DNA of 64,000 nucleotides, from the NCBI GenBank assembly GCA_903839535.1, contig CAIMCT010000068.1, forward strand, positions 1 to 64,000, written 5' to 3'. Within the stretch, counting starts at the first letter, position 1; each line of letters opens with the position of its first letter. The notes below the pieces were generated by a model, which saw nothing but the letters and a program-made list of their open reading frames with translations, was not told the DNA's origin and did not search any database. This document shows, in pieces, positions 1-64,000 of this stretch. Made by a program: the position numbers and the translations under genes. The stretch comes from an uncultured Desulfobacteraceae bacterium. GTDB lineage: Bacteria > Desulfobacterota > Desulfobacteria > Desulfobacterales > Desulfatirhabdiaceae.

Positions 1-46
1 GAGGACCCATATCGGCAGAAGCACCATTTTGTGATGGATCCGGGCT

Positions 47-139
47 TTACAAGAACAGCGGCAATAAAATCGAATCTCTTTTTCCCGATGAGCGAAATAT
101 AATCGGCAGCTCATCAATTCTTTCAATCCTGTGAGTCAT
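47..139 (-). pseudogene. possible transposase N-terminal remnant
   Basis: A 30-codon minus-strand reading frame begins with ATG at 139 behind a good ribosome binding site (GGAGG, 6 bases upstream) and starts MTHRIERIDELPIIF. That beginning resembles from memory the N-termini of IS1634-type transposases, but the frame stops after 30 codons. The sequence running on to the window edge gives no convincing continuation in another frame. It could equally be a chance short frame. Low confidence. Confidence 0.25.
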
Positions 140-296
140 CTTAACCTCCAATTTGTAGAGTTTATGATGACTATAACAGGATATTAACCCTTTGTCCCCA
201 GCAAAATCAAACGTAATTATAAAATGTTAAAAAAAATAAGCGAAATGTAAGATATATGTCAGTATCTCGGTATTATTGACGGGTTGCAATGACATC

Positions 297-334
297 AAAA
301 AAGGGGCAACCTGAAATCTCAGGCCACCCCCTTG
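297..334 (-). terminator. rho-independent terminator
   Basis: On the minus strand a stem-loop (arms AAGGGG/CCCCTT with an inner CCTGA/TCAGG pairing) is followed by a run of six T. It lies about 65 bases after the stop of the small lipoprotein gene and probably ends its transcript. Confidence 0.7.
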
Positions 335-398
335 GGTCTGGCTTACTTTATACATCAGAGGTAAAAATAAGCAGTTTACTTCCGGTCAGGCACAATTT

Positions 399-608
399 TT
401 AATGTCTGGCGTAAGAAATTCCCCACCATTTTTCTGCTGTTGATGTTTCTGCTGCTTTGTCGGTTACATTTTTAAATCCCCACCAACTGAATCCCAGATG
501 GCTCCAGGTTTTGTAATGAGAGTTGTGTTCCATGTATTCGGATTGTTTGACACCTGCGCATCCTGCCAGAAATATTCCCATTGCAATGATTAAAACCAAT
601 TTTTTCAT
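399..608 (-). CDS. small lipoprotein (69 aa)
   Basis: Short secreted lipoprotein of unknown role. The start at 608 is chosen because GGAGGG lies 6 to 8 bases upstream and because a signal peptide begins exactly there (MKKLVLIIAMGIFLAGC). FLAGC is a lipobox with the lipidated cysteine at residue 16. The mature part is about 53 residues and rich in Trp, His and Ser (SHYKTWSHLGFSWWGFKNVT), with no domain I recognise. The longer in-frame extension to 710 lacks a ribosome binding site. It stands alone, with a terminator downstream. The lipoprotein call is fairly sure; the function is unknown. Confidence 0.75.
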   Translation of the reverse strand: MKKLVLIIAMGIFLAGCAGVKQSEYMEHNSHYKTWSHLGFSWWGFKNVTDKAAETSTAEKWWGISYARH

Positions 609-1040
609 GAATTTCCCTCCTTTTATTGAATCATTAACAAAATAACAAAAATACCCTTCCCCATATTCTCCATGAATTTCATATAACAAAATCATAAAGA
701 GTGCAATCAAAATCCTGAAAAATATCCGTAACGGAGATCATCCCCTCCCAAGCACATAAAATTCGGATAAGCCTGCGAGCGCCACAACCGACATTTTCGG
801 CAAGAAATATTTATATTGTGAGGAGATCAAATAAGATATTGAAAAGCTGATCATGTTCTAATATAAATGCCAGTGGTATGGTCTATGTCGCCCCCATGAA
901 CGAAAATTGTTTCTCATGCGAAGGCGCAAAGGCGGTAGGGGCGACCGGCCGGTCGCCCTTACTTGTTTCGTGGTTTAAAAGTATTTTCACGGTAACATCT
1001 GTTTTGATGCCTTATAATCATAATCAGGAGGAGATAGGAA
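609..1040. other. intergenic region with one palindromic repeat
   Basis: No gene is supported here. It holds the divergent upstream regions of the small lipoprotein and the universal stress protein gene, plus one copy of the CGACCGGCCGGTCG palindrome at 935-962. I see no convincing promoter. Confidence 0.5.
935..962. repeat. 28-bp palindromic repeat, family A copy 1
   Basis: Near-perfect palindrome centred on CGACCGGCCGGTCG with outer arms GTAGGGG and CCCTTAC. The same element recurs at 19043-19070 and 24041-24068. It sits just upstream of the universal stress protein gene. Confidence 0.85.
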
Positions 1041-1514
1041 ATGGGACAGAAAATTCTGGTTGCCCTTGATGATTCCAGGAACGCGATGCGAACAATTGAG
1101 TTTATTACCAAAACATTTTCACCATCTGAAAACGACATTACCCTTTTTGGCGTTCTTCCCGATACTGCCGCGTTTTGCGACATGAACAGTCCTGAACTGA
1201 CCCCGTATTTTCTTTCTCAGCAAAGCAGTTTCTGCGAGATTGAAGAGCGAAAGAAACAACTGGTCGATCAAGCCCTGCAACAGGCAAAGGATATTCTGGT
1301 AAGGGCCGGTTTCGACAAAGATTGTATTCGCCTGAAAGTTCAGGTAAAGAAAAAAGGAATAGCCAGGGACATCATTGAAGAAGCCCATTGCGGGTATTCC
1401 ATTATCGTTATGGGGAGAAGAGGCCTTTCCGGAATCAAGGAGTTTTTGCTGGGAAGCGTGTCTCAAAAAGTCATTCATAGCGTGAAGGACATATCAGTGC
1501 TTATCGTGAATTAA
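1041..1514 (+). CDS. universal stress protein (UspA family)
   Basis: Cytoplasmic Usp-fold protein of 157 residues, the normal length for a single domain. The N-terminus KILVALDDSRNAMRTIEF is the typical first strand and helix. The C-terminus carries the ATP-binding signature G-x2-G-x9-G-S (GRRGLSGIKEFLLGS) followed by VSQKVIHSVKDISVLIV. This places it with the ATP-binding Usp subgroup, whose members help in stress survival and may bind or hydrolyse ATP. The ATG at 1041 follows AGGAGGAGATAGGAA. The gene is monocistronic, between a palindromic repeat and the convergent kinase gene. The exact physiological role cannot be told from sequence. Confidence 0.93.
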   Translation: MGQKILVALDDSRNAMRTIEFITKTFSPSENDITLFGVLPDTAAFCDMNSPELTPYFLSQQSSFCEIEERKKQLVDQALQQAKDILVRAGFDKDCIRLKVQVKKKGIARDIIEEAHCGYSIIVMGRRGLSGIKEFLLGSVSQKVIHSVKDISVLIVN

Positions 1515-1750
1515 TACAATGCTGGGGGTGTATGAACTGAACCGGGTAGAATTACTTGCGATGTCTTTTCTCGCCTGGGCCTGCTCCTGTCAGCAGTATC
1601 TGGCTGTACGCCAGGTACCTTCCGTTTACGATATCGGCAGATGCTCAGCGAGGCAATAAATGCAATTATTCTGTTTGCAGCGTGGCAAAAGAAGATCACT
1701 TTGGAAGAGGAGGGGGGAGTGAACGGTTGCCACCGATAAAAATAATGATT
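1515..1750. other. short intergenic region, possible decayed lipoprotein frame
   Basis: No intact gene. One plus-strand frame ending at 1739 reads LLLSAVSGCTPGTF and then a hydrophobic and charged stretch, which looks like the body of a small lipoprotein. It has no start codon in frame, so it is either a frameshifted relic or chance. Confidence 0.25.
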
Positions 1751-2950
1751 TTAATGTGTTACCGGCAGGATGACTGTAATATGTGTCCCAATGCCAGGTT
1801 GAGAAACAATTTCAATTTCGCCCTGGTGCTTCCTGATGATATCGCGGCTGATTGGAAGACCAAGACCAGTGCCAATATTTTCGGGTTTGGTGGTAAAAAA
1901 CGGTTCAAAAATCCTTTTCATATCTTCTTCAGCAATTCCCTTGCCGGAATCACTGATTTCAATGCTTATCTGCCCGCCTGGTAATACACGGGTGACAATC
2001 GCTATGCGCCCCTCCTTTTCAATGGCATGGCAGGCATTGATTAATATGTTCATGAGAACTTGATTGATTTGACCTATATGGCATTCAACTTCAGGCAGAC
2101 TGCCCAAAATCTTTTCAATGGTAATCCGGTTTTTAAATTCGTTGTGCATGATATTCAACGTGGTTTCAATGGCCCGATTGATATCAGCTTTGATAAATTC
2201 TTCGGACATTGATGATTTCGCTACCCTCCGGACATCGTCCAGGATGGTTTTGGCCCTTTCAGCACCGACCTGAGAGCGTTCAACGATTTCCAGTAACCGG
2301 TTTTTGAGATAATCATAGTTTATGGCCTTTTTTTGTTCAAGAATGATGGCCTTAACCATATCATTCACCGGCAGTGTGCATAAAGCATCCATGAAAACAA
2401 GTATTTTTTGGATGAATTTTCTTAAATTATCCAGGTTAGAACTGATAAAGCCCAATGGATTGCTGATTTCATGGACTATCCCCGGCAGTAGCTCCCCTAA
2501 TGCCGCCATCCGGCCTGCTTTTTCAAGTATGGCCTTGTTTTTTTCATTTTTTTCAAGCTGGTGTGTCAGGTGGGCAAACAATACGTCCATCACAATACTG
2601 GCGATTTCCCTTCCTGCCAATCCTGAATGCATGCCTTTTTCCGGATTTGTTTCTTGAATCATACGGATAAACGAATGTATTTCGGTATAACTCGTCAGCA
2701 GAACCGGCGGACCAAAATATCTTCCAGCCGCCACTTGTTCTCCGCCGTAGTTTAAAATGAAAGACTGTTTCATTCGGGTAAGGGGCTGATCAGACAGGAT
2801 CAGATCAACGGCATTTGCGGACATGGTTTCCAAAACTTCATCTTGTTTTTTCGCTTTCACAATACGATACCGCTGTCCCAATGTTTTGGAGATCAAGTCA
2901 AGCAATTCCGGATCACTTTCAATGACTAAGATTGTTATAGCCTGATGCAT
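1751..2950 (-). CDS. sensor histidine kinase with degenerate N-terminal receiver
   Basis: Probably soluble two-component kinase of 399 residues. Residues 1-115 have a receiver-like fold with a possible phospho-acceptor Asp54 (LILSDQPL). The acidic pair is ES instead of DD (LVIESDPE) and no conserved Lys-Pro is evident, so this receiver may not be phosphorylated normally. A HisKA-type dimerisation segment carries His160 in GIVHEISNPLGF, followed by the N box (NILINACHAI, about 301-310) and G boxes (SDSGKGIAEED, then FFTTKPENIGTGLGLPIS). The start at 2950 has GGAGA 8 bases upstream; an upstream extension to 3043 does not. It is the last gene of the minus-strand signalling island, 355 bases beyond the receiver-PAS gene, so it may have its own promoter. 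Input signal unknown. Confidence 0.88.
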   Translation of the reverse strand: MHQAITILVIESDPELLDLISKTLGQRYRIVKAKKQDEVLETMSANAVDLILSDQPLTRMKQSFILNYGGEQVAAGRYFGPPVLLTSYTEIHSFIRMIQETNPEKGMHSGLAGREIASIVMDVLFAHLTHQLEKNEKNKAILEKAGRMAALGELLPGIVHEISNPLGFISSNLDNLRKFIQKILVFMDALCTLPVNDMVKAIILEQKKAINYDYLKNRLLEIVERSQVGAERAKTILDDVRRVAKSSMSEEFIKADINRAIETTLNIMHNEFKNRITIEKILGSLPEVECHIGQINQVLMNILINACHAIEKEGRIAIVTRVLPGGQISIEISDSGKGIAEEDMKRIFEPFFTTKPENIGTGLGLPISRDIIRKHQGEIEIVSQPGIGTHITVILPVTH

Positions 2951-3305
2951 GTTAAAATCTCCGTAAAAATATGCTACAGTTTTAAGAAAAATATCGATAA
3001 TAAAACCATCTGCAAAAGAAAAATCAGAACGTGATAATATCATCTCACGAATTCTGACTGCTAATTGTGGGCGGACAATAAGATTGGATTATAACAAGAA
3101 AGATAGTTTGAGGATGAGCAAGTCGAATGCGGCAATGAAAAAAATAAATCATTTAAATGTCATATAGGCCATAGAAAAGCGGATGGTATTTGAGCTGAAC
3201 GCAAGCCGTCTTAATTAAAATCAAATTAATTTTAAATGGCGGAAAGTCACATATAAAGCTGGTTGTCCATCAGCCAAATCCCATCAGCCAAATCCCATCT
3301 AAAAG
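2951..3305. other. intergenic region between two signalling genes
   Basis: No gene is supported. A/T-rich upstream region of the kinase gene, with a 14-base tandem duplication at 3268-3295. No clear promoter or terminator found. Confidence 0.5.
3268..3295. repeat. 14-bp tandem duplication
   Basis: The unit CCATCAGCCAAATC occurs twice in direct succession just downstream of the receiver-PAS gene stop. Confidence 0.8.
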
Positions 3306-4082
3306 TCAAATAGCCTTAAAAATAAAGCCAATTGGCAGGAAATCGCCGCTCTCATTATTAAATGTCATGCTTAGATTCAACGACTTGATTAAATGGTCAA
3401 AGCCTGTGACAGTAACTTTATTAAATACAAGTTCGCCTTTTGAATATTTCTCCTCAAGCGAAGCGTCGATCTGGAATCGTTCTTTGTAAGGTTGACCTTT
3501 AATCTTTTCAAGGTCGGAACAAGACAGGATTTCCAAGCCTTTGTTATTCAGATACTCAATCTGGCCTTTTTCATTAATGATACAAATGCCTGAGGGATAG
3601 CTTTCTATAAAGCTCACCAGGAGGTTGTGAAAATAATTTGCGTTGTCAAAATTTTTCTTGATAATTTCACCGTCTTTGCACATTTTTTCTAAAAAAACAT
3701 CCGCTTTATAAAGCGACAAAAAACTATTGACGGTCATAATAATTTTTTCATTGTCCCAGGGTTTGCTGAAATATCTATCCACCCTTCCTATGTTGATGGC
3801 ATCAATGGAGGCATTGATATCCGCATAACCGGTCAGGAGTATTTTTTTGCATTTTGGCTTTATTTGATTCACCTTCGCCATAAGTTCCGTTCCGGTCATT
3901 CCAGGCATCCGCTGATCTGAAATCACGGCGAAGATGTCCTCCTCGGCAAGGATTTTTAGTGCATCCTCACCATTCAAAGCGATTCTAACCTGATATGTGT
4001 CGATAAAAGTATCGTACAATGTATCCAGGATATCTTTTTCATCATCCACACAAAGAATTTTATATTGATTTTGAACTGTCAT
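3306..4082 (-). CDS. response regulator receiver with PAS domain
   Basis: A 258-residue protein. Residues 5-125 form a complete receiver: acidic pair Asp13-Asp14 (CVDDEKD), phospho-acceptor Asp56 (ISDQRMPGM), LLTGYAD, and Lys107 (YFSKPWDNE). The SKPW signature is common in receivers of RpfG-like regulators. Residues about 155-255 look like a PAS domain (SFIESYPSGICIINEKGQIEYLN). No DNA-binding, HD-GYP, GGDEF or kinase domain follows, so the output must pass to a partner, plausibly a neighbouring kinase. The ATG at 4082 is preferred because GGAGG lies 8 bases upstream; two in-frame ATGs slightly further up are too close to it. Located between two kinase genes on the same strand. Confidence 0.85.
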   Translation of the reverse strand: MTVQNQYKILCVDDEKDILDTLYDTFIDTYQVRIALNGEDALKILAEEDIFAVISDQRMPGMTGTELMAKVNQIKPKCKKILLTGYADINASIDAINIGRVDRYFSKPWDNEKIIMTVNSFLSLYKADVFLEKMCKDGEIIKKNFDNANYFHNLLVSFIESYPSGICIINEKGQIEYLNNKGLEILSCSDLEKIKGQPYKERFQIDASLEEKYSKGELVFNKVTVTGFDHLIKSLNLSMTFNNESGDFLPIGFIFKAI

Positions 4083-4351
4083 TTTCATATCCTCCAAACA
4101 CGTTAATTTTATTCAAACAAATTGAACAGATGTGTTTATAATAACGAAAAATTACGTCGATAATCGGGCAATATTGAATTTTATCCGGTCATGGGGTTTT
4201 AGAAATACAGACCAGTTTGAGCAAAAACTCCAAAATTATTCAACTTCAAGAAAATTGCAATCAAAAGCAACCAGTTATTATTTTCATTATGGGATTTATA
4301 TTTATACGAAGATCAATACGCTGAATTCAGTAGTGTGTCAACTCACGTTTA

Positions 4352-7300
4352 TCATAACAGCCGTTTACCGTCAATCGTCAACGGTCGATGGCTGTAACCG
4401 GTTTTGCGTTCAGTAAGCCATTTTGATGCCATCAAGAGCAGATCTGATCTGGTAAATGGTTTGGACAGAAAGTCATCCATTCCGGCCTCAAGACAAAGCT
4501 GCTTATTCTCACTCATGGCATGAGCTGTCATCGCTATGATCGGGACTCTGTGCATCGTCTCCTTGTCGTTCCTATTTTCCATTGCTGCAAGCTCTGATTC
4601 AAAATCCCTGATGGCTTTTGTAGCCTGATATCCATCCATGACAGGCATTTGCACGTCCATGAATATCAGTTCATAATGGCTGCGTTTGAATGCGTCAATA
4701 GCCTGCTTGCCATCTTCAGCCAGACCCACCTGATAGCCTGCATGCTCAAGGTGTCTTTTTGCAACCATTTGATTTGTAGGATAGTCTTCCACCAGAAGGA
4801 CACGCCTCCTCCGCGCCTCCTCCGCGATGGAGTGTCTGGTCACAAGGTCAATTTTTCCGCCATTCTCGCCGCTCATCGAAGATACGAGGACTCTATCTAT
4901 GGCTCCGCGGAGTTCCTTTCCTCTTATGGGCTTTGTCAGATATCCCTCTATCCCGATATCTCGACAGGTCTTTCCATCGCCGGCATTGCCATAAGCAGTA
5001 ATGACAATGATCGGGACTGAGTTGAAAGATTCCACGCTTCTTATCTCTCGCGCAAGATCAAAACCATTGACATCTGGCATGTTGAGATCACTCAGAACAA
5101 GGTTGACCTGTTCCCCTGAGGCGATATATCTCTTGAGGATGGAGAGAGCTTCTTTTGCACTTGTCGCTTCAACAGGAATGAAGCCCCATGAGTTTACATA
5201 TTCAACTATTGTTTGGCGGCTGGTTTTGTTGTCACCAACAACGAGCACCCCTACTTCACAGTTGACCGGAGAACGGAGAACGGTGAACGGTGAACGGCTG
5301 TTATCATTGCTCAGGGGCAATTCCTTGTTTCTGTGGAAAACGGTCTCGCTCTGTTTTGAAAAAACAACGGTAAACCAGAAGGTGGAACCCTTTCCTTCCT
5401 CGCTATCAACGCCTATTTCTCCTCCCATCATTTCAGTCAGTTGCTTTGAAATTGTGGTGCCAAGCCCTGTTCCTCCATATTTTCTGGTGGTCGAGCCGTC
5501 CGCCTGTGTGAAGCTTTCAAAAACAATTGCCTGCTTTTCTTTAGAGATTCCAATGCCTGTATCTTTTACAATAAATCGCAGCTTGATCTTGTCCCCCATA
5601 TCTTGTGTCGGCTCTGCCTTAACGTAAATTCCGCCCTCATGAGTAAACTTGAAGGCATTGTCTATCAGGTTCTTCAGTATCTGCCTTAGGCGGCCAGGAT
5701 CTCCCACTACCCGGGTCGGTGTTTCCGGCGAGATAAAAAATATTAATTCAAGCCCTTTATTAATCGTCCGGTATGAAAAACTCTCCGTCATGTCTTCAAA
5801 AAGGTTTCTCAGGTCAAAGGGAATCTGCTCAATCTCAAGTTTTCCAGACTCTATTTTAGAGAAATCAAGGATTTCATTGATGATTCCAAGCAGTGAATTG
5901 GCCTCCTTGGTGATGGTGCCGACAATATGTTTCTGTTCTTCATCAAGTTCTGTTTTAAGGCAAACTTCCGCCATTCCCAGGATGCCATTCAGAGGTGTCC
6001 GTATCTCGTGACTCATGTTAGCAAGAAACTGACTTTTGGCTTTGTTTGCATATTCAGATTTCCGCATGGCTTCCGCCAGCTCACTTGTACGCGCAGTTAT
6101 CATCTCCTCCAGGAGTTCCCTGTGGTTCTTAAGTTCAAGTTCTATTTTCTTCCTCTCTGAGACATCACGCGCAATACCACGAAATCCGGTTGGCATCCCC
6201 TCCGGGCTTACCATAAGAGATACAGACACCTCGATATGCCTTCTGGCACCACCCTTTTGAATAACTTCCCATTCAAAACCCTTGGAGGGAACCCTGGTTA
6301 CAAGTATCTCGTTGAAAGCCTGAAAGACTTTTTTGGCATTTTCAGGGTCCATGTACGCCCTGTTGTTCAAACCCAATAATTCTTCCCTGGGGTAATTGAG
6401 GATATTGCAAATTGAACGATTGAAGAACGTCAAGTTGCCTGTCAGATCAACTTCAAAGTATCCATCTTCGATGCTCTCAAGGATATTTCGATATTTTTCC
6501 TCAGATTTTCGAAGATTTTCCTCCACACGCTTCCGATCCGTGATGTCGCGAGATACTGAACTGATACCCACGGCCTTTTGTGCAGCGTCGCGCATAAATG
6601 ACAGGCTGTTCTCCAACCAAATGATGGAACCATCTTTTTTGTATTGCGCCAATTCCAGAATGCGGTTTCTGTCAGGATCAGCCGTACCGCTATCTTCCAA
6701 TTTCATCTCTTCTTCAAAGAACTTGGCGGCTATCGTCAGGGATTCGGGTGTCAGGGTTTGGTCCAGGGTTTGCGCCATAGCCTCTTCCGGGGTGTATCCC
6801 CGAACACGCGTGACGGAAGGGCTAACGTATGTAAACCGCAGATTCATGTCCAGGACAGATATGATGTCCGCCATATTATTCATCACCCAACGGTACTTCT
6901 CTTCGCTCTGCCGCAACGCCTCCTCCGCCTGCTTGCGTACGGTAATGTTCCTACCTACGCCCAGGATGGACAACTGCTTACCGTTTTCGTCCCGGATTTG
7001 ACTAAACGTGTTTTCCGACCATAAAGTCGAGCCGTCTTTATTGTAGAACTCCAGTTCCAGTGGACACGCAAAATATGTTGGATCCGCCTGCGCCTTGGGC
7101 ATCTCGATGGAAAAAAACTCCATCGCCGACTGGAAAGATGTCGCAGTAAGTTGCTTATCCAGCGGAAGTTGCACAATCTCCTCAAATGTGTATCCCCGTA
7201 TCTTCTCCACAGATGGACTGATGTATGTCGGTTTTAAGTTCAGGTCCATGAGCCATATCTGATCTTGTGCGTTATCCGCCAGCAAACGATACTGTGCTTC

Positions 7301-8932
7301 GCTTTTATTTAGTGCATCCTCCACCTTCTTGCGGTCGGTGATGTCGCGCGTACTCCCCTGCAGACCAGTGACATTTCCATCGGTGTCGCGGACAGCCCTG
7401 ACCAACGACTCTGTCCAGATGGTACCTCCGTCCTTTCGGTACATCTCAAGTTCCACGATGCGGTCGGCCCATCGGTCGGTCAGCGGCTTGGTATTTTCTT
7501 CTTCGGCTATCTGCAGGAGCAAGGGCACGGATACAGGCGTGATTGTTTGCTCCAAGGCAATGCGGTTAGCCTCATCCGGGGAGTACCCACGCAGCTTCCT
7601 GATGGACGGGCTGTGATAGGTGAAGGCCCCATCCATGTTTAACATCCAGATCGTGTCGGAGGCATTTTCCGCCAGGAGCCGGTACTTCTCCTCGCTCTCT
7701 TGAATGTCTTTTTTTGAGCTTTCTTTCTCCTGGATTAGATTGTCCAAATCAAGTTTGATGACAGCCAGAGCGTCCAGAACTGGTTTCAACGGGTGTTCCT
7801 CGTTCATGCCGTCTAACGAGATTCCTGCCTGATCCCAGTTAATTCCTCCGATCACCTGGAGCATCTCGTTGGCAAATCCTTTGAGCTGCTCCTCCGTATA
7901 GGTTTTGACCTCTGACTTCTGACTTTTCCCGCCAGAATCCACTCCTGTTTCTTGGATTCTTTCTCTCTCCGTGATCTCCAGAGCGTCCTGAAGGTCCTTG
8001 GCGACCATTACCGGAATTGAAACAAATGGTCTGTTTATCGCAACCAGCGCTTTCATGAAATTATTGAGACCAAAAATCACCGATAACCGGCAGGGGGTTT
8101 TCTTGTTTAACTCCTTTAACCCATGCAGATACTTCAATCTTGCTCTCCAGGGGATACTCTCAAATCTCTCCCAATTGATTATACGATAATAGTAGCCCTT
8201 TTCGGACAGACCGGCCTCATGAAGCACTTTCTCGTGTAATTCAAAGTATTTATCAACGTGAGATTCTCTTTGCTTTCCCCGCGCAATGGTGTAGAGGATG
8301 TCATCTCCGATCAGTTCAAATGATATTCCATACTCTTCAATATCCAGCGCCCACCCATCCTTCTTAAGCCTGGGATAGAGTCTTGAACCCACATCGATGC
8401 CACCTTGCCGCAAAACCTTCAAAGCATTTCGAACAGCCTCCCTGTAGTCTTTCGCTACAACGACAGGTATGACGGTTTTGTGCAGTCTCAACCCGACCTG
8501 AAACATGAATTTTATAAGGAATGGGGCCTCAAACACCCAGAATCCCTGAAGATGTCCCTTCACTTGTTCTTTCAATAAAAAATTTGTCAAGATCATCCGC
8601 CCCCCTCTTGACGAGGTATCAGCCAGCATCCGATAGTCTCTTAATTCGGCATATTTCCCGTCAGACAGACCTGCCTCGTCGATGACCTCTGCTCTTTTCT
8701 CAAGAAGAGATATTGATCCCTTTTCGCTTAAGTTACCTTTCAGGGTTATCAGGAGAATCGCTTCGCCAATGATGCTGTATGTCGCATAGTAATCGGAATC
8801 CAACTTGATTTCTGTCCACTCAGGCCTGGTTATTATGGACAAACCTGAAACAGGGCAAACGCTCTTGTAGCCGCCACAAGAGCATCGGCTAAGAGATTGG
8901 TCAGGGGGGAAAAACTGGCTGTCGTTTGGCAT
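4352..8932 (-). CDS. multi-PAS hybrid sensor histidine kinase (1526 aa)
   Basis: Very large hybrid kinase with no obvious membrane segment. Domains in order: a duplicated unknown domain (about 45-165 and 200-325, each ending in a segment like IPVMVAKDLQDAL); four PAS/PAC modules (about 412-535, 545-670, 675-800, 810-930); HisKA with His975 (MSHEIRTPLNG); HATPase (DNAFKFTHEGG, DTGIGIS, YGGTGLGTTIS, to about 1195); receiver 1 with Asp1282; receiver 2 with Asp1426 and acidic pair Glu1382-Asp1383. Receiver 1 has Gly-Asp where Asp-Asp is usual (VLVVGDNKTSR), so its phosphorylation may be impaired. The start has AGAGGA about 8 bases upstream. Codons about 14-25 are made from a dispersed palindromic repeat, and two linkers contain heptamer repeats. 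It follows the receiver-kinase gene by 54 bases in the same operon. The class is certain; the signal is unknown. Confidence 0.92.
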   Translation of the reverse strand: MPNDSQFFPPDQSLSRCSCGGYKSVCPVSGLSIITRPEWTEIKLDSDYYATYSIIGEAILLITLKGNLSEKGSISLLEKRAEVIDEAGLSDGKYAELRDYRMLADTSSRGGRMILTNFLLKEQVKGHLQGFWVFEAPFLIKFMFQVGLRLHKTVIPVVVAKDYREAVRNALKVLRQGGIDVGSRLYPRLKKDGWALDIEEYGISFELIGDDILYTIARGKQRESHVDKYFELHEKVLHEAGLSEKGYYYRIINWERFESIPWRARLKYLHGLKELNKKTPCRLSVIFGLNNFMKALVAINRPFVSIPVMVAKDLQDALEITERERIQETGVDSGGKSQKSEVKTYTEEQLKGFANEMLQVIGGINWDQAGISLDGMNEEHPLKPVLDALAVIKLDLDNLIQEKESSKKDIQESEEKYRLLAENASDTIWMLNMDGAFTYHSPSIRKLRGYSPDEANRIALEQTITPVSVPLLLQIAEEENTKPLTDRWADRIVELEMYRKDGGTIWTESLVRAVRDTDGNVTGLQGSTRDITDRKKVEDALNKSEAQYRLLADNAQDQIWLMDLNLKPTYISPSVEKIRGYTFEEIVQLPLDKQLTATSFQSAMEFFSIEMPKAQADPTYFACPLELEFYNKDGSTLWSENTFSQIRDENGKQLSILGVGRNITVRKQAEEALRQSEEKYRWVMNNMADIISVLDMNLRFTYVSPSVTRVRGYTPEEAMAQTLDQTLTPESLTIAAKFFEEEMKLEDSGTADPDRNRILELAQYKKDGSIIWLENSLSFMRDAAQKAVGISSVSRDITDRKRVEENLRKSEEKYRNILESIEDGYFEVDLTGNLTFFNRSICNILNYPREELLGLNNRAYMDPENAKKVFQAFNEILVTRVPSKGFEWEVIQKGGARRHIEVSVSLMVSPEGMPTGFRGIARDVSERKKIELELKNHRELLEEMITARTSELAEAMRKSEYANKAKSQFLANMSHEIRTPLNGILGMAEVCLKTELDEEQKHIVGTITKEANSLLGIINEILDFSKIESGKLEIEQIPFDLRNLFEDMTESFSYRTINKGLELIFFISPETPTRVVGDPGRLRQILKNLIDNAFKFTHEGGIYVKAEPTQDMGDKIKLRFIVKDTGIGISKEKQAIVFESFTQADGSTTRKYGGTGLGTTISKQLTEMMGGEIGVDSEEGKGSTFWFTVVFSKQSETVFHRNKELPLSNDNSRSPFTVLRSPVNCEVGVLVVGDNKTSRQTIVEYVNSWGFIPVEATSAKEALSILKRYIASGEQVNLVLSDLNMPDVNGFDLAREIRSVESFNSVPIIVITAYGNAGDGKTCRDIGIEGYLTKPIRGKELRGAIDRVLVSSMSGENGGKIDLVTRHSIAEEARRRRVLLVEDYPTNQMVAKRHLEHAGYQVGLAEDGKQAIDAFKRSHYELIFMDVQMPVMDGYQATKAIRDFESELAAMENRNDKETMHRVPIIAMTAHAMSENKQLCLEAGMDDFLSKPFTRSDLLLMASKWLTERKTGYSHRPLTIDGKRLL
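5267..5297. repeat. heptamer tandem repeat inside kinase linker
   Basis: Four consecutive 7-base units (CGGAGAA twice, CGGTGAA twice, then CGG). They lie in the coding sequence for the linker between the ATPase domain and receiver 1 of the large hybrid kinase. Seven-base units shift frame, so the expansion encodes changing residues (part of NSRSPFTVLRSPV). Confidence 0.8.
7907..7927. repeat. heptamer tandem repeat inside kinase N-terminal linker
   Basis: Three imperfect 7-base units (GACCTCT, GACTTCT, GACTTTT). They lie in the coding sequence for the linker between the duplicated N-terminal domain and the first PAS module of the large hybrid kinase. Confidence 0.6.
8860..8892. repeat. 33-bp palindromic repeat, family C copy 1
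   Basis: Begins CGCTCTTGTAGCCG and ends TCGGCTAA, with an internal inverted CTCTTGT/ACAAGAG. It matches 24492-24524 at 31 of 33 positions by eye. It lies inside the first codons of the 1526-residue hybrid kinase. Confidence 0.85.
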
Positions 8933-8986
8933 GAACTTCCTCTTATAAAAGGCAGGGCACAGGATGCAGGTAGAAACCCCTGCTCC

Positions 8987-10231
8987 CTATTCCTGCGCAG
9001 ATACCGGCAGTTTTATGGTGGCTGTAGTGCCCCGGTCCGCTGTGCTTTCAAGCTGAATCATACCGCCATGGCGCTTGATGATCCTTTCGGTCAGCGACAG
9101 CCCGACACCAGTTCCGGAGCCAACCGGCTTGGTGGTGAAAAATGGATTGAACGCCTGCCGCAGCACTTCAGGCGACATACCCCGGCCGTTGTCAACTATC
9201 CGAATAACAATCTGAGCGTCTTTGCGATGCCATTCAGATGTTATTTTAATAGCGCCCTCGTTGTCCAGAGCATCGAATGCGTTTTTCAGCAGTTGCAGCA
9301 GGCACTGGTTTATCTCGTATGGAGCGCACTCAATCAGGGGAAGCTCCTGGAGCTGGGTAACAATATCGACCTTTTTATCCTCCTGATTGGGCGCAACCTT
9401 CAAAATTTCGGTTATGTTATTATTGATGTCTATTTTAGCCAGTGGCTCCATGTCGATCCCGGAAAAACGCTTCAGGCTGTTCACGATATCCATGATACGC
9501 GTCAGGCCCCTGTCGGCCCTGTCAAATTTTTCGTCCATGGAGCTAACAACCCGGTCAAGGCTGATCTCCGCAACATATTCCAGGTACCCTTGCACGAGTG
9601 GATCTGTTGCCGGTTTGTCCTTCCAGTATCTCAGGGCATCACGCATCTTATCCACATTTTTATTTAATATGCCGAGCGTGCTTTTGAGGAAGCCCAGGGG
9701 ATTGTTGATCTCATGGGCGATGCCCGCAGCCAGGGTGCCGATGCCGGCAATGCGATCCATCTCTATGAGCTGAAGATCCTTTTCCCGCAGCAGTTCAGTC
9801 TTTTCTTTGATTTCATCTACCTGACGCTCCAATGTGATATTCTTATCCCGCAGGTCCTCTCTCATTTTCTTGATAGACAGGTGTGTCAGGACTCGCGCTT
9901 TCACCTCAGCCTTGTGAAAGGGCTTGGTGATATAGTCAACCGCCCCCAGCTCTATGCCACGGGTTTTGTCCTCGACTTCAGTATTGGCGGACAGGAATAT
10001 CACGGGGACATCCTTTGTCTGCGAAGCAGTTTTAAGCCGTTTACAGACCTCGAAACCGTCAATGCCAGGCATCAGGATGTCGAGCAGAATCAAATCGGGA
10101 GGATTATCCGACAGAGCAACCATCAGCGCATCTTCACCGCTTTCCACTGTCGTGCACTCGCCCAGACTTGCCAGAAGATTCTGCAGTGTCATGCGGCTGA
10201 CAAACTCGTCATCAACAATCAAAATTTTCAT
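8987..10231 (-). CDS. receiver-histidine kinase (REC-HisKA-HATPase)
   Basis: Soluble 414-residue protein with a response-regulator receiver at the N-terminus and a kinase behind it. Receiver: Asp7-Asp8 (IVDDEF), phospho-acceptor Asp51 (LLDILMPGIDG), Lys103 (YITKPFH). A coiled-coil-like linker (about 118-160, IKKMREDLRDKNITLERQVDE) leads to HisKA with His173 (IAHEINNPLGF), N box (LLKNAFDALDNEG) and G boxes (DNGRGMSPE, FFTTKPVGSGTGVGLSL). In this architecture an upstream hybrid kinase typically phosphorylates the receiver, which then controls the kinase. The ATG lies inside the 3' end of the CHASE4 hybrid kinase gene (20-base overlap), which indicates translational coupling and a direct relay partnership. 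Confidence 0.92.
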   Translation of the reverse strand: MKILIVDDEFVSRMTLQNLLASLGECTTVESGEDALMVALSDNPPDLILLDILMPGIDGFEVCKRLKTASQTKDVPVIFLSANTEVEDKTRGIELGAVDYITKPFHKAEVKARVLTHLSIKKMREDLRDKNITLERQVDEIKEKTELLREKDLQLIEMDRIAGIGTLAAGIAHEINNPLGFLKSTLGILNKNVDKMRDALRYWKDKPATDPLVQGYLEYVAEISLDRVVSSMDEKFDRADRGLTRIMDIVNSLKRFSGIDMEPLAKIDINNNITEILKVAPNQEDKKVDIVTQLQELPLIECAPYEINQCLLQLLKNAFDALDNEGAIKITSEWHRKDAQIVIRIVDNGRGMSPEVLRQAFNPFFTTKPVGSGTGVGLSLTERIIKRHGGMIQLESTADRGTTATIKLPVSAQE

Positions 10232-13200
10232 GATTTATCCTGATCACAGAGTTCACAAAGTCCGCCAACCGCTTAAGCTCATGCTCAAGCTTAGACAGTA
10301 CCTCGGCGCCTGCCGTTAGCTTGCCAGACTTGCCAATTGTTTCAAGCTCCGTGGCAACCCCTGAAAGTGCAAAAGCTGTAAGAATCCCTGCGCCCCCTTT
10401 CATGGCATGGGCCTCTTTCATCACGATTTCGGCATTTCCGTCGGCCAAAGACTGCCATAAAGTTTCAATTTGCTGGCCGGCTCTCTCCAGAAATCCGTTT
10501 ACAAGTTCCATCAAAAATTCCCGGTTTCCATCGTACTCATCCAGCGCCCGGTCGTAATCCATTGGTGCGGCCCTTTCTGACGGACTATCAACGGCCGACG
10601 ATTGCATCATGGCAGGTATATGGCATAAATGGCATAATGTCCCATTTCCGGTCCACGTCTCTACCATTGCAATGACATCCTTTTTGTGGGCGGGCTTTGC
10701 AATATAATCGTCCATTCCTCTCTCCAGACAAAGCTCGCGATAACCTTTCATTGCGTGAGCTGTCATTGCGATAATCGGCACATGGACTGCATTGTCAGGG
10801 GTCGATATTTTCGTTTCATGCGCCCGAATACCCGCCGTTGCCTCAAAACCGTCCATCTCCGGCATTTGCACGTCCATGAAGATCAGGTCATACTGCTTGA
10901 GTCTGGCGGCGGCCAGCGCCTCTCGTCCATCAGAGGCCAGGTCAACCCGGCAGCCTGCACTCTGCAGGTGCTGCATGACCGCCTTCTGGCTGGATGGATA
11001 ATCTTCAGCCAGAAGTATCTGTACATCTCTTCTATTATTCTCGGCCAGGGTGTACCGGGTAATTATCTGCGGGACTGTACAAAAACTATCTCTGCAGTCG
11101 CCCATAACAGTCACACAGACATCATACAGCTCATTGCGCCGTACCGGTTTGGTCAAGTATCCTCGAATCCCCAGTTTTTTACAGTCCAACCCGTCTCCGC
11201 GCCGGCCGCCCGCGGTAAGAATCACAATCGGAATGTCATCTATCCCGTGAGTTGTCCTGATTTCACGGGACGTATCAAACCCATCCATGTCCGGCATTTG
11301 CATATCCATCAAAACAAGGTCGAAGGCATCCGCCGATAGACAGGCTTGACTGAGTTTGCCCAATGCCTCCCGACCGCCAGTGGCTTCAGCCGTCCGGCAA
11401 CCCCAGCTCTTTAGATATTCTGTCAGGATATGCCGGCTGGTCCAGTTATCATCCACGACCAGCACCCGCTTACCTTCCGGATCAGCCGCTTTACAAAGCG
11501 ACAGAGCAGCCTTTGGTGCAACCTGTTTTTCAAAAACCGCTGTAAAAAAAAACGTGGTGCCCTCACCAGGCCTGCTTTTCAGGTCTATTTCACCACCCAT
11601 CATCTCCACCAGTTGTTTGGCGATACTGGTGCCCAGCCCGGTTCCGCCGTATTTACGGGTGGTCGAACTGTCAACCTGGGTAAAGTTCTCGAAGATGATC
11701 GACTGCTTATCTTTGGGTATGCCAATTCCAGTATCCTTGACAGCAAAGCGGACCACTATCGTCTCACCAGTGTCTTCGGCCAGATCCGCCGAGATGTCGA
11801 TCCCGCCTGCATGGGTAAACTTCAGAGCATTTTCGGCAAGGTTTCGCAGAATCTGCTTCAGCCGTCCGGGGTCACCGATCAGGTGAGGCGGGATGCCAGG
11901 CGAAATAAAGCAGTCAAGTTCCAGGCCCTTTTGGTATGCCCGCGCAGCAAGGCTGGCAGCCACATCCTCAACCGCAACACGCAGGTCAAAGGGTATCGAA
12001 TCAAACTCAAGCTTGCCAGCCTCAATTTTTGAAAAATCAAGGATGTCATTGATAATGCCGTGCAGGGCATTCACCTCGGTGCTGATGGTACTAAGAATGT
12101 TCCACTGGTTATCGTCAAGGCAGGTGTCAAAGATCACCTCCGTCATGCCGATGATGCCATTGAGCGGTGTTCTGATTTCATGGCTCATATTGGCCAAAAA
12201 CTCGCTTTTAACCTTGCTGGCCTGCTCCGCGGCATCCTTGGCCTTTGTTAGCTCCGCCTCTGCCTGCAACTGCTCGGTGATGTCCCGGATGATACCAAAT
12301 GACGCCGTATATACTCCCTGGTTATTGGCCAGAAAAACCAGGCTCTGGACAACCGGGATAATCTTTTCTTCCTTGTTCCGGTAATAGGTCTTCCAGTTGC
12401 TGCCTCGGCCCTCCCTCATGAAGCGGTTGATAACTTCGGCCTGCTCGGTAATGAAGGTTTCATTGATGACAACCTTCTCACCACCGGTCATTTCATATAC
12501 GCCAGCAGTGTTGACGAAAAAAAATGTTACATGCCTGCCAAGCACCTCTTCCAGTCCGTAGCCCAGCATGTTGAGAAATGCCTGGTTCGCCCGGATAATG
12601 CGCCCGTCGCCGTCGGATACAATGATGGAATCTTCTGAAGTTTCGATAAGATTGGCCAACTGCCGCTCGGTTTCAAGCAGCTCGGCTGCAAATCGCTCGC
12701 GCTCGCATGTCTCGCTTTGCAGCGTACGGTGAGATGTTTCGAGTTCGACGTACTGCTGTCTGATTTTTTCCTCTGTGCGCTTTCGCTCCGTGATATCCCG
12801 AATACTTCCCTCATCACCGTTAAAGCGCCCATGCTGATCCAAGCAGACATGGCAGCACACCGAAACGGGTAACAGATTGCCATTTTTGTTCATCAGCGTT
12901 ATCTCGAAATCATAAACCGACCCCTGATCGGCGAGCATAGCCACCAGCCGCTCATACTCAGACGGGTCATGATAAACACTGGTCACATGCCTTCCGATCA
13001 ACTCCTCTGCAGTCCAGCCCGATAAATTTTGGATCGACGGTGACAGATCGATAATAATACCACTTGCATCGATGCGGTAATAAACATCCATGAACGCCTC
13101 GAAAATATTCCGGTAGCGCTCTTCACTGGCCTGCAGCGCCTGCTCTGCATGTGCGCTCCGGGCAACGTCGCGAGCGAGCTTTTCGAGCATCTCGTTGACG

Positions 13201-14192
13201 CCCGCGCCGATAGCCGCAATTTCATCCCTGCCGCCAAGCATAATGCGGTCGGAGAGCTTTTCGGTCGATTGAATTCCCCTGATAAAGGCGAATAACCGCG
13301 ACAACCGCGACAGGATGATCCGCTCGGCAAACAAAAACATGATCATGCCGGTGAGCAGCGCCACAACAAGAAAAGCTCCTACAAAATACTGCAGGCTGTG
13401 AAGATACTGCTTGTACAGCACCCGTGGCGCCCGAACGCTCAGCACCGCGCATGGCCTGCCATTAATATCCATGAGCAGCGTCCGCCCTGTGATTTGATTG
13501 GGACCGTCAACCTGCACCTCAATGTATTCCGGAGCTTGCACCCCCGGACCGAGTGCCGCCACAGTGATATTGTCAATGGCGATTGACAAATGGGTCTGCC
13601 TGGCAAGTACATTGATGTGCGTCGGGCTGAGATATTTGCCAACAATGAAAGCGCCGGCCACAGGCCCCTTGTAATCGCCCGTCAGAATTGGACGCGACGT
13701 AATCAGAACAAGGCATTCGGGAACTGCGAGAATACCATTTACTGCGCTCTCAATACCATTGTGCCTGACAAGCACATCGGTAGATGCAATTGCTTTTAAA
13801 AGGCTTTCAAGAACCGGGGCTTCGCCGTCGTAGCTGAGTGTGAGTCCTTGCGAATAAATGATGGCACCGGAGACATCGGCAAAAACGACAAAGCTTTTCC
13901 GCTGCTTGAGAAGCTCTCCGTGGGACAGGTTCCGCTCCACAAACTCCGGGGTGCGCGTCCTGGCAAACGCATATGTTTCATCCCATGCGGACCAGTCAAC
14001 GGTAAATATGTCGATACTGGCAACTTCATCGAACAAGGCATCGCGCGCGTGGTTGACATCATCTCGCACTAATTGTTGTTCGATCATTTCGGAACGCTGC
14101 CTCAAGATGTGGTCCGTCAGAAAAAAAACAACACCCACCAGAAAGCACATGGCTGCGCTGAAGATATAAACAGTTTTGGCGCGAAGAGTCAT
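10212..14192 (-). CDS. membrane hybrid histidine kinase with CHASE4, PAS, two receivers and HPt
   Basis: Inner-membrane sensor of 1326 residues holding a whole phosphorelay. TM1 about 8-26; periplasmic CHASE4-like domain about 45-260 (signature VDWSAWDETYAF); TM2 about 268-290; HAMP about 290-345; PAS about 355-475 and 510-645; HisKA with His671 (MSHEIRTPLNG); HATPase to about 890 (YGGTGLGTSIA); receiver 1 with Asp963; receiver 2 with Asp1107; C-terminal HPt with His1262 (AHAMKGGAG). All key residues are present. It begins 18 bases after the transglycosylase-like gene with only a weak ribosome binding site, suggesting coupling, and overlaps the receiver-kinase gene downstream. CHASE4 is a predicted extracytoplasmic ligand-binding domain of unknown ligand. 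Gene placement suggests sensing of a periplasmic or envelope signal. Confidence 0.93.
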   Translation of the reverse strand: MTLRAKTVYIFSAAMCFLVGVVFFLTDHILRQRSEMIEQQLVRDDVNHARDALFDEVASIDIFTVDWSAWDETYAFARTRTPEFVERNLSHGELLKQRKSFVVFADVSGAIIYSQGLTLSYDGEAPVLESLLKAIASTDVLVRHNGIESAVNGILAVPECLVLITSRPILTGDYKGPVAGAFIVGKYLSPTHINVLARQTHLSIAIDNITVAALGPGVQAPEYIEVQVDGPNQITGRTLLMDINGRPCAVLSVRAPRVLYKQYLHSLQYFVGAFLVVALLTGMIMFLFAERIILSRLSRLFAFIRGIQSTEKLSDRIMLGGRDEIAAIGAGVNEMLEKLARDVARSAHAEQALQASEERYRNIFEAFMDVYYRIDASGIIIDLSPSIQNLSGWTAEELIGRHVTSVYHDPSEYERLVAMLADQGSVYDFEITLMNKNGNLLPVSVCCHVCLDQHGRFNGDEGSIRDITERKRTEEKIRQQYVELETSHRTLQSETCERERFAAELLETERQLANLIETSEDSIIVSDGDGRIIRANQAFLNMLGYGLEEVLGRHVTFFFVNTAGVYEMTGGEKVVINETFITEQAEVINRFMREGRGSNWKTYYRNKEEKIIPVVQSLVFLANNQGVYTASFGIIRDITEQLQAEAELTKAKDAAEQASKVKSEFLANMSHEIRTPLNGIIGMTEVIFDTCLDDNQWNILSTISTEVNALHGIINDILDFSKIEAGKLEFDSIPFDLRVAVEDVAASLAARAYQKGLELDCFISPGIPPHLIGDPGRLKQILRNLAENALKFTHAGGIDISADLAEDTGETIVVRFAVKDTGIGIPKDKQSIIFENFTQVDSSTTRKYGGTGLGTSIAKQLVEMMGGEIDLKSRPGEGTTFFFTAVFEKQVAPKAALSLCKAADPEGKRVLVVDDNWTSRHILTEYLKSWGCRTAEATGGREALGKLSQACLSADAFDLVLMDMQMPDMDGFDTSREIRTTHGIDDIPIVILTAGGRRGDGLDCKKLGIRGYLTKPVRRNELYDVCVTVMGDCRDSFCTVPQIITRYTLAENNRRDVQILLAEDYPSSQKAVMQHLQSAGCRVDLASDGREALAAARLKQYDLIFMDVQMPEMDGFEATAGIRAHETKISTPDNAVHVPIIAMTAHAMKGYRELCLERGMDDYIAKPAHKKDVIAMVETWTGNGTLCHLCHIPAMMQSSAVDSPSERAAPMDYDRALDEYDGNREFLMELVNGFLERAGQQIETLWQSLADGNAEIVMKEAHAMKGGAGILTAFALSGVATELETIGKSGKLTAGAEVLSKLEHELKRLADFVNSVIRINHENFDC

Positions 14193-14209
14193 GGTTTACA
14201 ATTCGGGTT

Positions 14210-16198
14210 TTATGCGCCGCCCAGGCATTTGGTGATATGGTTCCATTGGTCTTTTTTGACCCACAAATATTTTTCCTGGAACAGATTGTCCGTTAGCAGA
14301 CGCTTTCCGCCAGCAATGCGCTGCAGGAATTTTTGAAAATCTCCGGGACCGCCGCTATACATGGCATACAGGGCGCAGGCAAGGGTGTCGGAATCCAGTT
14401 GACCTGCCTGTTTTTTAGATAGCGCATACCGTGTGAAATACTGCTCCAGTATCTCACAGCCAGCCCTTGCATTGTACCGGATATTCCAGCGAAGATGCTT
14501 TAAATCATACAGCCCCCGCCAGACGCGCTCGTTTACCTGCATCATGCCAACTGATGAGTTGTTGTAGGAAAGCATATAGGTGATTTTGCCTTTTTTTTCC
14601 AGAAACTGGCGAAAACAGCTTTCCTGCCATCCTGTAGCAGATACGGCCTGAAAAAAAATCGACTGATAAGCGACAGGAATCGTATTCTTTTTCAGCGTCT
14701 CATCAACGGCATCCTTCAACATAACCTTGATCTGTTCAAGACGATCATCCAAATTGTTCGGCGACAGAACCCATTGTCGGATTGCTGCAATTTCAGCATC
14801 CGGGATATTGTCTTGCGCCCAGCATGGCTTCATGAAAAAGGACAGAAAAGCCTTGGATATCCCCATATCTTCTGGTTTTTCCGGATCAGGAAGGATTGTT
14901 TCTTCAATTTCCGGCAGCTCTGTTCCAATGGAATCAGTATCAAAAGCCGGACCGGCCACAATAATTGGCGTTCCCATACCCAGGATATTTCGGAGAACCG
15001 GATCTACATCGCTCTGGTACAGCAACTCAATGGGAGAGCCCTGTCCGCCCAGAAGTTTGGCCAGGCGAATCAAGCCGTTTCGGCTGATTTCAAACCCGAA
15101 TGACGGGCCCAACTGATCCAGGCCGGACAAGGTGTCGGCAGCCGTGAAAAATGCCAAATATCCCAGAAGAGCCTTGGATGGCTCGTTTCCCAGATGATTT
15201 CGAAATACCGGAGAGAGCTGCCGCCATGCTGTGACAAACTGTTCCCGAACAAAATCCCTTTTGGATGCAGTCTTTTTGGAGAGCTCCTGAACAAACCGAT
15301 GCCGTGTATCCAGAAGGGTGCTAAAAATGATTTGGCGTTCATCCGCAGACAGGGGTTTTGGGGACAGGGATTGAAATATCTGAACCAGAAATGCATCCCA
15401 AGCTTCCCAGGTACTGATAAATGATGCCAGTTCTTTTTCTGAAATGGTTTCCGGAATGGTTGATTCAGCTCCCTTTTCGATTTTTTCAGCTTCAGCCGAA
15501 AGATCAAGGGTCATGGCTTCCTGCAGAGTCTCGATTTTTCCGGGCCGCAGGCTATCCAGCATTTGTTGAGCCCGATCCGCAGCATCTTCATCAAACAGGG
15601 GGAGCAAAAAAGTTTTCAGGTCCGATACCGGCGGTGCCAGATTGACCTTGATGCGTTTAAGATAGTCAAAAACCTGGGTTTCGATGATATCCCATATCAC
15701 ATTCGGCAGTTTCGTCGGGTCGTGGTGGGTATTCAAAAGCTCTGAATCTTGGCTCTCAAAAGATAGAACCCAGGTTTTCCGATCTACCTTGGGCATCTGG
15801 AACAACACCAGATAGCCTTCCCAGACAACAGGCAGCATGCATTTTCCCGCAAATTCTGTTCCGGCAGTAACCCGAAGGCGTGTTTCAAATTGAAACTTCG
15901 CGTTTTTTATATAAAAACGGGGCTCCGAAATGGTGATTTTTCGGCAGGGATCGGATTCATCTTCCAGAACTGCGATCTGTCCCGGTGATGTGAACGCGGA
16001 CTGGATTACCAGGGAACGCAGCAGCTTATAGTCAATTCGCAGCGGAAAGGATACTCTGTCCGCTCTGGCTATTAACGGAACAGCAACCAGCAGGCATAAT
16101 AATATGACTGATGCCCGCAGCCTCACGGACCAACCATGACAGCTTCCTTGATTGCCGTTTTCCGAATTACAAAGGGAAGTCATTGATTCTAAACACAT
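14210..16198 (-). CDS. secreted lytic transglycosylase-like protein
   Basis: A 662-residue exported protein. A hydrophobic segment near residues 31-46 (ASVILLCLLVAVPLIARA) after a long basic stretch is a signal peptide or anchor. The N-terminal ~400 residues are unrecognised. The C-terminal ~150 residues resemble a soluble lytic transglycosylase domain: GWQESCFRQF supplies the catalytic Glu, then NSSVGMMQVNERVW and CALYAMYSGGPG. Such enzymes cleave the MurNAc-GlcNAc bond of peptidoglycan. The ATG at 16198 sits 9 bases after AAAGG; a GTG at 16204 would be too close to it. It is the first gene of a run leading directly into the CHASE4 hybrid kinase, so enzyme and sensor are probably co-expressed. 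Activity is inferred from motifs only. Confidence 0.82.
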   Translation of the reverse strand: MCLESMTSLCNSENGNQGSCHGWSVRLRASVILLCLLVAVPLIARADRVSFPLRIDYKLLRSLVIQSAFTSPGQIAVLEDESDPCRKITISEPRFYIKNAKFQFETRLRVTAGTEFAGKCMLPVVWEGYLVLFQMPKVDRKTWVLSFESQDSELLNTHHDPTKLPNVIWDIIETQVFDYLKRIKVNLAPPVSDLKTFLLPLFDEDAADRAQQMLDSLRPGKIETLQEAMTLDLSAEAEKIEKGAESTIPETISEKELASFISTWEAWDAFLVQIFQSLSPKPLSADERQIIFSTLLDTRHRFVQELSKKTASKRDFVREQFVTAWRQLSPVFRNHLGNEPSKALLGYLAFFTAADTLSGLDQLGPSFGFEISRNGLIRLAKLLGGQGSPIELLYQSDVDPVLRNILGMGTPIIVAGPAFDTDSIGTELPEIEETILPDPEKPEDMGISKAFLSFFMKPCWAQDNIPDAEIAAIRQWVLSPNNLDDRLEQIKVMLKDAVDETLKKNTIPVAYQSIFFQAVSATGWQESCFRQFLEKKGKITYMLSYNNSSVGMMQVNERVWRGLYDLKHLRWNIRYNARAGCEILEQYFTRYALSKKQAGQLDSDTLACALYAMYSGGPGDFQKFLQRIAGGKRLLTDNLFQEKYLWVKKDQWNHITKCLGGA

Positions 16199-16348
16199 GA
16201 TCACAGACCTTTTGCCGTGAAAATATCATTTGACCACGAAATACACGAAAAAGTGGTATCCTTCATATTACCTCAAAAGTAGTTGACACTTTTTTTGATG
16301 AGCCCAAATGGCCTTGATCATCATTTCAGTCACTGCTATGGATGACGA

Positions 16349-16454
16349 TTCCCCCCTTTGAAAAGGGGGGCCAGGGGGGATTTAGTGGTTGTTGGTAAGC
16401 TTATCCCCGTTTTCAAATCTCCCTTAATCCCCCTTTTCTAAAGGGGGAAATCAG
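16349..16454. repeat. MITE-like repeat with inverted C/G-rich arms
   Basis: The left arm GATTCCCCCCTTTGAAAAG and GGGGATTT is mirrored by AAATCTCCCTTAATCCCC and AAGGGGGAAATC on the right, about 35 bases apart. No coding capacity. It resembles small non-autonomous palindromic elements common in Desulfobacterota genomes. Confidence 0.65.
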
Positions 16455-16590
16455 TTATAACGATCTGGATAGCACGACGATCAAGGCCGCCAAAATATAT
16501 AAAACTGATATAATCGTTTACGGGGGAACTTCCATACATGCCATGATCGTTTATTTCTGAAAACTGAAAGGGTCAACACGAGCCTGTCAC

Positions 16591-16628
16591 AAAAAAACTC
16601 CCTATTCCGATACTAGGGGATAGGGAGT
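16591..16628 (-). terminator. rho-independent terminator after nfnB
   Basis: On the minus strand a stem (CTCCCTATCCCC pairing with GGAATAGGGAG across a short loop) is followed by TTTTTTTG. It lies about 80 bases after the nfnB stop and should end the long pnp-dut-nfn transcription unit. Confidence 0.85.
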
Positions 16629-16710
16629 CGCAAGTCAGGTGGCTGGAGAGCTACCTCCACAGCATTCCGGGTTTGGTCTTTTGATGGTCAAACGATCTTG
16701 TGTCAGTTGA

Positions 16711-18123
16711 CTACCATCCCCAAGTCAGATAATTATGAATGGAGTCGGCCGCCTTTCTGCCGGCGCCCATCGCCAGAATAACTGTGGCGGATCCAGTGAC
16801 AATGTCACCTCCAGCCCAGACCCCTTTTTTGGTGGTCTTGCCGGTTTCGGGATCTGCGTTAATGTATCCCCACTTGTTGAGCGCCAGATCAGGAGTCGTC
16901 TGGGTCAGCAGCGGATTGGCACCAGCTCCAACGGCAACGATCACCAGATCGCAATCCATCATAAATTCAGAACCCTTTACCGGAATGGGTCGTCTTCTGC
17001 CAGATGCATCCGGCTCGCCCAGTTCCATCTTGAGGCATTCCATGCCGGTCAGTCGGCCTTTATCATCGCCGACAAAACGGGTGGGCGCGGTCAGGAGAAA
17101 AAATTCAATGCCTTCTTCGTCTGCATGATGAATTTCAGCCTTTCTGGCAGGCATCTCATCGCGGGAGCGGCGATAGACAATGCGGACACTGTCTGCACCC
17201 AGACGCATGGCGGTTCTCGCAGAGTCCATAGCCACATTTCCTGCACCCAGAACCACGACGTTTTTGCCTATGGGAATCGGGGTATCAACCTCTGGATACA
17301 GATATGCCTTCATGAGGTTGGCCCGCGTGAGATATTCATTGGCGGAAAGGATGCCGACCAGGTTTTCTCCAGGTATGTTCATGAATTTGGGAAGGCCTGC
17401 GCCCACTCCCAGATAGACAGCATCGTAGCCTTCCTCAAAGAGTTCATCCAGGGATACGGTTCTTCCTACCACCTGATTGCACTCCAATTTGGCGCCGAGC
17501 CGCTCCAGGAAGGCTACTTCTGAAAAAACGATTTCCTTGGGAAGCCTGAATTCAGGAATGCCGTAAACCAGAACGCCGCCAGGTTTGTGAAATGCTTCCA
17601 GAACCTTAACATCATGGCCTTTGCGAACCAGATCGCCAGCCACCGTAAGTCCCGATGGCCCTGATCCCACGACTGCAATCTTTTTGCCGGTCGGCTTCTC
17701 TCTTGGCGGAAGCTCGCCGGAGCCGTGCATTCTCTCGTAATCCGCAACAAACCGTTCAAGATTTCCAATGGCGACTGCATCCCCTTTTTTGCCAACGATA
17801 CAGAGTCCTTCGCACTGAATCTCCTGGGGACACACCCGGCCACAGACAGCAGGAAGGCTGTTTTTCGCCCACAAATTGCGGATAGCGCCAGTCATATCCC
17901 CTTTGGTAATCAGGTTGATAAACCCCGGGATGTCCACTCCTACCGGACAACCTTCGACGCAGCCGGGTTTCTTGCACTGAAGACATCTGCTGGCTTCTGT
18001 CATGGCATGTTCCATGGTGTAGCCCACGGGAACTTCCTGGAAATTTCGTCTTCTGATTTCTGGTTTCTGCTCCGGCATGGCCTGCCGTGGAGTCGTTTTT
18101 TTTGTCTCTGCTTTTTCCGCCAT
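16711..18123 (-). CDS. nfnB: NfnB / sulfide dehydrogenase alpha-like flavoprotein (glutamate synthase small-chain family)
   Basis: Cytoplasmic iron-sulfur flavoprotein of 470 residues. The N-terminus carries cysteine motifs for two [4Fe-4S] clusters (CLQCKKPGCVEGCP, then CGRVCPQEIQCEGLC). Two Rossmann sites follow: GSGPSGLTVAGDLVRKG for FAD and GAGNVAMDSARTAMRLG for NADPH. With NfnA it forms the electron-bifurcating ferredoxin:NAD/NADP transhydrogenase, also described as sulfide dehydrogenase. Separation from the amidotransferase-linked GltD relies on the adjacent nfnA. The ATG at 18123 follows AGGAGG. Upstream codons as far as 18222 only translate an A/T-rich repeat and are not part of the protein. 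Stop followed by a strong terminator. Confidence 0.92.
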   Translation of the reverse strand: MAEKAETKKTTPRQAMPEQKPEIRRRNFQEVPVGYTMEHAMTEASRCLQCKKPGCVEGCPVGVDIPGFINLITKGDMTGAIRNLWAKNSLPAVCGRVCPQEIQCEGLCIVGKKGDAVAIGNLERFVADYERMHGSGELPPREKPTGKKIAVVGSGPSGLTVAGDLVRKGHDVKVLEAFHKPGGVLVYGIPEFRLPKEIVFSEVAFLERLGAKLECNQVVGRTVSLDELFEEGYDAVYLGVGAGLPKFMNIPGENLVGILSANEYLTRANLMKAYLYPEVDTPIPIGKNVVVLGAGNVAMDSARTAMRLGADSVRIVYRRSRDEMPARKAEIHHADEEGIEFFLLTAPTRFVGDDKGRLTGMECLKMELGEPDASGRRRPIPVKGSEFMMDCDLVIVAVGAGANPLLTQTTPDLALNKWGYINADPETGKTTKKGVWAGGDIVTGSATVILAMGAGRKAADSIHNYLTWGW

Positions 18124-18136
18124 ATATCCTCCTGAA

Positions 18137-18172
18137 TAATTACGAATTCGTAATTCGTAATTCATAATTATG
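18137..18172. repeat. A/T-rich AATTCGTAATTC repeat, family D copy 1
   Basis: Repeated TACGAATTCGTAATTCGTAA followed by TTCATAATTATG fills the short gap between the nfnA stop and the nfnB ribosome binding site. Related copies lie at 19943-20013 and 40572-40649. Confidence 0.8.
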
Positions 18173-18175
18173 TTT

Positions 18176-19009
18176 TTATGCCTGCTGAAGGGTGCAATAA
18201 TCATTGTAGCATTTTTTTTCATCTTCGCTGTAAGCCTGAAGCCTTCGCATCAGCTCATCGAAATCCACCTTGTGTCCGTCAAATTCAGGCCCATCAACAC
18301 AGGCGAATTTCGTTTCCCCTCCAACCGAGACCCGGCATCCACCGCACATGCCGGTTCCATCCACCATAATCGGATTCAGGCTGACCATTGTTGGCACATT
18401 AAAGTCTTTGGTGATTTTGGATACAAACTTCATCATGGGAACCGGTCCGATGGCGACCACCAGCTTGACATCCTCTTTTTCCAGAACCTGTTTGAGTACC
18501 TCGGTCACAAACCCGTGATGTCCATAAGAGCCATCGTCCGTACACACATGAAGCTTGTGGGAAGCCACCTGCATTTCATCTTCCAGAATAAGAATGTCCT
18601 TACTTCGGGCACCGATGATGCTGATGACATTGTTTCCGATTTCCTTAAGGCCCTTCGTTATGGGGTTAAGAACGGCAATTCCCGTTCCACCACCCACACA
18701 GACCACTGTTCCCAGTTTTTCAAGGTGGGTGGGCTTGCCAAGCGGTCCGATGACATCCTGATAACCCTCTCCGACTTTTAAAGCTTTAAATATGGCAGTA
18801 CTTTTTCCAACCACCATGTAGATGATGGTGATGGTCCCTTTTTCCGGATTTGAATCCGCCATTGTTAGCGGAATGCGCTCCCCGGCTTCATTGGCCTTCA
18901 GGATCACGAACTGTCCGGGTTTTGCTTTTTTGGCAATCAGGGGCGCCTCAATTTCATTGAGGACGATGGTTCCGCCTGCCATTTCCTTGCGTTGAACAAT
19001 TTTAAACAT
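18176..19009 (-). CDS. nfnA: NfnA / sulfide dehydrogenase beta-like NAD(P)H flavoprotein
   Basis: Cytoplasmic 277-residue member of the ferredoxin-NADP reductase family. It has an FAD-binding barrel (PGQFVILKANEAGERIPLTM), a nucleotide-binding segment (VVCVGGGTGIAVLNPI), and a C-terminal [2Fe-2S] motif DGTGMCGGCRVSVGG with a further Cys in KFACVDGPEFDG. In characterised Nfn complexes this subunit binds NAD(H) and pairs with NfnB to couple NADPH, NADH and ferredoxin pools. That is central to energy metabolism in many anaerobes. The ATG at 19009 has GGAGG six bases upstream and overlaps the end of the hydrolase gene by 8 bases, so the three genes are probably one unit. Confidence 0.93.
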   Translation of the reverse strand: MFKIVQRKEMAGGTIVLNEIEAPLIAKKAKPGQFVILKANEAGERIPLTMADSNPEKGTITIIYMVVGKSTAIFKALKVGEGYQDVIGPLGKPTHLEKLGTVVCVGGGTGIAVLNPITKGLKEIGNNVISIIGARSKDILILEDEMQVASHKLHVCTDDGSYGHHGFVTEVLKQVLEKEDVKLVVAIGPVPMMKFVSKITKDFNVPTMVSLNPIMVDGTGMCGGCRVSVGGETKFACVDGPEFDGHKVDFDELMRRLQAYSEDEKKCYNDYCTLQQA

Positions 19010-19919
19010 TACAAACCTCCAGAGATTCAGATGGTGATGAAGGTAGGGGTGACCGGCCGGTCGCCCCTACTTTAAGTGTGGGCGAAAAATCTTTCGCCCC
19101 TACGAGCTGGCTGCAGATATCCTGAGATGAAACAGTCAATTGCGTATAAAGGGGATTGATGGCCATGCAGACTTCCGCCAAGGCTTTTTCCGGGGTGTTG
19201 TTGGTTTCGCTTAAATGGGCCAGAATGACATGCTGAAGCTGACAGTGCTGAATTTCCTCAAGGAGAATCCGTGAATCCCGGTTGGAAAGATGACCGGTTC
19301 TGCCATTTACACGCTGTTTTAAATGCCATGGATACGGGCCGCTGATCAGCATGTCCGGATCATGATTGGCTTCCAGAATCAACAAATCGCACAATTGCAG
19401 ATGGTGCTTGACCATTGCCGTTGCAATCCCCAGATCTGTGGCGATTCCGATCTTTTTTTGATTCAGCGAGATCGTAAAGCCTGCCGGATCTGCAGCATCA
19501 TGGGATATTGAAAATGGATGAATACTTAAGGTATTGATTTTAAAAGATGTGCCGCAATTAAATACGACCGTTTTCTTGATGTTTTTTAGCTTGGATGATG
19601 CGGCTTCTATTGTTTTGGCGCTGATATACACAGGAAGGCCGTAGCGCCGGGATAGGATGCCCACACCACGAATGTGATCTTCATGCTCATGAGAGACCAC
19701 AATGGCATTGAGAGATTCGGGACTGATATCCCTGGATTTCAGCCGACGTTCAATTTCGATTCCGGAAAGTCCAGCATCCACAAGAATGGCGGTGCAGCCA
19801 TCAGAAACGTAAATGGAATTCCCTTTGCTGCCACTGGCCAGCATGCAAAGGGAAACGCCGGTATCCTGCGGCGCTACCGAATCTGTTTCAGTTAATGAAA
19901 ACAACGGTTTGTCAGACAT
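19002..19919 (-). CDS. metallo-beta-lactamase-fold hydrolase (WalJ/YycJ-like)
   Basis: Cytoplasmic 305-residue predicted metal-dependent hydrolase. LCMLASGSKGNSIYV is the typical start of the YycJ group. The metal motif is VVSHEHEDHIRG, with further ligands likely in SHDAADPAGF and NGRTGHLSNRDS. Family members are thought to be nucleases, but the substrate here is not known. The C-terminal ~30 residues (from about GAKDFSPTLKVGATGRSPL) are encoded entirely by two palindromic repeats, so the native protein probably ended near residue 270. The gene overlaps nfnA by 8 bases. Upstream it is separated from dut by a repeat-filled gap of 96 bases. Confidence 0.88.
   Translation of the reverse strand: MSDKPLFSLTETDSVAPQDTGVSLCMLASGSKGNSIYVSDGCTAILVDAGLSGIEIERRLKSRDISPESLNAIVVSHEHEDHIRGVGILSRRYGLPVYISAKTIEAASSKLKNIKKTVVFNCGTSFKINTLSIHPFSISHDAADPAGFTISLNQKKIGIATDLGIATAMVKHHLQLCDLLILEANHDPDMLISGPYPWHLKQRVNGRTGHLSNRDSRILLEEIQHCQLQHVILAHLSETNNTPEKALAEVCMAINPLYTQLTVSSQDICSQLVGAKDFSPTLKVGATGRSPLPSSPSESLEVCNV
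19043..19070. repeat. 28-bp palindromic repeat, family A copy 2
   Basis: Palindrome around GACCGGCCGGTC with arms GTAGGGG/CCCCTAC. It lies inside the 3' end of the hydrolase gene and encodes the tail residues VGATGRSPL. Confidence 0.88.
19078..19103. repeat. 26-bp palindromic repeat, family B copy 1
   Basis: Inverted GGGCGAAA/TTTCGCCC arms with a short A/T centre, next to the family A copy and also inside the hydrolase coding sequence. Related copies are at 23902-23930 and 24604-24631. Confidence 0.85.
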
Positions 19920-19942
19920 CCTCTACCTGCGTTGTCAAATCA

Positions 19943-20013
19943 ATTAGGAATTACGAATTAAAAATAATCCACAACACGCAACTCCTGATTCATAATTCGT
20001 AATTCATAATTCC
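19943..20013. repeat. A/T-rich AATTCGTAATTC repeat, family D copy 2
   Basis: Arms GGAATTACGAATTA and TTCATAATTCGTAATTCAT face each other across about 30 bases, between dut and the hydrolase gene. The imperfect hairpin could act as a processing or pausing site within the transcript. Confidence 0.75.
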
Positions 20014-20015
20014 AA

Positions 20016-20495
20016 CTACTTTCCCGTATGACCAAACCCACCCGCATTGCGGCTGGTTTTATCCAGACAACTGACTTCTTCAAGCCCTGCCTGATACACA
20101 CGCTGAATGGTCATCTGCGCGATCCGGTCGCCCCGCCGGATCGTGTAATCGTGTTTTCCCAGATTGATCAAGGCCACCTGAACTTCTCCGCGATAGTCCG
20201 CATCTATGGTTCCCGGCGAATTAATCAGCCCGATCCCGTGCTTGACTGCCAGCCCGCTTCGAGGTCGTATCTGGGCTTCATAGCCATTGGGAATGGCCAT
20301 TATAAATCCTGTAGGTATTAGACGAATCGCGCCAGGCTCCACGACCAATTCCTGCGTTACTGCGGCATATATATCCATGCCGGAAGCCTGAGGCGTCATA
20401 TATCGGGGCAGTGGAATATCCGCATTCGCCTTCGGATCAATCCGGCAGAAGCGAATGGTTGGGGGTGTTTCAGTGTCCATGGTTCGTTCCATCAT
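20016..20495 (-). CDS. dut: deoxyuridine 5'-triphosphate nucleotidohydrolase (dUTPase)
   Basis: Hydrolyses dUTP to dUMP and pyrophosphate, keeping uracil out of DNA and supplying thymidylate synthesis. The 159-residue trimeric-type enzyme shows all five family motifs: ASGMDIYA, RPRSGLAVKHG, GTIDADYRGE, RGDRIAQM, and the C-terminal RNAGGFGHTG. The first ATG overlaps the M16 peptidase stop (ATGA), so translation is coupled. It is the last gene of the tight rpsO-pnp-peptidase-dut run. An internal ATG at residue 6 is an alternative start. Confidence 0.96.
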   Translation of the reverse strand: MMERTMDTETPPTIRFCRIDPKANADIPLPRYMTPQASGMDIYAAVTQELVVEPGAIRLIPTGFIMAIPNGYEAQIRPRSGLAVKHGIGLINSPGTIDADYRGEVQVALINLGKHDYTIRRGDRIAQMTIQRVYQAGLEEVSCLDKTSRNAGGFGHTGK

Positions 20496-21787
20496 GCCAT
20501 CATGATCTGTTCAAATTGAGAAGCTTCAGGCTCCGGCCCGTAAATCGTCAGGGTCATAAGATTCTTTTGAAAAAGCTCTTCGGCAAGTATCTGAATATCC
20601 ACAGGGGTGACCCGGTCAATCTCGCCCAAAATCTCCTTCAACGGGGTATAGCGCCCAAAATGAAATTCACCCTGGGCCAGTCGCGCCATCTGGTTTTCAT
20701 TACTTTCAGAGGCCATGAGCAGATTTCCCTTGGTAAATTCTTTGGCATGCTGGAGTTCATCATCTGTAACCGGGATATCTTTGAGGCTTTGCAGCGTATC
20801 CAAAATAAGCTCCACGGTTTCAAAAGCATTAACCGGATCCACGCCGGCATAGGCTCCGGTCATTCCCGTATCCACAAATGATGAAACAAACGAGTAAACT
20901 GAATACGCCAAGCCCCGCTGCTCACGGATCTGCTGAAAAAGCCGCGAGCTCATGTTTCCGCCCAGAATGGTATTCATCAGGGACAATACATAGCGCCTGG
21001 GATCGGTTGTGGGCAATCCCAACGCGTTGAGGCAGATATGAGCCTGTTCGATATCCTTGGAATGCACATGGATATTTTGACCCACATTGAAGTGGCCTTG
21101 CGGAATGTTGCGGGCCGGAGTGGGTCTAATATAAGACTGGCCGGTCTGAATAGCTTCAAAAGCCGGACGGGCCAGGTCAACCAGACGATCGTGTTCGATG
21201 TTTCCAACGGCTGTAACCACAATCCGATCCGGCTGGTAGAGCCTGTCAAAAAAGCTTCGAATGTTTTTGGAATCGAATTGTAGAATATTGTCGTGGGTGC
21301 CCAGGATTGATCTTCCCAGAGGACTATCTCCCCAGAATGACTGGGCGGCCAACTGGTGGACATATTCGTCCGGCGTATCTTCCATCATGACGATTTCCTG
21401 AAAGATGACCGGGCGTTCTTTTTCGATTTCAGCTTCGTCGAACAAGGAATTAAGAAAAATATCCGTCAGAATTTCCGACATGGTATCCAGATGATTCGCC
21501 ATGACCTTGGCATGGTAACAGGTATTTTCCATTGAAGTAAAGGCGTTGGTATATCCGCCGATGGCATCAAAGGCTTTGGCGATTTCAAAAGCCGAGCGCT
21601 TTTGCGTACCTTTAAACATCATGTGCTCGATAAAATGAGACAATCCATTTTCGGCATTGGTCTCATCCCGGGATCCGATACTGACCCAGACTCCCATGGA
21701 CACGGACTGAACATGTGGCATTCTCTGAGAAAGGACGCGAACACCGTTTGATAGAAGGGTTTTCTCGATCTTGTCATCTGGTTTCAA
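20492..21787 (-). CDS. M16 family zinc peptidase (processing-peptidase-like)
   Basis: 431-residue pitrilysin-family metalloprotease. The inverted zinc motif is His51-Phe-Ile-Glu-His55 ([13 protein letters not shown]), with a third ligand expected in the Glu-rich segment near residues 120-132 ([20 protein letters not shown]). Two M16 halves are present and the length is typical of bacterial mitochondrial-processing-peptidase homologues. Location directly after pnp is widespread in bacteria. The physiological substrate is unknown. The start codon is TTG, overlapping the pnp stop as TTGA, with GAGGAAAA upstream. It ends in an ATGA overlap with dut. Confidence 0.93.
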
Positions 21788-23874
21788 ATCGGGTTTTCCT
21801 CTTCCAATACCGCCTTATGGCTTAAACGAATCTTACCATCCCTGGATATCTCCAGGACTTTTACCCTGAGCGTATCGCCTTCCTTCACAACATCCGTGAC
21901 CTTTGTCACCCTTCGGGTGGAAAGCTGAGAAATGTGAACCAGACCATCTGTCCCAGGAGCAATCTGAACAAAAGCACCAAAATCCATGACCTTGACAACC
22001 GTTCCCTCATAAATTCGCCCGATCTCCGGCTCCATTACAATGCCTTGAATGAGCTTCATGGCGGCATCACCATCGACCTTTGAAATCGCCGCAATCTTCA
22101 CCAAACCAGTATCATCAATCTCAACACGGGTGTTGGTTTCGCTTTGAATCGAGCGAATCATTTTCCCGCCGGGGCCGATGATATCCCGTATCTTGTCCGG
22201 ATTGATTTTTATCGTCATGATGGCGGGGGCATACTGGGAGATTTCTTCTCGTGGTTTGTCAAGCGATGCCAGCATCTTGCCCAGAATATGGAGCCTGCCG
22301 GTTCGAGCCTGTTCCAAAGCTTTTCCCAGGATTTCCTTTGGAAGCTCGTGAATCTTGATGTCCATCTGAAGGGCGGTAATGCCTTCACTGGTGCCGGCAA
22401 CCTTAAAATCCATATCCCCTGTATGATCTTCATCCCCAAGGATATCCGATAAAATGATCACGGTTTCCCCGTCTTTGACCAGCCCCATTGCGATTCCGGC
22501 GACAGGAGCCTTGATGGGAATGCCGCCGTCCATCATGGCCAGAGTTCCGGCGCAAACCGTACCCATGGAAGATGATCCATTGGACTCCAGAACTTCCGAA
22601 ACAATTCGGATGGTATAGTCAAAATCGGCTTTTGCAGGCAGCACTTTTTCAAGCGCTCGCGTCGAAAGACCGCCGTGGCCAATGTCGCGGCGGCTGGGGC
22701 CCGAAAGTCTTTTTACCTCTCCCACTGAATATGGCGGAAAATTGTAATGAAGCATGAACGGTCTGGATTCTTCTCCGGTCAAGGTTTCCACCCGCTGCTC
22801 GTCCTGCCCGGAGCCAAGGGTCAACACGCCGAGCACCTGGGTTTCACCGCGGGTGAACAGCGCACTGCCGTGGGGCCTGGGAAGAATGCCGATTTCACAT
22901 GTAATGGGGCGGATTTCATCGAATTTACGATTGTCGATACGGCGGCCTTCTTTTAAAATCAGATTCCGGCTGATGACTTTCTGAATATCCTGAAAGATTG
23001 CCGCAACTTCCTCTTTCCGATTGACGAACTCTTCGCCAAGTGCTTTCAGCACCTCGGATTTTGCTGTACGAATCGCAGCATAGCGCTCAATTTTATCGGG
23101 AATGCCGAGCGCCAACTTTATGCGCTGAGAAGCAAGAGATTCGACTTTTTCAACCAAGGCGGCATCTTTTTCAGGCGCGGAAAACGCACGTTTGGGCTTT
23201 CCACAACTTTCCCGAAGTTTTTTCTGAATTTCAATGACCGGCTGCATGGCCTGGTGACCAAAGAAAATGGCCTCAAGCATATCCGCCTCGCTCACAATAT
23301 TTCCGCTGCCTTCCACCATGACAACGCCAGTGGCTGAACCGGCAACGATGATATTGATATCGCAGGCATCAAATTTTTGCAGGGGCGGGTTGATGACTAA
23401 TTGACCCTCAATGCGACCCACCCGGACACAGGCAATCGGTCCTTCAAATGGAATGTCGGACAGACCCAGCGCAGCAGATGCGCCAATCATGGCCAGAGTG
23501 TCCGGATCATTTTCCTGATCCATGGACAGCACCGTGGCGATAACTTGTGTTTCGAAATTGTACCCTTTGGGGAAGAGCGGCCGAATCGGCCTGTCTATCA
23601 GTCTGGCTGTCAGGGTTTCTTTTTCGCTGCCCCTTCCGATTTCACGGCGAAAATAATTTCCGGGAATACGGCCTGCGGCATAAATTTTTTCCATGTATTC
23701 AACCGTTAACGGCAGGAAATCCCCTTTGGCGCTTTCGTCGGACGAAACAACGGTCACCAGAACAATGGTTTCCCCGTATTGAACCACCACAGAGCCTGAT
23801 GCCTGTTTGGCGATTTTTCCGGTTTTAATGCTTAACGGTTTATCCCCGAGTGTTGCTTCGAGAACATATTCCAT
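21784..23874 (-). CDS. pnp: polyribonucleotide nucleotidyltransferase (PNPase)
   Basis: Phosphate-dependent 3'-5' exoribonuclease and RNA-degradation enzyme of 696 residues, full length. It has two RNase PH-like domains (first from about 10, second from about 315 with [14 protein letters not shown] and [15 protein letters not shown]), then a KH domain ([15 protein letters not shown]) and an S1 domain ([19 protein letters not shown]). The ATG follows AAGGAGG. It lies downstream of rpsO with two palindromic repeats in the gap of about 240 bases. In E. coli the rpsO-pnp junction is the site of RNase III processing and PNPase autoregulation, and the repeats may take that place here. Confidence 0.97.
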
Positions 23875-23901
23875 ATTTGCCTCCTTATGTTGAACGACGT
23901 G

Positions 23902-23930
23902 GTTGGGGGCGAAAAATTTTTCGCACCTAC
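23902..23930. repeat. 29-bp palindromic repeat, family B copy 2
   Basis: GGGGGCGAAAAATTTTTCGC palindrome in the rpsO-pnp intergenic gap, about 30 bases upstream of the pnp start. Confidence 0.85.
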
Positions 23931-24040
23931 AAAACTACGTCGTATTGTGGTCATGCTGGCTGATGATTCGCATGAACGGCCGAGTCTCACCACCACAAAA
24001 CTTAAGCCAGCAAGCGGGCAAAGTTCTGTATGGAACCCTG

Positions 24041-24068
24041 GTAAGGGCGACCGGCCGGTCGCCCTTAC
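24041..24068. repeat. 28-bp perfect palindrome, family A copy 3
   Basis: Perfect palindrome, 14 bases per arm (GTAAGGGCGACCGG and its complement), about 50 bases after the rpsO stop. In RNA it would form a very stable hairpin between rpsO and pnp. Confidence 0.9.
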
Positions 24069-24116
24069 CAGGCATTCCCGATATTTCGGATAATTACATT
24101 AAAATCAAAAATGTTA

Positions 24117-24386
24117 CTACCTTCTTAAGCCCAAGGTTTCAATAATGGTTCGATACCGCTGAACATCCTTGTTCTTGACGTAATTTAAGAGTCTGCGGCG
24201 TTTCCCGACCAGCATCAGCAATCCTCTGCGGGAATGGTGATCCTTGGTGTGCACCTTCAGGTGTTCGGTGAGATAGGTAATGCGATGGGTGATGAGGCCA
24301 ACCTGCACCTCTGGCGAACCGGTATCGCTCTCATGAAGTTTATACTGGTCAATCAGTTTTTTCTTGTCTTCGGGTTTAAAAACCAA
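24117..24386 (-). CDS. rpsO: 30S ribosomal protein S15
   Basis: Primary 16S rRNA-binding protein of the small-subunit platform. 89 residues, standard length, with the conserved [20 protein letters not shown] and [22 protein letters not shown]. The start codon is TTG at 24386 with AGGAGG about 10 bases upstream; no ATG or GTG lies in frame between the Shine-Dalgarno and the conserved region. Located between truB and pnp, as in E. coli. The slow start codon fits the known translational autoregulation of rpsO in other bacteria, though no S15-binding fold was identified here. Confidence 0.96.
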
Positions 24387-24491
24387 TTTATTTAATCCTC
24401 CTGTTTTACAATAGTGAAATGGGTGAATTCCGCTTCACCCCTGCGGGCATTCATCTCAACTTGCCGTGAACTATTGGCCACCGCAATGCAA

Positions 24492-24524
24492 CGCTCTTGT
24501 AGCCGACACAAGAGCGTCGGCTAA
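24492..24524. repeat. 33-bp palindromic repeat, family C copy 2
   Basis: CGCTCTTGTAGCCG...TCGGCTAA element between truB and rpsO. It matches 8860-8892 at 31 of 33 positions by eye. Confidence 0.85.
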
Positions 24525-24603
24525 AATGTTACTGCTTTCCCGGTAAGGCTGAATCCAGGGTTGATGAATGCATAACCTCGGACCAAGCCTTAACGATTTT
24601 CAT

Positions 24604-24631
24604 GTTAGAGGCGAAAAAATTTCGCCCCTAC
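24604..24631. repeat. 28-bp palindromic repeat, family B copy 3
   Basis: GAGGCGAAAAAATTTCGCC palindrome two bases beyond the truB stop. It could end or stabilise the truB part of the transcript. Confidence 0.85.
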
Positions 24632-24633
24632 TT

Positions 24634-25551
24634 TCACACAAACGAACAGCAATATGTAAACCCGTTTTGAACAGGGTCATAACTGAGAATGGACAGCAGG
24701 CGGTTATTTTCGTCAATGATTTTTACCAGATTCTCCCCCGGCAAAAGACAAGATGACGGAACATCTGCTATAGTGATCATCATGCCATATTTGAGCTTAT
24801 CCGTCAAAGATTTATCTGCTTGAAAAGAAACCATATCCGGCAGAGCTTCGGCCATACCGGTCAACTGCCGGGCGACATCGCCAGACCTGGCCAGTTCTTC
24901 CAGGTCAGAAAGCGTAATGGCATCTGCAATGGTGTAGCCGCTACAGGCTGTCCGCCTGAGATTCTTCAGATGGCCGCCGCATCCCAGGATTTTCCCGATA
25001 TCTGAACAGAGAGTACGGATATATGTTCCTGCGCTGCAGCTCACCTCAAAACGTACCAGTGGCAATGCAATTTCCAGAATTTCAAGCTGATAAATCCGTA
25101 CCTGACGAGCAGGCTTTTGAAACGGCTCTCCTTTTCGGGCAAGCTTGTACAGCGGAACCCCCTGATGTTTTAATGCAGAATACACAGGCGGAGCCTGATT
25201 CATTGTTCCCACAAAAGACTCTATGACAGCCCGCAGCGTAACTTCAGGAATGTCAGAGACCTCACAGGTTGAAATAACGGTCCCCGTTGGATCCTGAGTA
25301 TCAGTTTCAATACCCAGACTGAGTTCCGCATGATAGGTCTTTGTGCTGTTCAACCAGAAACGGGCCAGCCGTGTCGCCTGATTGACACAGACAATCAATA
25401 CGCCTGTGGCAAAAGGGTCAAGTGTTCCAGCATGACCCACTTTTGGGGCCTGAAGCAAGCGCTTGACAATGGAAACAACCCTGGCGGAAGATAGCCCCGG
25501 CGATTTATCAATCACAAGAATCCCATTCAGGGATGCATCTTTTTCCTGCAC
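24634..25551 (-). CDS. truB: tRNA pseudouridine-55 synthase
   Basis: Converts U55 in the T-loop of tRNAs to pseudouridine. 305 residues, typical length. Catalytic Asp45 lies in VGHAGTLDPFATGVL; other family blocks are LVIDKSPGLSS and CSAGTYIRTLCSDIGKILG. The start is GTG at 25551 with AGAGGT about six bases upstream. Thirty-three bases separate it from nrnA, within the nusA operon. A family B palindrome follows the stop codon directly. Confidence 0.96.
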   Translation of the reverse strand: MQEKDASLNGILVIDKSPGLSSARVVSIVKRLLQAPKVGHAGTLDPFATGVLIVCVNQATRLARFWLNSTKTYHAELSLGIETDTQDPTGTVISTCEVSDIPEVTLRAVIESFVGTMNQAPPVYSALKHQGVPLYKLARKGEPFQKPARQVRIYQLEILEIALPLVRFEVSCSAGTYIRTLCSDIGKILGCGGHLKNLRRTACSGYTIADAITLSDLEELARSGDVARQLTGMAEALPDMVSFQADKSLTDKLKYGMMITIADVPSSCLLPGENLVKIIDENNRLLSILSYDPVQNGFTYCCSFV

Positions 25552-25584
25552 AGCAAACCTCTGACTATCGTGAGTAGCACTCTT

Positions 25585-26562
25585 TTATGTGGACTCCGTC
25601 ATCTGCAATATCTGGGATTTAATTTCAGTCAAAGTGGATTCAATACTGAAGCCAGCAGCGCTCTGATGCCCGCCCCCGCCGAAGATTGCGGCTATGGCGG
25701 CCACATCCACGCTTCCATCAGATCGCAAGCTGACATGATACGGGCACCGCTGACCTGCACAACAGGGGGCATTGCCGTTCGTCTGTTCCTGAATCAGCAC
25801 AGCGATCTTAACATCCTGAATACGCCGGGCATAATTGATCATGCCATCAGTATCCTCAGGTTGTGTGCCGGTTTCATTCAGCATCGCGCGCGTCAAGGCC
25901 ATGAGAGAGACCTTTCCGTTTTCAGATATTTCAATGGAATCAAGTGCAAGGTTTAAGAGTTTTATTCTTCCCAGAGAGTATGTACCGTAAACATGCTGGG
26001 CGACCTGGAACGGATTTACACCGCAGGCTACCATATTTTCACAGATTTGAAAGGTGGTACGGCTGGTATTGGAAAATCGGAACGACCCGGTATCGGTTAA
26101 AATCCCGGTGTAGATGCAGGTTGCCAATTCGCGTGTAAACGGAACACACATCCGCTCAAACAACTGGTAGAGAATTTCTGTGCAAGCACATGCCTGGACA
26201 TCAATCAGTTGGCAGGTTCCAAACCTGGTGTTGGTAATATGATGATCAATATTAATGACTTCAGGTATCTGATCAATGATGCTTGCTGCCTCACCGACCC
26301 GCGTCAAGTCACCGCAGTCAAGAACCACAGCCGTATCAAACGGCGCTGCGGAATTCAACTTGCCGATAACGCTGTGAACCAGCGGCAAAAAACGATACAC
26401 CGCCGGAATCGGGCTTTCGTTGTAAAGCGTAACCTGCTTATGTTTCCCCTGCAGCGCCAGATTCATGGCAAGCAGCGACCCGATGGCATCTCCATCGGGA
26501 CTGACATGGGTGGTAACCAGCACATTCCTGCTGTTATTCAAGCGTTGTATGAGATGATCCAT
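25585..26562 (-). CDS. nrnA: DHH/DHHA1 phosphoesterase (NrnA-like oligoribonuclease/pAp phosphatase)
   Basis: 325-residue member of the DHH family that degrades short RNA oligomers to mononucleotides and dephosphorylates 3'-phosphoadenosine 5'-phosphate in characterised relatives. Visible motifs: TTHVSPDGDAIGS (metal site), VVLDCGD, the signature INIDHH, and C-terminal DHHA1 GGGGHQSAAGF. It overlaps the end of rbfA by 29 bases. Placement between rbfA and truB is common outside enterobacteria. In a sulfate reducer the pAp activity could also touch sulfur metabolism, but that is speculation. Confidence 0.94.
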   Translation of the reverse strand: MDHLIQRLNNSRNVLVTTHVSPDGDAIGSLLAMNLALQGKHKQVTLYNESPIPAVYRFLPLVHSVIGKLNSAAPFDTAVVLDCGDLTRVGEAASIIDQIPEVINIDHHITNTRFGTCQLIDVQACACTEILYQLFERMCVPFTRELATCIYTGILTDTGSFRFSNTSRTTFQICENMVACGVNPFQVAQHVYGTYSLGRIKLLNLALDSIEISENGKVSLMALTRAMLNETGTQPEDTDGMINYARRIQDVKIAVLIQEQTNGNAPCCAGQRCPYHVSLRSDGSVDVAAIAAIFGGGGHQSAAGFSIESTLTEIKSQILQMTEST

Positions 26563-26908
26563 CTGCTGTATCGACAGTTTTTAATATCTGGTCAATATGC
26601 GAACCGTAATCAAAGGATTCATCATAAAAGAACCGGATACCGGGCATATATCTCAGGCCTAGCTGACTGGCCAGTGTGCGTTTGATGTATCCCAGAGCGC
26701 TGTTAAATCCCTCGGCCGCATCTTCAGGAGTGTATTTACCAACACTCATAGTAAAGTAGATTCTGGCGCCTCGCAGATCTTTGGACATCTTTACGCCGGA
26801 GATGCTAACCAGGTTCAACCGTGGGTCGCTGATGTCTTTTCGAAGAATATCCGAAACAATTCTCTGAATCTCTCCGCTAACCCTGTCCGATCGTGTATAG
26901 GATTTCAT
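26534..26908 (-). CDS. rbfA: 30S ribosome-binding factor A
   Basis: Late 30S assembly factor with a KH-like fold, 124 residues. Characteristic blocks: RVSGEIQRIVSDILRKDI, VKMSKDLRGARIYFT and GLRYMPGIRFFYDESFDYG. The start overlaps the DUF503 gene stop as ATGA. The 3' end overlaps nrnA by 29 bases. Normal position in the nusA-infB operon. Confidence 0.96.
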   Translation of the reverse strand: MKSYTRSDRVSGEIQRIVSDILRKDISDPRLNLVSISGVKMSKDLRGARIYFTMSVGKYTPEDAAEGFNSALGYIKRTLASQLGLRYMPGIRFFYDESFDYGSHIDQILKTVDTADGSSHTTLE

Positions 26909-27192
26909 AACGTCATCATTTCCATTTCACTGTTTATGACTTGCGCGACTCGCAGTTCATGGGCAAGATTTAGTATTTTGTCCATTTTAGAGTTCACAAG
27001 CTGGCCGCTGTTTCCCACCAGGGCGAACCCAATCTCGGCCAGTTGGTGGACATCATTGGCACCGACTTCCGCAACAGAAACGTTGAAATGATTCTGAATC
27101 TGATGGACAACCATCTTGACGACCGATCTTTTTTCCTTGAGAGAGCGGCAATCGTGCAGCCTGAAAGTAATGATTCCGTATCCGACTACCAT
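26905..27192 (-). CDS. DUF503 family protein (YlxP-like)
   Basis: Small 95-residue protein beginning MVVGYGIITFRLHDCRSLKE, with KEKRSVVKMVVHQIQNHFNVSVAEVGAND, the hallmark of DUF503. Its exact function is not established; conservation between infB and rbfA suggests a role linked to ribosome assembly or translation. It lies 8 bases after the infB stop and overlaps rbfA by four bases, so it is coupled to both. Confidence 0.92.
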   Translation of the reverse strand: MVVGYGIITFRLHDCRSLKEKRSVVKMVVHQIQNHFNVSVAEVGANDVHQLAEIGFALVGNSGQLVNSKMDKILNLAHELRVAQVINSEMEMMTL

Positions 27193-27200
27193 AATCCCGC

Positions 27201-30092
27201 TTATTCAACTTCTGGTTTGAATTCTTCCATGTAATAGCATTCAATGATATCCCCCAGCTTGATATCATTATAGTTTTCGATGCCGATACCGCATTCGTAA
27301 CCACTGACAACTTCCTTGACATCGTCCTTGTAGCGTCTGAGGCTGCTGATTTTGCCTTCAAACGTCACAACTCCATCTCTCAGCAGCCGGATTAGTTTGC
27401 CGCGCTGAATCTTTCCATCGGTTACAGAGCAGCCTGCAATGGTTCCGACTTTGGGTACATGAAAAAGATCGCGTACCTCGGCCCGGCCCAGAACCCGTTC
27501 CAGAAAAGTGGATTTCATCATTCCGACAATGGCGTCTTTCACATCTTTGATGACATTGTAAATGATGTTATAAAAACGCATATCCACATGCTCTTCTGTA
27601 GCCATAGCCTGAACTTTGGCGCTGGGTCTGACATTGAAGCCGATGATAATGGCATCGGATACCGTGGCCAGGGACACATCGGATTCGGTGATAGCACCGG
27701 TTGCAGAATGGACCACGTTAATATTGACTTCTTCGTTGGAGAGTTTAACCAGAGAATCCGCCAGCGCTTCGATGGATCCGTGAACATCCGCCTTGATAAT
27801 GATGTTCAGGTCCTTGATCAGACCATCCTTCATTTGCTCAAAGAGCTTATCCAGACTTAGCCTTGTGGTCTTGGTCAGGTCCTTTGAGCGCTGTTTCTGA
27901 ATCCGGTGAAGACTGACCTGCCTGGCATCTTTTTCATCCGCAAGAGCGACCAGTTCATCGCCGGCCATTGGCACGCCAGAAAGACCGATGACTTCAACAG
28001 GCATGGAGGGACCTGCCGATTCCACCTGAACCCCGCAATCATTCAACAGTACCCGAACTTTGCCGTAGTGGACACCGCAGACCACGGCATCTCCTGCCCG
28101 CAGCGTTCCCTGCTGCACCAGTACCGTTGCCACCGGACCTCTTCCAACATCCAGTTTGGCTTCAACGACATGACCAAATGCCGGTCTGTCCGGATCTGCT
28201 TTCAGTTCCATGACTTCCGCCTGCAGAAGAATCATCTCCAGCAAGGTGTCTATTCCAATGTTGGTTTTGGCGGAAACCTTGACGAAAATGGTATTTCCGC
28301 CCCAATCTTCCGAAACAAGACCGGCATCGGCCAGCTCACGCTGAACCCGGTCGGTATCGGCACCAGGTTTATCAATCTTGTTGATAGCGACAATGATCGG
28401 AACATTGGCGACTCTGGAGTGATTGATGGCCTCAAGGGTCTGGGGCATGACCCCATCGTCTGCAGCCACCACAAGAACAACCAAATCGGTGACGCTGGCT
28501 CCGCGTGACCGCATGGCGGTAAATGCTTCATGTCCAGGCGTATCCAGAAAAACAATCTGCCCGCGATCTGTGGTAACGTGATAAGCGCCGATATGCTGCG
28601 TAATGCCTCCGGCTTCCCCTTCCGTAACACGGGTCTTTCGAATCACATCCAGAAGCGAAGTCTTTCCATGATCCACATGCCCCATAATGGTAACCACCGG
28701 CGGTCTTCCGATCCGTTTTTCCGGGTCTTCCTTTTCGGCCTTCAAAAACGTATCTTCCTCGAAAGCAGCTCTTTCCAGCTCGAAATTGAATTCCGTGGCA
28801 ACCAGAACCGCAGTATCAAAATCAATGACCTGATTGAGGGTTGCCATCACCCCCATGCCCATCAGTTTTACGATAATTTCGCTGGCTTTAACTCCCATGC
28901 GCTTGGCAAGTTCGGAAAGAGCAATAGTGTCATCCACCTTGATCCGTCGCTTGATTGCCTTGGGCGTGGTCAACTGGGGTTTCAGCAGAGCAGGAAGCTG
29001 TTTGCCTTTACCACCTTTTCGGCCAGCTTTGCGGTTCCGCAGCGTGTCTGAATAAAGATCCGCCCCCTCAACGATTTCCTTTTTTCGAAAGGGAACCTTC
29101 TTTTTAACCAGTTTTTTATCGGCAACTTCTTCCTCGGCTTCTTTACCGACCTTCTTCTTCTTTTTGTCCTTGTCCTTGTCCTTGATGATAGCTTCTTTGG
29201 GCTTTTCAACAATTGGGAGTACTTCACGAACAACCTGTGGAAATTTATCCGATTTGAATCTGGATTTTCTGGCGATAGACGTATCCCTTTTTTCATGTTC
29301 AGGATGCCGGACAGCTTCAGGTGTTTTGGTCAACTCCGGAACCGGCGACTCAAGAACAGGAGCAGGCAGCTTAATGATTTTGGCTGGCATATCCTTTTTG
29401 AGTTTCTTTTTCTTTTTTCCGGTCCTTTCCATTCGGGCTTCCTGCGTAAGGGCAGTGGGTTCAACCTGCGGCATTTCAGAATAATCCGGTGATTCCACAC
29501 AAGGCTTTTCCTGATCAGATGGTGATTCGTAACCAGATTCTTCCGTCTCTTCAGTTTCGAAAAGCGCCGCCTTCTCGTACCCTTCCGTGGATTCCACAAT
29601 ATCAGAAGCGACTTCGGTAATTTTCGGTTTTTTAACTGGGTGAGAAATGATCAATGCCGGTTCTTCACGTTTGACTGGTCGCGCGGAAACGGGCGTTTCG
29701 AATTCGGAAACATTCAGCGTTTCTGCTTCGGCAAAATCAGGCGTTTTACGATGGTCCGGGGATACTTTCTTCACACCCGGTTCGGCAGCAATTTCGGGAA
29801 AGACTTCGGATTCTTCCACTGGAATTCGCAGCAGCGGCGGTTTTTCATCGGGAACAGCTTCTTTGGCGACAGCATCCCTGCGTCGTCGAATAATGGTCGG
29901 TTTGGCGGATATTCCATCAGCTTTTTTATGTTTTCCCCCGACAACATTTTCCTTGATTTTTACAACGTCTTCATCTTCCAGAGAGCTTAAATGGCTGTTT
30001 ACGGAAATATCCAGATCCCGCATTCTTTCAAGCAGTACTTTATTGGTCACATTAAGATCCCTGGCAAGTTCAAATACTCTGATTTTTGCCAT
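27201..30092 (-). CDS. infB: translation initiation factor IF-2
   Basis: GTPase that brings initiator fMet-tRNA to the 30S subunit and promotes subunit joining. 963 residues. N-terminal IF2_N subdomain (1-50, [21 protein letters not shown]), then a long charged Lys/Glu/Pro-rich linker to about 370, a second IF2_N-like block ([21 protein letters not shown], about 395-420), and the G domain from about 465 with [20 protein letters not shown] and NKID. C-terminal domains bind fMet-tRNA. GGGGGG precedes the ATG. The gap of about 120 bases from nusA has no YlxR or YlxQ gene, unlike in Bacillus. Confidence 0.97.
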
Positions 30093-30213
30093 TTACCCCC
30101 CTTAATATTTCTGATGTTCCAGCTTTGATAACTGTCCCGAACCCTTTAGCTTTCTGGGCGCGCAAAAAGCCCCTTACCACGTTGAATCTTGTCTCCGCAA
30201 GTTACAAGTACAT

Positions 30214-31533
30214 CTACTCATCCTTATCCGGTACACCAATGTCTGCAGGCTTGCTGGCTGAAGACGATTTTCCCCCGGACCTTCGTTTCCTGTGAGAACC
30301 CGAAAATGCCTGTCTTGCAGCACTTATCAGATTTAATGCCATTTCTTCCTCTATGCCTTCAATGTCCACGAGGTCTTCGGCTGAAGCATGGCTGAGTTCT
30401 TCGATCGAGTAAAAGCCTTTTTCGCATAACGCACCGGCAATAGAAGGACTCACCCCGGTAATGGATGCGAGGATATCGTAATTTTCCTTCATTGTATCGG
30501 TGTATTGTTTTTCGCTTTTTACGTCCAGCTGCCATCCGGTCAGCTTGGATGCCAGTCGAACATTCTGGCCGCGCTTGCCGATGGCAATGGACAGAAATTC
30601 ATCAGGAACAATGACTTCCATCGCATGTTTGGTTTCATCAATGATGACTCTCAGTATCTCAGCAGGTGCCAGCGCGTTGCACACATATTTCGCTGCATCT
30701 GAGTGCCAGGGAATAATGTCAATTTTTTCCCCTCTTAGTTCCTGAACAACACTCTGAACCCGGCTGCCCTTTACACCCACACAGGCACCCACCGGATCGA
30801 TATCCGAATCATTGGAAACCACAGAAAATTTGGCGCGAATACCAGGTTCACGGGCTGCAGCTTTAATCACAACAATGCCTTCGCTGATTTCCGGAACTTC
30901 AGTCTTAAACAGACTGACTAAAAAATTGGGGTGCGTTCGCGACAGAATAACTTGAGGACCGCGGGATTCTTCCTTCACATCCTGAATATAGGCGCGGAGC
31001 CGATCTCCCCTGCGGTAGGACTCCCTGGGAATCTGCTGGTCTGCAGGAAGAATGGCTTCGGTCTGTCCCAGATTGACAATGATGTTTCCATGATCGATCC
31101 GCAGAACGATCCCATTGATAATATCGCCTTTTCTGTCCACAAAACTGGAGTAAACAGCCTCTTTTTCAGCATCTTTCATTTTTTGGATAATGACTTGCTT
31201 TGCGGACTGCGCCGCAATTCGACCAAAAACTGCTGTATCCATTTTTATGCCTAGGCTATCGCCGGTTTCACATTCAGGGTCCAGCTTCCGTCCTTCTTCC
31301 AGACTCACCTGCATGTCTGGATCTTTTATGACATCAGCAACCTCCTTGAACTGAAAGACTTCGATCTCGCCGGTTTTGGCGTTATATTGGGTTTCGATAT
31401 CAATCTTGTTTCCAAATTTTTTTTTGGCTGCGGATTTCAGTGCTTCTTGAAGGGCTTTAATCAGGATATCCTTGTCAATTCCCTTGTCTCGACTTATCTG
31501 TTCAACCACACGCTTAATGTCGGTAATGAGCAT
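30214..31533 (-). CDS. nusA: transcription termination/antitermination factor NusA
   Basis: RNA polymerase-binding factor for pausing, termination and rRNA antitermination. 439 residues. N-terminal polymerase-binding domain (about 1-125), S1 domain (about 133-200, IINGIVLRIDHGNIIVNLG), two KH domains (DPVGACVGVKGSRVQSVVQE and LSIAIGKRGQNVRLASKLTG), then a short helix-hairpin-helix-like segment (ASAEDLVDIEGIEEEMA) and a basic tail. The start codon shares one base with the rimP stop (TGATG), so translation is coupled. It is shorter than E. coli NusA, lacking the paired acidic repeats. Confidence 0.97.
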   Translation of the reverse strand: MLITDIKRVVEQISRDKGIDKDILIKALQEALKSAAKKKFGNKIDIETQYNAKTGEIEVFQFKEVADVIKDPDMQVSLEEGRKLDPECETGDSLGIKMDTAVFGRIAAQSAKQVIIQKMKDAEKEAVYSSFVDRKGDIINGIVLRIDHGNIIVNLGQTEAILPADQQIPRESYRRGDRLRAYIQDVKEESRGPQVILSRTHPNFLVSLFKTEVPEISEGIVVIKAAAREPGIRAKFSVVSNDSDIDPVGACVGVKGSRVQSVVQELRGEKIDIIPWHSDAAKYVCNALAPAEILRVIIDETKHAMEVIVPDEFLSIAIGKRGQNVRLASKLTGWQLDVKSEKQYTDTMKENYDILASITGVSPSIAGALCEKGFYSIEELSHASAEDLVDIEGIEEEMALNLISAARQAFSGSHRKRRSGGKSSSASKPADIGVPDKDE

Positions 31534-32036
31534 CAGATGTCTCCATTATAATTTACCAGCCTTGCCCGGGTAATGTCCTGATAAGGAATCTCAACGATAC
31601 GGTCACCAACCTGAATCGCAACAGCTTCCTGCAAAACACCAGACAGGACACCTGTAAATTTTTTTTGACCATCAATTGGCTGAAGGACCTTAATTTTGGC
31701 CTGGCACCCTTTAAATCTGACAAAATCCGACAGCTTTCCCAATGGGCGATTTACCCCTGGCGATGAAACCTCAAGGTAGTAATTATCACTCACATCCAAA
31801 TGGACATCCAGAATATCCTGCAGTTGACGGCTGACATGTGTGCAATCCTGCAAGGTCGTCCCTCCTGGTTTATCGATATAAACGCGGAGGATCATCCCGT
31901 GAGGTTCTCGCTGGTATTCTGTATAAACCAGCTCTATTTCTGCAGCATCGCACAAGGGGCCAGCCAGTTCATTTACTTTGGAAATGATTTCGTCCCTTTT
32001 TAAACGAGAAGCCTTTGGTAAAGGGACTCCTGTCAT
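31533..32036 (-). CDS. rimP: ribosome maturation factor RimP
   Basis: 30S maturation factor, 167 residues from the chosen start. Conserved blocks: KVNELAGPLCDAAEIELVYTEY, HGMILRVYIDKPGG, CTHVSRQLQDILD and YYLEVSSPGVNRPL. The ATG at 32036 has AAGGA about five bases upstream. An in-frame ATG at 32084 directly abuts the T-run of a terminator and lacks a ribosome binding site. Further upstream codons run through the terminator hairpin itself and are not credible. First gene of the nusA operon. Confidence 0.92.
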   Translation of the reverse strand: MTGVPLPKASRLKRDEIISKVNELAGPLCDAAEIELVYTEYQREPHGMILRVYIDKPGGTTLQDCTHVSRQLQDILDVHLDVSDNYYLEVSSPGVNRPLGKLSDFVRFKGCQAKIKVLQPIDGQKKFTGVLSGVLQEAVAIQVGDRIVEIPYQDITRARLVNYNGDI

Positions 32037-32084
32037 TTTTCCTTTTTTTCGCGATGGTGTCAATCGGTCAAATCGTTCAGTCAT

Positions 32085-32115
32085 TAAAAATAAAAAAACG
32101 GGCTGAAGCCCGTTT
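32085..32115 (-). terminator. intrinsic terminator/attenuator ahead of rimP
   Basis: On the minus strand AAACGGGCT and AGCCCGTTT pair across a two-base loop and run into a T-rich tract (TTTTTTTATTTTTA). It lies between tRNA-Gly and rimP, about 145 bases after the tRNA. Only about 50 bases separate it from rimP, so it is either the tRNA terminator with readthrough or an attenuator of the nusA operon. Confidence 0.85.
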
Positions 32116-32259
32116 CCTCTCATTTGAGTTAGTGCAGTGAGATCAAAAAAATATGTCTGATGTAATAAACCGCAAGAAGAATTACATGCTTTAACCTCAC
32201 CGATCTATATGAAAACGCTGCATTTCACTTAGCATTTAAATGAAAAGACGAACTTACTT

Positions 32260-32335
32260 TGGAGCGGGCAACGAGATTCGAACTCGCGACACCAAGCTTG
32301 GGAAGCTTGTACTCTACCAACTGAGCTATGCCCGC
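32260..32335 (-). tRNA. tRNA-Gly (anticodon CCC)
   Basis: A full cloverleaf reads on the minus strand. The acceptor GCGGGCA pairs with TGCCCGC. The D-arm contains AGCTCAGTTGGTAGAG. The anticodon stem CAAGC/GCTTG encloses the loop TTCCCAA, giving anticodon CCC. The T-arm has GTTCGAATC, and CCA is encoded after the discriminator base. It reads GGG codons. It sits upstream of rimP-nusA in the same orientation, like metY in E. coli. Confidence 0.95.
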
Positions 32336-32419
32336 CAACTATCTCGACTAAGCTACATTAAAATTACGAGATTGTCAATATTTTTCGTAAATTCGCCATC
32401 GTCATCGGCTTTTCTGTCT

Positions 32420-32743
32420 TCAGGACAAAATGGCTTTGATTCGTTGAAGCTCTAACCGAATCTCGTTCATGACCGGTGACAACGCACTTAATTTACATGA
32501 TTTCATGAGTTGCCTGGCGCCTTCAATGGTATATTTTTGATCATAAAGCAGGTGTTTGATTTCAAGAATGATTTCAATATTTCTCCGAGTGTACAGCCTC
32601 TGGCCAGAGGGGGTCCGGTGGGGTCTGATTCTCGAGAATTCATGCTCCCAGAACCGGATGACATGCGAGGGCAGACCAGCAATCTGGCTGACTTCGCCAA
32701 TCTTGTAATACAGTTTATCCAGCCGAATCTTTTGATCAGACAT
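32420..32743 (-). CDS. MerR family transcriptional regulator
   Basis: DNA-binding regulator of 107 residues. The winged helix-turn-helix begins YYKIGEVSQIAGLPSHVIRFWEHEF and continues RTPSGQRLYTRRNIEIILEIKHLLYDQKYTIEGARQLM. It is short, with only a brief C-terminal helix and no ligand domain or metal-binding cysteines, so it belongs to the MlrA/CarA-like HTH group and not to classic metal sensors. The ATG at 32743 is chosen over two upstream in-frame ATGs because the conserved region starts soon after it; its ribosome binding site (GTGGA) is only fair. It follows pheT by about 70 bases on the same strand. Target genes unknown. Confidence 0.88.
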   Translation of the reverse strand: MSDQKIRLDKLYYKIGEVSQIAGLPSHVIRFWEHEFSRIRPHRTPSGQRLYTRRNIEIILEIKHLLYDQKYTIEGARQLMKSCKLSALSPVMNEIRLELQRIKAILS

Positions 32744-32814
32744 GTGTTCCACAAAAATACCTGACCCAAAAGCGAGCATTATCGGTATCCGATGTTTCCT
32801 TAACAACCTGCATA

Positions 32815-35238
32815 CTAAGGCAGCTCTGCATCAAATTTCTGAATCAGTTTGTCTGAAATGCTTTTATGAAGCTCATTGACAGCCTCATCTTCCAGAGTTT
32901 CAGCAGCAGAACGGTATGTCAGCCGGAAAGAAAGGCTTTTTTTATCTGATGGAAGGTGTCCTCCCTCAAACACATCAAACAGCATGATTCGCTCCATAAG
33001 CGGATCATGCATTTCTTGAACCATTTCCATGATCCTGCTGGATTCAATGGTTTTTGAAAGAATCAGCGTAACATCCCTTGCGACTGCCGGAAACCTGGGG
33101 ATAATCAGTGTCTGGTGGACATCAGGCACCATGGCAAAAAGTTTCCGTATATCAATCTCAAAGATATATGCCTGCTGTTTGATATTAAAAGAGCTTAGCG
33201 TTTCTGAATGCACCTGGCCGATGTGTCCCACCACCTGCGGACCACACTGAATATCGGCTGCGATTCCGGGTTTCAGATAAGGACATAACTGTACCGCATT
33301 CCTGAAAAAACGAGTATCGTGGATATGAAGTGCAGCCAGAAGTGCTTCAACCACACCTTTCAGGTCGTAAAAATCACATGCTACATCTGGCGTATGCCAA
33401 GATACCTCATGACGAGCGCCTGTCCATAAGCCTGAAAGCATTTCAATTTCATCCGGAAGGACATCCTGGCCGTTGCTGACAAATATATTGCCGATTTCAA
33501 AGAGCTTCAGGTTTTTGGACTGCCTGGAAATATTCCGGGACACAGTCTCCAGAATACCCGGAATAAGAGAGGTGCGCATGATCCCATGGTCTTCACTAAG
33601 CGGGTTGAGGACACGAAGTGCGCGCATCCTGGGATCGCCGGGTTCGAGCCTGAGATGTTTACAGGATTGTGGATGAACAAAACTGTAGGTAATGGTTTCT
33701 GAAAAGCCCAAACCGGCCATCAATTGAAGGATTTGTTCCCTGGAATTTTGTGAAAGAAAAGATTGGGCAGATCCTTCCGAGATGACGGGAAACGTCGTAG
33801 GAATTCGATCATAACCGCAAAGCCTGGCGATTTCTTCCACAAGATCAACCGGCCGGGAGACATCCACCCGGAACGACGGTGGAACTACATTTCGCTGATC
33901 CTGGTTCAGTGGTTCAACCGTAAAACCGATGGATTGAAGCATGCTGTCCATGACTGCGGAATCAATCTGTGTTCCCAGAAGCCGATTGGTCGCTTCGGCG
34001 CTGAAAACTATCGGCTTTAGTTCCTGAACAACCGGGCGTTCATCAATAACCCCTTCAATCAAAACGCCACCGCAGATATCGACCATCAGTGCTGCGGCCC
34101 GGTCCAACGCAAAAACGATTCCTTCTGGATCCACACCACGTTCAAAACGATGGGAGGCATCCGTATTCAGTCCGAAATATTTGGAAGTTTTTCGAATACT
34201 GGTTGGATCAAAACAGGCGCTTTCAATCAAAATTGATTGCGTGGCAGGTTCGATCTCGGAATTGAACCCGCCCATTACCCCTGCAATGGCAACCGGCTTT
34301 TCCCCATCGCAGATCATGAGCATATCGGCAGTCAAGGTGCGCGATTTATGATCCAGAGTGGTGAACGACTCTCCGGAAACTGCGGTTCGAACAACGATGC
34401 GATGCCCGGCCAGACGATCAAAATCAAATGCGTGAAGGGGCTGACCGGTTTCCATCATCACAAAATTTGTAATATCAACAACGTTGTTGATGGGCCTGAT
34501 GCCGACAGATATCAGCCGATCCCGAAGCCAGTGGGGTGAAGGACCCACTGTGGCCCCTGCCAGTATCCTGGCCGCATACCGGGGACAATGGTCGGGCGCA
34601 AGAATAGTAACAGAAGTCATCTGACGGATGGCGTTTTTGCCTTCAGGAAGTTTTATTTCCGGGTACGATAGTGAGGTGTTTTGAATCGCTGCAACCTCTC
34701 TGGCGATTCCAATAAAACTGAGGCAATCGGACCGGTTCGGCGTTAAGCCAATCTCCAGCACCGTATCCGAAAGATTAAGCGCCGAAGTTAGAGGCTGGCC
34801 GGTCGCAAGAGATGCCAGGATATCTTTTGGCAAAATCATGATACCGCTACGATCCGACCCAAGCCCCAGCTCCGCCTCACTGCACAGCATGCCCTCGGAA
34901 ACGGCCCCCCGAATTGTGCTGGCCTCTATGACCGCGCCATCGGGCAATTGTGTTCCGGGAAGCGCCAGAGCAGACAAACAGTTCACATAGACATTGTTAG
35001 CTCCACATACGACCGGTACCAGAGATTTTCCGATATCCACCATGCAGCACTGGAGTTTGGCGGAATTCGGATGTGCAGAGATGCTGACGACGCGGCCAAC
35101 TACGACCGTTTTTAAATAATCGTATCGGTCGTAAACAGCTTCCACCTCAAGACCAGTCATGGTCAACGCTTCCGCAAGATCGTTGACACCTATCTGTATC
35201 GGAACATAGGATTTTAGCCAGTTTAAGCTTATTTTCAT
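32815..35238 (-). CDS. pheT: phenylalanyl-tRNA synthetase beta subunit
   Basis: Beta chain of the alpha2-beta2 PheRS, 807 residues, typical length. It shows the start MKISLNWLKSYV, the tRNA-binding OB-fold (about 40-150, HPNSAKLQCCMVDIG), B3/B4 editing domain, B5 (VDLVEEIARLCGYDRIPTTFP region), a catalytic-like core and a C-terminal ferredoxin-fold anticodon domain (RFPAVARDVTLILSKTI). The ATG at 35238 has AAGG about ten bases upstream; a TTG six codons earlier is less likely. It lies 86 bases after pheS. Confidence 0.96.
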   Translation of the reverse strand: MKISLNWLKSYVPIQIGVNDLAEALTMTGLEVEAVYDRYDYLKTVVVGRVVSISAHPNSAKLQCCMVDIGKSLVPVVCGANNVYVNCLSALALPGTQLPDGAVIEASTIRGAVSEGMLCSEAELGLGSDRSGIMILPKDILASLATGQPLTSALNLSDTVLEIGLTPNRSDCLSFIGIAREVAAIQNTSLSYPEIKLPEGKNAIRQMTSVTILAPDHCPRYAARILAGATVGPSPHWLRDRLISVGIRPINNVVDITNFVMMETGQPLHAFDFDRLAGHRIVVRTAVSGESFTTLDHKSRTLTADMLMICDGEKPVAIAGVMGGFNSEIEPATQSILIESACFDPTSIRKTSKYFGLNTDASHRFERGVDPEGIVFALDRAAALMVDICGGVLIEGVIDERPVVQELKPIVFSAEATNRLLGTQIDSAVMDSMLQSIGFTVEPLNQDQRNVVPPSFRVDVSRPVDLVEEIARLCGYDRIPTTFPVISEGSAQSFLSQNSREQILQLMAGLGFSETITYSFVHPQSCKHLRLEPGDPRMRALRVLNPLSEDHGIMRTSLIPGILETVSRNISRQSKNLKLFEIGNIFVSNGQDVLPDEIEMLSGLWTGARHEVSWHTPDVACDFYDLKGVVEALLAALHIHDTRFFRNAVQLCPYLKPGIAADIQCGPQVVGHIGQVHSETLSSFNIKQQAYIFEIDIRKLFAMVPDVHQTLIIPRFPAVARDVTLILSKTIESSRIMEMVQEMHDPLMERIMLFDVFEGGHLPSDKKSLSFRLTYRSAAETLEDEAVNELHKSISDKLIQKFDAELP

Positions 35239-35324
35239 CGGATCAAAACCTTGCAAATCATAAAAATACCGGGTTCATTGACGACAGGCCGCTCCGGCAC
35301 CCTTGCAGCCCGCCGATAAATCGG

Positions 35325-36332
35325 TTAGAACTGTTTTAAAAACCGGATGTCGTTTTCATAATACTTCCTGATATCGTCAATTCCGAATTTCAGCATGGCA
35401 ATCCGTTCAACGCCCATTCCAAAAGCAAACCCCGAGTAGCGAGAGGTGTCGTAACCGACATTCTCGAAAACAGCAGGGTGAACCATCCCTGATCCGAGTA
35501 CTTCAAGCCATCCGGTCTGCTTGCACACCCGACATCCCTTGCCCCGACACATAACACACAGGATGTCAACCTCGGCGCTGGGTTCGGTGAAGGGGAAAAA
35601 ACTGGGGCGAAATCGCAGACTGGTCTGATCATCAAACATCTGATGGACAAAAGCTGTCAGAATACCTTTCAAATCCCCAAAGGATATGGATTCTCCCACC
35701 ACAAGCCCTTCAACCTGATGAAACATGGGGGTGTGGGTAATGTCCGAATCGCACCGATATACCTTGCCAGGGGCAATGATCTTGAACGGAGGGGCATGCT
35801 TTTCCATATATCGGACCTGGATCGGCGAGGTGTGGGTTCGAAGGACGATGGCTTCCGACACATAAAATGTATCCTGCATATCCCTTGCCGGATGATTTTT
35901 TGGAATATTCAAGGCTTCGAAATTGTAGTGATCCAATTCCACCTCGGGCCCTTCTGCAACAGCGAACCCCATGCGCGTGAAAATTTCGCTTATCTGCCGG
36001 GTAATCCGGGTAATCGGATGACTGGAGCCACGAAAGATAGCGCGGCCCGGCAATGAAACATCAATGCCAACATCTTCGGCAGCCTGCCTGGTTTCAATTT
36101 CCTGAAGCGCCTTTTGCAGGGCTTCTTCCAGGATATATTTTATCTCGTTGGCCCTTTTCCCAGCCATCGGACGCTGCTCTGCCGGCAGTTGGGAGATGTT
36201 CCTGAGATACTGGGTGACAAGCCCCTTTCGTCCCAGATACTGGACCGAAAAGGCCTGAATTTGAGAAGTTTGCGAAGCTGACTGAAGCTCACTCAGCGCC
36301 TGCTTAAGAATCTGTTCTATTTGTTGTTCCAC
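35325..36332 (-). CDS. pheS: phenylalanyl-tRNA synthetase alpha subunit
   Basis: Catalytic alpha chain of PheRS. Class II motifs include motif 2-like HTHTPMFHQVEGLVV and motif 3 GMGVERIAMLKFGIDDIR. The N-terminal coiled coil is followed by VQYLGRKGLVTQYL. A Cys pattern CVMCRGKGCRVCKQTGW occurs in the region where several bacterial PheS proteins carry one. The start is uncertain. The GTG at 36332 gives a 335-residue protein beginning VEQQIEQILKQAL, matching the usual N-terminus. GTG and ATG codons 12-16 residues upstream are possible but lack a ribosome binding site. Part of infC-rpmI-rplT-pheS-pheT. Confidence 0.92.
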   Translation of the reverse strand: MEQQIEQILKQALSELQSASQTSQIQAFSVQYLGRKGLVTQYLRNISQLPAEQRPMAGKRANEIKYILEEALQKALQEIETRQAAEDVGIDVSLPGRAIFRGSSHPITRITRQISEIFTRMGFAVAEGPEVELDHYNFEALNIPKNHPARDMQDTFYVSEAIVLRTHTSPIQVRYMEKHAPPFKIIAPGKVYRCDSDITHTPMFHQVEGLVVGESISFGDLKGILTAFVHQMFDDQTSLRFRPSFFPFTEPSAEVDILCVMCRGKGCRVCKQTGWLEVLGSGMVHPAVFENVGYDTSRYSGFAFGMGVERIAMLKFGIDDIRKYYENDIRFLKQF

Positions 36333-36574
36333 GGTTGTATGCTCTGCTGTAAGAAAGGCGGGTAAAATCATTGGAAACACAAGCGATGACTTTTTCCAGG
36401 CTCCATCGGAAGGCGGCTCCCTTATTAACGAAGCGGACCGGGATGTCCGGACGGTCTTTTAAATCCATCCTGCCATCCCGATCCCAATGGGCGGACACTG
36501 GGGAACTGCTTATCCACCATTTCAATCCACAAGGGATAATGCACAATTAAGCTGGTGATCTTTTTACCTTGCCA

Positions 36575-36925
36575 TCAGTTTGGCTGCACTGCAGTTCTGA
36601 CCAGACTGGAAAAACCGGTTGGGTCCGCTATCGCAAGTTCTGCAAGAACTTTCCTATCCAGAGCAATACCGGCCATTTTGAGTCCATGCATGAATTTACT
36701 GTAGGACAGATCATTCATCCGTGTACCCGCATTAATTCTGGCGATCCAGAGGCTGCGAAAATCCCGTTTCTTGACCTTGCGGTCCCTGTATGCATAGGCA
36801 AGCGCACGGTCAACGGTATCCGCAGCAGTCCGAAAGAGTTTGCTGTGTCCGCCGCGAAACCCCCTGGCCAGCTTTAATACTTTATTTCTCCGTCTCCTTG
36901 CCTTAAAGCCACGTTTTACTCTCAT
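36575..36925 (-). CDS. rplT: 50S ribosomal protein L20
   Basis: Early-assembly 23S rRNA-binding protein, 116 residues. Begins [20 protein letters not shown], with [17 protein letters not shown] and [26 protein letters not shown] precedes the ATG. L20 represses its own operon in E. coli by binding the mRNA. The hairpin between infC and rpmI (37330-37358) is a candidate site but has not been shown to be one. Confidence 0.97.
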
Positions 36926-37034
36926 ATCGTTATCTCCTTAATCCTGCATCATCTTGTAAAACCGCTGCACGCAAAAGCAGACAATGCATATATCCATCTA
37001 TCCGGGTAGGCTGAATCGGCAACACGTCCCGGGC

Positions 37035-37232
37035 TTACCCGTTCGGAAGTAATAATTTCAACTCTCTGACGTTGGATTTATCAATAATCTGACTTTTTCT
37101 CAAAGATCGTTTCCGCTTGGTGGTCTTTTTGGTCAAAATATGACTGCCATGAGATTTTGAGAAAACAAATTTCCCTGTACCCGTTTTTTTAAAGCGCTTA
37201 GCAGCGGAACGGTTGGTTTTGATTTTTGGCAT
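37035..37232 (-). CDS. rpmI: 50S ribosomal protein L35
   Basis: Small basic large-subunit protein, 65 residues. Begins [20 protein letters not shown] with the usual [23 protein letters not shown] lies upstream of the ATG. Standard position between infC and rplT. Confidence 0.97.
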
Positions 37233-37329
37233 GGTTTGATCTCCTAAAATTAAAGACTCAATGATGTTTTAAGACTCTAAGACTCATTGGCCCGTAAATC
37301 GTTCATCTCTGAAGGCGTATAAAACAGAA

Positions 37330-37358
37330 GGCGTGAGCCAAAATTATCTGCTCACGCC
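37330..37358 (-). promoter_or_regulatory. strong hairpin between infC and rpmI
   Basis: A perfect nine-base-pair stem GGCGTGAGC/GCTCACGCC with an 11-base loop lies in the infC-rpmI gap. On the minus strand it is followed by TTCTGTTTTATA, a weak T-tract. It may be an attenuator or an L20-responsive element; the sequence alone cannot decide. Confidence 0.5.
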
Positions 37359-37424
37359 TATACAACCTGCATAACAAAAAACTTTTTCCAGATATGACCG
37401 AGCCTTTTACGCCCGATTCGAAGG

Positions 37425-37958
37425 TTATTTGGGAGAGAGGATCATCACCATTGTTCGCCCTTCAAATTTGGCAGCCTGCTCGACTATAGCAATCTCCTGG
37501 GTTTCGACAACAACCTTTTCCAGCAATTCCTTGGCTGCCTGAGACAGCGTTATCTCACGGCCCCTGAAGACCACGGTTAACTTGACCTTGTCTTTTTTGT
37601 CAAGGAACTTTCGAATGTGATCAATCTTGGTTTGCAGGTCATGTTCGCTGGTCTTGGGGCGTATCTTGATTTCCTTGATCTGAAAAGTACTCTGCTTTTT
37701 TTTGGCCTCCTGCTTTTTTTTGGTTTGCTCGTAACGATAACGGCCATAGTCCATTATCTTGCAAACCGGAGGGGCTGCATTGGGTGAAATCTCAACAAGA
37801 TCAAGCCCGAAATCGTTAGCAACAGCCAACGCTTTGTATGTGGGGATTATTCCAATCTGGTTACCATCCGGATCAATCACCCTGACCTCTTTGGCGCGGA
37901 TATCCCGGTTGATATTGGTCTTATCGGTTTTGATGGGTCTTTTAGTTGTTGGGACTAT
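37425..37958 (-). CDS. infC: translation initiation factor IF-3
   Basis: Binds the 30S subunit, checks the start codon and initiator tRNA, and prevents subunit joining. 177 residues from the AUA start. The N-domain NINRDIRAKEVRVIDPDGNQ is complete only if translation begins upstream of the GTG at 37880. Between an in-frame TGA and that GTG there is no ATG, GTG or TTG. A perfect AGGAGG (37966-37971) is 7 bases from ATA at 37958. IF-3 rejects such codons, and E. coli infC uses AUU for autoregulation, so this is probably the same device with AUA. First gene before rpmI-rplT; thrS is not upstream. Confidence 0.93.
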   Translation of the reverse strand: MVPTTKRPIKTDKTNINRDIRAKEVRVIDPDGNQIGIIPTYKALAVANDFGLDLVEISPNAAPPVCKIMDYGRYRYEQTKKKQEAKKKQSTFQIKEIKIRPKTSEHDLQTKIDHIRKFLDKKDKVKLTVVFRGREITLSQAAKELLEKVVVETQEIAIVEQAAKFEGRTMVMILSPK

Positions 37959-38327
37959 GCCTGCACCTCCTCACGTTAACAAATTATAGCTTACACCTGC
38001 TGCTTCAGAATCAGAAATCAATTGATCCGAAACAGGTAAGCATCTGAAACTTGACGGTAACTGAGAATTTTGTTCCCAGTTCATCAAACAACTTTGAACA
38101 ATTATATCCTCTGATGATATATGACGACATGAAGAAATGCAAGCGAAAAATAATTGCCTGACATTGATTGCTGGTTTTGCTGCGATTTTACGGAAGCGAT
38201 TTCCAGGCCCAATGGTTCTGTTTGCCTTGACAGAACTGATTTTATTCCTATACTGAAAAATAATCAATCAACTTCTGCTTCTTGTTGCAAAGCACTAACT
38301 ACTTGTGGCAGGGTGGGAATATACATT
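37959..38327. other. divergent region between infC and ferredoxin gene
   Basis: No gene is supported. It holds the infC Shine-Dalgarno (37966-37971) and a stem just upstream (37989-38041, GCTTAC..CTG pairing with CAGGTAAGC). A perfect minus-strand TATAAT at 38101-38106 could be the infC -10 element, but no good -35 box is present. Confidence 0.45.
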
Positions 38328-38513
38328 ATGAAAAAACCTGTTATTGATTTAAGCGATTGTATTCTTTGCGGAGTATGCCAGGATGTGTGTCCGGAAGTTT
38401 TCAAGCTGAGCGCCGCCGGATACATTGAAGTGGTGGAAATGCTGGACTATCCACGGTTCTGTGTGGACGAAGCCATAAAGAATTGTCCGGCGGACTGTAT
38501 TGTTTGGGAGTGA
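38328..38513 (+). CDS. one-cluster [4Fe-4S] ferredoxin
   Basis: Electron carrier of 61 residues, typical for small monocluster ferredoxins. Cys11, Cys14, Cys17 (DCILCGVCQDVCP) and Cys53 (NCPADC) should bind the cluster. Cys21 and Cys45 match the positions that form a disulfide in related Desulfovibrio and Thermotoga ferredoxins. Earlier in-frame codons from 38154 are not convincing; the ATG at 38328 begins the conserved region. It directly precedes the HEAT-like gene with one base between stop and start, so the two are an operon. It could serve as redox partner for Nfn, but that is inference. Confidence 0.9.
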   Translation: MKKPVIDLSDCILCGVCQDVCPEVFKLSAAGYIEVVEMLDYPRFCVDEAIKNCPADCIVWE

Positions 38514-38514
38514 T

Positions 38515-39192
38515 ATGCCTGAAACAACCGTTTCGATCCGGGACATCAAAGAAACACTTCTGGCCCTGTTTTCGAAAGGAGTACCGGAAGATGCCTTGGC
38601 CGCCTTATGCCGCATGCCCCTTCGGAAAGTTGTGAATGCGCTGTTTCCTTTTTTCTGCAGCATGAATCCACTGCATTTCTGGCAGGCTATCACCGCAATG
38701 GGCACCGTAGTGTCCCTTCTGGCCGATGAAAACATTGAATCTGCCCGTGTAGTGATGCGGCGCCTGATGTGGAATCTGAACGACGAATCCGGCGGCATCG
38801 GCTGGGGGTCTGCGGAAGCTATGGGCGAAATCATGGCCAGAAACGACCATATGGCCGGAGAATATGCCTGCATACTAATCTCCTATATAAACCCCTGCGG
38901 CAACTTCATTGATCACCCCGCTTTGCAGAAAGGCATCCTCTGGGGCCTGGGGCGGCTGGCTCAAGCTCGACCCCGCCAGGCAGAGAGCGCGTCAGGGTTT
39001 CTGGTTCCTTTTTTAACCTCTCCGAATCCTGTCCTCAGAGGGCTTGCAGCATGGACCGCAAGCGCCCTGCCTTGTAATGGGACAAAGCCCTTGCTCATTC
39101 GCCTCTGTAGTGATAGCGAAGTAATCACCCTTTTCGTTAATGGTGAAATATGCGAAAGAACCATAGGCAGTCTGGCTCAATCGCACCCATGA
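38515..39192 (+). CDS. HEAT-like repeat protein (DVU0298-like)
   Basis: Soluble 225-residue helical protein. Segments such as WQAITAMGTVVSLLADENIE, VMRRLMWNLNDESGGIGWGS and ALQKGILWGLGRLAQARP have the helix-pair pattern of HEAT or PBS lyase repeats. The NDESGGIGWGSAEAMGEI block matches my memory of a family called DVU0298-like in sulfate reducers; its function is not known. GGAG before the ATG overlaps the ferredoxin stop region, so the ferredoxin and this protein are co-translated. No catalytic motif or cysteine cluster is seen. Confidence 0.75.
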   Translation: MPETTVSIRDIKETLLALFSKGVPEDALAALCRMPLRKVVNALFPFFCSMNPLHFWQAITAMGTVVSLLADENIESARVVMRRLMWNLNDESGGIGWGSAEAMGEIMARNDHMAGEYACILISYINPCGNFIDHPALQKGILWGLGRLAQARPRQAESASGFLVPFLTSPNPVLRGLAAWTASALPCNGTKPLLIRLCSDSEVITLFVNGEICERTIGSLAQSHP

Positions 39193-39222
39193 TTCTTTAA
39201 AATCATCCAAGGGAATTGCACG

Positions 39223-40587
39223 ATGAAACAAATGTCTTTTCGGTCAGCATGGCCGATGCTGTTTTTCGCCTGTCTTTGCTTTTTTCCTTCCAAACTCCCG
39301 GCTACAGACGTGCCACCGCTAACCATTTCTGATGCCATGCAACTGGCGGACAAGCAGAATCCCAAAATCAAGGCAGCGCTTTCACAGGTTTCAGCAGCCG
39401 ATCATCGCATCACGCAGGCCGAATCTGGCTTTTTACCCCAGGTATTTTTTACCGAAACCTTCAGTCATACCAACAATCCCCTATGGGCATTTGGAAACCG
39501 CCTCAATCAGGAAGCCATCACGCAGACGGACTTTGACCCTGCCAGATTAAACCACCCCGACCCCCTCAATAACTTTAATTCAGCACTTTCCGTGGAATGG
39601 CCTGTATATCGTGGCGGCCAAACACGGATTGGCGTGAACCAGGCCAAACTCGACAGACAGGCTCAAGACCTGTTTTTAACGCGAACCAGACAAGAAGTGA
39701 TTGCCTTGGCGGCGACTGCCTATACCGGGCTGGTTCTGGCTTATCACCATCTTGATGTCATCCATAAATCCCTGGAAACGGCCAGTTTACATCTGGAGAT
39801 GATACGCAAACGGTATGAAAACGGTCTTGCCGTCAAAAGCGATCTTCTCCGTACCCAGGTTCATATTGCCGAACTGGATCAGGATCGCATTCAGGCGGAA
39901 AGCCGAATATCAATGGCGATGGCAGCGCTTAACGCCGCCATGGGCGCTCCGGGAGACAGCAATTGGCGACTGGCGACCGGACTTGTAAAAGGCGAACCCG
40001 TCCCTGGTCCCATTGATGAATGGATCGGTCTATCCCAGTCCAGACGGCCCGATATGCAATACCTTTTGCTTCAGGAACAGATCGCCGAAGATGAAATTCA
40101 AAAATCAAGAGCGGCCCATCTTCCCAATATCAATTTGATCGGAAGCTATGAACTGAATTCGCAGGATTTCAGAAACAGCGGAGACAGCTATACCGTTGGC
40201 GCCATGCTACGGGTCAATCTCTACAGCGGAGACCGGATTAGCGCCAAAACCAGGGAGTCTGAAGCCATGCTCAGCCGGATACGAGCCATGCGAAACGATA
40301 CAGCCGCAGGCATTGAGGTTCAGACCCGACAAGCATTTTTACAGGCTCAAAGCGCCTGGAACCGGATATCCGTTGCGGAAGCTGCAGTTTCACAGTCCGA
40401 AGAAGGGCTTCGCATCGTAAGAGACCGTTATGAAAACGGGCTGCTCACCCTGGTCAGCCTTCTGGATGCGGAGGTTGCGCTTCAATCCGCCCATAACAAC
40501 AGATATCGGTCCCTGCATGATTATCTGGCAGCGCGAATTCAGTTATCACTGGCTACAGGAACGCTGGACCCGAATTATGAATTATGA
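39223..40587 (+). CDS. TolC-family outer-membrane efflux channel
   Basis: 454-residue outer-membrane factor of a tripartite pump. A signal peptide (FRSAWPMLFFACLCFFPSKLPA) is followed by two OEP repeats, each with long coiled helices (first ending GLAVKSDLLRTQVHIAELD, second GLLTLVSLLDAEVALQSAHN). These pair with the membrane fusion protein and RND pump encoded next. AAGGGA lies upstream of the ATG. The last codons (ending NYEL) and the stop fall in an A/T-rich repeat, so the original C-terminus may have been altered. The substrate of the pump is unknown. Confidence 0.92.
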   Translation: MKQMSFRSAWPMLFFACLCFFPSKLPATDVPPLTISDAMQLADKQNPKIKAALSQVSAADHRITQAESGFLPQVFFTETFSHTNNPLWAFGNRLNQEAITQTDFDPARLNHPDPLNNFNSALSVEWPVYRGGQTRIGVNQAKLDRQAQDLFLTRTRQEVIALAATAYTGLVLAYHHLDVIHKSLETASLHLEMIRKRYENGLAVKSDLLRTQVHIAELDQDRIQAESRISMAMAALNAAMGAPGDSNWRLATGLVKGEPVPGPIDEWIGLSQSRRPDMQYLLLQEQIAEDEIQKSRAAHLPNINLIGSYELNSQDFRNSGDSYTVGAMLRVNLYSGDRISAKTRESEAMLSRIRAMRNDTAAGIEVQTRQAFLQAQSAWNRISVAEAAVSQSEEGLRIVRDRYENGLLTLVSLLDAEVALQSAHNNRYRSLHDYLAARIQLSLATGTLDPNYEL

Positions 40588-40649
40588 ATTACGAATGAAA
40601 AGCGAATAGTGCTGGTTGAATGTTTTTTTAATTCATAATTCGTAATTGA
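40572..40649. repeat. A/T-rich AATTCGTAATTC repeat, family D copy 3
   Basis: AATTATGAATTATGAATTAC at the end of the TolC-like gene and AATTCATAATTCGTAATT before the fusion-protein gene form inverted arms about 30 bases apart. The left arm supplies the last codons and stop of the TolC-like gene. Confidence 0.75.
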
Positions 40650-40665
40650 ATCAATGGAGACTGTT

Positions 40666-41832
40666 ATGCTGAAACACTGTTTGATCTATGGAATGGCTGG
40701 CATGGTATTTATCCTGTTTTCAGGATGCAGCGAAAAAATTGAACCTGGCGCCGTAAAATCTTCTCAAGCGCGGTCAATCAAAGCGCCAGTGGCAGTGGCT
40801 GCAATCAACCAGGAACCCATTCTTTACGAGGCGACCGGTACCGTATCAGCGGAGGCGGCCAGCACCCTTTCCAGCAAGATCATGGGTGTGGTGAAGGCGG
40901 TTTATGTCAAGGAAGGCGACCGGGTCAAAAAAGATCAGGTTCTGGTGGACATTGATCCAAGGCAGGTCAGGGCCCAGCTTAATCAGGCGGAAGCCGCCCT
41001 TTCAGAGGCCAGAAAGGCGGAGGCGGCCGCGCTTTCCTCACAGCATGCGGCCAAAGCATCCGCCGATTTGGGCGGAGCGACATACAACCGATATGTGAAT
41101 CTGATGAAAACCGAGTCTGCAAGCCGCCAGGAATTTGACGAGGTCAGCGCCAGGTTTCGCCAGGCAGAGGCATCTCTGGGTCAGGCGCAGTCAATTTTGG
41201 AAGCTGCCCGGTTCCGGATTCAACAGGCTGAAGCGGCTGTGGCAGGGGCCAGTGTCGGTGAAAAAGATTCAAAACTCTTTGCACCTTTTAACGGCGTTAT
41301 ATCCGCCAAACTGGTGGACCCCGGAAGCCTTGCAGCGCCTGGAACACCGCTGCTAAAACTCGAAAGCACCGATGCATTTCGCGTGGACATGATCCTTCCC
41401 GAAACCTACCTTCAGTTTATAACACTTTCTCAAACCGTATCGGTTTCCATTCCTTCCGCCGGCAGCAAGGATTTTGAGGGGACGATCAGGGCCATTTTTC
41501 CCGCTGCTGATGCCGCCAGCAGATCCTTTACTGTTCAGGTAGCCATTCCCTTTCACCCGGCAATTCACTCCGGAATGTTCAGCCGGGTAACTCTTGCCCA
41601 TGGGAATCAGGAAAAGCTGCTTATTCCCACAAGTGCGCTCATCCTCCAAGGTCAGCTTACCGGGATTTTTCTGCTGGATTCCGATCAGATCGCCCGGTTT
41701 CGAATTCTTCGCACAGGCCGAATATTCGGAGCCAGTGTTGAGGCCCTATCCGGAATCAGGCCAGGCGACCGTTTTGTGGTGATTCCTCCGCCGAACATGG
41801 TCGATGGCTTTCGGGTGGAGGTGCCGTCATGA
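40666..41832 (+). CDS. RND efflux periplasmic membrane fusion lipoprotein
   Basis: 388-residue HlyD/AcrA-type adaptor linking the inner-membrane pump to the TolC channel. A lipoprotein signal ([16 protein letters not shown], lipidated Cys21) is followed by a barrel-sandwich half motif ([21 protein letters not shown]), an Ala-rich coiled coil (about 95-190) and the second half motif ([19 protein letters not shown]). The ATG at 40666 is preferred over one at 40654 that overlaps the GGAG ribosome binding site. It overlaps the pump gene by 4 bases. Family is sure; substrate class (drug, metal or solvent) is not readable. Confidence 0.92.
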
Positions 41833-43598
41833 CCCAGCCCGGCATGGCAGGCAAGATCGCCGGCTATTTCATCAATTCGAAGCTGACGCCCCTGTTCATA
41901 ATCGCATCGGTCCTTCTTGGCATTGCCGCTGTTATTGCCCTGCCTCGCGAAGAAGAGCCCCAGATCATTGTTCCCATGATCGACATTTTTGTGAAAATGC
42001 CAGGAGCCAGCGCCAAGGAAGTGGAAGAACGAGCAACACGCCCCATGGAGAAACTGCTATGGGAGATTCCCGGTGTCGAGTACGTCTATTCCACATCCAG
42101 CCCCGGAATGTCCATGGCGGTGGTGCGGTTTTATGTGGGCCAGGATGAGGAAAAGTCAATTGTCCGCCTCCAGTCCAAACTGATGGCCAATATGGACCGG
42201 ATTCCACCTTCTGTTTCTCCGCCTTTGATAAAACCCCGCTACATTGATGATGTCCCGATTCTGGCCTTGACGTTCTGGGGAAAGGATGCAGATCATTACG
42301 TCCTTCGCCGGGTGGCTGCGGAAGTGGACGATTTGATCAAACGGGAAGAGAATGTCTCCATTACTACCCTCATCGGCGGATATCGGCGGCAACTGACCGT
42401 TGATCTTGACCCGATCAGACTTTCGGCCTTTGGACTGGATATTGGCCGGGTCTCTGCGATGGTCTGCGCCGCCAATCAGGAGTCCGATGCAGGCGCATAT
42501 CCTTCACCTGCTGGTCAAATTCGGGTTCATGTGAATGGATTTTTGAAAACCAGCGCAGATGTTGAAGGCATTGTCGTTGGCGCTTATAACGAAAAGCCGG
42601 TGTATCTTAGGGATGTCGCCATAATTTCGGATGGCCCAGGAGAGCCCGACCAATATGCTTTTTTCGGGATGGGTCCTGCAGCATCCGAAAAAGGGCTCCG
42701 CGCTGCTGATGAGTCAACAAAAGGCGTGTATCCGGCTGTGACTCTGACGGTCGCCAAGCGCAAAGGCGCCAATGCCATTTCCGTTGCGCAGAAGGTTCTA
42801 AATCGCGTTGAGGATGCCAAAGGATCCGTGATCCCAGGTGATATTCAGATGACCGTTACCCGGCATTACGGGGAAACCGCAAAAGAAAAATCAGACGAAC
42901 TGCTGCTTCACATGCTGATCGCTATTGTTTCCGTCACCATTCTCATCTGGTTTACGCTGGGGCATCGGGAGTCCGGCGTGGTGGCTCTTGCAATCCCGGT
43001 GACGCTGGCTCTGACGCTTGCGGTGTTCTATCTCTATGGCTACACCCTTAACCGCATTACCTTGTTTGCGCTTATTTTCTCCATCGGCATCCTGGTGGAT
43101 GACGCTATCGTGGTGGTTGAAAACATGGTGCGACATTTCCGCCTGCCCGAAAACGCCAGCCGCCCCCGTCTGGATGTAGCCATAGAAGCTGTGGATGAGG
43201 TCGGCAACCCCACCATTCTGGCGACACTTACCGTTATTGCCGCCATCCTTCCCATGGCGTTTGTTGGCGGGCTGATGGGTCCCTATATGCGGCCCATTCC
43301 GGTCGGAGCTTCCGCCGCCATGTTTTTTTCGCTTATGGTTGCTTTCATTGTAACGCCATGGGCGTCTTTAAGGCTTATTCGCCATCATGACGGCCCGGTT
43401 CACGCTGAAACCGAAGACTGGAGCACCCGGCTTTACCGGAAGGTCATGACCCCCCTGATTGAAACAGCATTCTGGCGCTGGATATTTTTGGCGGCTGTCG
43501 CGGCCATGCTGCTGATAGCCTGTGCAATGGTGGGTGTCAGCATGGTAAAGGTCAAGATGCTTCCTTTGATAACAAGAGCGAATTTCAGGTCATTATAG
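41829..43598 (+). CDS. RND efflux transporter, N-terminal part (frameshifted)
   Basis: First 589 codons of an AcrB/MMPL-type proton-driven pump. It includes TM1 ([20 protein letters not shown]), the first porter loop ([20 protein letters not shown]) and TM2-TM6 with [22 protein letters not shown], whose paired Asp act in proton transfer. A premature TAG at 43596 follows a missing base in the TTT run at 43565-43567. Re-reading one base back restores the expected [16 protein letters not shown] and joins directly to the next frame. Together the two parts give the usual length of about 1070 residues. Most likely a disabled gene or an assembly error; no standard slippery heptamer is visible. Confidence 0.9.
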
Positions 43599-43600
43599 AT

Positions 43601-45049
43601 ATGCCGGAAAGCGCAACCCTTGAAGAAACCGCTGCCGCCGGCCTGGAAATGGGAGATTATCTGAAAACCGTCAAAGAAGTAATTGACTATCAGATTCATG
43701 TTGGAATCTCCGGTCCCTTTAATTTTAACGGTCTGGTCCGGCATTACGATCTGCGGAAGGGCGCATATATGGCGGACATTCAGGTCAATCTGGTTGGAAA
43801 AGGAAAGCGCGGTCAGCAAAGTCACGAAATCGCCAAGCGGGTCCGTCCGCCTCTTGAAAAAATCGCCAACCGTTTTAACGCAAGAGTCAAGGTAGCCGAA
43901 GTTCCGCCAGGACCTCCGGTACTATCTACATTGATCGCCGAAGTCTATGGCCCCGACTACGAACGCCAGCGGGAAATCGCCCTTCAAATCCGCCAGATTT
44001 TCGAGCAGACTGCTGGAGTTGTAGATGTGGACTGGTACATGGAAGATAGCCAGCCCAGGTTTGATCTGGTGGTGGACAAGGAAAAAGCCGCACTACATGG
44101 CATAAGCGTAGCCCAGATTGCAGGGACACTGGAACTGGCGCTTTCCGGAAAACAGACCGGCCTGCTGCACCAGCCCAGGGAAAAAGAAGATGTCCCCATC
44201 ATTCTCCAGCTACCCCTGAAGGACCGTGCTGGAATTGAAAAACTTGAGACCATCAAGATCGCAGGGGCAGCAAATCGTCTGGTACCGCTTTCGGCGCTGA
44301 TTGTGGCTAAAAAGACAGAATCCGAGCGCAGCATTTATCATAAGAATCTGATGCCGGTGGTCTATGTGATCGGGGATGTGGCCGGTGAAAGAGAAAGCCC
44401 TGTTTACGCTATTCTGGAAATGCAGAAAAAAATAGATGCCATCACCCTTCCAGAAGGGTATAAAATTGCTCAGCACACTGCTGGCCTTCCGGACAGCGAT
44501 CGCAAGTTCGCCATGAAATGGGACGGCGAGTGGCACATTACTTACGAGGTGTTCCGGGATCTGGGAATAGCATTCGCCGTGGTTCTGGTCATTATTTTTG
44601 TTCTTGTGGTTGGCTGGTTTCAGTCGTTTTCCACGCCGCTGGTCATCATGATGGCCATTCCCTTCTCCCTGATCGGCATATTGCCGGCTCACTGGCTGAT
44701 GGGCGCATTTTTTTCAGCTACCTCCATGATCGGCTTTATTGCCGGGGCCGGAATCGTGGTTCGAAATTCCATCATTCTGGTGGATTTTATTGAAATTCGA
44801 GTTGCCCAGGGTATGCCCCTTGACCTTGCAGTCATTGATGCCGGAGCCGTTCGCTTTAGGCCCATGATGCTGACCGCGGCCGCTGTGGTTGTGGGCGCAT
44901 CAGTCATATTGTTTGACCCTATTTTTCAGGGCCTTGCCATCAGCCTGATGGCCGGAGAAGTGGCATCGCTTCTCTTTTCCAGGATGACGGTTCCGATCCT
45001 GTATTATCTGGACAAACGCTGGGAAAGCGAACATGTCAGTAATAATTAA
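43601..45049 (+). CDS. RND efflux transporter, C-terminal part (frameshifted)
   Basis: Remaining 482 codons of the same pump: the second porter loop ([20 protein letters not shown]), docking region, and TM8-TM12 ([60 protein letters not shown]). The ATG at 43601 is inside the coding sequence of the intact gene and has no ribosome binding site of its own, so this is not an independent protein. The two parts should be treated as one pseudogene unless the base at 43565-43567 proves to be a sequencing error. Confidence 0.9.
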
Positions 45050-45654
45050 CTAAACCCGGAAAATGAAACAGAGAATGCGTGCAAATAGACACTAAGGGAA
45101 ATTAGTGGCTATTCCCCAGCAATTCTATTTTTGAGCTTCACAGCAACTATCGGATTCGAATCAGTAGCAAATCATATGTCTGAACTCGTGCAGCCCTTTC
45201 AAGGTTAATAAATAGGCATCAATTAACTAAATAAGAACTTACCGAACATTTAGAGTCGGAAATCAATACACTTGGCTATCCCCTGGCTGCTCTTTTTGGG
45301 TTCTGCGTGGCTTTGGTATCCTATACTGCAAACGGGCATAATCCGCACTTTCCTTATGCTCCCTCTCCCAGCGGGGGAGGGTTGGGGTGGGGGTCCAAAA
45401 GTGCAGATTGTGACAGTTGGCAGTATACATCGTTTTTTCCGTGCGAAAGATTATGGCCAATTGAATCTATAAGCCAACCTTCTGCGATAATCTCTTGCTA
45501 AATCATAAAGTGATCAAAATGTTCCGCTTACCAACAGTGTTGATTTATACCCCCTTGTGATGGAAATAAACGAGATGTTTAATGTTCATAGCACAACCTG
45601 GTAGCGGGTCAGCCGACTGAAGTCTGAGCAAGCTGAGAAGGTAACTACCATAGA
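45050..45654. other. 605-base convergent gap with repeats
   Basis: No gene is supported. It lies between the RND pump gene and the 1389-residue membrane protein gene, which converge. It holds two adjacent repeats at 45321-45397. No obvious terminator is seen for either gene. Confidence 0.5.
45321..45397. repeat. adjacent repeats: family G copy 1 and CCCTCTCC hairpin
   Basis: CTATACTGCAAACGGGCATA followed by ATCCGCACTTTCCTTATGCT matches 54083-54124. It is directly followed by a C/G-rich hairpin (CCCTCTCCCAGC and GGGGGAGGG) and GTTGGGGTGGGGG, related to the element at 49861-49964. Confidence 0.75.
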
Positions 45655-48600
45655 TCAGCTCGCGGGTTTTCGCTTCCAGCGAAGCTCGACTTTTTTCCAT
45701 GCGCCGCCCTGGGTGAAACACTGCCAGCCCCATTTCAGCCAGTTCAGCAACGAGAAAGCCAGCCAGAGGGACCAGAGCAGCATCAGGCCATGAAACACCC
45801 ATTCCGGAAGACTGATGATCCAGGGGTCCGGCATAAAGCCGACTATTCTGTCCTGGGTCCAGTTCAGAACCCGGCTGGTGGATTGGTTTCCGGCGATCTG
45901 CATATCGGGAATTCCCATTAGCCCGTTTTCAATCGCCATGTATAGTCCGGATAGCGCCGCCGCTGTCCAGACTGCCAGTAAAAGCTGCGAGAAATTATAA
46001 GAAACCCATCCACCGCTGGGGATGGCGGTGTTTCGAATGCCAAGAGCCAGCAGCCATCCCACAATGATCAGCGCCATCAAGGGCGATGACTGGGCGAGAC
46101 CCATGGTTAAGAGCAACCAGTGGTGAGTCTTTAGCGGAGCAAGAGATGTTTTCCCCAAGCCGATCGAAATCAGAACTACGATCAGAAGATACCCCCAGAA
46201 CAGTACGGCGGGGCCCAGCCTGGGGCCAGACACCCAGAGTATCCAGCGGTGTTCCGGAACGTGAATGGCGATGGACGCATTGACAGCCGGAGCGCCAATG
46301 GAAACTTGAGGCGGGTGATAGCGCCACAGGCCGGATGACGGTTGCTGCCATTCCAGAACAATTTTCTGAGTTCCGGGAACAAGCGGAATCAGCACTTTCC
46401 GATCTTCCTGCCGAATAGGCTGTGACCGGCCCTGAATACTGACTTTCTGAAGTCTGGCATCCTGCGGCAGCTCCAGTTGGTGCTGGCCTCCTCTGCTGGT
46501 GCGGAGCATTATCGTCAGTTCCGCTTTATCCAGCCGCTCTCCGGGTGTCCACTTCAGAGCGGCGCTGTCCATCGTGATGATCGGGCCGTGAATCGCGGCA
46601 GGCCGTGAAATGCGGATATCAATGATCTCTCCCGGCCAGGGCCGCCACTCGGGCCGCCATTTTCTCTGAGAATCTTGCTGATGAATCACGGGAATTCCGG
46701 AAAAATCACAGTGCCATACCGGACTTGCTTCCAGAACCCATGATTCCGTCCATGGGCTGTCTTTTGGTGCGGTCAAGTGCAGCGTTTCAGTGAAATCAAG
46801 GTGTGAAATCAGGTTAATTTCCTGGGTGCCGGAATCAACATTGATCATGGCCTTTTGCTGTTCCGTGGGGATATCGGCAGTGGTCACTGACTCTCCGGCT
46901 AACAGCGGAAACTGAAGGGACACTGGGGTACCAGGAGGGGTCAACCGGGTGATGGTGGTCCGAATCTCCCATGTCAGGCCCAGGAAAAGCACTCGGTCAA
47001 CGTGAAAAAAAGGAGAAAGCGAGCTGGTTCCAACAGAAACTACGGACGGGTCCTGTTTTTCAATCCTCTGAAGCTGGATTCCGGCAGTCACCTGGCCGCC
47101 CGGCCCTATCCCCTGAACAGACCAGCCGCTGACAGTAGCCGTAACCTGGCGGGGTTTGATGGGCAGTGCGATCTGAATGGCATTTAATTTAGCGGTTTTA
47201 CCGCTGAGAATCAGGCGGTGAATGCCCTGCGGAACCAAAGCCCATAAATGGCCGTCAGCATCCTTCTTGAGACCTTTTAATGGCTGTTGATTCAGCAATA
47301 CGGTGTCCGGAGTCCAGTTTTGCCCATCTCCAGGCAAGGGAATGGCGGTTTCGGTGGCAGCCTGGACATCCATCAGCATTCTAAGATCGGTTGCGTCAAC
47401 CTGAACCTCCATTCGGGAAACATCGGCGCAGATCGGGAAGCAATCAGGTTTTTTTAACAGCCGGTGCTGAAGTTCCTCCAGAAGTTCATTAGGCGGATAG
47501 GATGCCGACAGAGCTTCCGCCTGTGCGCATGCCGAAAATCCCACTACTCCGCAGAACAACAGCATTGCAGCCAGGGTTGTGTGCCGGCCAAAATATCTCT
47601 TGGTGATACTGTTTCGCCAGTAGCCACCAAAATATCTCACGTCGCAGAGGCCCGCAGTCAATACTGCCAGCAGAATAACCCGGATGACTGCAAGTAGCAG
47701 GTTAAATCCTGGCGATATCAGCCAGAGCCGGAAGGTTTGGTCTTTGTCTATAGGTCCGTTCCACCTCATTGTAAAGGATCGCCATTTCCATCTGGGAAGG
47801 CCCGGACCTGTTTGAATCAGGGCTTGTGGGTCCTGGGCCAGAGTCTGGAGCTGGGCCTGAAGCTGAGACTGGTGCTGAGACTGGTGCTGAGACTTGAGCC
47901 GAGCTTGGGGCTGAGCCTGATTGATGCGGGCAGCCTTTTCTTCCTTGGCTTTTACGGGCACCGCCGGAAGAAAATCGTCTGATTTTTGCATGAGCGCTTC
48001 CCGCTGCAATTCAGGCTGCGGCGCAGTGGATGAGCCATTGAAGGAAGCCTTGACAGGCATCTGCGGATAGGCTGAGATTTTTTCCAGTTGCGGGTAAAAT
48101 CCTTGCCGTATTTCCTGAATCAAGAAAGGAATGGCAATGGTCAGAAGAACTACAACACTGCATAGATTCCACAGAATAGCAGCTTTTTTCACCCACCCCT
48201 CCGGAAGTACCCGGGCCAGAGCGGTAGCTGCCAGAAGACTCAACCAGACGGTCTTGGGCGCGCCGGGTTCATGGTAGATGAGGGTCATGGTGACAAGAGC
48301 CAATCCCCCCCAGGTAAAAGATTTGAGCCGTGTGACTGCCATGGTCGTGACAAGAACCAGAAAAAAATCCAGAAGAGACCAGCGTTCCACCCATGAGGCC
48401 GGCGTTACATCCACGCCACCTGCGGCAAAAAGCTTCCATCCGGGGGGAAGGTTCAATGCGCCGGAAGCGCTTTGGAACCCGTGATCCCAGCCCGCTGCCG
48501 GTATTCGGCGAAGCGGCGAATTAATTCGTGAATCAGCATCCAGCATCAACTGCCCTTGCCTCAGCTCAACCCCGGCCTTGCCTTCCTGGCCATGAGCAGT

Positions 48601-49824
48601 AACAAGCTGATCGACTCCATCAACCGCAACCTTTCCCAGAACGCTGGGCGGATTCATGGCCAGAAACCATTGACGGCTCAGGGTTCCTGTGACCATATCA
48701 TTTTGGGTAAATCCCATTCCGTCAAAATCCAGCCACCAGGTTCGAAATATGTGCAGTTGGTCAGGCGCAGGATCACTGTCCCCCCGTCGAAGCGTTTCGA
48801 AACGGATAACGGTTTCAGGGTTGATCAGATAGGCTGGTAATTCTTTCCATGCAGGCGGAACCTCGGCCTGGCCCGGATCAATTGCCGGAGCACCTGAAAT
48901 GGTCACCATCCGTAAATGGTTTTGGGACTCAAACGACCAGATTTCCTGGCCATGAGTACATGCGCCTGCCGCGATACTGTCAATGGGGTTTTCGAACCTG
49001 GTTTCAATTTCCAGTATCCAGTTTCCGGGCCTTGCCTGAATCATCACTTCACCACTGGGGCTGATTCTTGCGGGCAGAGCTGATGTCAGTTGGAGGGGAA
49101 CAGCGCCTTTCAGAAGCACATCATTCAGACGGATTTCCCGGGCCTGTCCGGATACATCCATTCGAAGATAATGAATGGCTGTCATGGGAATGGTGTCTTT
49201 AAAAAGCCTGAAAACGCGAATATCCAAACGATTTTCAAGAGTTGAATCGGAATCCCGTTTCTGAATCCAGAGTCTTCCGGAACTGTCTATCAGCGGCTGT
49301 TCCACCAGCCGGCCTTTCACCAAAAGCGTCACAATGCCGGATTCCGGAGGAATCATCAGCGTTTCCGGCAGCTCTTTCCAGGAAAAATATCCACTTACCC
49401 GGTGTTCGCCCTTGGTAAGCTGGATGGAAGGAACCTGGTCCCGCAGCAGGACAGGCACCCGTTTTCCATCCAGCTCGATGTTGTCAGGATAGAGTTCCGG
49501 ATTTCCGGGAAGCGGTGCCCAAGAGTCGCGAAACACCATCCACTGCTGTTCAAATTCGCCTGTGTTTTCTTCGATGGTCAATTTCAATCGGGAAGGCCAC
49601 AGGCATGCAGGCCAAAAGATATCCTGGTCCGAATCGTTATAGCGTGCAGGGCAGAATTTTTCTTCCATGCCGTATAGAACCCAGGATTTCCATCCGGAAA
49701 GCTCCTGGGGAATTCCAAGTGATGGCGAGACAGTCGCCAGAGAATATGGGGCGACCACGGTAAGCAGGCTTATGCTTAAAAAAACAAGTGCTCTGACCCA
49801 AACAGATTTTTGCGGAGCTGTCAC
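45655..49824 (-). CDS. large multi-span membrane protein, function unknown (1389 aa)
   Basis: I do not recognise this protein. An N-terminal hydrophobic segment (about 11-31) is followed by a long beta-rich soluble part to about 480, four membrane segments (about 483-500, 504-520, 524-540, 549-570) and a Gln/His-rich low-complexity linker (about 635-660, SQHQSQHQSQLQAQL). Two more membrane segments follow (about 705-725, 750-768), then a second long soluble part and about six C-terminal membrane segments from about 1210. Residues about 56-180 and 788-900 look like a duplicated domain (both have a Cys-rich start, a PLPG motif, an LDG/LNQ turn and KGEHR/QGIHR). No enzyme motif seen. Flanked by repeats on both sides and apparently monocistronic. 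It may be an envelope assembly or sensing factor, but that is a guess. Confidence 0.85.
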   Translation of the reverse strand: MTAPQKSVWVRALVFLSISLLTVVAPYSLATVSPSLGIPQELSGWKSWVLYGMEEKFCPARYNDSDQDIFWPACLWPSRLKLTIEENTGEFEQQWMVFRDSWAPLPGNPELYPDNIELDGKRVPVLLRDQVPSIQLTKGEHRVSGYFSWKELPETLMIPPESGIVTLLVKGRLVEQPLIDSSGRLWIQKRDSDSTLENRLDIRVFRLFKDTIPMTAIHYLRMDVSGQAREIRLNDVLLKGAVPLQLTSALPARISPSGEVMIQARPGNWILEIETRFENPIDSIAAGACTHGQEIWSFESQNHLRMVTISGAPAIDPGQAEVPPAWKELPAYLINPETVIRFETLRRGDSDPAPDQLHIFRTWWLDFDGMGFTQNDMVTGTLSRQWFLAMNPPSVLGKVAVDGVDQLVTAHGQEGKAGVELRQGQLMLDADSRINSPLRRIPAAGWDHGFQSASGALNLPPGWKLFAAGGVDVTPASWVERWSLLDFFLVLVTTMAVTRLKSFTWGGLALVTMTLIYHEPGAPKTVWLSLLAATALARVLPEGWVKKAAILWNLCSVVVLLTIAIPFLIQEIRQGFYPQLEKISAYPQMPVKASFNGSSTAPQPELQREALMQKSDDFLPAVPVKAKEEKAARINQAQPQARLKSQHQSQHQSQLQAQLQTLAQDPQALIQTGPGLPRWKWRSFTMRWNGPIDKDQTFRLWLISPGFNLLLAVIRVILLAVLTAGLCDVRYFGGYWRNSITKRYFGRHTTLAAMLLFCGVVGFSACAQAEALSASYPPNELLEELQHRLLKKPDCFPICADVSRMEVQVDATDLRMLMDVQAATETAIPLPGDGQNWTPDTVLLNQQPLKGLKKDADGHLWALVPQGIHRLILSGKTAKLNAIQIALPIKPRQVTATVSGWSVQGIGPGGQVTAGIQLQRIEKQDPSVVSVGTSSLSPFFHVDRVLFLGLTWEIRTTITRLTPPGTPVSLQFPLLAGESVTTADIPTEQQKAMINVDSGTQEINLISHLDFTETLHLTAPKDSPWTESWVLEASPVWHCDFSGIPVIHQQDSQRKWRPEWRPWPGEIIDIRISRPAAIHGPIITMDSAALKWTPGERLDKAELTIMLRTSRGGQHQLELPQDARLQKVSIQGRSQPIRQEDRKVLIPLVPGTQKIVLEWQQPSSGLWRYHPPQVSIGAPAVNASIAIHVPEHRWILWVSGPRLGPAVLFWGYLLIVVLISIGLGKTSLAPLKTHHWLLLTMGLAQSSPLMALIIVGWLLALGIRNTAIPSGGWVSYNFSQLLLAVWTAAALSGLYMAIENGLMGIPDMQIAGNQSTSRVLNWTQDRIVGFMPDPWIISLPEWVFHGLMLLWSLWLAFSLLNWLKWGWQCFTQGGAWKKVELRWKRKPAS

Positions 49825-49860
49825 GTTATTCCTCCTCTGATGATCTGTTAAACGGCAACA

Positions 49861-49964
49861 CGCTCCCCTCTCAGCGAGAGGGACCGTGGGGAAGGCAAGT
49901 GGCTGGCTTGAGACAACTTTTCACCCCTCCCAACATCCCCCCGCTGGGAGAGGGGCCTCAACGC
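49861..49964. repeat. MITE-like repeat with CGCTCCCCTCTC arms
   Basis: The left arm CGCTCCCCTCTCAGCGAGAG and the right arm CGCTGGGAGAGGGG are roughly inverted, about 60 bases apart. It lies upstream of the 1389-residue protein gene, and its C/G-rich hairpin is shared with 45360-45397. Confidence 0.65.
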
Positions 49965-50060
49965 TTACAATTATTATAATGGAAAGTTGAAATTGAAAAG
50001 AAAAAAATGATTGAATTGATGAATTGGTGGACCGTCGGGGTGAAAGAATGGTTGGATAAT

Positions 50061-50095
50061 TCCCTGCAATCGCCGTTTTCCGGAGAGTGCAGGGA
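50061..50095. repeat. inverted repeat after glnK
   Basis: TCCCTGCA and TGCAGGGA, eight bases each, about 20 bases apart, 12 bases beyond the glnK stop. It may be a transcript-end hairpin, but it has no T-run on the minus strand, so the terminator role is doubtful. Confidence 0.45.
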
Positions 50096-50106
50096 TTCAG
50101 GGGAGA

Positions 50107-50475
<369 letters not shown>

Positions 50476-50689
50476 TCAATATGTTGTAAATGACCTTTCA
50501 TGCATCATTGTGCAGAAAGAAATAACAATTTGAGGTAATTGCAAAACCCATTTTTTACTCGTTTTTCCTCTTGTTTTCTTCGATTTCCATACCCGTTTGA
50601 CTATTTTTGAAATTGGCTCATTTATATGAAAATATTGGATTGCAGGATTAACTTTCCATAATGGTTTGTTTGGATGTGAATCGTTCTTT

Positions 50690-51997
50690 TTATGAAATCA
50701 CAATTTCAAATGCTCTTTCTCCGTGTTGGGAATTGTCCAGACCGGCGATTTCATCATCTCTTTCAACCCGCAGCCCGTGAGTCGCCAGACGGGTAATGGT
50801 GATGACGATCAGTGTACCAACTGCGGTAAATGCGGCTGTTGCAGCAATGGAAATAATCTGGATCAAAAGCTGTTTGGGATTGCCGTAAAGAAGGCCGACT
50901 CCATTGGGGTTGACCGCAGGATTGGCGAAAATGCCGGTTGCCAGAGCACCCCAGAGGCCGCACATGCCGTGAACCCCAAAAGCATCCAGGGAATCGTCAT
51001 ATCCCATTCTATGTTTTAATTTGGACACGCAGATAAACCCTAAAGCTCCGGCTACAATGCCAATGACCAGTGCAGCCGATAAATCCACAAAACCTGCCGC
51101 AGGCGTAATGGACACCAGGCCTGCCACAATTCCCGATGCAATTCCCAGAACCGTCGGCTTTCGGGTGATGTACCATTCCGTGAACATCCATGAAATGGCA
51201 CCCATCGCAGCCGATGTGTTGGTGACCAGAAAAGCGGAGCCTGCCAGACCATCCGCAGCCAGTTGGCTACCGGCGTTAAACCCAAACCATCCAAACCACA
51301 AAAGAGCTGCGCCCAGTCCCGTCAGAGCAATGCTGGATGGGAACATGGTTTCCTTGCCATATCCAATTCGTTTACCTACGGATAGAGAGAGGACCAGTCC
51401 TGCCACACCTGCATTGATATGTACCACGTTTCCGCCTGCAAAATCCAGCGCCCCCATTTTGGCCATCCATCCGCCGCCCCATACCCAGTGAGCTATCGGG
51501 CAGTAAATGAAAACAATCCACAATGTCGTAAACAGAAGCCAGGAAGAAAATTTCATCCGATCCACAATGGAACCCAATATCAGCGCAACGGTTATTCCGG
51601 CGAATGTCATCTGAAACAGAACATATACATATGTTGGAATAGTTCCAGACAGGCTTTTTACGGTAATGTTGTTCAAAAATGTATAGTCCAACCCGCCGAT
51701 CAGTCCGTCAATATCCGGTCCAAACGCCAGAGTATATCCAATGATCACCCAGATCACACTGGCCAGACAATATGACATAAATGTCATTGCAATGGTGTTC
51801 AACAAATTTTTATATCGCGACATTCCACCGTAGAACAACGCCAGTCCAGCCGGGGTCATCATCATTACCAGCGCCGTGGATACGATCATCCAGGCGGTAT
51901 CGCCTGAATTTAAAGTAGCATCTTCAGCAAAAGCTGAAGATGCCGGGAACAGAGACAACGTCAAGGCCAAAACAGTTAATTTCTCTTTCAGTTTCAT
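50690..51997 (-). CDS. amt: ammonium transporter (Amt family)
   Basis: Inner-membrane trimeric ammonia/ammonium channel of 435 residues. A cleavable signal peptide (LTVLALTLSLFPASSAFA) precedes 11 membrane segments. The pore twin-His lie in IAHWVWGGGW and FGVHGMCGLWG, and the external site in FYGGMSRYKN. The C-terminal tail, LRVERDDEIAGLDNSQHGERAF, is the P-II-binding type. AAGGAG is 6 bases upstream of the ATG. A sigma-54 promoter lies 68 bases upstream, so expression should rise under nitrogen limitation through NtrC or a similar activator, which is not encoded in this window. Confidence 0.95.
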   Translation of the reverse strand: MKLKEKLTVLALTLSLFPASSAFAEDATLNSGDTAWMIVSTALVMMMTPAGLALFYGGMSRYKNLLNTIAMTFMSYCLASVIWVIIGYTLAFGPDIDGLIGGLDYTFLNNITVKSLSGTIPTYVYVLFQMTFAGITVALILGSIVDRMKFSSWLLFTTLWIVFIYCPIAHWVWGGGWMAKMGALDFAGGNVVHINAGVAGLVLSLSVGKRIGYGKETMFPSSIALTGLGAALLWFGWFGFNAGSQLAADGLAGSAFLVTNTSAAMGAISWMFTEWYITRKPTVLGIASGIVAGLVSITPAAGFVDLSAALVIGIVAGALGFICVSKLKHRMGYDDSLDAFGVHGMCGLWGALATGIFANPAVNPNGVGLLYGNPKQLLIQIISIAATAAFTAVGTLIVITITRLATHGLRVERDDEIAGLDNSQHGERAFEIVIS

Positions 51998-52446
51998 TCC
52001 AGATCTCCTTTGTTGGCATTTATGAAGTTAATAGTGCGTATTGCTTTAAAGATAACTTCTACTTAGCAAGGTATGTGCCAATTGCAACCAAATCTATATA
52101 TCAATAAAAAACGATGTGTTATAGAAAATAGCCAATTATAAAACATACAAAAATGTAATATTTAGTATAATAACTGCGTATTTGAATAAAGTTGAGCATA
52201 CGTTCGGTCTTCGGCGATACTTTATTTTCGCAATCCTGCATGAAGTCAGGATCAGATGGAATCGAGAAAAAACACTGACATCGGAACAACTATTTGAATC
52301 CCTTTAGCCGGTCGTTTGTTTTCGTCTCATAAGACTAAATGAATATCTTTGCTTGATTTTATAAAGTGTGTTCACTATGATCCGGCGATTACAGTCCGCT
52401 TTTGAAACAGATGTTGTTTTTGTGTAAATGTGAACAGGCGAAATCC
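51998..52446. other. divergent promoter region of amt and dgt
   Basis: No gene is supported. It contains the sigma-54 promoter of amt at 52065-52081 and an A/T-rich stretch (52085-52200) where enhancer sites would be expected. No clear promoter for the dGTPase was found. Confidence 0.5.
52065..52081 (-). promoter_or_regulatory. sigma-54 (-24/-12) promoter of amt
   Basis: On the minus strand the site reads TTGGCAC-ATACC-TTGCT. The GG of -24 and GC of -12 are separated by exactly 10 bases, matching the RpoN consensus TGGCAC-N5-TTGCW. Transcription would start near 52054, giving a leader of about 55 bases. Confidence 0.85.
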
Positions 52447-53502
52447 ATGACCATTCGTGAGAAATTTGAAAAACGGGAGAAGAGTTTTTTATCTCCTTTT
52501 GGATGTTTGAGTTCAGAATCCATGGGCAGGGATCGCCCTGAAGACCCGTGCCCCATTCGTACAGCGTTTCAGGTGGATCGGGACCGGATCGTCTATTCCA
52601 ACGCCTTCCGGCGGCTGAAATATAAAACTCAGGTTTTTCTGGCACCGCTGGGGGATTATTACCGGACTCGCCTGACGCATACCCTTGAAGTAGCGCAGAT
52701 CGCCCGAAACATTTCCCGCGCCATGCTGTTGAATGAAGATTTGACCGAAGCCATCGCCCTGGGCCATGACCTGGGGCATCCGCCTTTTGGGCACAGTGGA
52801 GAAAAAACCCTTCAGGAAATATATTCCCAGGATTTTTTTCATAACGAGCAAAGTGTCCGGGTTGTTGAAGTACTCGAAAACAGGGGACAGGGGCTGAATC
52901 TAACCATTGAGGTTCGAAATGGAATTCTGAAGCATTCCAAGGGATTCGGCAAAATTATTCCGGATGATCCAGCAGAACTCGCATCAACGTTTGAGGGCAG
53001 AATTGTTCGGATCGCAGATATTATTGCTTATCTGAATCACGATCTGGATGATGCCATTCGCAGCGGTGTCATTACCATCGAGCAGGTTCCCGAATCCTGT
53101 ACGCGGGTTATCGGCCAAACCCATTCACAGCGGGCGACAACCATGATTCGCGACCTGGTGTTTTCCAGCGATGTTCGAAATGGGGACCTGATGTTAAAAA
53201 TGAGCGAAGATGTCAGCTCCGCCATGAATACTCTGCGGACATTTCTGTATGATAATGTCTATCGCTCTCCCCGTGTTCACAATGAATTTGTTAAGGCGAA
53301 GAAAATACTGACCGAACTCTATGCCTGTTTACTAAACCGACCAGATATTTTTAAAAAAGAACTCAGTGCGGTGGAAATGTCCTGGTTTAATTACAACGAT
53401 CTGTCACATGAGCGTTCGGTCTGTGATTTTATCGCCAGCATGACAGATCGGTGCGCCCTGAACTTATATGAGAAAATCTTCTTCCCATCGCCACTGATCT
53501 GA
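52447..53502 (+). CDS. dgt: dGTP triphosphohydrolase-like HD protein
   Basis: 351-residue nucleotide triphosphohydrolase of the HD superfamily, which cuts dNTPs (classically dGTP) to nucleoside plus triphosphate. HD ligands: THTLEVAQIAR, LGHDLGHPPFGHSGE, and Asp in RIADIIAYLNHDLDD. The N-terminal FRRLKYKTQVF and YYRTRLTHT are family blocks. The length fits the short type-2 Dgt group. The ATG at 52447 is chosen because the family start lies just after it; the earlier ATG at 52402 lacks a ribosome binding site. Nine bases separate it from the next gene. Confidence 0.92.
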   Translation: MTIREKFEKREKSFLSPFGCLSSESMGRDRPEDPCPIRTAFQVDRDRIVYSNAFRRLKYKTQVFLAPLGDYYRTRLTHTLEVAQIARNISRAMLLNEDLTEAIALGHDLGHPPFGHSGEKTLQEIYSQDFFHNEQSVRVVEVLENRGQGLNLTIEVRNGILKHSKGFGKIIPDDPAELASTFEGRIVRIADIIAYLNHDLDDAIRSGVITIEQVPESCTRVIGQTHSQRATTMIRDLVFSSDVRNGDLMLKMSEDVSSAMNTLRTFLYDNVYRSPRVHNEFVKAKKILTELYACLLNRPDIFKKELSAVEMSWFNYNDLSHERSVCDFIASMTDRCALNLYEKIFFPSPLI

Positions 53503-53511
53503 TGGAGGTCT

Positions 53512-54132
53512 ATGGATTTAAAAAAACATCGGAACCAAACGGTAAAGTATGAGCCGTATCTGAACAGATTGGCGGCAATATTCCGGAAAATGGATGAATG
53601 CTATGATGAAACGGCAGGAAAGTATGGGTTTGTTTGCACAGGATGTGAGGACAGTTGTTGTCGAACGCGATTTTACCATCACACCCTGATAGAATATTTC
53701 TATTTGAAGAGCGGACTTGAATCCCTGTCTTCGGCAGACCAAGTGATGATTCACTCCATGGCGTTGGATGCGAATTCCCAATGGAAAACGCAACCCGCCC
53801 CCGGCGTGATGTGTCCGCTGAATGAGGCAGGACGGTGCCGTCTGTATGCACATCGTCCCATGATCTGCAGACTTCACGGCATTCCCCATGAACTGCACCA
53901 TCCCCAAAAAAGCAGGTACAAGGGTCAAGGCTGCCACGAATTTGTCATCCAATGCGGCGGAAAATCATATATTTCTTTTGACCGGACCCCTCTATACCAG
54001 GAACTGGCTGATCTGGAAAAATCATTTCGGCAGGAGACTGGGTTAAGCGTCAAAATGAAGATGACCATCGCAGAAATGCTGACTATACTGCAAACAAGCA
54101 TAATCTGCGTTTTCCTTATGCTCCTTGGATAA
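53512..54132 (+). CDS. YkgJ-family CxxCxxxxCC cysteine-cluster protein
   Basis: 206-residue protein of the YkgJ/UPF0153 type, probably metal- or Fe-S-binding. The family cysteines appear in FVCTGCEDSCCRTRF, CPLNEAGRCRLYAHRPMICRLHG and GQGCHEFV. In many genomes such proteins sit near modification enzymes, but the function is not settled. GGAGG lies 3-6 bases before the ATG. The last ~15 residues (ending TSIICVFLMLLG) are encoded by a dispersed repeat (54083-54124), so the native C-terminus was probably near KMTIAEM. Directly follows the dGTPase gene. Confidence 0.87.
   Translation: MDLKKHRNQTVKYEPYLNRLAAIFRKMDECYDETAGKYGFVCTGCEDSCCRTRFYHHTLIEYFYLKSGLESLSSADQVMIHSMALDANSQWKTQPAPGVMCPLNEAGRCRLYAHRPMICRLHGIPHELHHPQKSRYKGQGCHEFVIQCGGKSYISFDRTPLYQELADLEKSFRQETGLSVKMKMTIAEMLTILQTSIICVFLMLLG
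54083..54124. repeat. family G repeat copy 2
   Basis: CTATACTGCAAACAAGCATA followed by ATCTGCGTTTTCCTTATGCT closely matches 45321-45362. It lies inside the 3' end of the YkgJ-type gene. Confidence 0.8.
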
Positions 54133-54185
54133 ATGAATTATGAATATCATTAGTAATTAACACAGCCTATTTTAGGAGGAAATTT

Positions 54186-54902
54186 ATGGCGGTAATTGAC
54201 TATATTGTGGATGGACATGTGGCGGTTGTCACTCTGAACAGTGGGGAGAATTACTTTAATCCATCTTTTTTACAAAGTTTTTTATCTGTTCTGGATGAAA
54301 TTGAACATGAAACCGAAGCAACAATGCTTGTAGTGACATCGTCGCATGAAAAAATATTTTCAAATGGCATTGACCTGGAGTGGCTGGTTCCGGTCATTCA
54401 GAAGGGTGATGTCCAAGGCGCAAAGTCATTTTTCTATCTGTTAAACCGGTTGTTTAAAAGAATTGTCACTTATCCTCTACTGACTGTCGCTGCAATCAGC
54501 GGCCATACTTTTGCAGGTGGAGCCATTCTGTGCTGCGCATTCGATTTCCGGTTCATGCGCTCAGACAGAGGTTTTTTCTGCTTTCCGGAAGTGGATCTGG
54601 GTATCCCTTTTTTACCTGGGATGAATGCCTTGCTAAAAAAGGCCATTCCCATGTATAAACTCGAGGAAATGGAATACACCGGAAATCGTCTGACAGCAGT
54701 TGAATGCGAGCAGCATCACATCATTACTCAGGCATTTTCCATTCAGGATCTGATGCCTCAGACTTTGTCATTCGCAAAATCCGTGAATAAGAAACGCGCC
54801 GTGATTCAGGAGATGAAACTCAGACTGAACAAGGACATTGTTCATGCCATTGATGTCGAAGATGCGCCATATATCGAATCCGGTAAATTCAATATCGGAT
54901 AA
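54186..54902 (+). CDS. enoyl-CoA hydratase/isomerase family protein
   Basis: 238-residue crotonase-fold protein. Oxyanion-hole blocks SNGIDLEWL and ISGHTFAGGAILCCAFDFRF are present. FPEVDLGIPFLPGMNALL resembles Delta3,Delta2-enoyl-CoA isomerases more than hydratases, and neither of the two catalytic Glu of hydratases is obvious. It probably acts on a CoA thioester of a fatty or aromatic acid; specificity is not readable. TTAGGAGGAAATTT gives a strong ribosome binding site. It follows the YkgJ-type gene by about 50 bases. Confidence 0.85.
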   Translation: MAVIDYIVDGHVAVVTLNSGENYFNPSFLQSFLSVLDEIEHETEATMLVVTSSHEKIFSNGIDLEWLVPVIQKGDVQGAKSFFYLLNRLFKRIVTYPLLTVAAISGHTFAGGAILCCAFDFRFMRSDRGFFCFPEVDLGIPFLPGMNALLKKAIPMYKLEEMEYTGNRLTAVECEQHHIITQAFSIQDLMPQTLSFAKSVNKKRAVIQEMKLRLNKDIVHAIDVEDAPYIESGKFNIG

Positions 54903-54986
54903 CCTGTCGCGTCCAGTTGATCACAACGCAGCAGCATGAGACTGGTCCTGGATTTATTCCATACCTTTTCGGCCATGGTCTGCAGT

Positions 54987-55018
54987 TATACTGTACACGG
55001 GCATAAACTGCTCTTTTC
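54987..55018. repeat. family G repeat copy 3 (diverged)
   Basis: TTATACTGTACACGGGCATA followed by AACTGCTCTTTT is a diverged, shorter copy of the element at 45321-45362 and 54083-54124. Confidence 0.6.
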
Positions 55019-55020
55019 AA

Positions 55021-55098
55021 TTCACCGCAAAGACGCAAAGAACGCAAAGAAGATCATAATTTCATTGAATATTTTCTCTGTACTCTCTGCGGTGAATA
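55021..55098. repeat. repeat with TTCACCGC/GCGGTGAA terminal inverted arms
   Basis: Begins TTCACCGCAAAGACGCAAAG and ends CTCTGCGGTGAA, a 78-base element with inverted ends and no coding capacity. It resembles small palindromic elements seen widely in Gram-negative genomes. Confidence 0.65.
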
Positions 55099-55353
55099 AA
55101 AATTCAGCCATTGAACGCTCAAAGTGTAAACCAGATAAAACTCGGCCGACTAAAGCCTGTTTCATATGACTTTGCGGTAATTTTCTGTTGCGATTACCAC
55201 ATATAATACTCGATGATCAAGTTTTTTCAGTAACACGCTGATATTATTGAGTTCATTAAAAATTAAGAATATTTTATATATCATATTAAATCAAGCACTT
55301 ATGTTTTTTCGAGGCAAAAAACTTGATAATCGAGTAATAGTGAAAATTATATT

Positions 55354-55392
55354 GATGCTGAAGATGCTGAAGATGCCGCTGCTGCTGATGAT
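55354..55392. repeat. GATGCTGAA short tandem repeat
   Basis: GATGCTGAAGATGCTGAA followed by GATGCCGCTGCTGCTGATGA, a 9-base unit sliding into a trinucleotide run, about 75 bases upstream of the epimerase gene. Confidence 0.7.
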
Positions 55393-55468
55393 TTTCTGTA
55401 TATTTAACAGCAACGTCACATGAGAAACAAGCTTTAACTTCTTTTTTTAAAACGTCAAAGGAGCATTG

Positions 55469-56386
55469 ATGAAATTCCTGATAACCGGCGGAACCGGATT
55501 TGTCGGATCTTTTCTGACACAGCAGTTGCTGAAAAACGAACATGAAGTTACGGTTATTGGACGATCATCGGTGCCTGTCGTTCGTTCTGGGCGCTTTCAT
55601 GCGATTTCTGCGGATACGACCCGAAAAGGTTCCTGGCAGAATGCGCTGAAAGATGTGGACGCGGTGATCAATCTGGCAGGAATGTCCATTTTTCATCGCT
55701 GGACATCAGCCTATAAGCAACAGATATACGATAGCCGCATTCTTACCACCCGCCATGTCGTCGAGGGAATGACTGGCGACCGGCGGTCTCAGACCCTGAT
55801 CAGCACATCTGCTGTCGGCTACTATGGCAGCAGAGGGGATGATATCCTTACAGAAGCCGAACCCTGTGGCGCGGATTTCTTGTCACGGGTTGGAAAAGAC
55901 TGGGAACACGAGGCGTTTGAGGCCGAGAAAAAGAATGTCCGGGTCGTTGCTGCGCGTTTTGGCGTAGTACTGGGCAGCTCTGGCGGCGCGCTGAAGCAGA
56001 TGCTGACACCATTTAAATGGTTTGTCGGTGGGCCGATGGGTAGCGGCCAGCAATGGTTTTCCTGGATACACATTGCGGACCTGCTGGCCGGTCTGATGTT
56101 TGTGCTGGAAAACTCAAATATACAGGGGCCGGTGAATCTCTGTTCGCCGGCTCCGGTTACCAGTGGAGAACTGGCCGGTATTTTGGGTGCTGTGCTGCAA
56201 AGACCTGCCGTTATTCCTGCACCTTCAATTGCGCTTCGGCTCATTTTAGGGGAATTTGCCGAAACACTACTGGCCAGTCAGCGCGCCATCCCCGAAAAAC
56301 TGCTCAACTCCGGCTTTGTCTTCAGATTCCCCGACCTGAAAGATACGTTAGTCAATCTGTGTCAGCCCCAACCCCAATCTGGCTAA
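55469..56386 (+). CDS. TIGR01777-type NAD(P)-dependent epimerase (SDR39U1-like)
   Basis: 305-residue extended-type short-chain dehydrogenase fold. The N-terminal glycine motif is TGGTGFVGSFL. The active-site-like region SAVGYYGSRGDDIL has Tyr but not the usual YxxxK spacing. The C-terminal domain (VLQRPAVIPAPSIALRLILGEFAE) is the DUF1731 type that defines this group. Substrate unknown. AAAGGAG lies 6 bases before the ATG at 55469; a TTG three bases earlier is less likely. It stands alone after the repeat-rich gap and converges with the UDPGP-family gene. Confidence 0.9.
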   Translation: MKFLITGGTGFVGSFLTQQLLKNEHEVTVIGRSSVPVVRSGRFHAISADTTRKGSWQNALKDVDAVINLAGMSIFHRWTSAYKQQIYDSRILTTRHVVEGMTGDRRSQTLISTSAVGYYGSRGDDILTEAEPCGADFLSRVGKDWEHEAFEAEKKNVRVVAARFGVVLGSSGGALKQMLTPFKWFVGGPMGSGQQWFSWIHIADLLAGLMFVLENSNIQGPVNLCSPAPVTSGELAGILGAVLQRPAVIPAPSIALRLILGEFAETLLASQRAIPEKLLNSGFVFRFPDLKDTLVNLCQPQPQSG

Positions 56387-56415
56387 TTTTTCGATGCGAA
56401 GTTGATTCTGTTGGA

Positions 56416-57801
56416 CTACAAGGATATTGCGCCTTCGATGACGGTCTCGTCCGGAACCACGACTGGCATGTCACCAGAGTTCCGAATAACAACGTTTCCT
56501 TTCAAAACAATGTGATTTCCAAAAAAAACATTGCCTTTGACAGTAAGCGATTCGCAGTTCAGCAGGGACGGCGGACCATAAGGGAATCGTTTTCCGAATT
56601 CATCGATTTTGCCGTAATATTTGGGGTCCATATCTATTTGAATCTGATCCAACTGGCGTTCCTGGTTTACCTCAAGACCGCGGGCATCTGAATAGGTAAA
56701 GCAATCAGATCGAATGGCCAGAAGTTCATTGCACTTTTTTACCGGATAAAAGCGGGATCTTGGGACAACAACAGCGGCCGCACCTTCAAAAAGCGAGATG
56801 GCTGATCCCATGGCTGTCTCAATCTGGTAAACGGCTGGACTTGTATCATCACGGGGATTCAATGCCTTGGGATTCAGGATCATGGGCAGGCGAACATTTC
56901 CCTGGATATCAATTAGTTTTTTCACATATTCCAGGTTGACCCAGATGTTGTTGGTATTAAAATACCGGTAACTGGTAATGTCTCTGCTGATATCCAGCTC
57001 ATCATCAGGGCACTGGGCGACTTCACGCAAAATAAGTCTTCCATCCCGGTGAAAGGCCAGATGTCCGCCTTTGAAATCCACAGGGGTCCGCAACGACACT
57101 TCCATCATGAACGGAAGCGCTTTTTCAGAAAAATATCCCAGCAGGGTTTCATCCATTGTTGCGCCAAGATTGTCCGAATTGGCGATGAATGCGTATCGAA
57201 CCCCTTCTTTTAGCAATTGATCCAGCACGCCGGAGGTGTAAAGAGCGGCATAAATATCCCCATGCCCCGGGGGATTCCATTCCAAATCCGGATTTTTCGG
57301 CCAACTGGCTGGTGAAAAATCGCTTTGCATGATTTTGGGAAACTTGTTCTGAACAAACAACAGCGGCAACTGCTGAATGCTGAGCAAATTCAAGGTTGCC
57401 TGCGTATCTGCATGGGTATTGAAGCTGTTCATGAATGCCAGGCGAATGCGGCGGATCTCAGCTTGCTGGAGAATGATTTCCAGAAAAGTTTTCCCGGCTC
57501 GAGCTTCCAGCAGGGATTTGGCGCAGGTAAGACCCATGCTGGTTCCCAGCCCGCCGTTGAGAACAATCATGACTGCGTGTGGCAGCGCTTTTTTGCCTGC
57601 ATTGGCAAAAGCATCAAATTGAGCGGCATCTGCGATTTCGCTGGACTCAACCGTCCGAATATCTTTGTTGAATATCAATCCTTTATCACCGGTCAACACT
57701 TTTTCGTAGTACCAGGCAAAGGTGTCTGTTACAACGGGCTGAAGCCCGGCTGTTTTCATTTTTGAGATAAATGCAGGAAGATGTCCGGATCCAACAGTCA
57801 T
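56416..57801 (-). CDS. UTP-glucose-1-phosphate uridylyltransferase family (UDPGP, eukaryotic-like)
   Basis: 461-residue nucleotidyltransferase of the UDPGP family, which in bacteria is less common than GalU. The signature LNGGLGTSMGLTCAKSLL (about 80-98) binds the nucleotide. GHGDIYAALYTSG and ANSDNLGATMD form the sugar and metal site. A C-terminal left-handed helix repeat (KGNVFFGNHIVLKGNVVIRNSG) closes it. It makes a UDP-sugar, most likely UDP-glucose. The start has GAGGAG about 12 bases upstream. The neighbour ilvE is on the same strand upstream but functionally unrelated. Confidence 0.9.
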   Translation of the reverse strand: MTVGSGHLPAFISKMKTAGLQPVVTDTFAWYYEKVLTGDKGLIFNKDIRTVESSEIADAAQFDAFANAGKKALPHAVMIVLNGGLGTSMGLTCAKSLLEARAGKTFLEIILQQAEIRRIRLAFMNSFNTHADTQATLNLLSIQQLPLLFVQNKFPKIMQSDFSPASWPKNPDLEWNPPGHGDIYAALYTSGVLDQLLKEGVRYAFIANSDNLGATMDETLLGYFSEKALPFMMEVSLRTPVDFKGGHLAFHRDGRLILREVAQCPDDELDISRDITSYRYFNTNNIWVNLEYVKKLIDIQGNVRLPMILNPKALNPRDDTSPAVYQIETAMGSAISLFEGAAAVVVPRSRFYPVKKCNELLAIRSDCFTYSDARGLEVNQERQLDQIQIDMDPKYYGKIDEFGKRFPYGPPSLLNCESLTVKGNVFFGNHIVLKGNVVIRNSGDMPVVVPDETVIEGAISL

Positions 57802-57914
57802 TTTATTGCAAGCTCCTCTGATTCATGAATAACGGTAGAATAGACAACGGATGCCGGGAACGAATGACGAATGATGAAGACGGAATTCATCACTCATCTG
57901 TCCTCTGCCCTTTG

Positions 57915-58982
57915 TCATCCGATTCCTTCAATCCAACCCATGGTATCCGGTGCTTTCCCATATTGGATATCTGTCATGGCTTTATAAAATTTGCTGGCGA
58001 TTGGTCCGACCGTTCCATCTCCGATCGAAATGATCTGCTCGCCGTGTTTGAGTTCACCTACGGGTGAAATGACGGCAGCCGTGCCAGAACCAAAAATCTC
58101 CTGCAATTTTCCGGAAGCATGGGCGGCCATCACTTCGTCGATGCTGATCTGGCGTTCGGCTGTTTTAAGTCCCCAGGATTTTGACAGCGCCAAAACCGAA
58201 TTGCGGGTGATGCCCGGCAGGATGCTGCCGTTAAGAGCCGGTGTTATTATCTCGCCATCAATCACAAAAAAGATGTTCATGGCACCAACTTCTTCAACAT
58301 ATTTCTGCTCTACCCCATCCAGCCACAACACCTGTGTATAGCCTTTTTTGTGAGCTACATCCGCCGCAAACAAGCTGGCTGCATAATTACCCGGTGTCTT
58401 GGCTTCCCCGACACCACCGCGTACCGCCCGGACATGATTGCGGGTGACCCATATCTTGACGGGATTGAATCCAGCGGAATAATAAGCGCCAACTGGCGAC
58501 AGTATGACAAAAAACCGGTAGGTGTAAGATGCCCTTACACCCAGAAACGGGTCTGTAGCAATGATCGTTGGCCGGATGTATAAAGACGTGCCAGGGGCTC
58601 CGGGAACCCAGTCTTGTTCCAACCGAATCAGTTCCTTTAACGCCTTTATCCCAAATGCCTCATCAATTTCGGGAATGCACAGCAGATGGGATGAGCGGTT
58701 CAGCCGTTTGTAATTGTCCCTGGGTCTGAAAAGCTGGATAGCGCCTGAGTCTGTCCGGTAAGCCTTGAGTCCTTCAAATACAGCCTGGCCGTAGTGAAGC
58801 ACCATTGTGGCCGGATCCATTTGAATCGGCGAGTAGGGTTCAATCCGGGGATTGTGCCATCCTTTGTTCGGATTGTAGTCCATGTTGAATATATGATCCG
58901 TGAAAATGGTTCCAAACGCCAGTGGATTGGAAACATCAGGCTTTGCCTTTAAACGGTCTGCTTTGGTGATGGTCAGTTGCAT
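57915..58982 (-). CDS. ilvE: branched-chain amino acid aminotransferase
   Basis: PLP enzyme of fold type IV that exchanges the amino group between Leu, Ile or Val and 2-oxoglutarate. 355 residues, the longer BCAT-II type. The Schiff-base Lys195 lies in GEAKTPGNYAAS. Other blocks: HYGQAVFEGLKAYR and GSGTAAVISPVG. AGGAGG is 5 bases before the ATG. Upstream and divergent in function from the UDPGP gene; about 110 bases separate them. Confidence 0.95.
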   Translation of the reverse strand: MQLTITKADRLKAKPDVSNPLAFGTIFTDHIFNMDYNPNKGWHNPRIEPYSPIQMDPATMVLHYGQAVFEGLKAYRTDSGAIQLFRPRDNYKRLNRSSHLLCIPEIDEAFGIKALKELIRLEQDWVPGAPGTSLYIRPTIIATDPFLGVRASYTYRFFVILSPVGAYYSAGFNPVKIWVTRNHVRAVRGGVGEAKTPGNYAASLFAADVAHKKGYTQVLWLDGVEQKYVEEVGAMNIFFVIDGEIITPALNGSILPGITRNSVLALSKSWGLKTAERQISIDEVMAAHASGKLQEIFGSGTAAVISPVGELKHGEQIISIGDGTVGPIASKFYKAMTDIQYGKAPDTMGWIEGIG

Positions 58983-59153
58983 ATCAGCCTCCTAATAGTA
59001 TCCTTCACAATATCATGCCCAGTTGGGGCAATATCAAAAAAAGTCAGTTTTTGACAAATGAGGTAGCGCCTGCCCCTGTCATCAAAACCACTTTTGAACT
59101 GATAGCGATTGTTGTGATTAAAATCAAGGACTAATGTGGGGATCAGGAAAAAA

Positions 59154-59591
59154 TTAAACGTATGTACGGTTTTGATAAGCTTTTTTCCAGGGTGACCGCT
59201 GGAGTTCACGAAGATTGAAAAGCGCCAGATGCAGGGCATCAACAGCCATTTCCGCACAGTGAAAGTCATGTTTCGGAAGGGTCTCCAGATAGTTGGCGAT
59301 ACTTTCAGGTGTAATCTCCCATGCTTCGTTGATGGATTTACCTTCCGCAAGAAAGACAACAGTATTGGCGCAAGCCAGGGTATTCATACATCCGTTGGTG
59401 TAGTAGGAAACAGTACCCAAAATATCACCACGGATTTTAAGAAATATTTCAATTGCATCTCCGCAGCTTCTGGTTTTTTTCCCATACCCGTCAGGAGCGG
59501 CGATTATCTCGCACCGGTCGGTTTTAAAAGCCATTTCCAGGTATTTTAGAGAATGGCTCTGCCAGAAATCATTCGTATCTTCGCTCATCAT
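59154..59591 (-). CDS. NifU-like iron-sulfur cluster scaffold
   Basis: 145-residue protein related to the N-domain of NifU/IscU. Three Cys fit the scaffold pattern: SCGDAIEIFLKIRG, NGCMNTLACANTV and DFHCAEMAVDAL. The spacing is close to IscU but the sequence is diverged, so it may serve an anaerobic or selenium-linked role; that is inference. The first ATG (59591) is followed by another in frame (59588), and the ribosome binding site is weak. Lies about 170 bases upstream of ilvE on the same strand, opposite to mraZ. Confidence 0.78.
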   Translation of the reverse strand: MMSEDTNDFWQSHSLKYLEMAFKTDRCEIIAAPDGYGKKTRSCGDAIEIFLKIRGDILGTVSYYTNGCMNTLACANTVVFLAEGKSINEAWEITPESIANYLETLPKHDFHCAEMAVDALHLALFNLRELQRSPWKKAYQNRTYV

Positions 59592-59972
59592 TCGTCATCT
59601 TGTGGTTTTTAAGCAATTATTAACTAAAGGCATCATCCGGCATGTTCATGGCTGCGCTGTTATCAACTGAAATAGCCTTCATTCCGCCAAGCATTCCGGG
59701 AAGAACCGAAAACATGTAGCGTTGGGCTCATTGAAACTCTTCCTGAATACATCTTGCTTGTTTTCCTGTAAAGCTTTTTTTAGGCTGTTTCATCAAGGCT
59801 TCCGACAAATCAGACGACAGATGACGGAAAAAACACCTGGCCTCTGACTTTCCCGTAATACTCCACTTTGCATTCAGGCGTTATGTCTATCAACAATAAA
59901 ACAGAATTTTTCTTGACACATTAATCAAAATGTAATTGTATGACCGTCGTGGAGTAAAGTGGAGCAAAGTGG
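59592..59972. other. divergent region ahead of mraZ
   Basis: No gene is supported. The right end holds the mraZ promoter candidate and the MraZ boxes. The rest shows nothing I recognise. Confidence 0.5.
59913..59941 (+). promoter_or_regulatory. candidate sigma-70 promoter of mraZ
   Basis: Perfect -35 TTGACA at 59913-59918 and a weak -10 TTGTAT at 59936-59941 with 17-base spacing; TGTAAT at 59931 is closer to consensus but badly spaced. The start would fall at the first MraZ box. Confidence 0.5.
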
Positions 59973-59975
59973 ATG
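59949..59975 (+). promoter_or_regulatory. triple MraZ-binding box at the mraZ start
   Basis: GTGGAGTAAA, GTGGAGCAAA and GTGGATG are three direct repeats spaced exactly 10 bases. This fits known MraZ operators, where short repeats are spaced one helical turn. The third repeat contains the ATG at 59973, and the second supplies the GGAG ribosome binding site. Confidence 0.8.
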
Positions 59976-60419
59976 TTTCGGGGAAGCAGCTTTCACACCA
60001 TTGATGAAAAGGGCAGAATTATTGTTCCTGCCAGATTTCGGGATATGATCCATGCCAGCGGAAGTGACTCGCTGATGGTTTCTGGAATGGATCTCGGGCT
60101 GGTGGCCTATACCCTTCCCGAGTGGCATAAAATTGAAACCCGAATTTTATCTCTGGTTGAAAAAAGCGAGAGCATGCGAAGGTTCCGAAGAGTGTTTATC
60201 GGCGGCGCTTATGAATGTCTCTGTGACAAACAGGTGAGGATTTTGATTCCTCCCAGCCTGAGGCAGTATGCCAGTCTGGATAAGGAAATTGTTGTGGTCG
60301 GTGTTCTTGACCACTTTGAAATCTGGTCGCGGGGAGCCTGGGACGAAGAGCATCTGAGGATGGAGGCGGATATGAAAAAGGAGGATGTCAGAAACGAAAT
60401 TGCCAGATTAGGACTTTAA
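59973..60419 (+). CDS. mraZ: transcriptional regulator MraZ
   Basis: First gene of the division and cell-wall cluster. 148 residues with two SpoVT/AbrB-like halves, each bearing the D-x-x-x-R motif (DEKGRIIVPARFR and DKQVRILIPPSLRQYA). In E. coli and Mycoplasma MraZ controls its own operon by binding repeats at the promoter, and such repeats are present here. The ATG at 59973 has GGAG 8 bases upstream, inside the repeats. Two bases separate it from rsmH. Confidence 0.95.
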   Translation: MFRGSSFHTIDEKGRIIVPARFRDMIHASGSDSLMVSGMDLGLVAYTLPEWHKIETRILSLVEKSESMRRFRRVFIGGAYECLCDKQVRILIPPSLRQYASLDKEIVVVGVLDHFEIWSRGAWDEEHLRMEADMKKEDVRNEIARLGL

Positions 60420-60421
60420 TC

Positions 60422-61360
60422 ATGCCTTATCATCACATTCCAGCAATGTCTCGGGAAGTAGCATATTATCTGAACTGTCAACCTGGAAAGATTTATGTGG
60501 ATTGTACTCTGGGTGGTTGCGGTCACGCCAGGGAGATTTGTGAAAGAATGATTCCAGGCGGCATGTTGATTGGCATTGATCAGGATGCGGATGCCATTCG
60601 AAATGCTGAAACCGCTTTAAAAGATTATCTTCCGCACTTGCATTTGTTTCATGGAAATTTTGCTCAAACAGCGGATTATCTTTCTCAGTTGAACATAGCC
60701 GCGGTGGATGGCATTCTTCTTGACCTGGGGGTGTCCCTTCATCAGATTGCGCAAAGCGGCAGGGGATTCAGTTTTAAAGCGGATGAACCTCTGGATATGC
60801 GAATGGATGTGCGATCTGACGTGACCGCTGAAGTGTTGCTTCAACAAATCACTGAAGCGGACCTTGCAGATCTTTTTTTTCGCTATGGAGAAGAGCGTCA
60901 TTCACGCGCAATTGCCCGTAAAATCATTGAAATTCGAAAACGTCAGACCATTTCCACCAGTCGTCAACTTGCGGAGATCGTTAGCGGCGCAGTTCCGCCG
61001 TTTGCACGCTATAAATCGAAAATTCATCCGGCGACGCGAGTGTTTATGGCGCTTCGTATTGCCGTGAATCATGAAATTGAAAGATTGGAGGAATTTTTGA
61101 AACAGGCCGCTGATATGTTGAATCCGGGAGGAAGGCTCTGCGTGTTGTCATTTCATTCTCTTGAAGATCGAATGGTCAAACAGCACATGCGTGATCTGCA
61201 ATCCAAATGCAACTGCCCGCCGGACTTTCCCAGATGCGTATGCAACAAGGCTCCTGTCGCCCACCTGCTCACATCAAAAGCGGTACGGCCCACTGAAAAT
61301 GAAATTCAGCAAAACCCTATGGCCAGAAGTACTCGGCTTCGAGCCATGGAAAAGCTGTGA
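60422..61360 (+). CDS. rsmH: 16S rRNA m4C1402 N4-methyltransferase
   Basis: SAM-dependent enzyme that methylates N4 of C1402 in 16S rRNA. 312 residues, full length. SAM motif DCTLGGCGHAREICERM, family blocks ILLDLGVSLHQ, ARKIIEIRKRQTISTSRQLAEIV and GGRLCVLSFHSLEDRMVKQHM. It overlaps ftsL by four bases (GTGA). Coupled between mraZ and ftsL as usual. Confidence 0.97.
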   Translation: MPYHHIPAMSREVAYYLNCQPGKIYVDCTLGGCGHAREICERMIPGGMLIGIDQDADAIRNAETALKDYLPHLHLFHGNFAQTADYLSQLNIAAVDGILLDLGVSLHQIAQSGRGFSFKADEPLDMRMDVRSDVTAEVLLQQITEADLADLFFRYGEERHSRAIARKIIEIRKRQTISTSRQLAEIVSGAVPPFARYKSKIHPATRVFMALRIAVNHEIERLEEFLKQAADMLNPGGRLCVLSFHSLEDRMVKQHMRDLQSKCNCPPDFPRCVCNKAPVAHLLTSKAVRPTENEIQQNPMARSTRLRAMEKL

Positions 61361-61704
61361 GAATCATTTCGGTGAACATGCGTTTTTTTAAACCCAATGA
61401 TGCTGAAATGACGACTCACGATTCCCTCAAAAAACAGAAATCGAATTTACTCAGAATATGGATTTTTCTTTTAGTTCTGTTTATATCCGAGTTTCTTTTT
61501 TATGCATGGTGCCGGGTGCAATGCACCCGTTTGGGATATGAAATGACAAAGGATGTTGAAGCTAATCGCAAACAGATGCTTATCAAAAACAGCCTTGTAC
61601 TCGAGCTTGCGCGGCTGAAATCCCCAGAACGGATTTCTGCGATTGCCAGGCAGCAACTTAAGCTTGAGCCTCCATCACACGAACAGATGGTGGTGCTGCC
61701 ATGA
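61357..61704 (+). CDS. ftsL: cell division protein FtsL-like
   Basis: Small bitopic division protein of 115 residues. A cytoplasmic N-terminus is followed by one membrane segment (LLRIWIFLLVLFISEFLFYAW, about 31-51) and a periplasmic coiled-coil-like part (RLGYEMTKDVEANRKQMLIKNSLVLELARL). The C-terminal segment PERISAIARQQLKLEPP is a common FtsL ending. Assigned by size, topology and position between rsmH and ftsI, since FtsL diverges fast. The GTG start at 61357 overlaps the rsmH stop; an ATG at residue 8 is an alternative. Overlaps ftsI as ATGA. Confidence 0.85.
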   Translation: MRIISVNMRFFKPNDAEMTTHDSLKKQKSNLLRIWIFLLVLFISEFLFYAWCRVQCTRLGYEMTKDVEANRKQMLIKNSLVLELARLKSPERISAIARQQLKLEPPSHEQMVVLP

Positions 61705-63434
61705 AAACAGATGAAAACAAAAAGCTGAGGAACAGAATCCGGGGATTGGGATTCATGATGTATGCACTGTTCATTCTGATGGCAGGCAGAGCCATGTATT
61801 ACCAGGTTTTTCTAAATGAATGGCTATCAGAAAAAGCCATAAGTCAGTATGAAAAAGTAGATGTGGTTTCTGGAAAACGGGGCGATATTTTTGATGCCAG
61901 CAACCGAAAAATGGCAGTTAGCATTGATGTGGTTTCCGTGGGGGTGCATCCGAAAAAAATCAGTGATGTTCGAACAACGCTCAATGCGCTTACTGATATT
62001 TTGCATGTTGACCGGCGGGTGTTGAGCAACAACCTCTACTCGTCCAAGCCGTTTGCATGGATAAAGCGGCAGATCACCCCCAAAGAATCCAAAATGCTGG
62101 CGGATTTAAATCTTCCTGGCGTTATTTTAAAACCTGAATACAGTCGTTTTTATCCGAATAAATTTCTTGGCGCACAGGTGGTTGGATTTTGTGGTTTGGA
62201 TGGAAGAGGCATAGAAGGAGTTGAATATTTTTACAACACAGAGCTTCAGGGAACCGAAGATCGGGTTAAAGTGCTTAAAGATGCTCTGGGCCGAAGATTT
62301 GAATCTGAAAAAATCACGGTCTCTGATTCCAATGGGAACAACCTGATTTTGACCATTGACGGTGCTATTCAATACATCACTGAAAAAGCAATTGAAGAAG
62401 CCGTGGTGGGTTTTTCCGGAAAATCTGGTATGGCAATTGTGATGAATCCCAGAACTGGCGGTATTTTGGCTCTTGCTCATTATCCATCCTACAATCCGAA
62501 TGCATTCCGGGAATACCCCAAGCGTGAACTGAGAAGCCGGGCTCTGACCGATCCTTTTGAGCCTGGATCTACCATGAAAATTTTCAGCGTTGCCGCTGCT
62601 ATCGAATCCGGAATCTGCAAACCAACCACGGTGTTTAACTGCGAAAATGGGTCTTTTCGTGTTGGAACCAATGTGGTTCATGATACGCATTCTTATGGAA
62701 TGCTGACGGTGCAGGAAATCATCAAGTATTCCAGCAATATTGGGGCTATTAAAGTCGGACAGGCGGTGGGTGCTGAAATCCTTTATAAAAATCTTCGAAA
62801 TTTCGGTTTTGGAGAAAAAACAGGGATCGACTGTGCAGGCGAAACCGCAGGCGTTCTGGCGCCATACACCAAATGGCGAAAAATCGATGCTGGAACCATT
62901 GCGTTTGGCCAGGGGATATCGGTATCAGCAATGCAGTTGATCACTGCTACATCAGCCATAGCCAATGGTGGAATCCTGATGAAACCCCATCTGGTGCAGG
63001 CCGTTACCGATACCAACGGTCAGATTATCAAAAAAATTGAATCGACTCCGGTGCGCCGGGTTATTTCTTATGAAACGGCGCGAACTGTTCGGCAAATGAT
63101 GAAGGAAGTAATCACTACCGGAGGAACCGGCATGAATGCGGCTCTGGAAGGCTATGCTGTCTGTGGAAAGACCGGAACGGCTCAGAAAACCGAAAACGGG
63201 TCTTATGCCAGGGGAAAATACGTCTCCTCTTTTATCGGCTTTGTACCTGCGGATCATCCTGAAGCCGTCATTTTGGTCATTGTGGATGAGCCGCAAAAAA
63301 AGTATTATGGCGGAACCGTGGCGGCTCCGGCGTTTAAGCGAATTGCGCAGGAAACGCTGGGATATTTGAATGTTGCTCCAGAAAACATCCCAACCAGATT
63401 TAGGGTCTCGCTGGAAAAAGAAGGCGAAGGTTGA
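61701..63434 (+). CDS. ftsI: penicillin-binding protein 3 / division transpeptidase FtsI
   Basis: Septal peptidoglycan transpeptidase of 577 residues. One N-terminal membrane anchor (FMMYALFILMAGRAMYYQVF), a PBP dimer domain (VSGKRGDIFDASNRKMAVSI), then the transpeptidase with all three motifs: SxxK (PGSTMKIF, about 290), SxN (YSSNIG, about 343) and KTG (CGKTGTAQ, about 490). No PASTA domain at the C-terminus, unlike sporulation relatives. The ATG overlaps the ftsL stop. The stop overlaps the murE start as TTGA. Confidence 0.95.
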   Translation: MKTDENKKLRNRIRGLGFMMYALFILMAGRAMYYQVFLNEWLSEKAISQYEKVDVVSGKRGDIFDASNRKMAVSIDVVSVGVHPKKISDVRTTLNALTDILHVDRRVLSNNLYSSKPFAWIKRQITPKESKMLADLNLPGVILKPEYSRFYPNKFLGAQVVGFCGLDGRGIEGVEYFYNTELQGTEDRVKVLKDALGRRFESEKITVSDSNGNNLILTIDGAIQYITEKAIEEAVVGFSGKSGMAIVMNPRTGGILALAHYPSYNPNAFREYPKRELRSRALTDPFEPGSTMKIFSVAAAIESGICKPTTVFNCENGSFRVGTNVVHDTHSYGMLTVQEIIKYSSNIGAIKVGQAVGAEILYKNLRNFGFGEKTGIDCAGETAGVLAPYTKWRKIDAGTIAFGQGISVSAMQLITATSAIANGGILMKPHLVQAVTDTNGQIIKKIESTPVRRVISYETARTVRQMMKEVITTGGTGMNAALEGYAVCGKTGTAQKTENGSYARGKYVSSFIGFVPADHPEAVILVIVDEPQKKYYGGTVAAPAFKRIAQETLGYLNVAPENIPTRFRVSLEKEGEG

Positions 63435-64000
63435 AACTTTCAAAATTACTGGAATCCATTGTTCCGAAGCAGGTGAGCGGAATATCATTATCTTCCGATC
63501 ATGAGTCCGTTTCCGCGCCCTGTATGTTACCGATCCATTTAAGTCCGGATACTGAAATCAGTTCTGTTCATTTTAACTCCAGGGAGGTTCAGCCAGGGGG
63601 GCTGTTCGTTGCGATTCAGGGGCTTAAATTCGATGGTCATGAATATATTAACAGCGCTGTAACCAGGGGGGCGGCAGCGGTCGTCAGCCAGAAGCCAGTT
63701 GCCTTGAATATCTGGAATATCGAAGTTGAAAACAGTCGAAAAGCTCTTGCAACCCTGTCCAGTCAATTTTATGGCAATCCATCCGAAAAGCTTAAAATTA
63801 TTGGTATTACCGGTACAAACGGCAAAACAACGACCGCATTTCTCATTGAAAAAATTCTGTTGCAGGCAGGTCTTTCGGTTGGCGTGATAGGGACATTAAA
63901 TTGCCGATATGGTGGGAAAGTCTTTGACATGTCAATGACCACGCCGGAATCCTTGGATATCCAGCGGATACTCGCTGATATGCTGGTGGACGGGGTTACT
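63431..64000 (+). CDS. murE: UDP-MurNAc-tripeptide synthetase MurE, partial
   Basis: Adds the third amino acid (meso-diaminopimelate or lysine) to UDP-MurNAc-L-Ala-D-Glu in the cytoplasm. Only the first 190 codons lie in the window, with no stop before the edge. N-terminal domain blocks VHFNSREVQPGGLFVAIQG and GAAAVVSQKP precede the ATP site GITGTNGKTTTAFLIEKIL. The start is TTG at 63431, overlapping the ftsI stop (TTGA), with AAGGCGAAGG upstream. The residue choosing the third amino acid is outside the window. Confidence 0.93.
   Translation, partial: MKLSKLLESIVPKQVSGISLSSDHESVSAPCMLPIHLSPDTEISSVHFNSREVQPGGLFVAIQGLKFDGHEYINSAVTRGAAAVVSQKPVALNIWNIEVENSRKALATLSSQFYGNPSEKLKIIGITGTNGKTTTAFLIEKILLQAGLSVGVIGTLNCRYGGKVFDMSMTTPESLDIQRILADMLVDGVT

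Follow-up and report, generated by a model that had tools for sequence, protein, structure and literature searches.

Comparative sequence evidence for an AUA start codon of infC in Desulfobacterales and its possible role in IF-3 feedback

Introduction

Near-cognate start codons of infC, the gene of initiation factor IF-3, are textbook knowledge. The infC gene of an uncultured Desulfobacteraceae bacterium raises the question of which codon is used when no canonical start stands before the conserved N-domain, and of what such a start might serve. A first-pass annotation, made from the letters of the DNA alone, had proposed that this gene starts at AUA and that IF-3 controls its own synthesis through that codon. 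In this work, the proposal is examined in the window (the whole 64-kb stretch of DNA that was analysed) and in relatives of the bacterium.

Materials and methods

The window was taken from contig CAIMCT010000068.1 of assembly GCA_903839535.1, a draft genome of 580 contigs. For the infC 5' ends from the order and the phylum, the stretch examined in the IF-3 frame began at the last in-frame stop and ran up to the conserved I-N of the N-domain. The 156 order-level rows are the distinct sequences that remained after removal of identical ones, and they include named-contig loci that were counted as close relatives by IF-3 identity. The automatic start call was replaced by judgement by eye in 18 ambiguous rows. 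Start-codon use beyond infC was judged from rpmI in the relatives and from the window. Outside the phylum, 14 infC loci were obtained from plasmid-collection records, of which some are mislabelled chromosomes and some are real extra copies, and their starts were assigned by eye from the Shine-Dalgarno (SD) sequence.

Results

The infC coding region (37425..37958, minus strand) consists of 177 codons and a TAA stop. Its product is assigned to IF-3 by TIGR00168 (221.9 bits against a cut-off of 60, 4e-66) and by both Pfam domains, IF3_N and IF3_C, each at full length, and it aligns with E. coli IF3 (PDB 8jsg). When the frame is read from 37970, its residue 20 aligns with position 1 of IF3_N. The gene is present as a single copy, and no second IF-3 copy was found in the draft genome.

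The minus strand reads TGA GGA GGT GCA GGC ATA, with GTTAACG directly before it and a continuation from GTC CCA ACA ACT through AAA AGA CCC, ATC AAA ACC and GAT AAG ACC to AAT ATC AAC CGG GAT. The in-frame TGA (37971..37973), five codons upstream of the ATA, rules out starts further upstream and overlaps the SD sequence. As the first-pass annotation had described, no in-frame ATG, GTG or TTG occurs between this TGA and the conserved N-domain, and a perfect AGGAGG (37966..37971, minus strand; AGGAGGTG, with 8 nt pairing to the 16S 3' end) precedes the ATA (37956..37958, minus strand) by a spacer of 7 bases (37965-37959). The window contains 1855 ATA triplets on its two strands, and only 2 of them combine an anti-SD match of 8 nt with a workable spacing, which argues that the pairing of SD and ATA at infC is more than chance. 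The second such triplet is located 5 bases from the ATG of an open reading frame at 23874.

Downstream of infC on the same strand are rpmI (L35; 37035..37232, TIGR00001) and then rplT (L20; 36575..36925, TIGR01032), both with ATG starts. Upstream is a divergent ferredoxin-like open reading frame, about 390 bases away, and thrS is absent there. In the genus alignment, conservation upstream of infC lies mainly in the stretch of SD and ATA and in a promoter-like block, which is the best conserved upstream block. This putative promoter (TTGCAT-17 bp-TATCAT; 38114..38142, minus strand) was not picked up by a strict sigma-70 scan; its position suggests a leader of about 150 nt. A structured leader was considered and rejected, since Rfam leaders, including the ribosomal protein L20 leader, gave no match at E<=1 in 36900-38400, the folding z was only -1.5 (slightly better than shuffled sequences) and the upstream conservation is so confined. 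An open stretch of 98 codons in the infC frame (37971-38267, minus strand) is closed by the TGA overlapping the SD sequence. It has no NCBIfam or Pfam match and aligns poorly in the genus, and as a coding frame it looks accidental.

When the infC 5' ends of relatives are aligned, a check that the first-pass annotation had named, the AUA start is borne out, as AGGAGG-ATA is kept throughout Desulfobacterales. The start codon in the 156 order-level rows is ATA in 149, with the window codon identical to these, ATC in four, ATT in one and ATG in one, and one row was left without a call. In 63/67 families of the order, ATA is found in every sampled genome, and the complete genome of the isolate Desulfonema magnum (L047) has ATA as well. 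Nearly all of the ATA rows are preceded by a GGAGG-type ribosome site; GGAGG is the peak among their upstream bases, and 91% of them carry G at +4. The SD match is 7-8 nt long in 135 order-level rows (most commonly 8), the spacing from SD to start is 7 in 91 rows and 6 in 33, with a mode of 7, and codon 2 is GCU in 87 rows. The stretch from the stop to the N-domain is free of ATG, GTG and TTG in 80/156 rows. All three sequence marks of the near-cognate infC class were found here, namely no canonical start, an AUH or CUG codon behind a strong SD sequence, and conservation of that codon as a start.

A relative with a clear ATG at another position and no AGGAGG-ATA had been named as a case that would speak against AUA. 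Only one relative with a clear AUG and without the ATA was found, a Desulfobacteraceae metagenome-assembled genome (L080, JAUXBD010000284.1) in which the infC ATG directly follows TAG and a CAGGAGT site is present. In this genome the near-cognate start has been lost naturally within the order. The row without a call (L300, G109:C346:5104-5554, family f67) has GCA at the position aligned with ATA and a good GGAGG upstream, which is either an assembly fault or a start shifted to an upstream TTG or ATG; its siblings L282, L292, L295 and L299 have ATA.

The start ATA was also compared with ordinary Ile codons. ATA accounts for 27% (439/1615) of the Ile codons inside infC bodies and for 149/154 at the start. 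The naive probability that the start ATA is a mere Ile codon is about 10^-84 with the rows taken as independent; relatedness makes the true evidence much weaker than this figure, yet it is overwhelming, and the pattern spans more than 60 families. The neighbouring rpmI in the same loci has an ATG start in 126/128 motif matches, so the use of AUA is specific to infC. A start of the window infC at AUA is strongly supported by these comparisons.

Among the 108 other sequences from the phylum, the start codon is ATA in 61, ATC in 26, ATT in 7, CTG in 3 and ATG in 4, with 7 left without a call. No canonical start is available in 64 of these 108. Three sequences of family f111 (L192, L197 and L212) were left without a call; two of the three have TAG-GGG-GTG-AAT-...-ATT, and an ordinary arrangement from SD to start is absent. 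The IF-3 tree (143 sequences, FastTree) gives at least 21 codon changes, of which only 2 are between AUG and near-cognate codons, and these counts are approximate as the tree is that of one short protein. The near-cognate codons are thus exchanged among themselves and AUG is reached in about 4/108, which indicates that the feature kept is a codon subject to discrimination by IF-3; in the order, AUA is nearly fixed. The near-cognate codon is not indispensable, since L080 and family f101 use AUG.

Outside the phylum, ATA was assigned to Aeromonas and Limosilactobacillus, and probably to Azospirillum p3. ATT was assigned to E. coli, Sinorhizobium, Anoxybacillus, Fusobacterium, Acetoanaerobium, Lachnospira, Subdoligranulum and Arthrobacter, ATC to Nonomuraea and ATG to Bacteroides. 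The E. coli DNA search gave no match at the DNA level. The public record of the Limosilactobacillus locus (L405) places the infC start at an ATG four codons past the SD and ATA, and this annotation is an example of gene callers missing AUA starts. The infC of a Paenibacillus plasmid (L397, NZ_CP106993.1) lacks rpmI-rplT, and its record starts at the ATG right after ATA (GGAGGGGTC-ATA-ATG); this extra infC copy may escape from IF-3 feedback.

Discussion

The reading that we favour, with a probability of roughly 0.87, is that infC would be translated from AUA at 37958 with the ordinary fMet-tRNA and that IF-3 would repress its own mRNA as in the AUU loop of E. coli. In this reading, the start site, the extent to which it is kept and the confinement to near-cognate codons are what sequence comparison shows. 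The full-strength SD sequence would hold the 30S subunit at AUA, where the ordinary fMet initiator tRNA would pair despite a mismatch at the third base of the codon. Such near-cognate complexes would be rejected by IF-3, so that free IF-3 would cut down its own production, and the block would be eased when IF-3 became scarce; this would be the E. coli infC loop with AUA replacing AUU. Autoregulation is well motivated because only near-cognate codons are kept in the phylum while the codon itself switches among AUA, AUC, AUU and CUG. The residues Y75, R99, R116, R129, R131 and R133 of E. coli IF3 are those that we take to be relevant to start-codon discrimination. In the alignment with PDB 8jsg, the window IF-3 is identical at the positions of Y75, R99, R131 and R133, and has K for R116 and V for R129.

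The AUA could instead be a true start that merely keeps expression low, or a historical leftover, with no IF-3 feedback in this lineage. This is consistent with S. aureus, in which AUA reporters are simply weak: for three other genes that start at AUU or AUA, reporter expression in minimal medium was about 10% of that with AUG (PMC13009471). However, the roughly 20 codon changes across the phylum nearly always end at a different codon of the kind discriminated against by IF-3, whereas a leftover would be expected to drift to AUG, GUG or UUG, and a weaker SD sequence would suffice for low expression, yet the SD is nearly maximal. We regard this explanation as unlikely.

A short IF-3 started at GTG (37878..37880, minus strand) or at another downstream codon is very improbable. 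This GTG is the first canonical start in frame, but starting there would cut 11 residues from the beginning of IF3_N, a segment that is conserved in the phylum; the first-pass annotation had rightly expected the loss of a conserved segment. The strong and correctly spaced SD sequence stands before the ATA instead. A special initiator tRNA whose anticodon, UAU or a modified CAU, properly matches AUA has even less in its favour and is hardly credible. It would fit the fixation of AUA, and UAU would be read at one exact match to GGGYTYATAACCC (C397:16880); this sole candidate was rejected as a chance match, since neither ARAGORN nor Rfam recognises a tRNA there, and the relatives alternate AUA with AUC, AUU and CUG while rpmI uses ATG. 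The ordinary initiator tRNA was not found in the draft genome with the pattern search used, and the one tRNA-Met(CAU) recovered looks like an elongator. An ATG misread as ATA in sequencing or assembly, as a draft of 580 contigs might suggest, is already refuted by conservation: 149 distinct sequences share the ATA, among them that of the complete Desulfonema magnum genome.

Beyond the AUA start and its feedback, we lean slightly towards the view that the infC start of Desulfobacterota is selected for membership in the set of codons that IF-3 discriminates against and not for one codon. AUA, AUC, AUU and CUG would then interchange with AUG almost never reached, and the near fixation of AUA in Desulfobacterales would possibly set the feedback gain together with the near-maximal SD sequence.

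No report of an AUA start of infC for Desulfobacterota was found in a literature search that had most subscription papers and preprints outside its scope, and a survey on arXiv of genes with non-AUG starts (Gvozdjak and Samanta 2020), cited in PMC9845219, may already include such cases. The kind is already known, as AUU, AUC and AUA starts of infC are on record; what is added here is a Desulfobacterales member and the distribution across the clade. Starts of the feedback type in infC would extend across the whole phylum, where the main codon is AUA in contrast to the textbook AUU. In such genomes, gene callers restricted to ATG, GTG and TTG are bound to overlook IF-3 or to give it too short or too long a reading frame. 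The natural set of AUA, AUC, AUU, CUG and AUG starts of infC in related bacteria also offers a ready test of start codon and SD sequence against the strength of the initiation-fidelity feedback.

Comparison with known systems

The infC of E. coli has an ATT start with autoregulation (PMC5472188), and the copy examined here reads GGAGGAATAAGGT-ATT. Both genes have a near-cognate start that departs from AUG at the third base, a GGAGG site and a single infC followed by rpmI-rplT. They differ in the codon (AUU there, AUA here) and in the absence of thrS directly upstream here, and the feedback is established there and proposed here. The first-pass annotation had spoken of the same feedback with a different codon, which holds in comparison with E. 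coli; however, the codon is not unique, as AUA is also used in S. aureus (PMC13009471) and, by sequence, in Aeromonas and Limosilactobacillus.

The AUA start of S. aureus infC was seen by Ribo-Ret ribosome profiling in 2026, and its authors infer autoregulation (PMC13009471). The gene and the codon are the same and the SD sequence is extended in both, whereas S. aureus belongs to a distant phylum and its start is experimental, compared with a start by comparison here. In Streptomyces, infC uses AUC and the GUC start of sigR is repressed by IF3 (PMC5472188). A near-cognate start is under IF3 control there, as is proposed here, but the codon is different and sigR is a target other than infC. In Listeria monocytogenes, the ATT start of infC is fixed among the 60,690 genomes analysed (PMC13068326). 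Both cases exhibit a non-canonical infC start fixed in one lineage, which is ATT in one species there and ATA across an order here.
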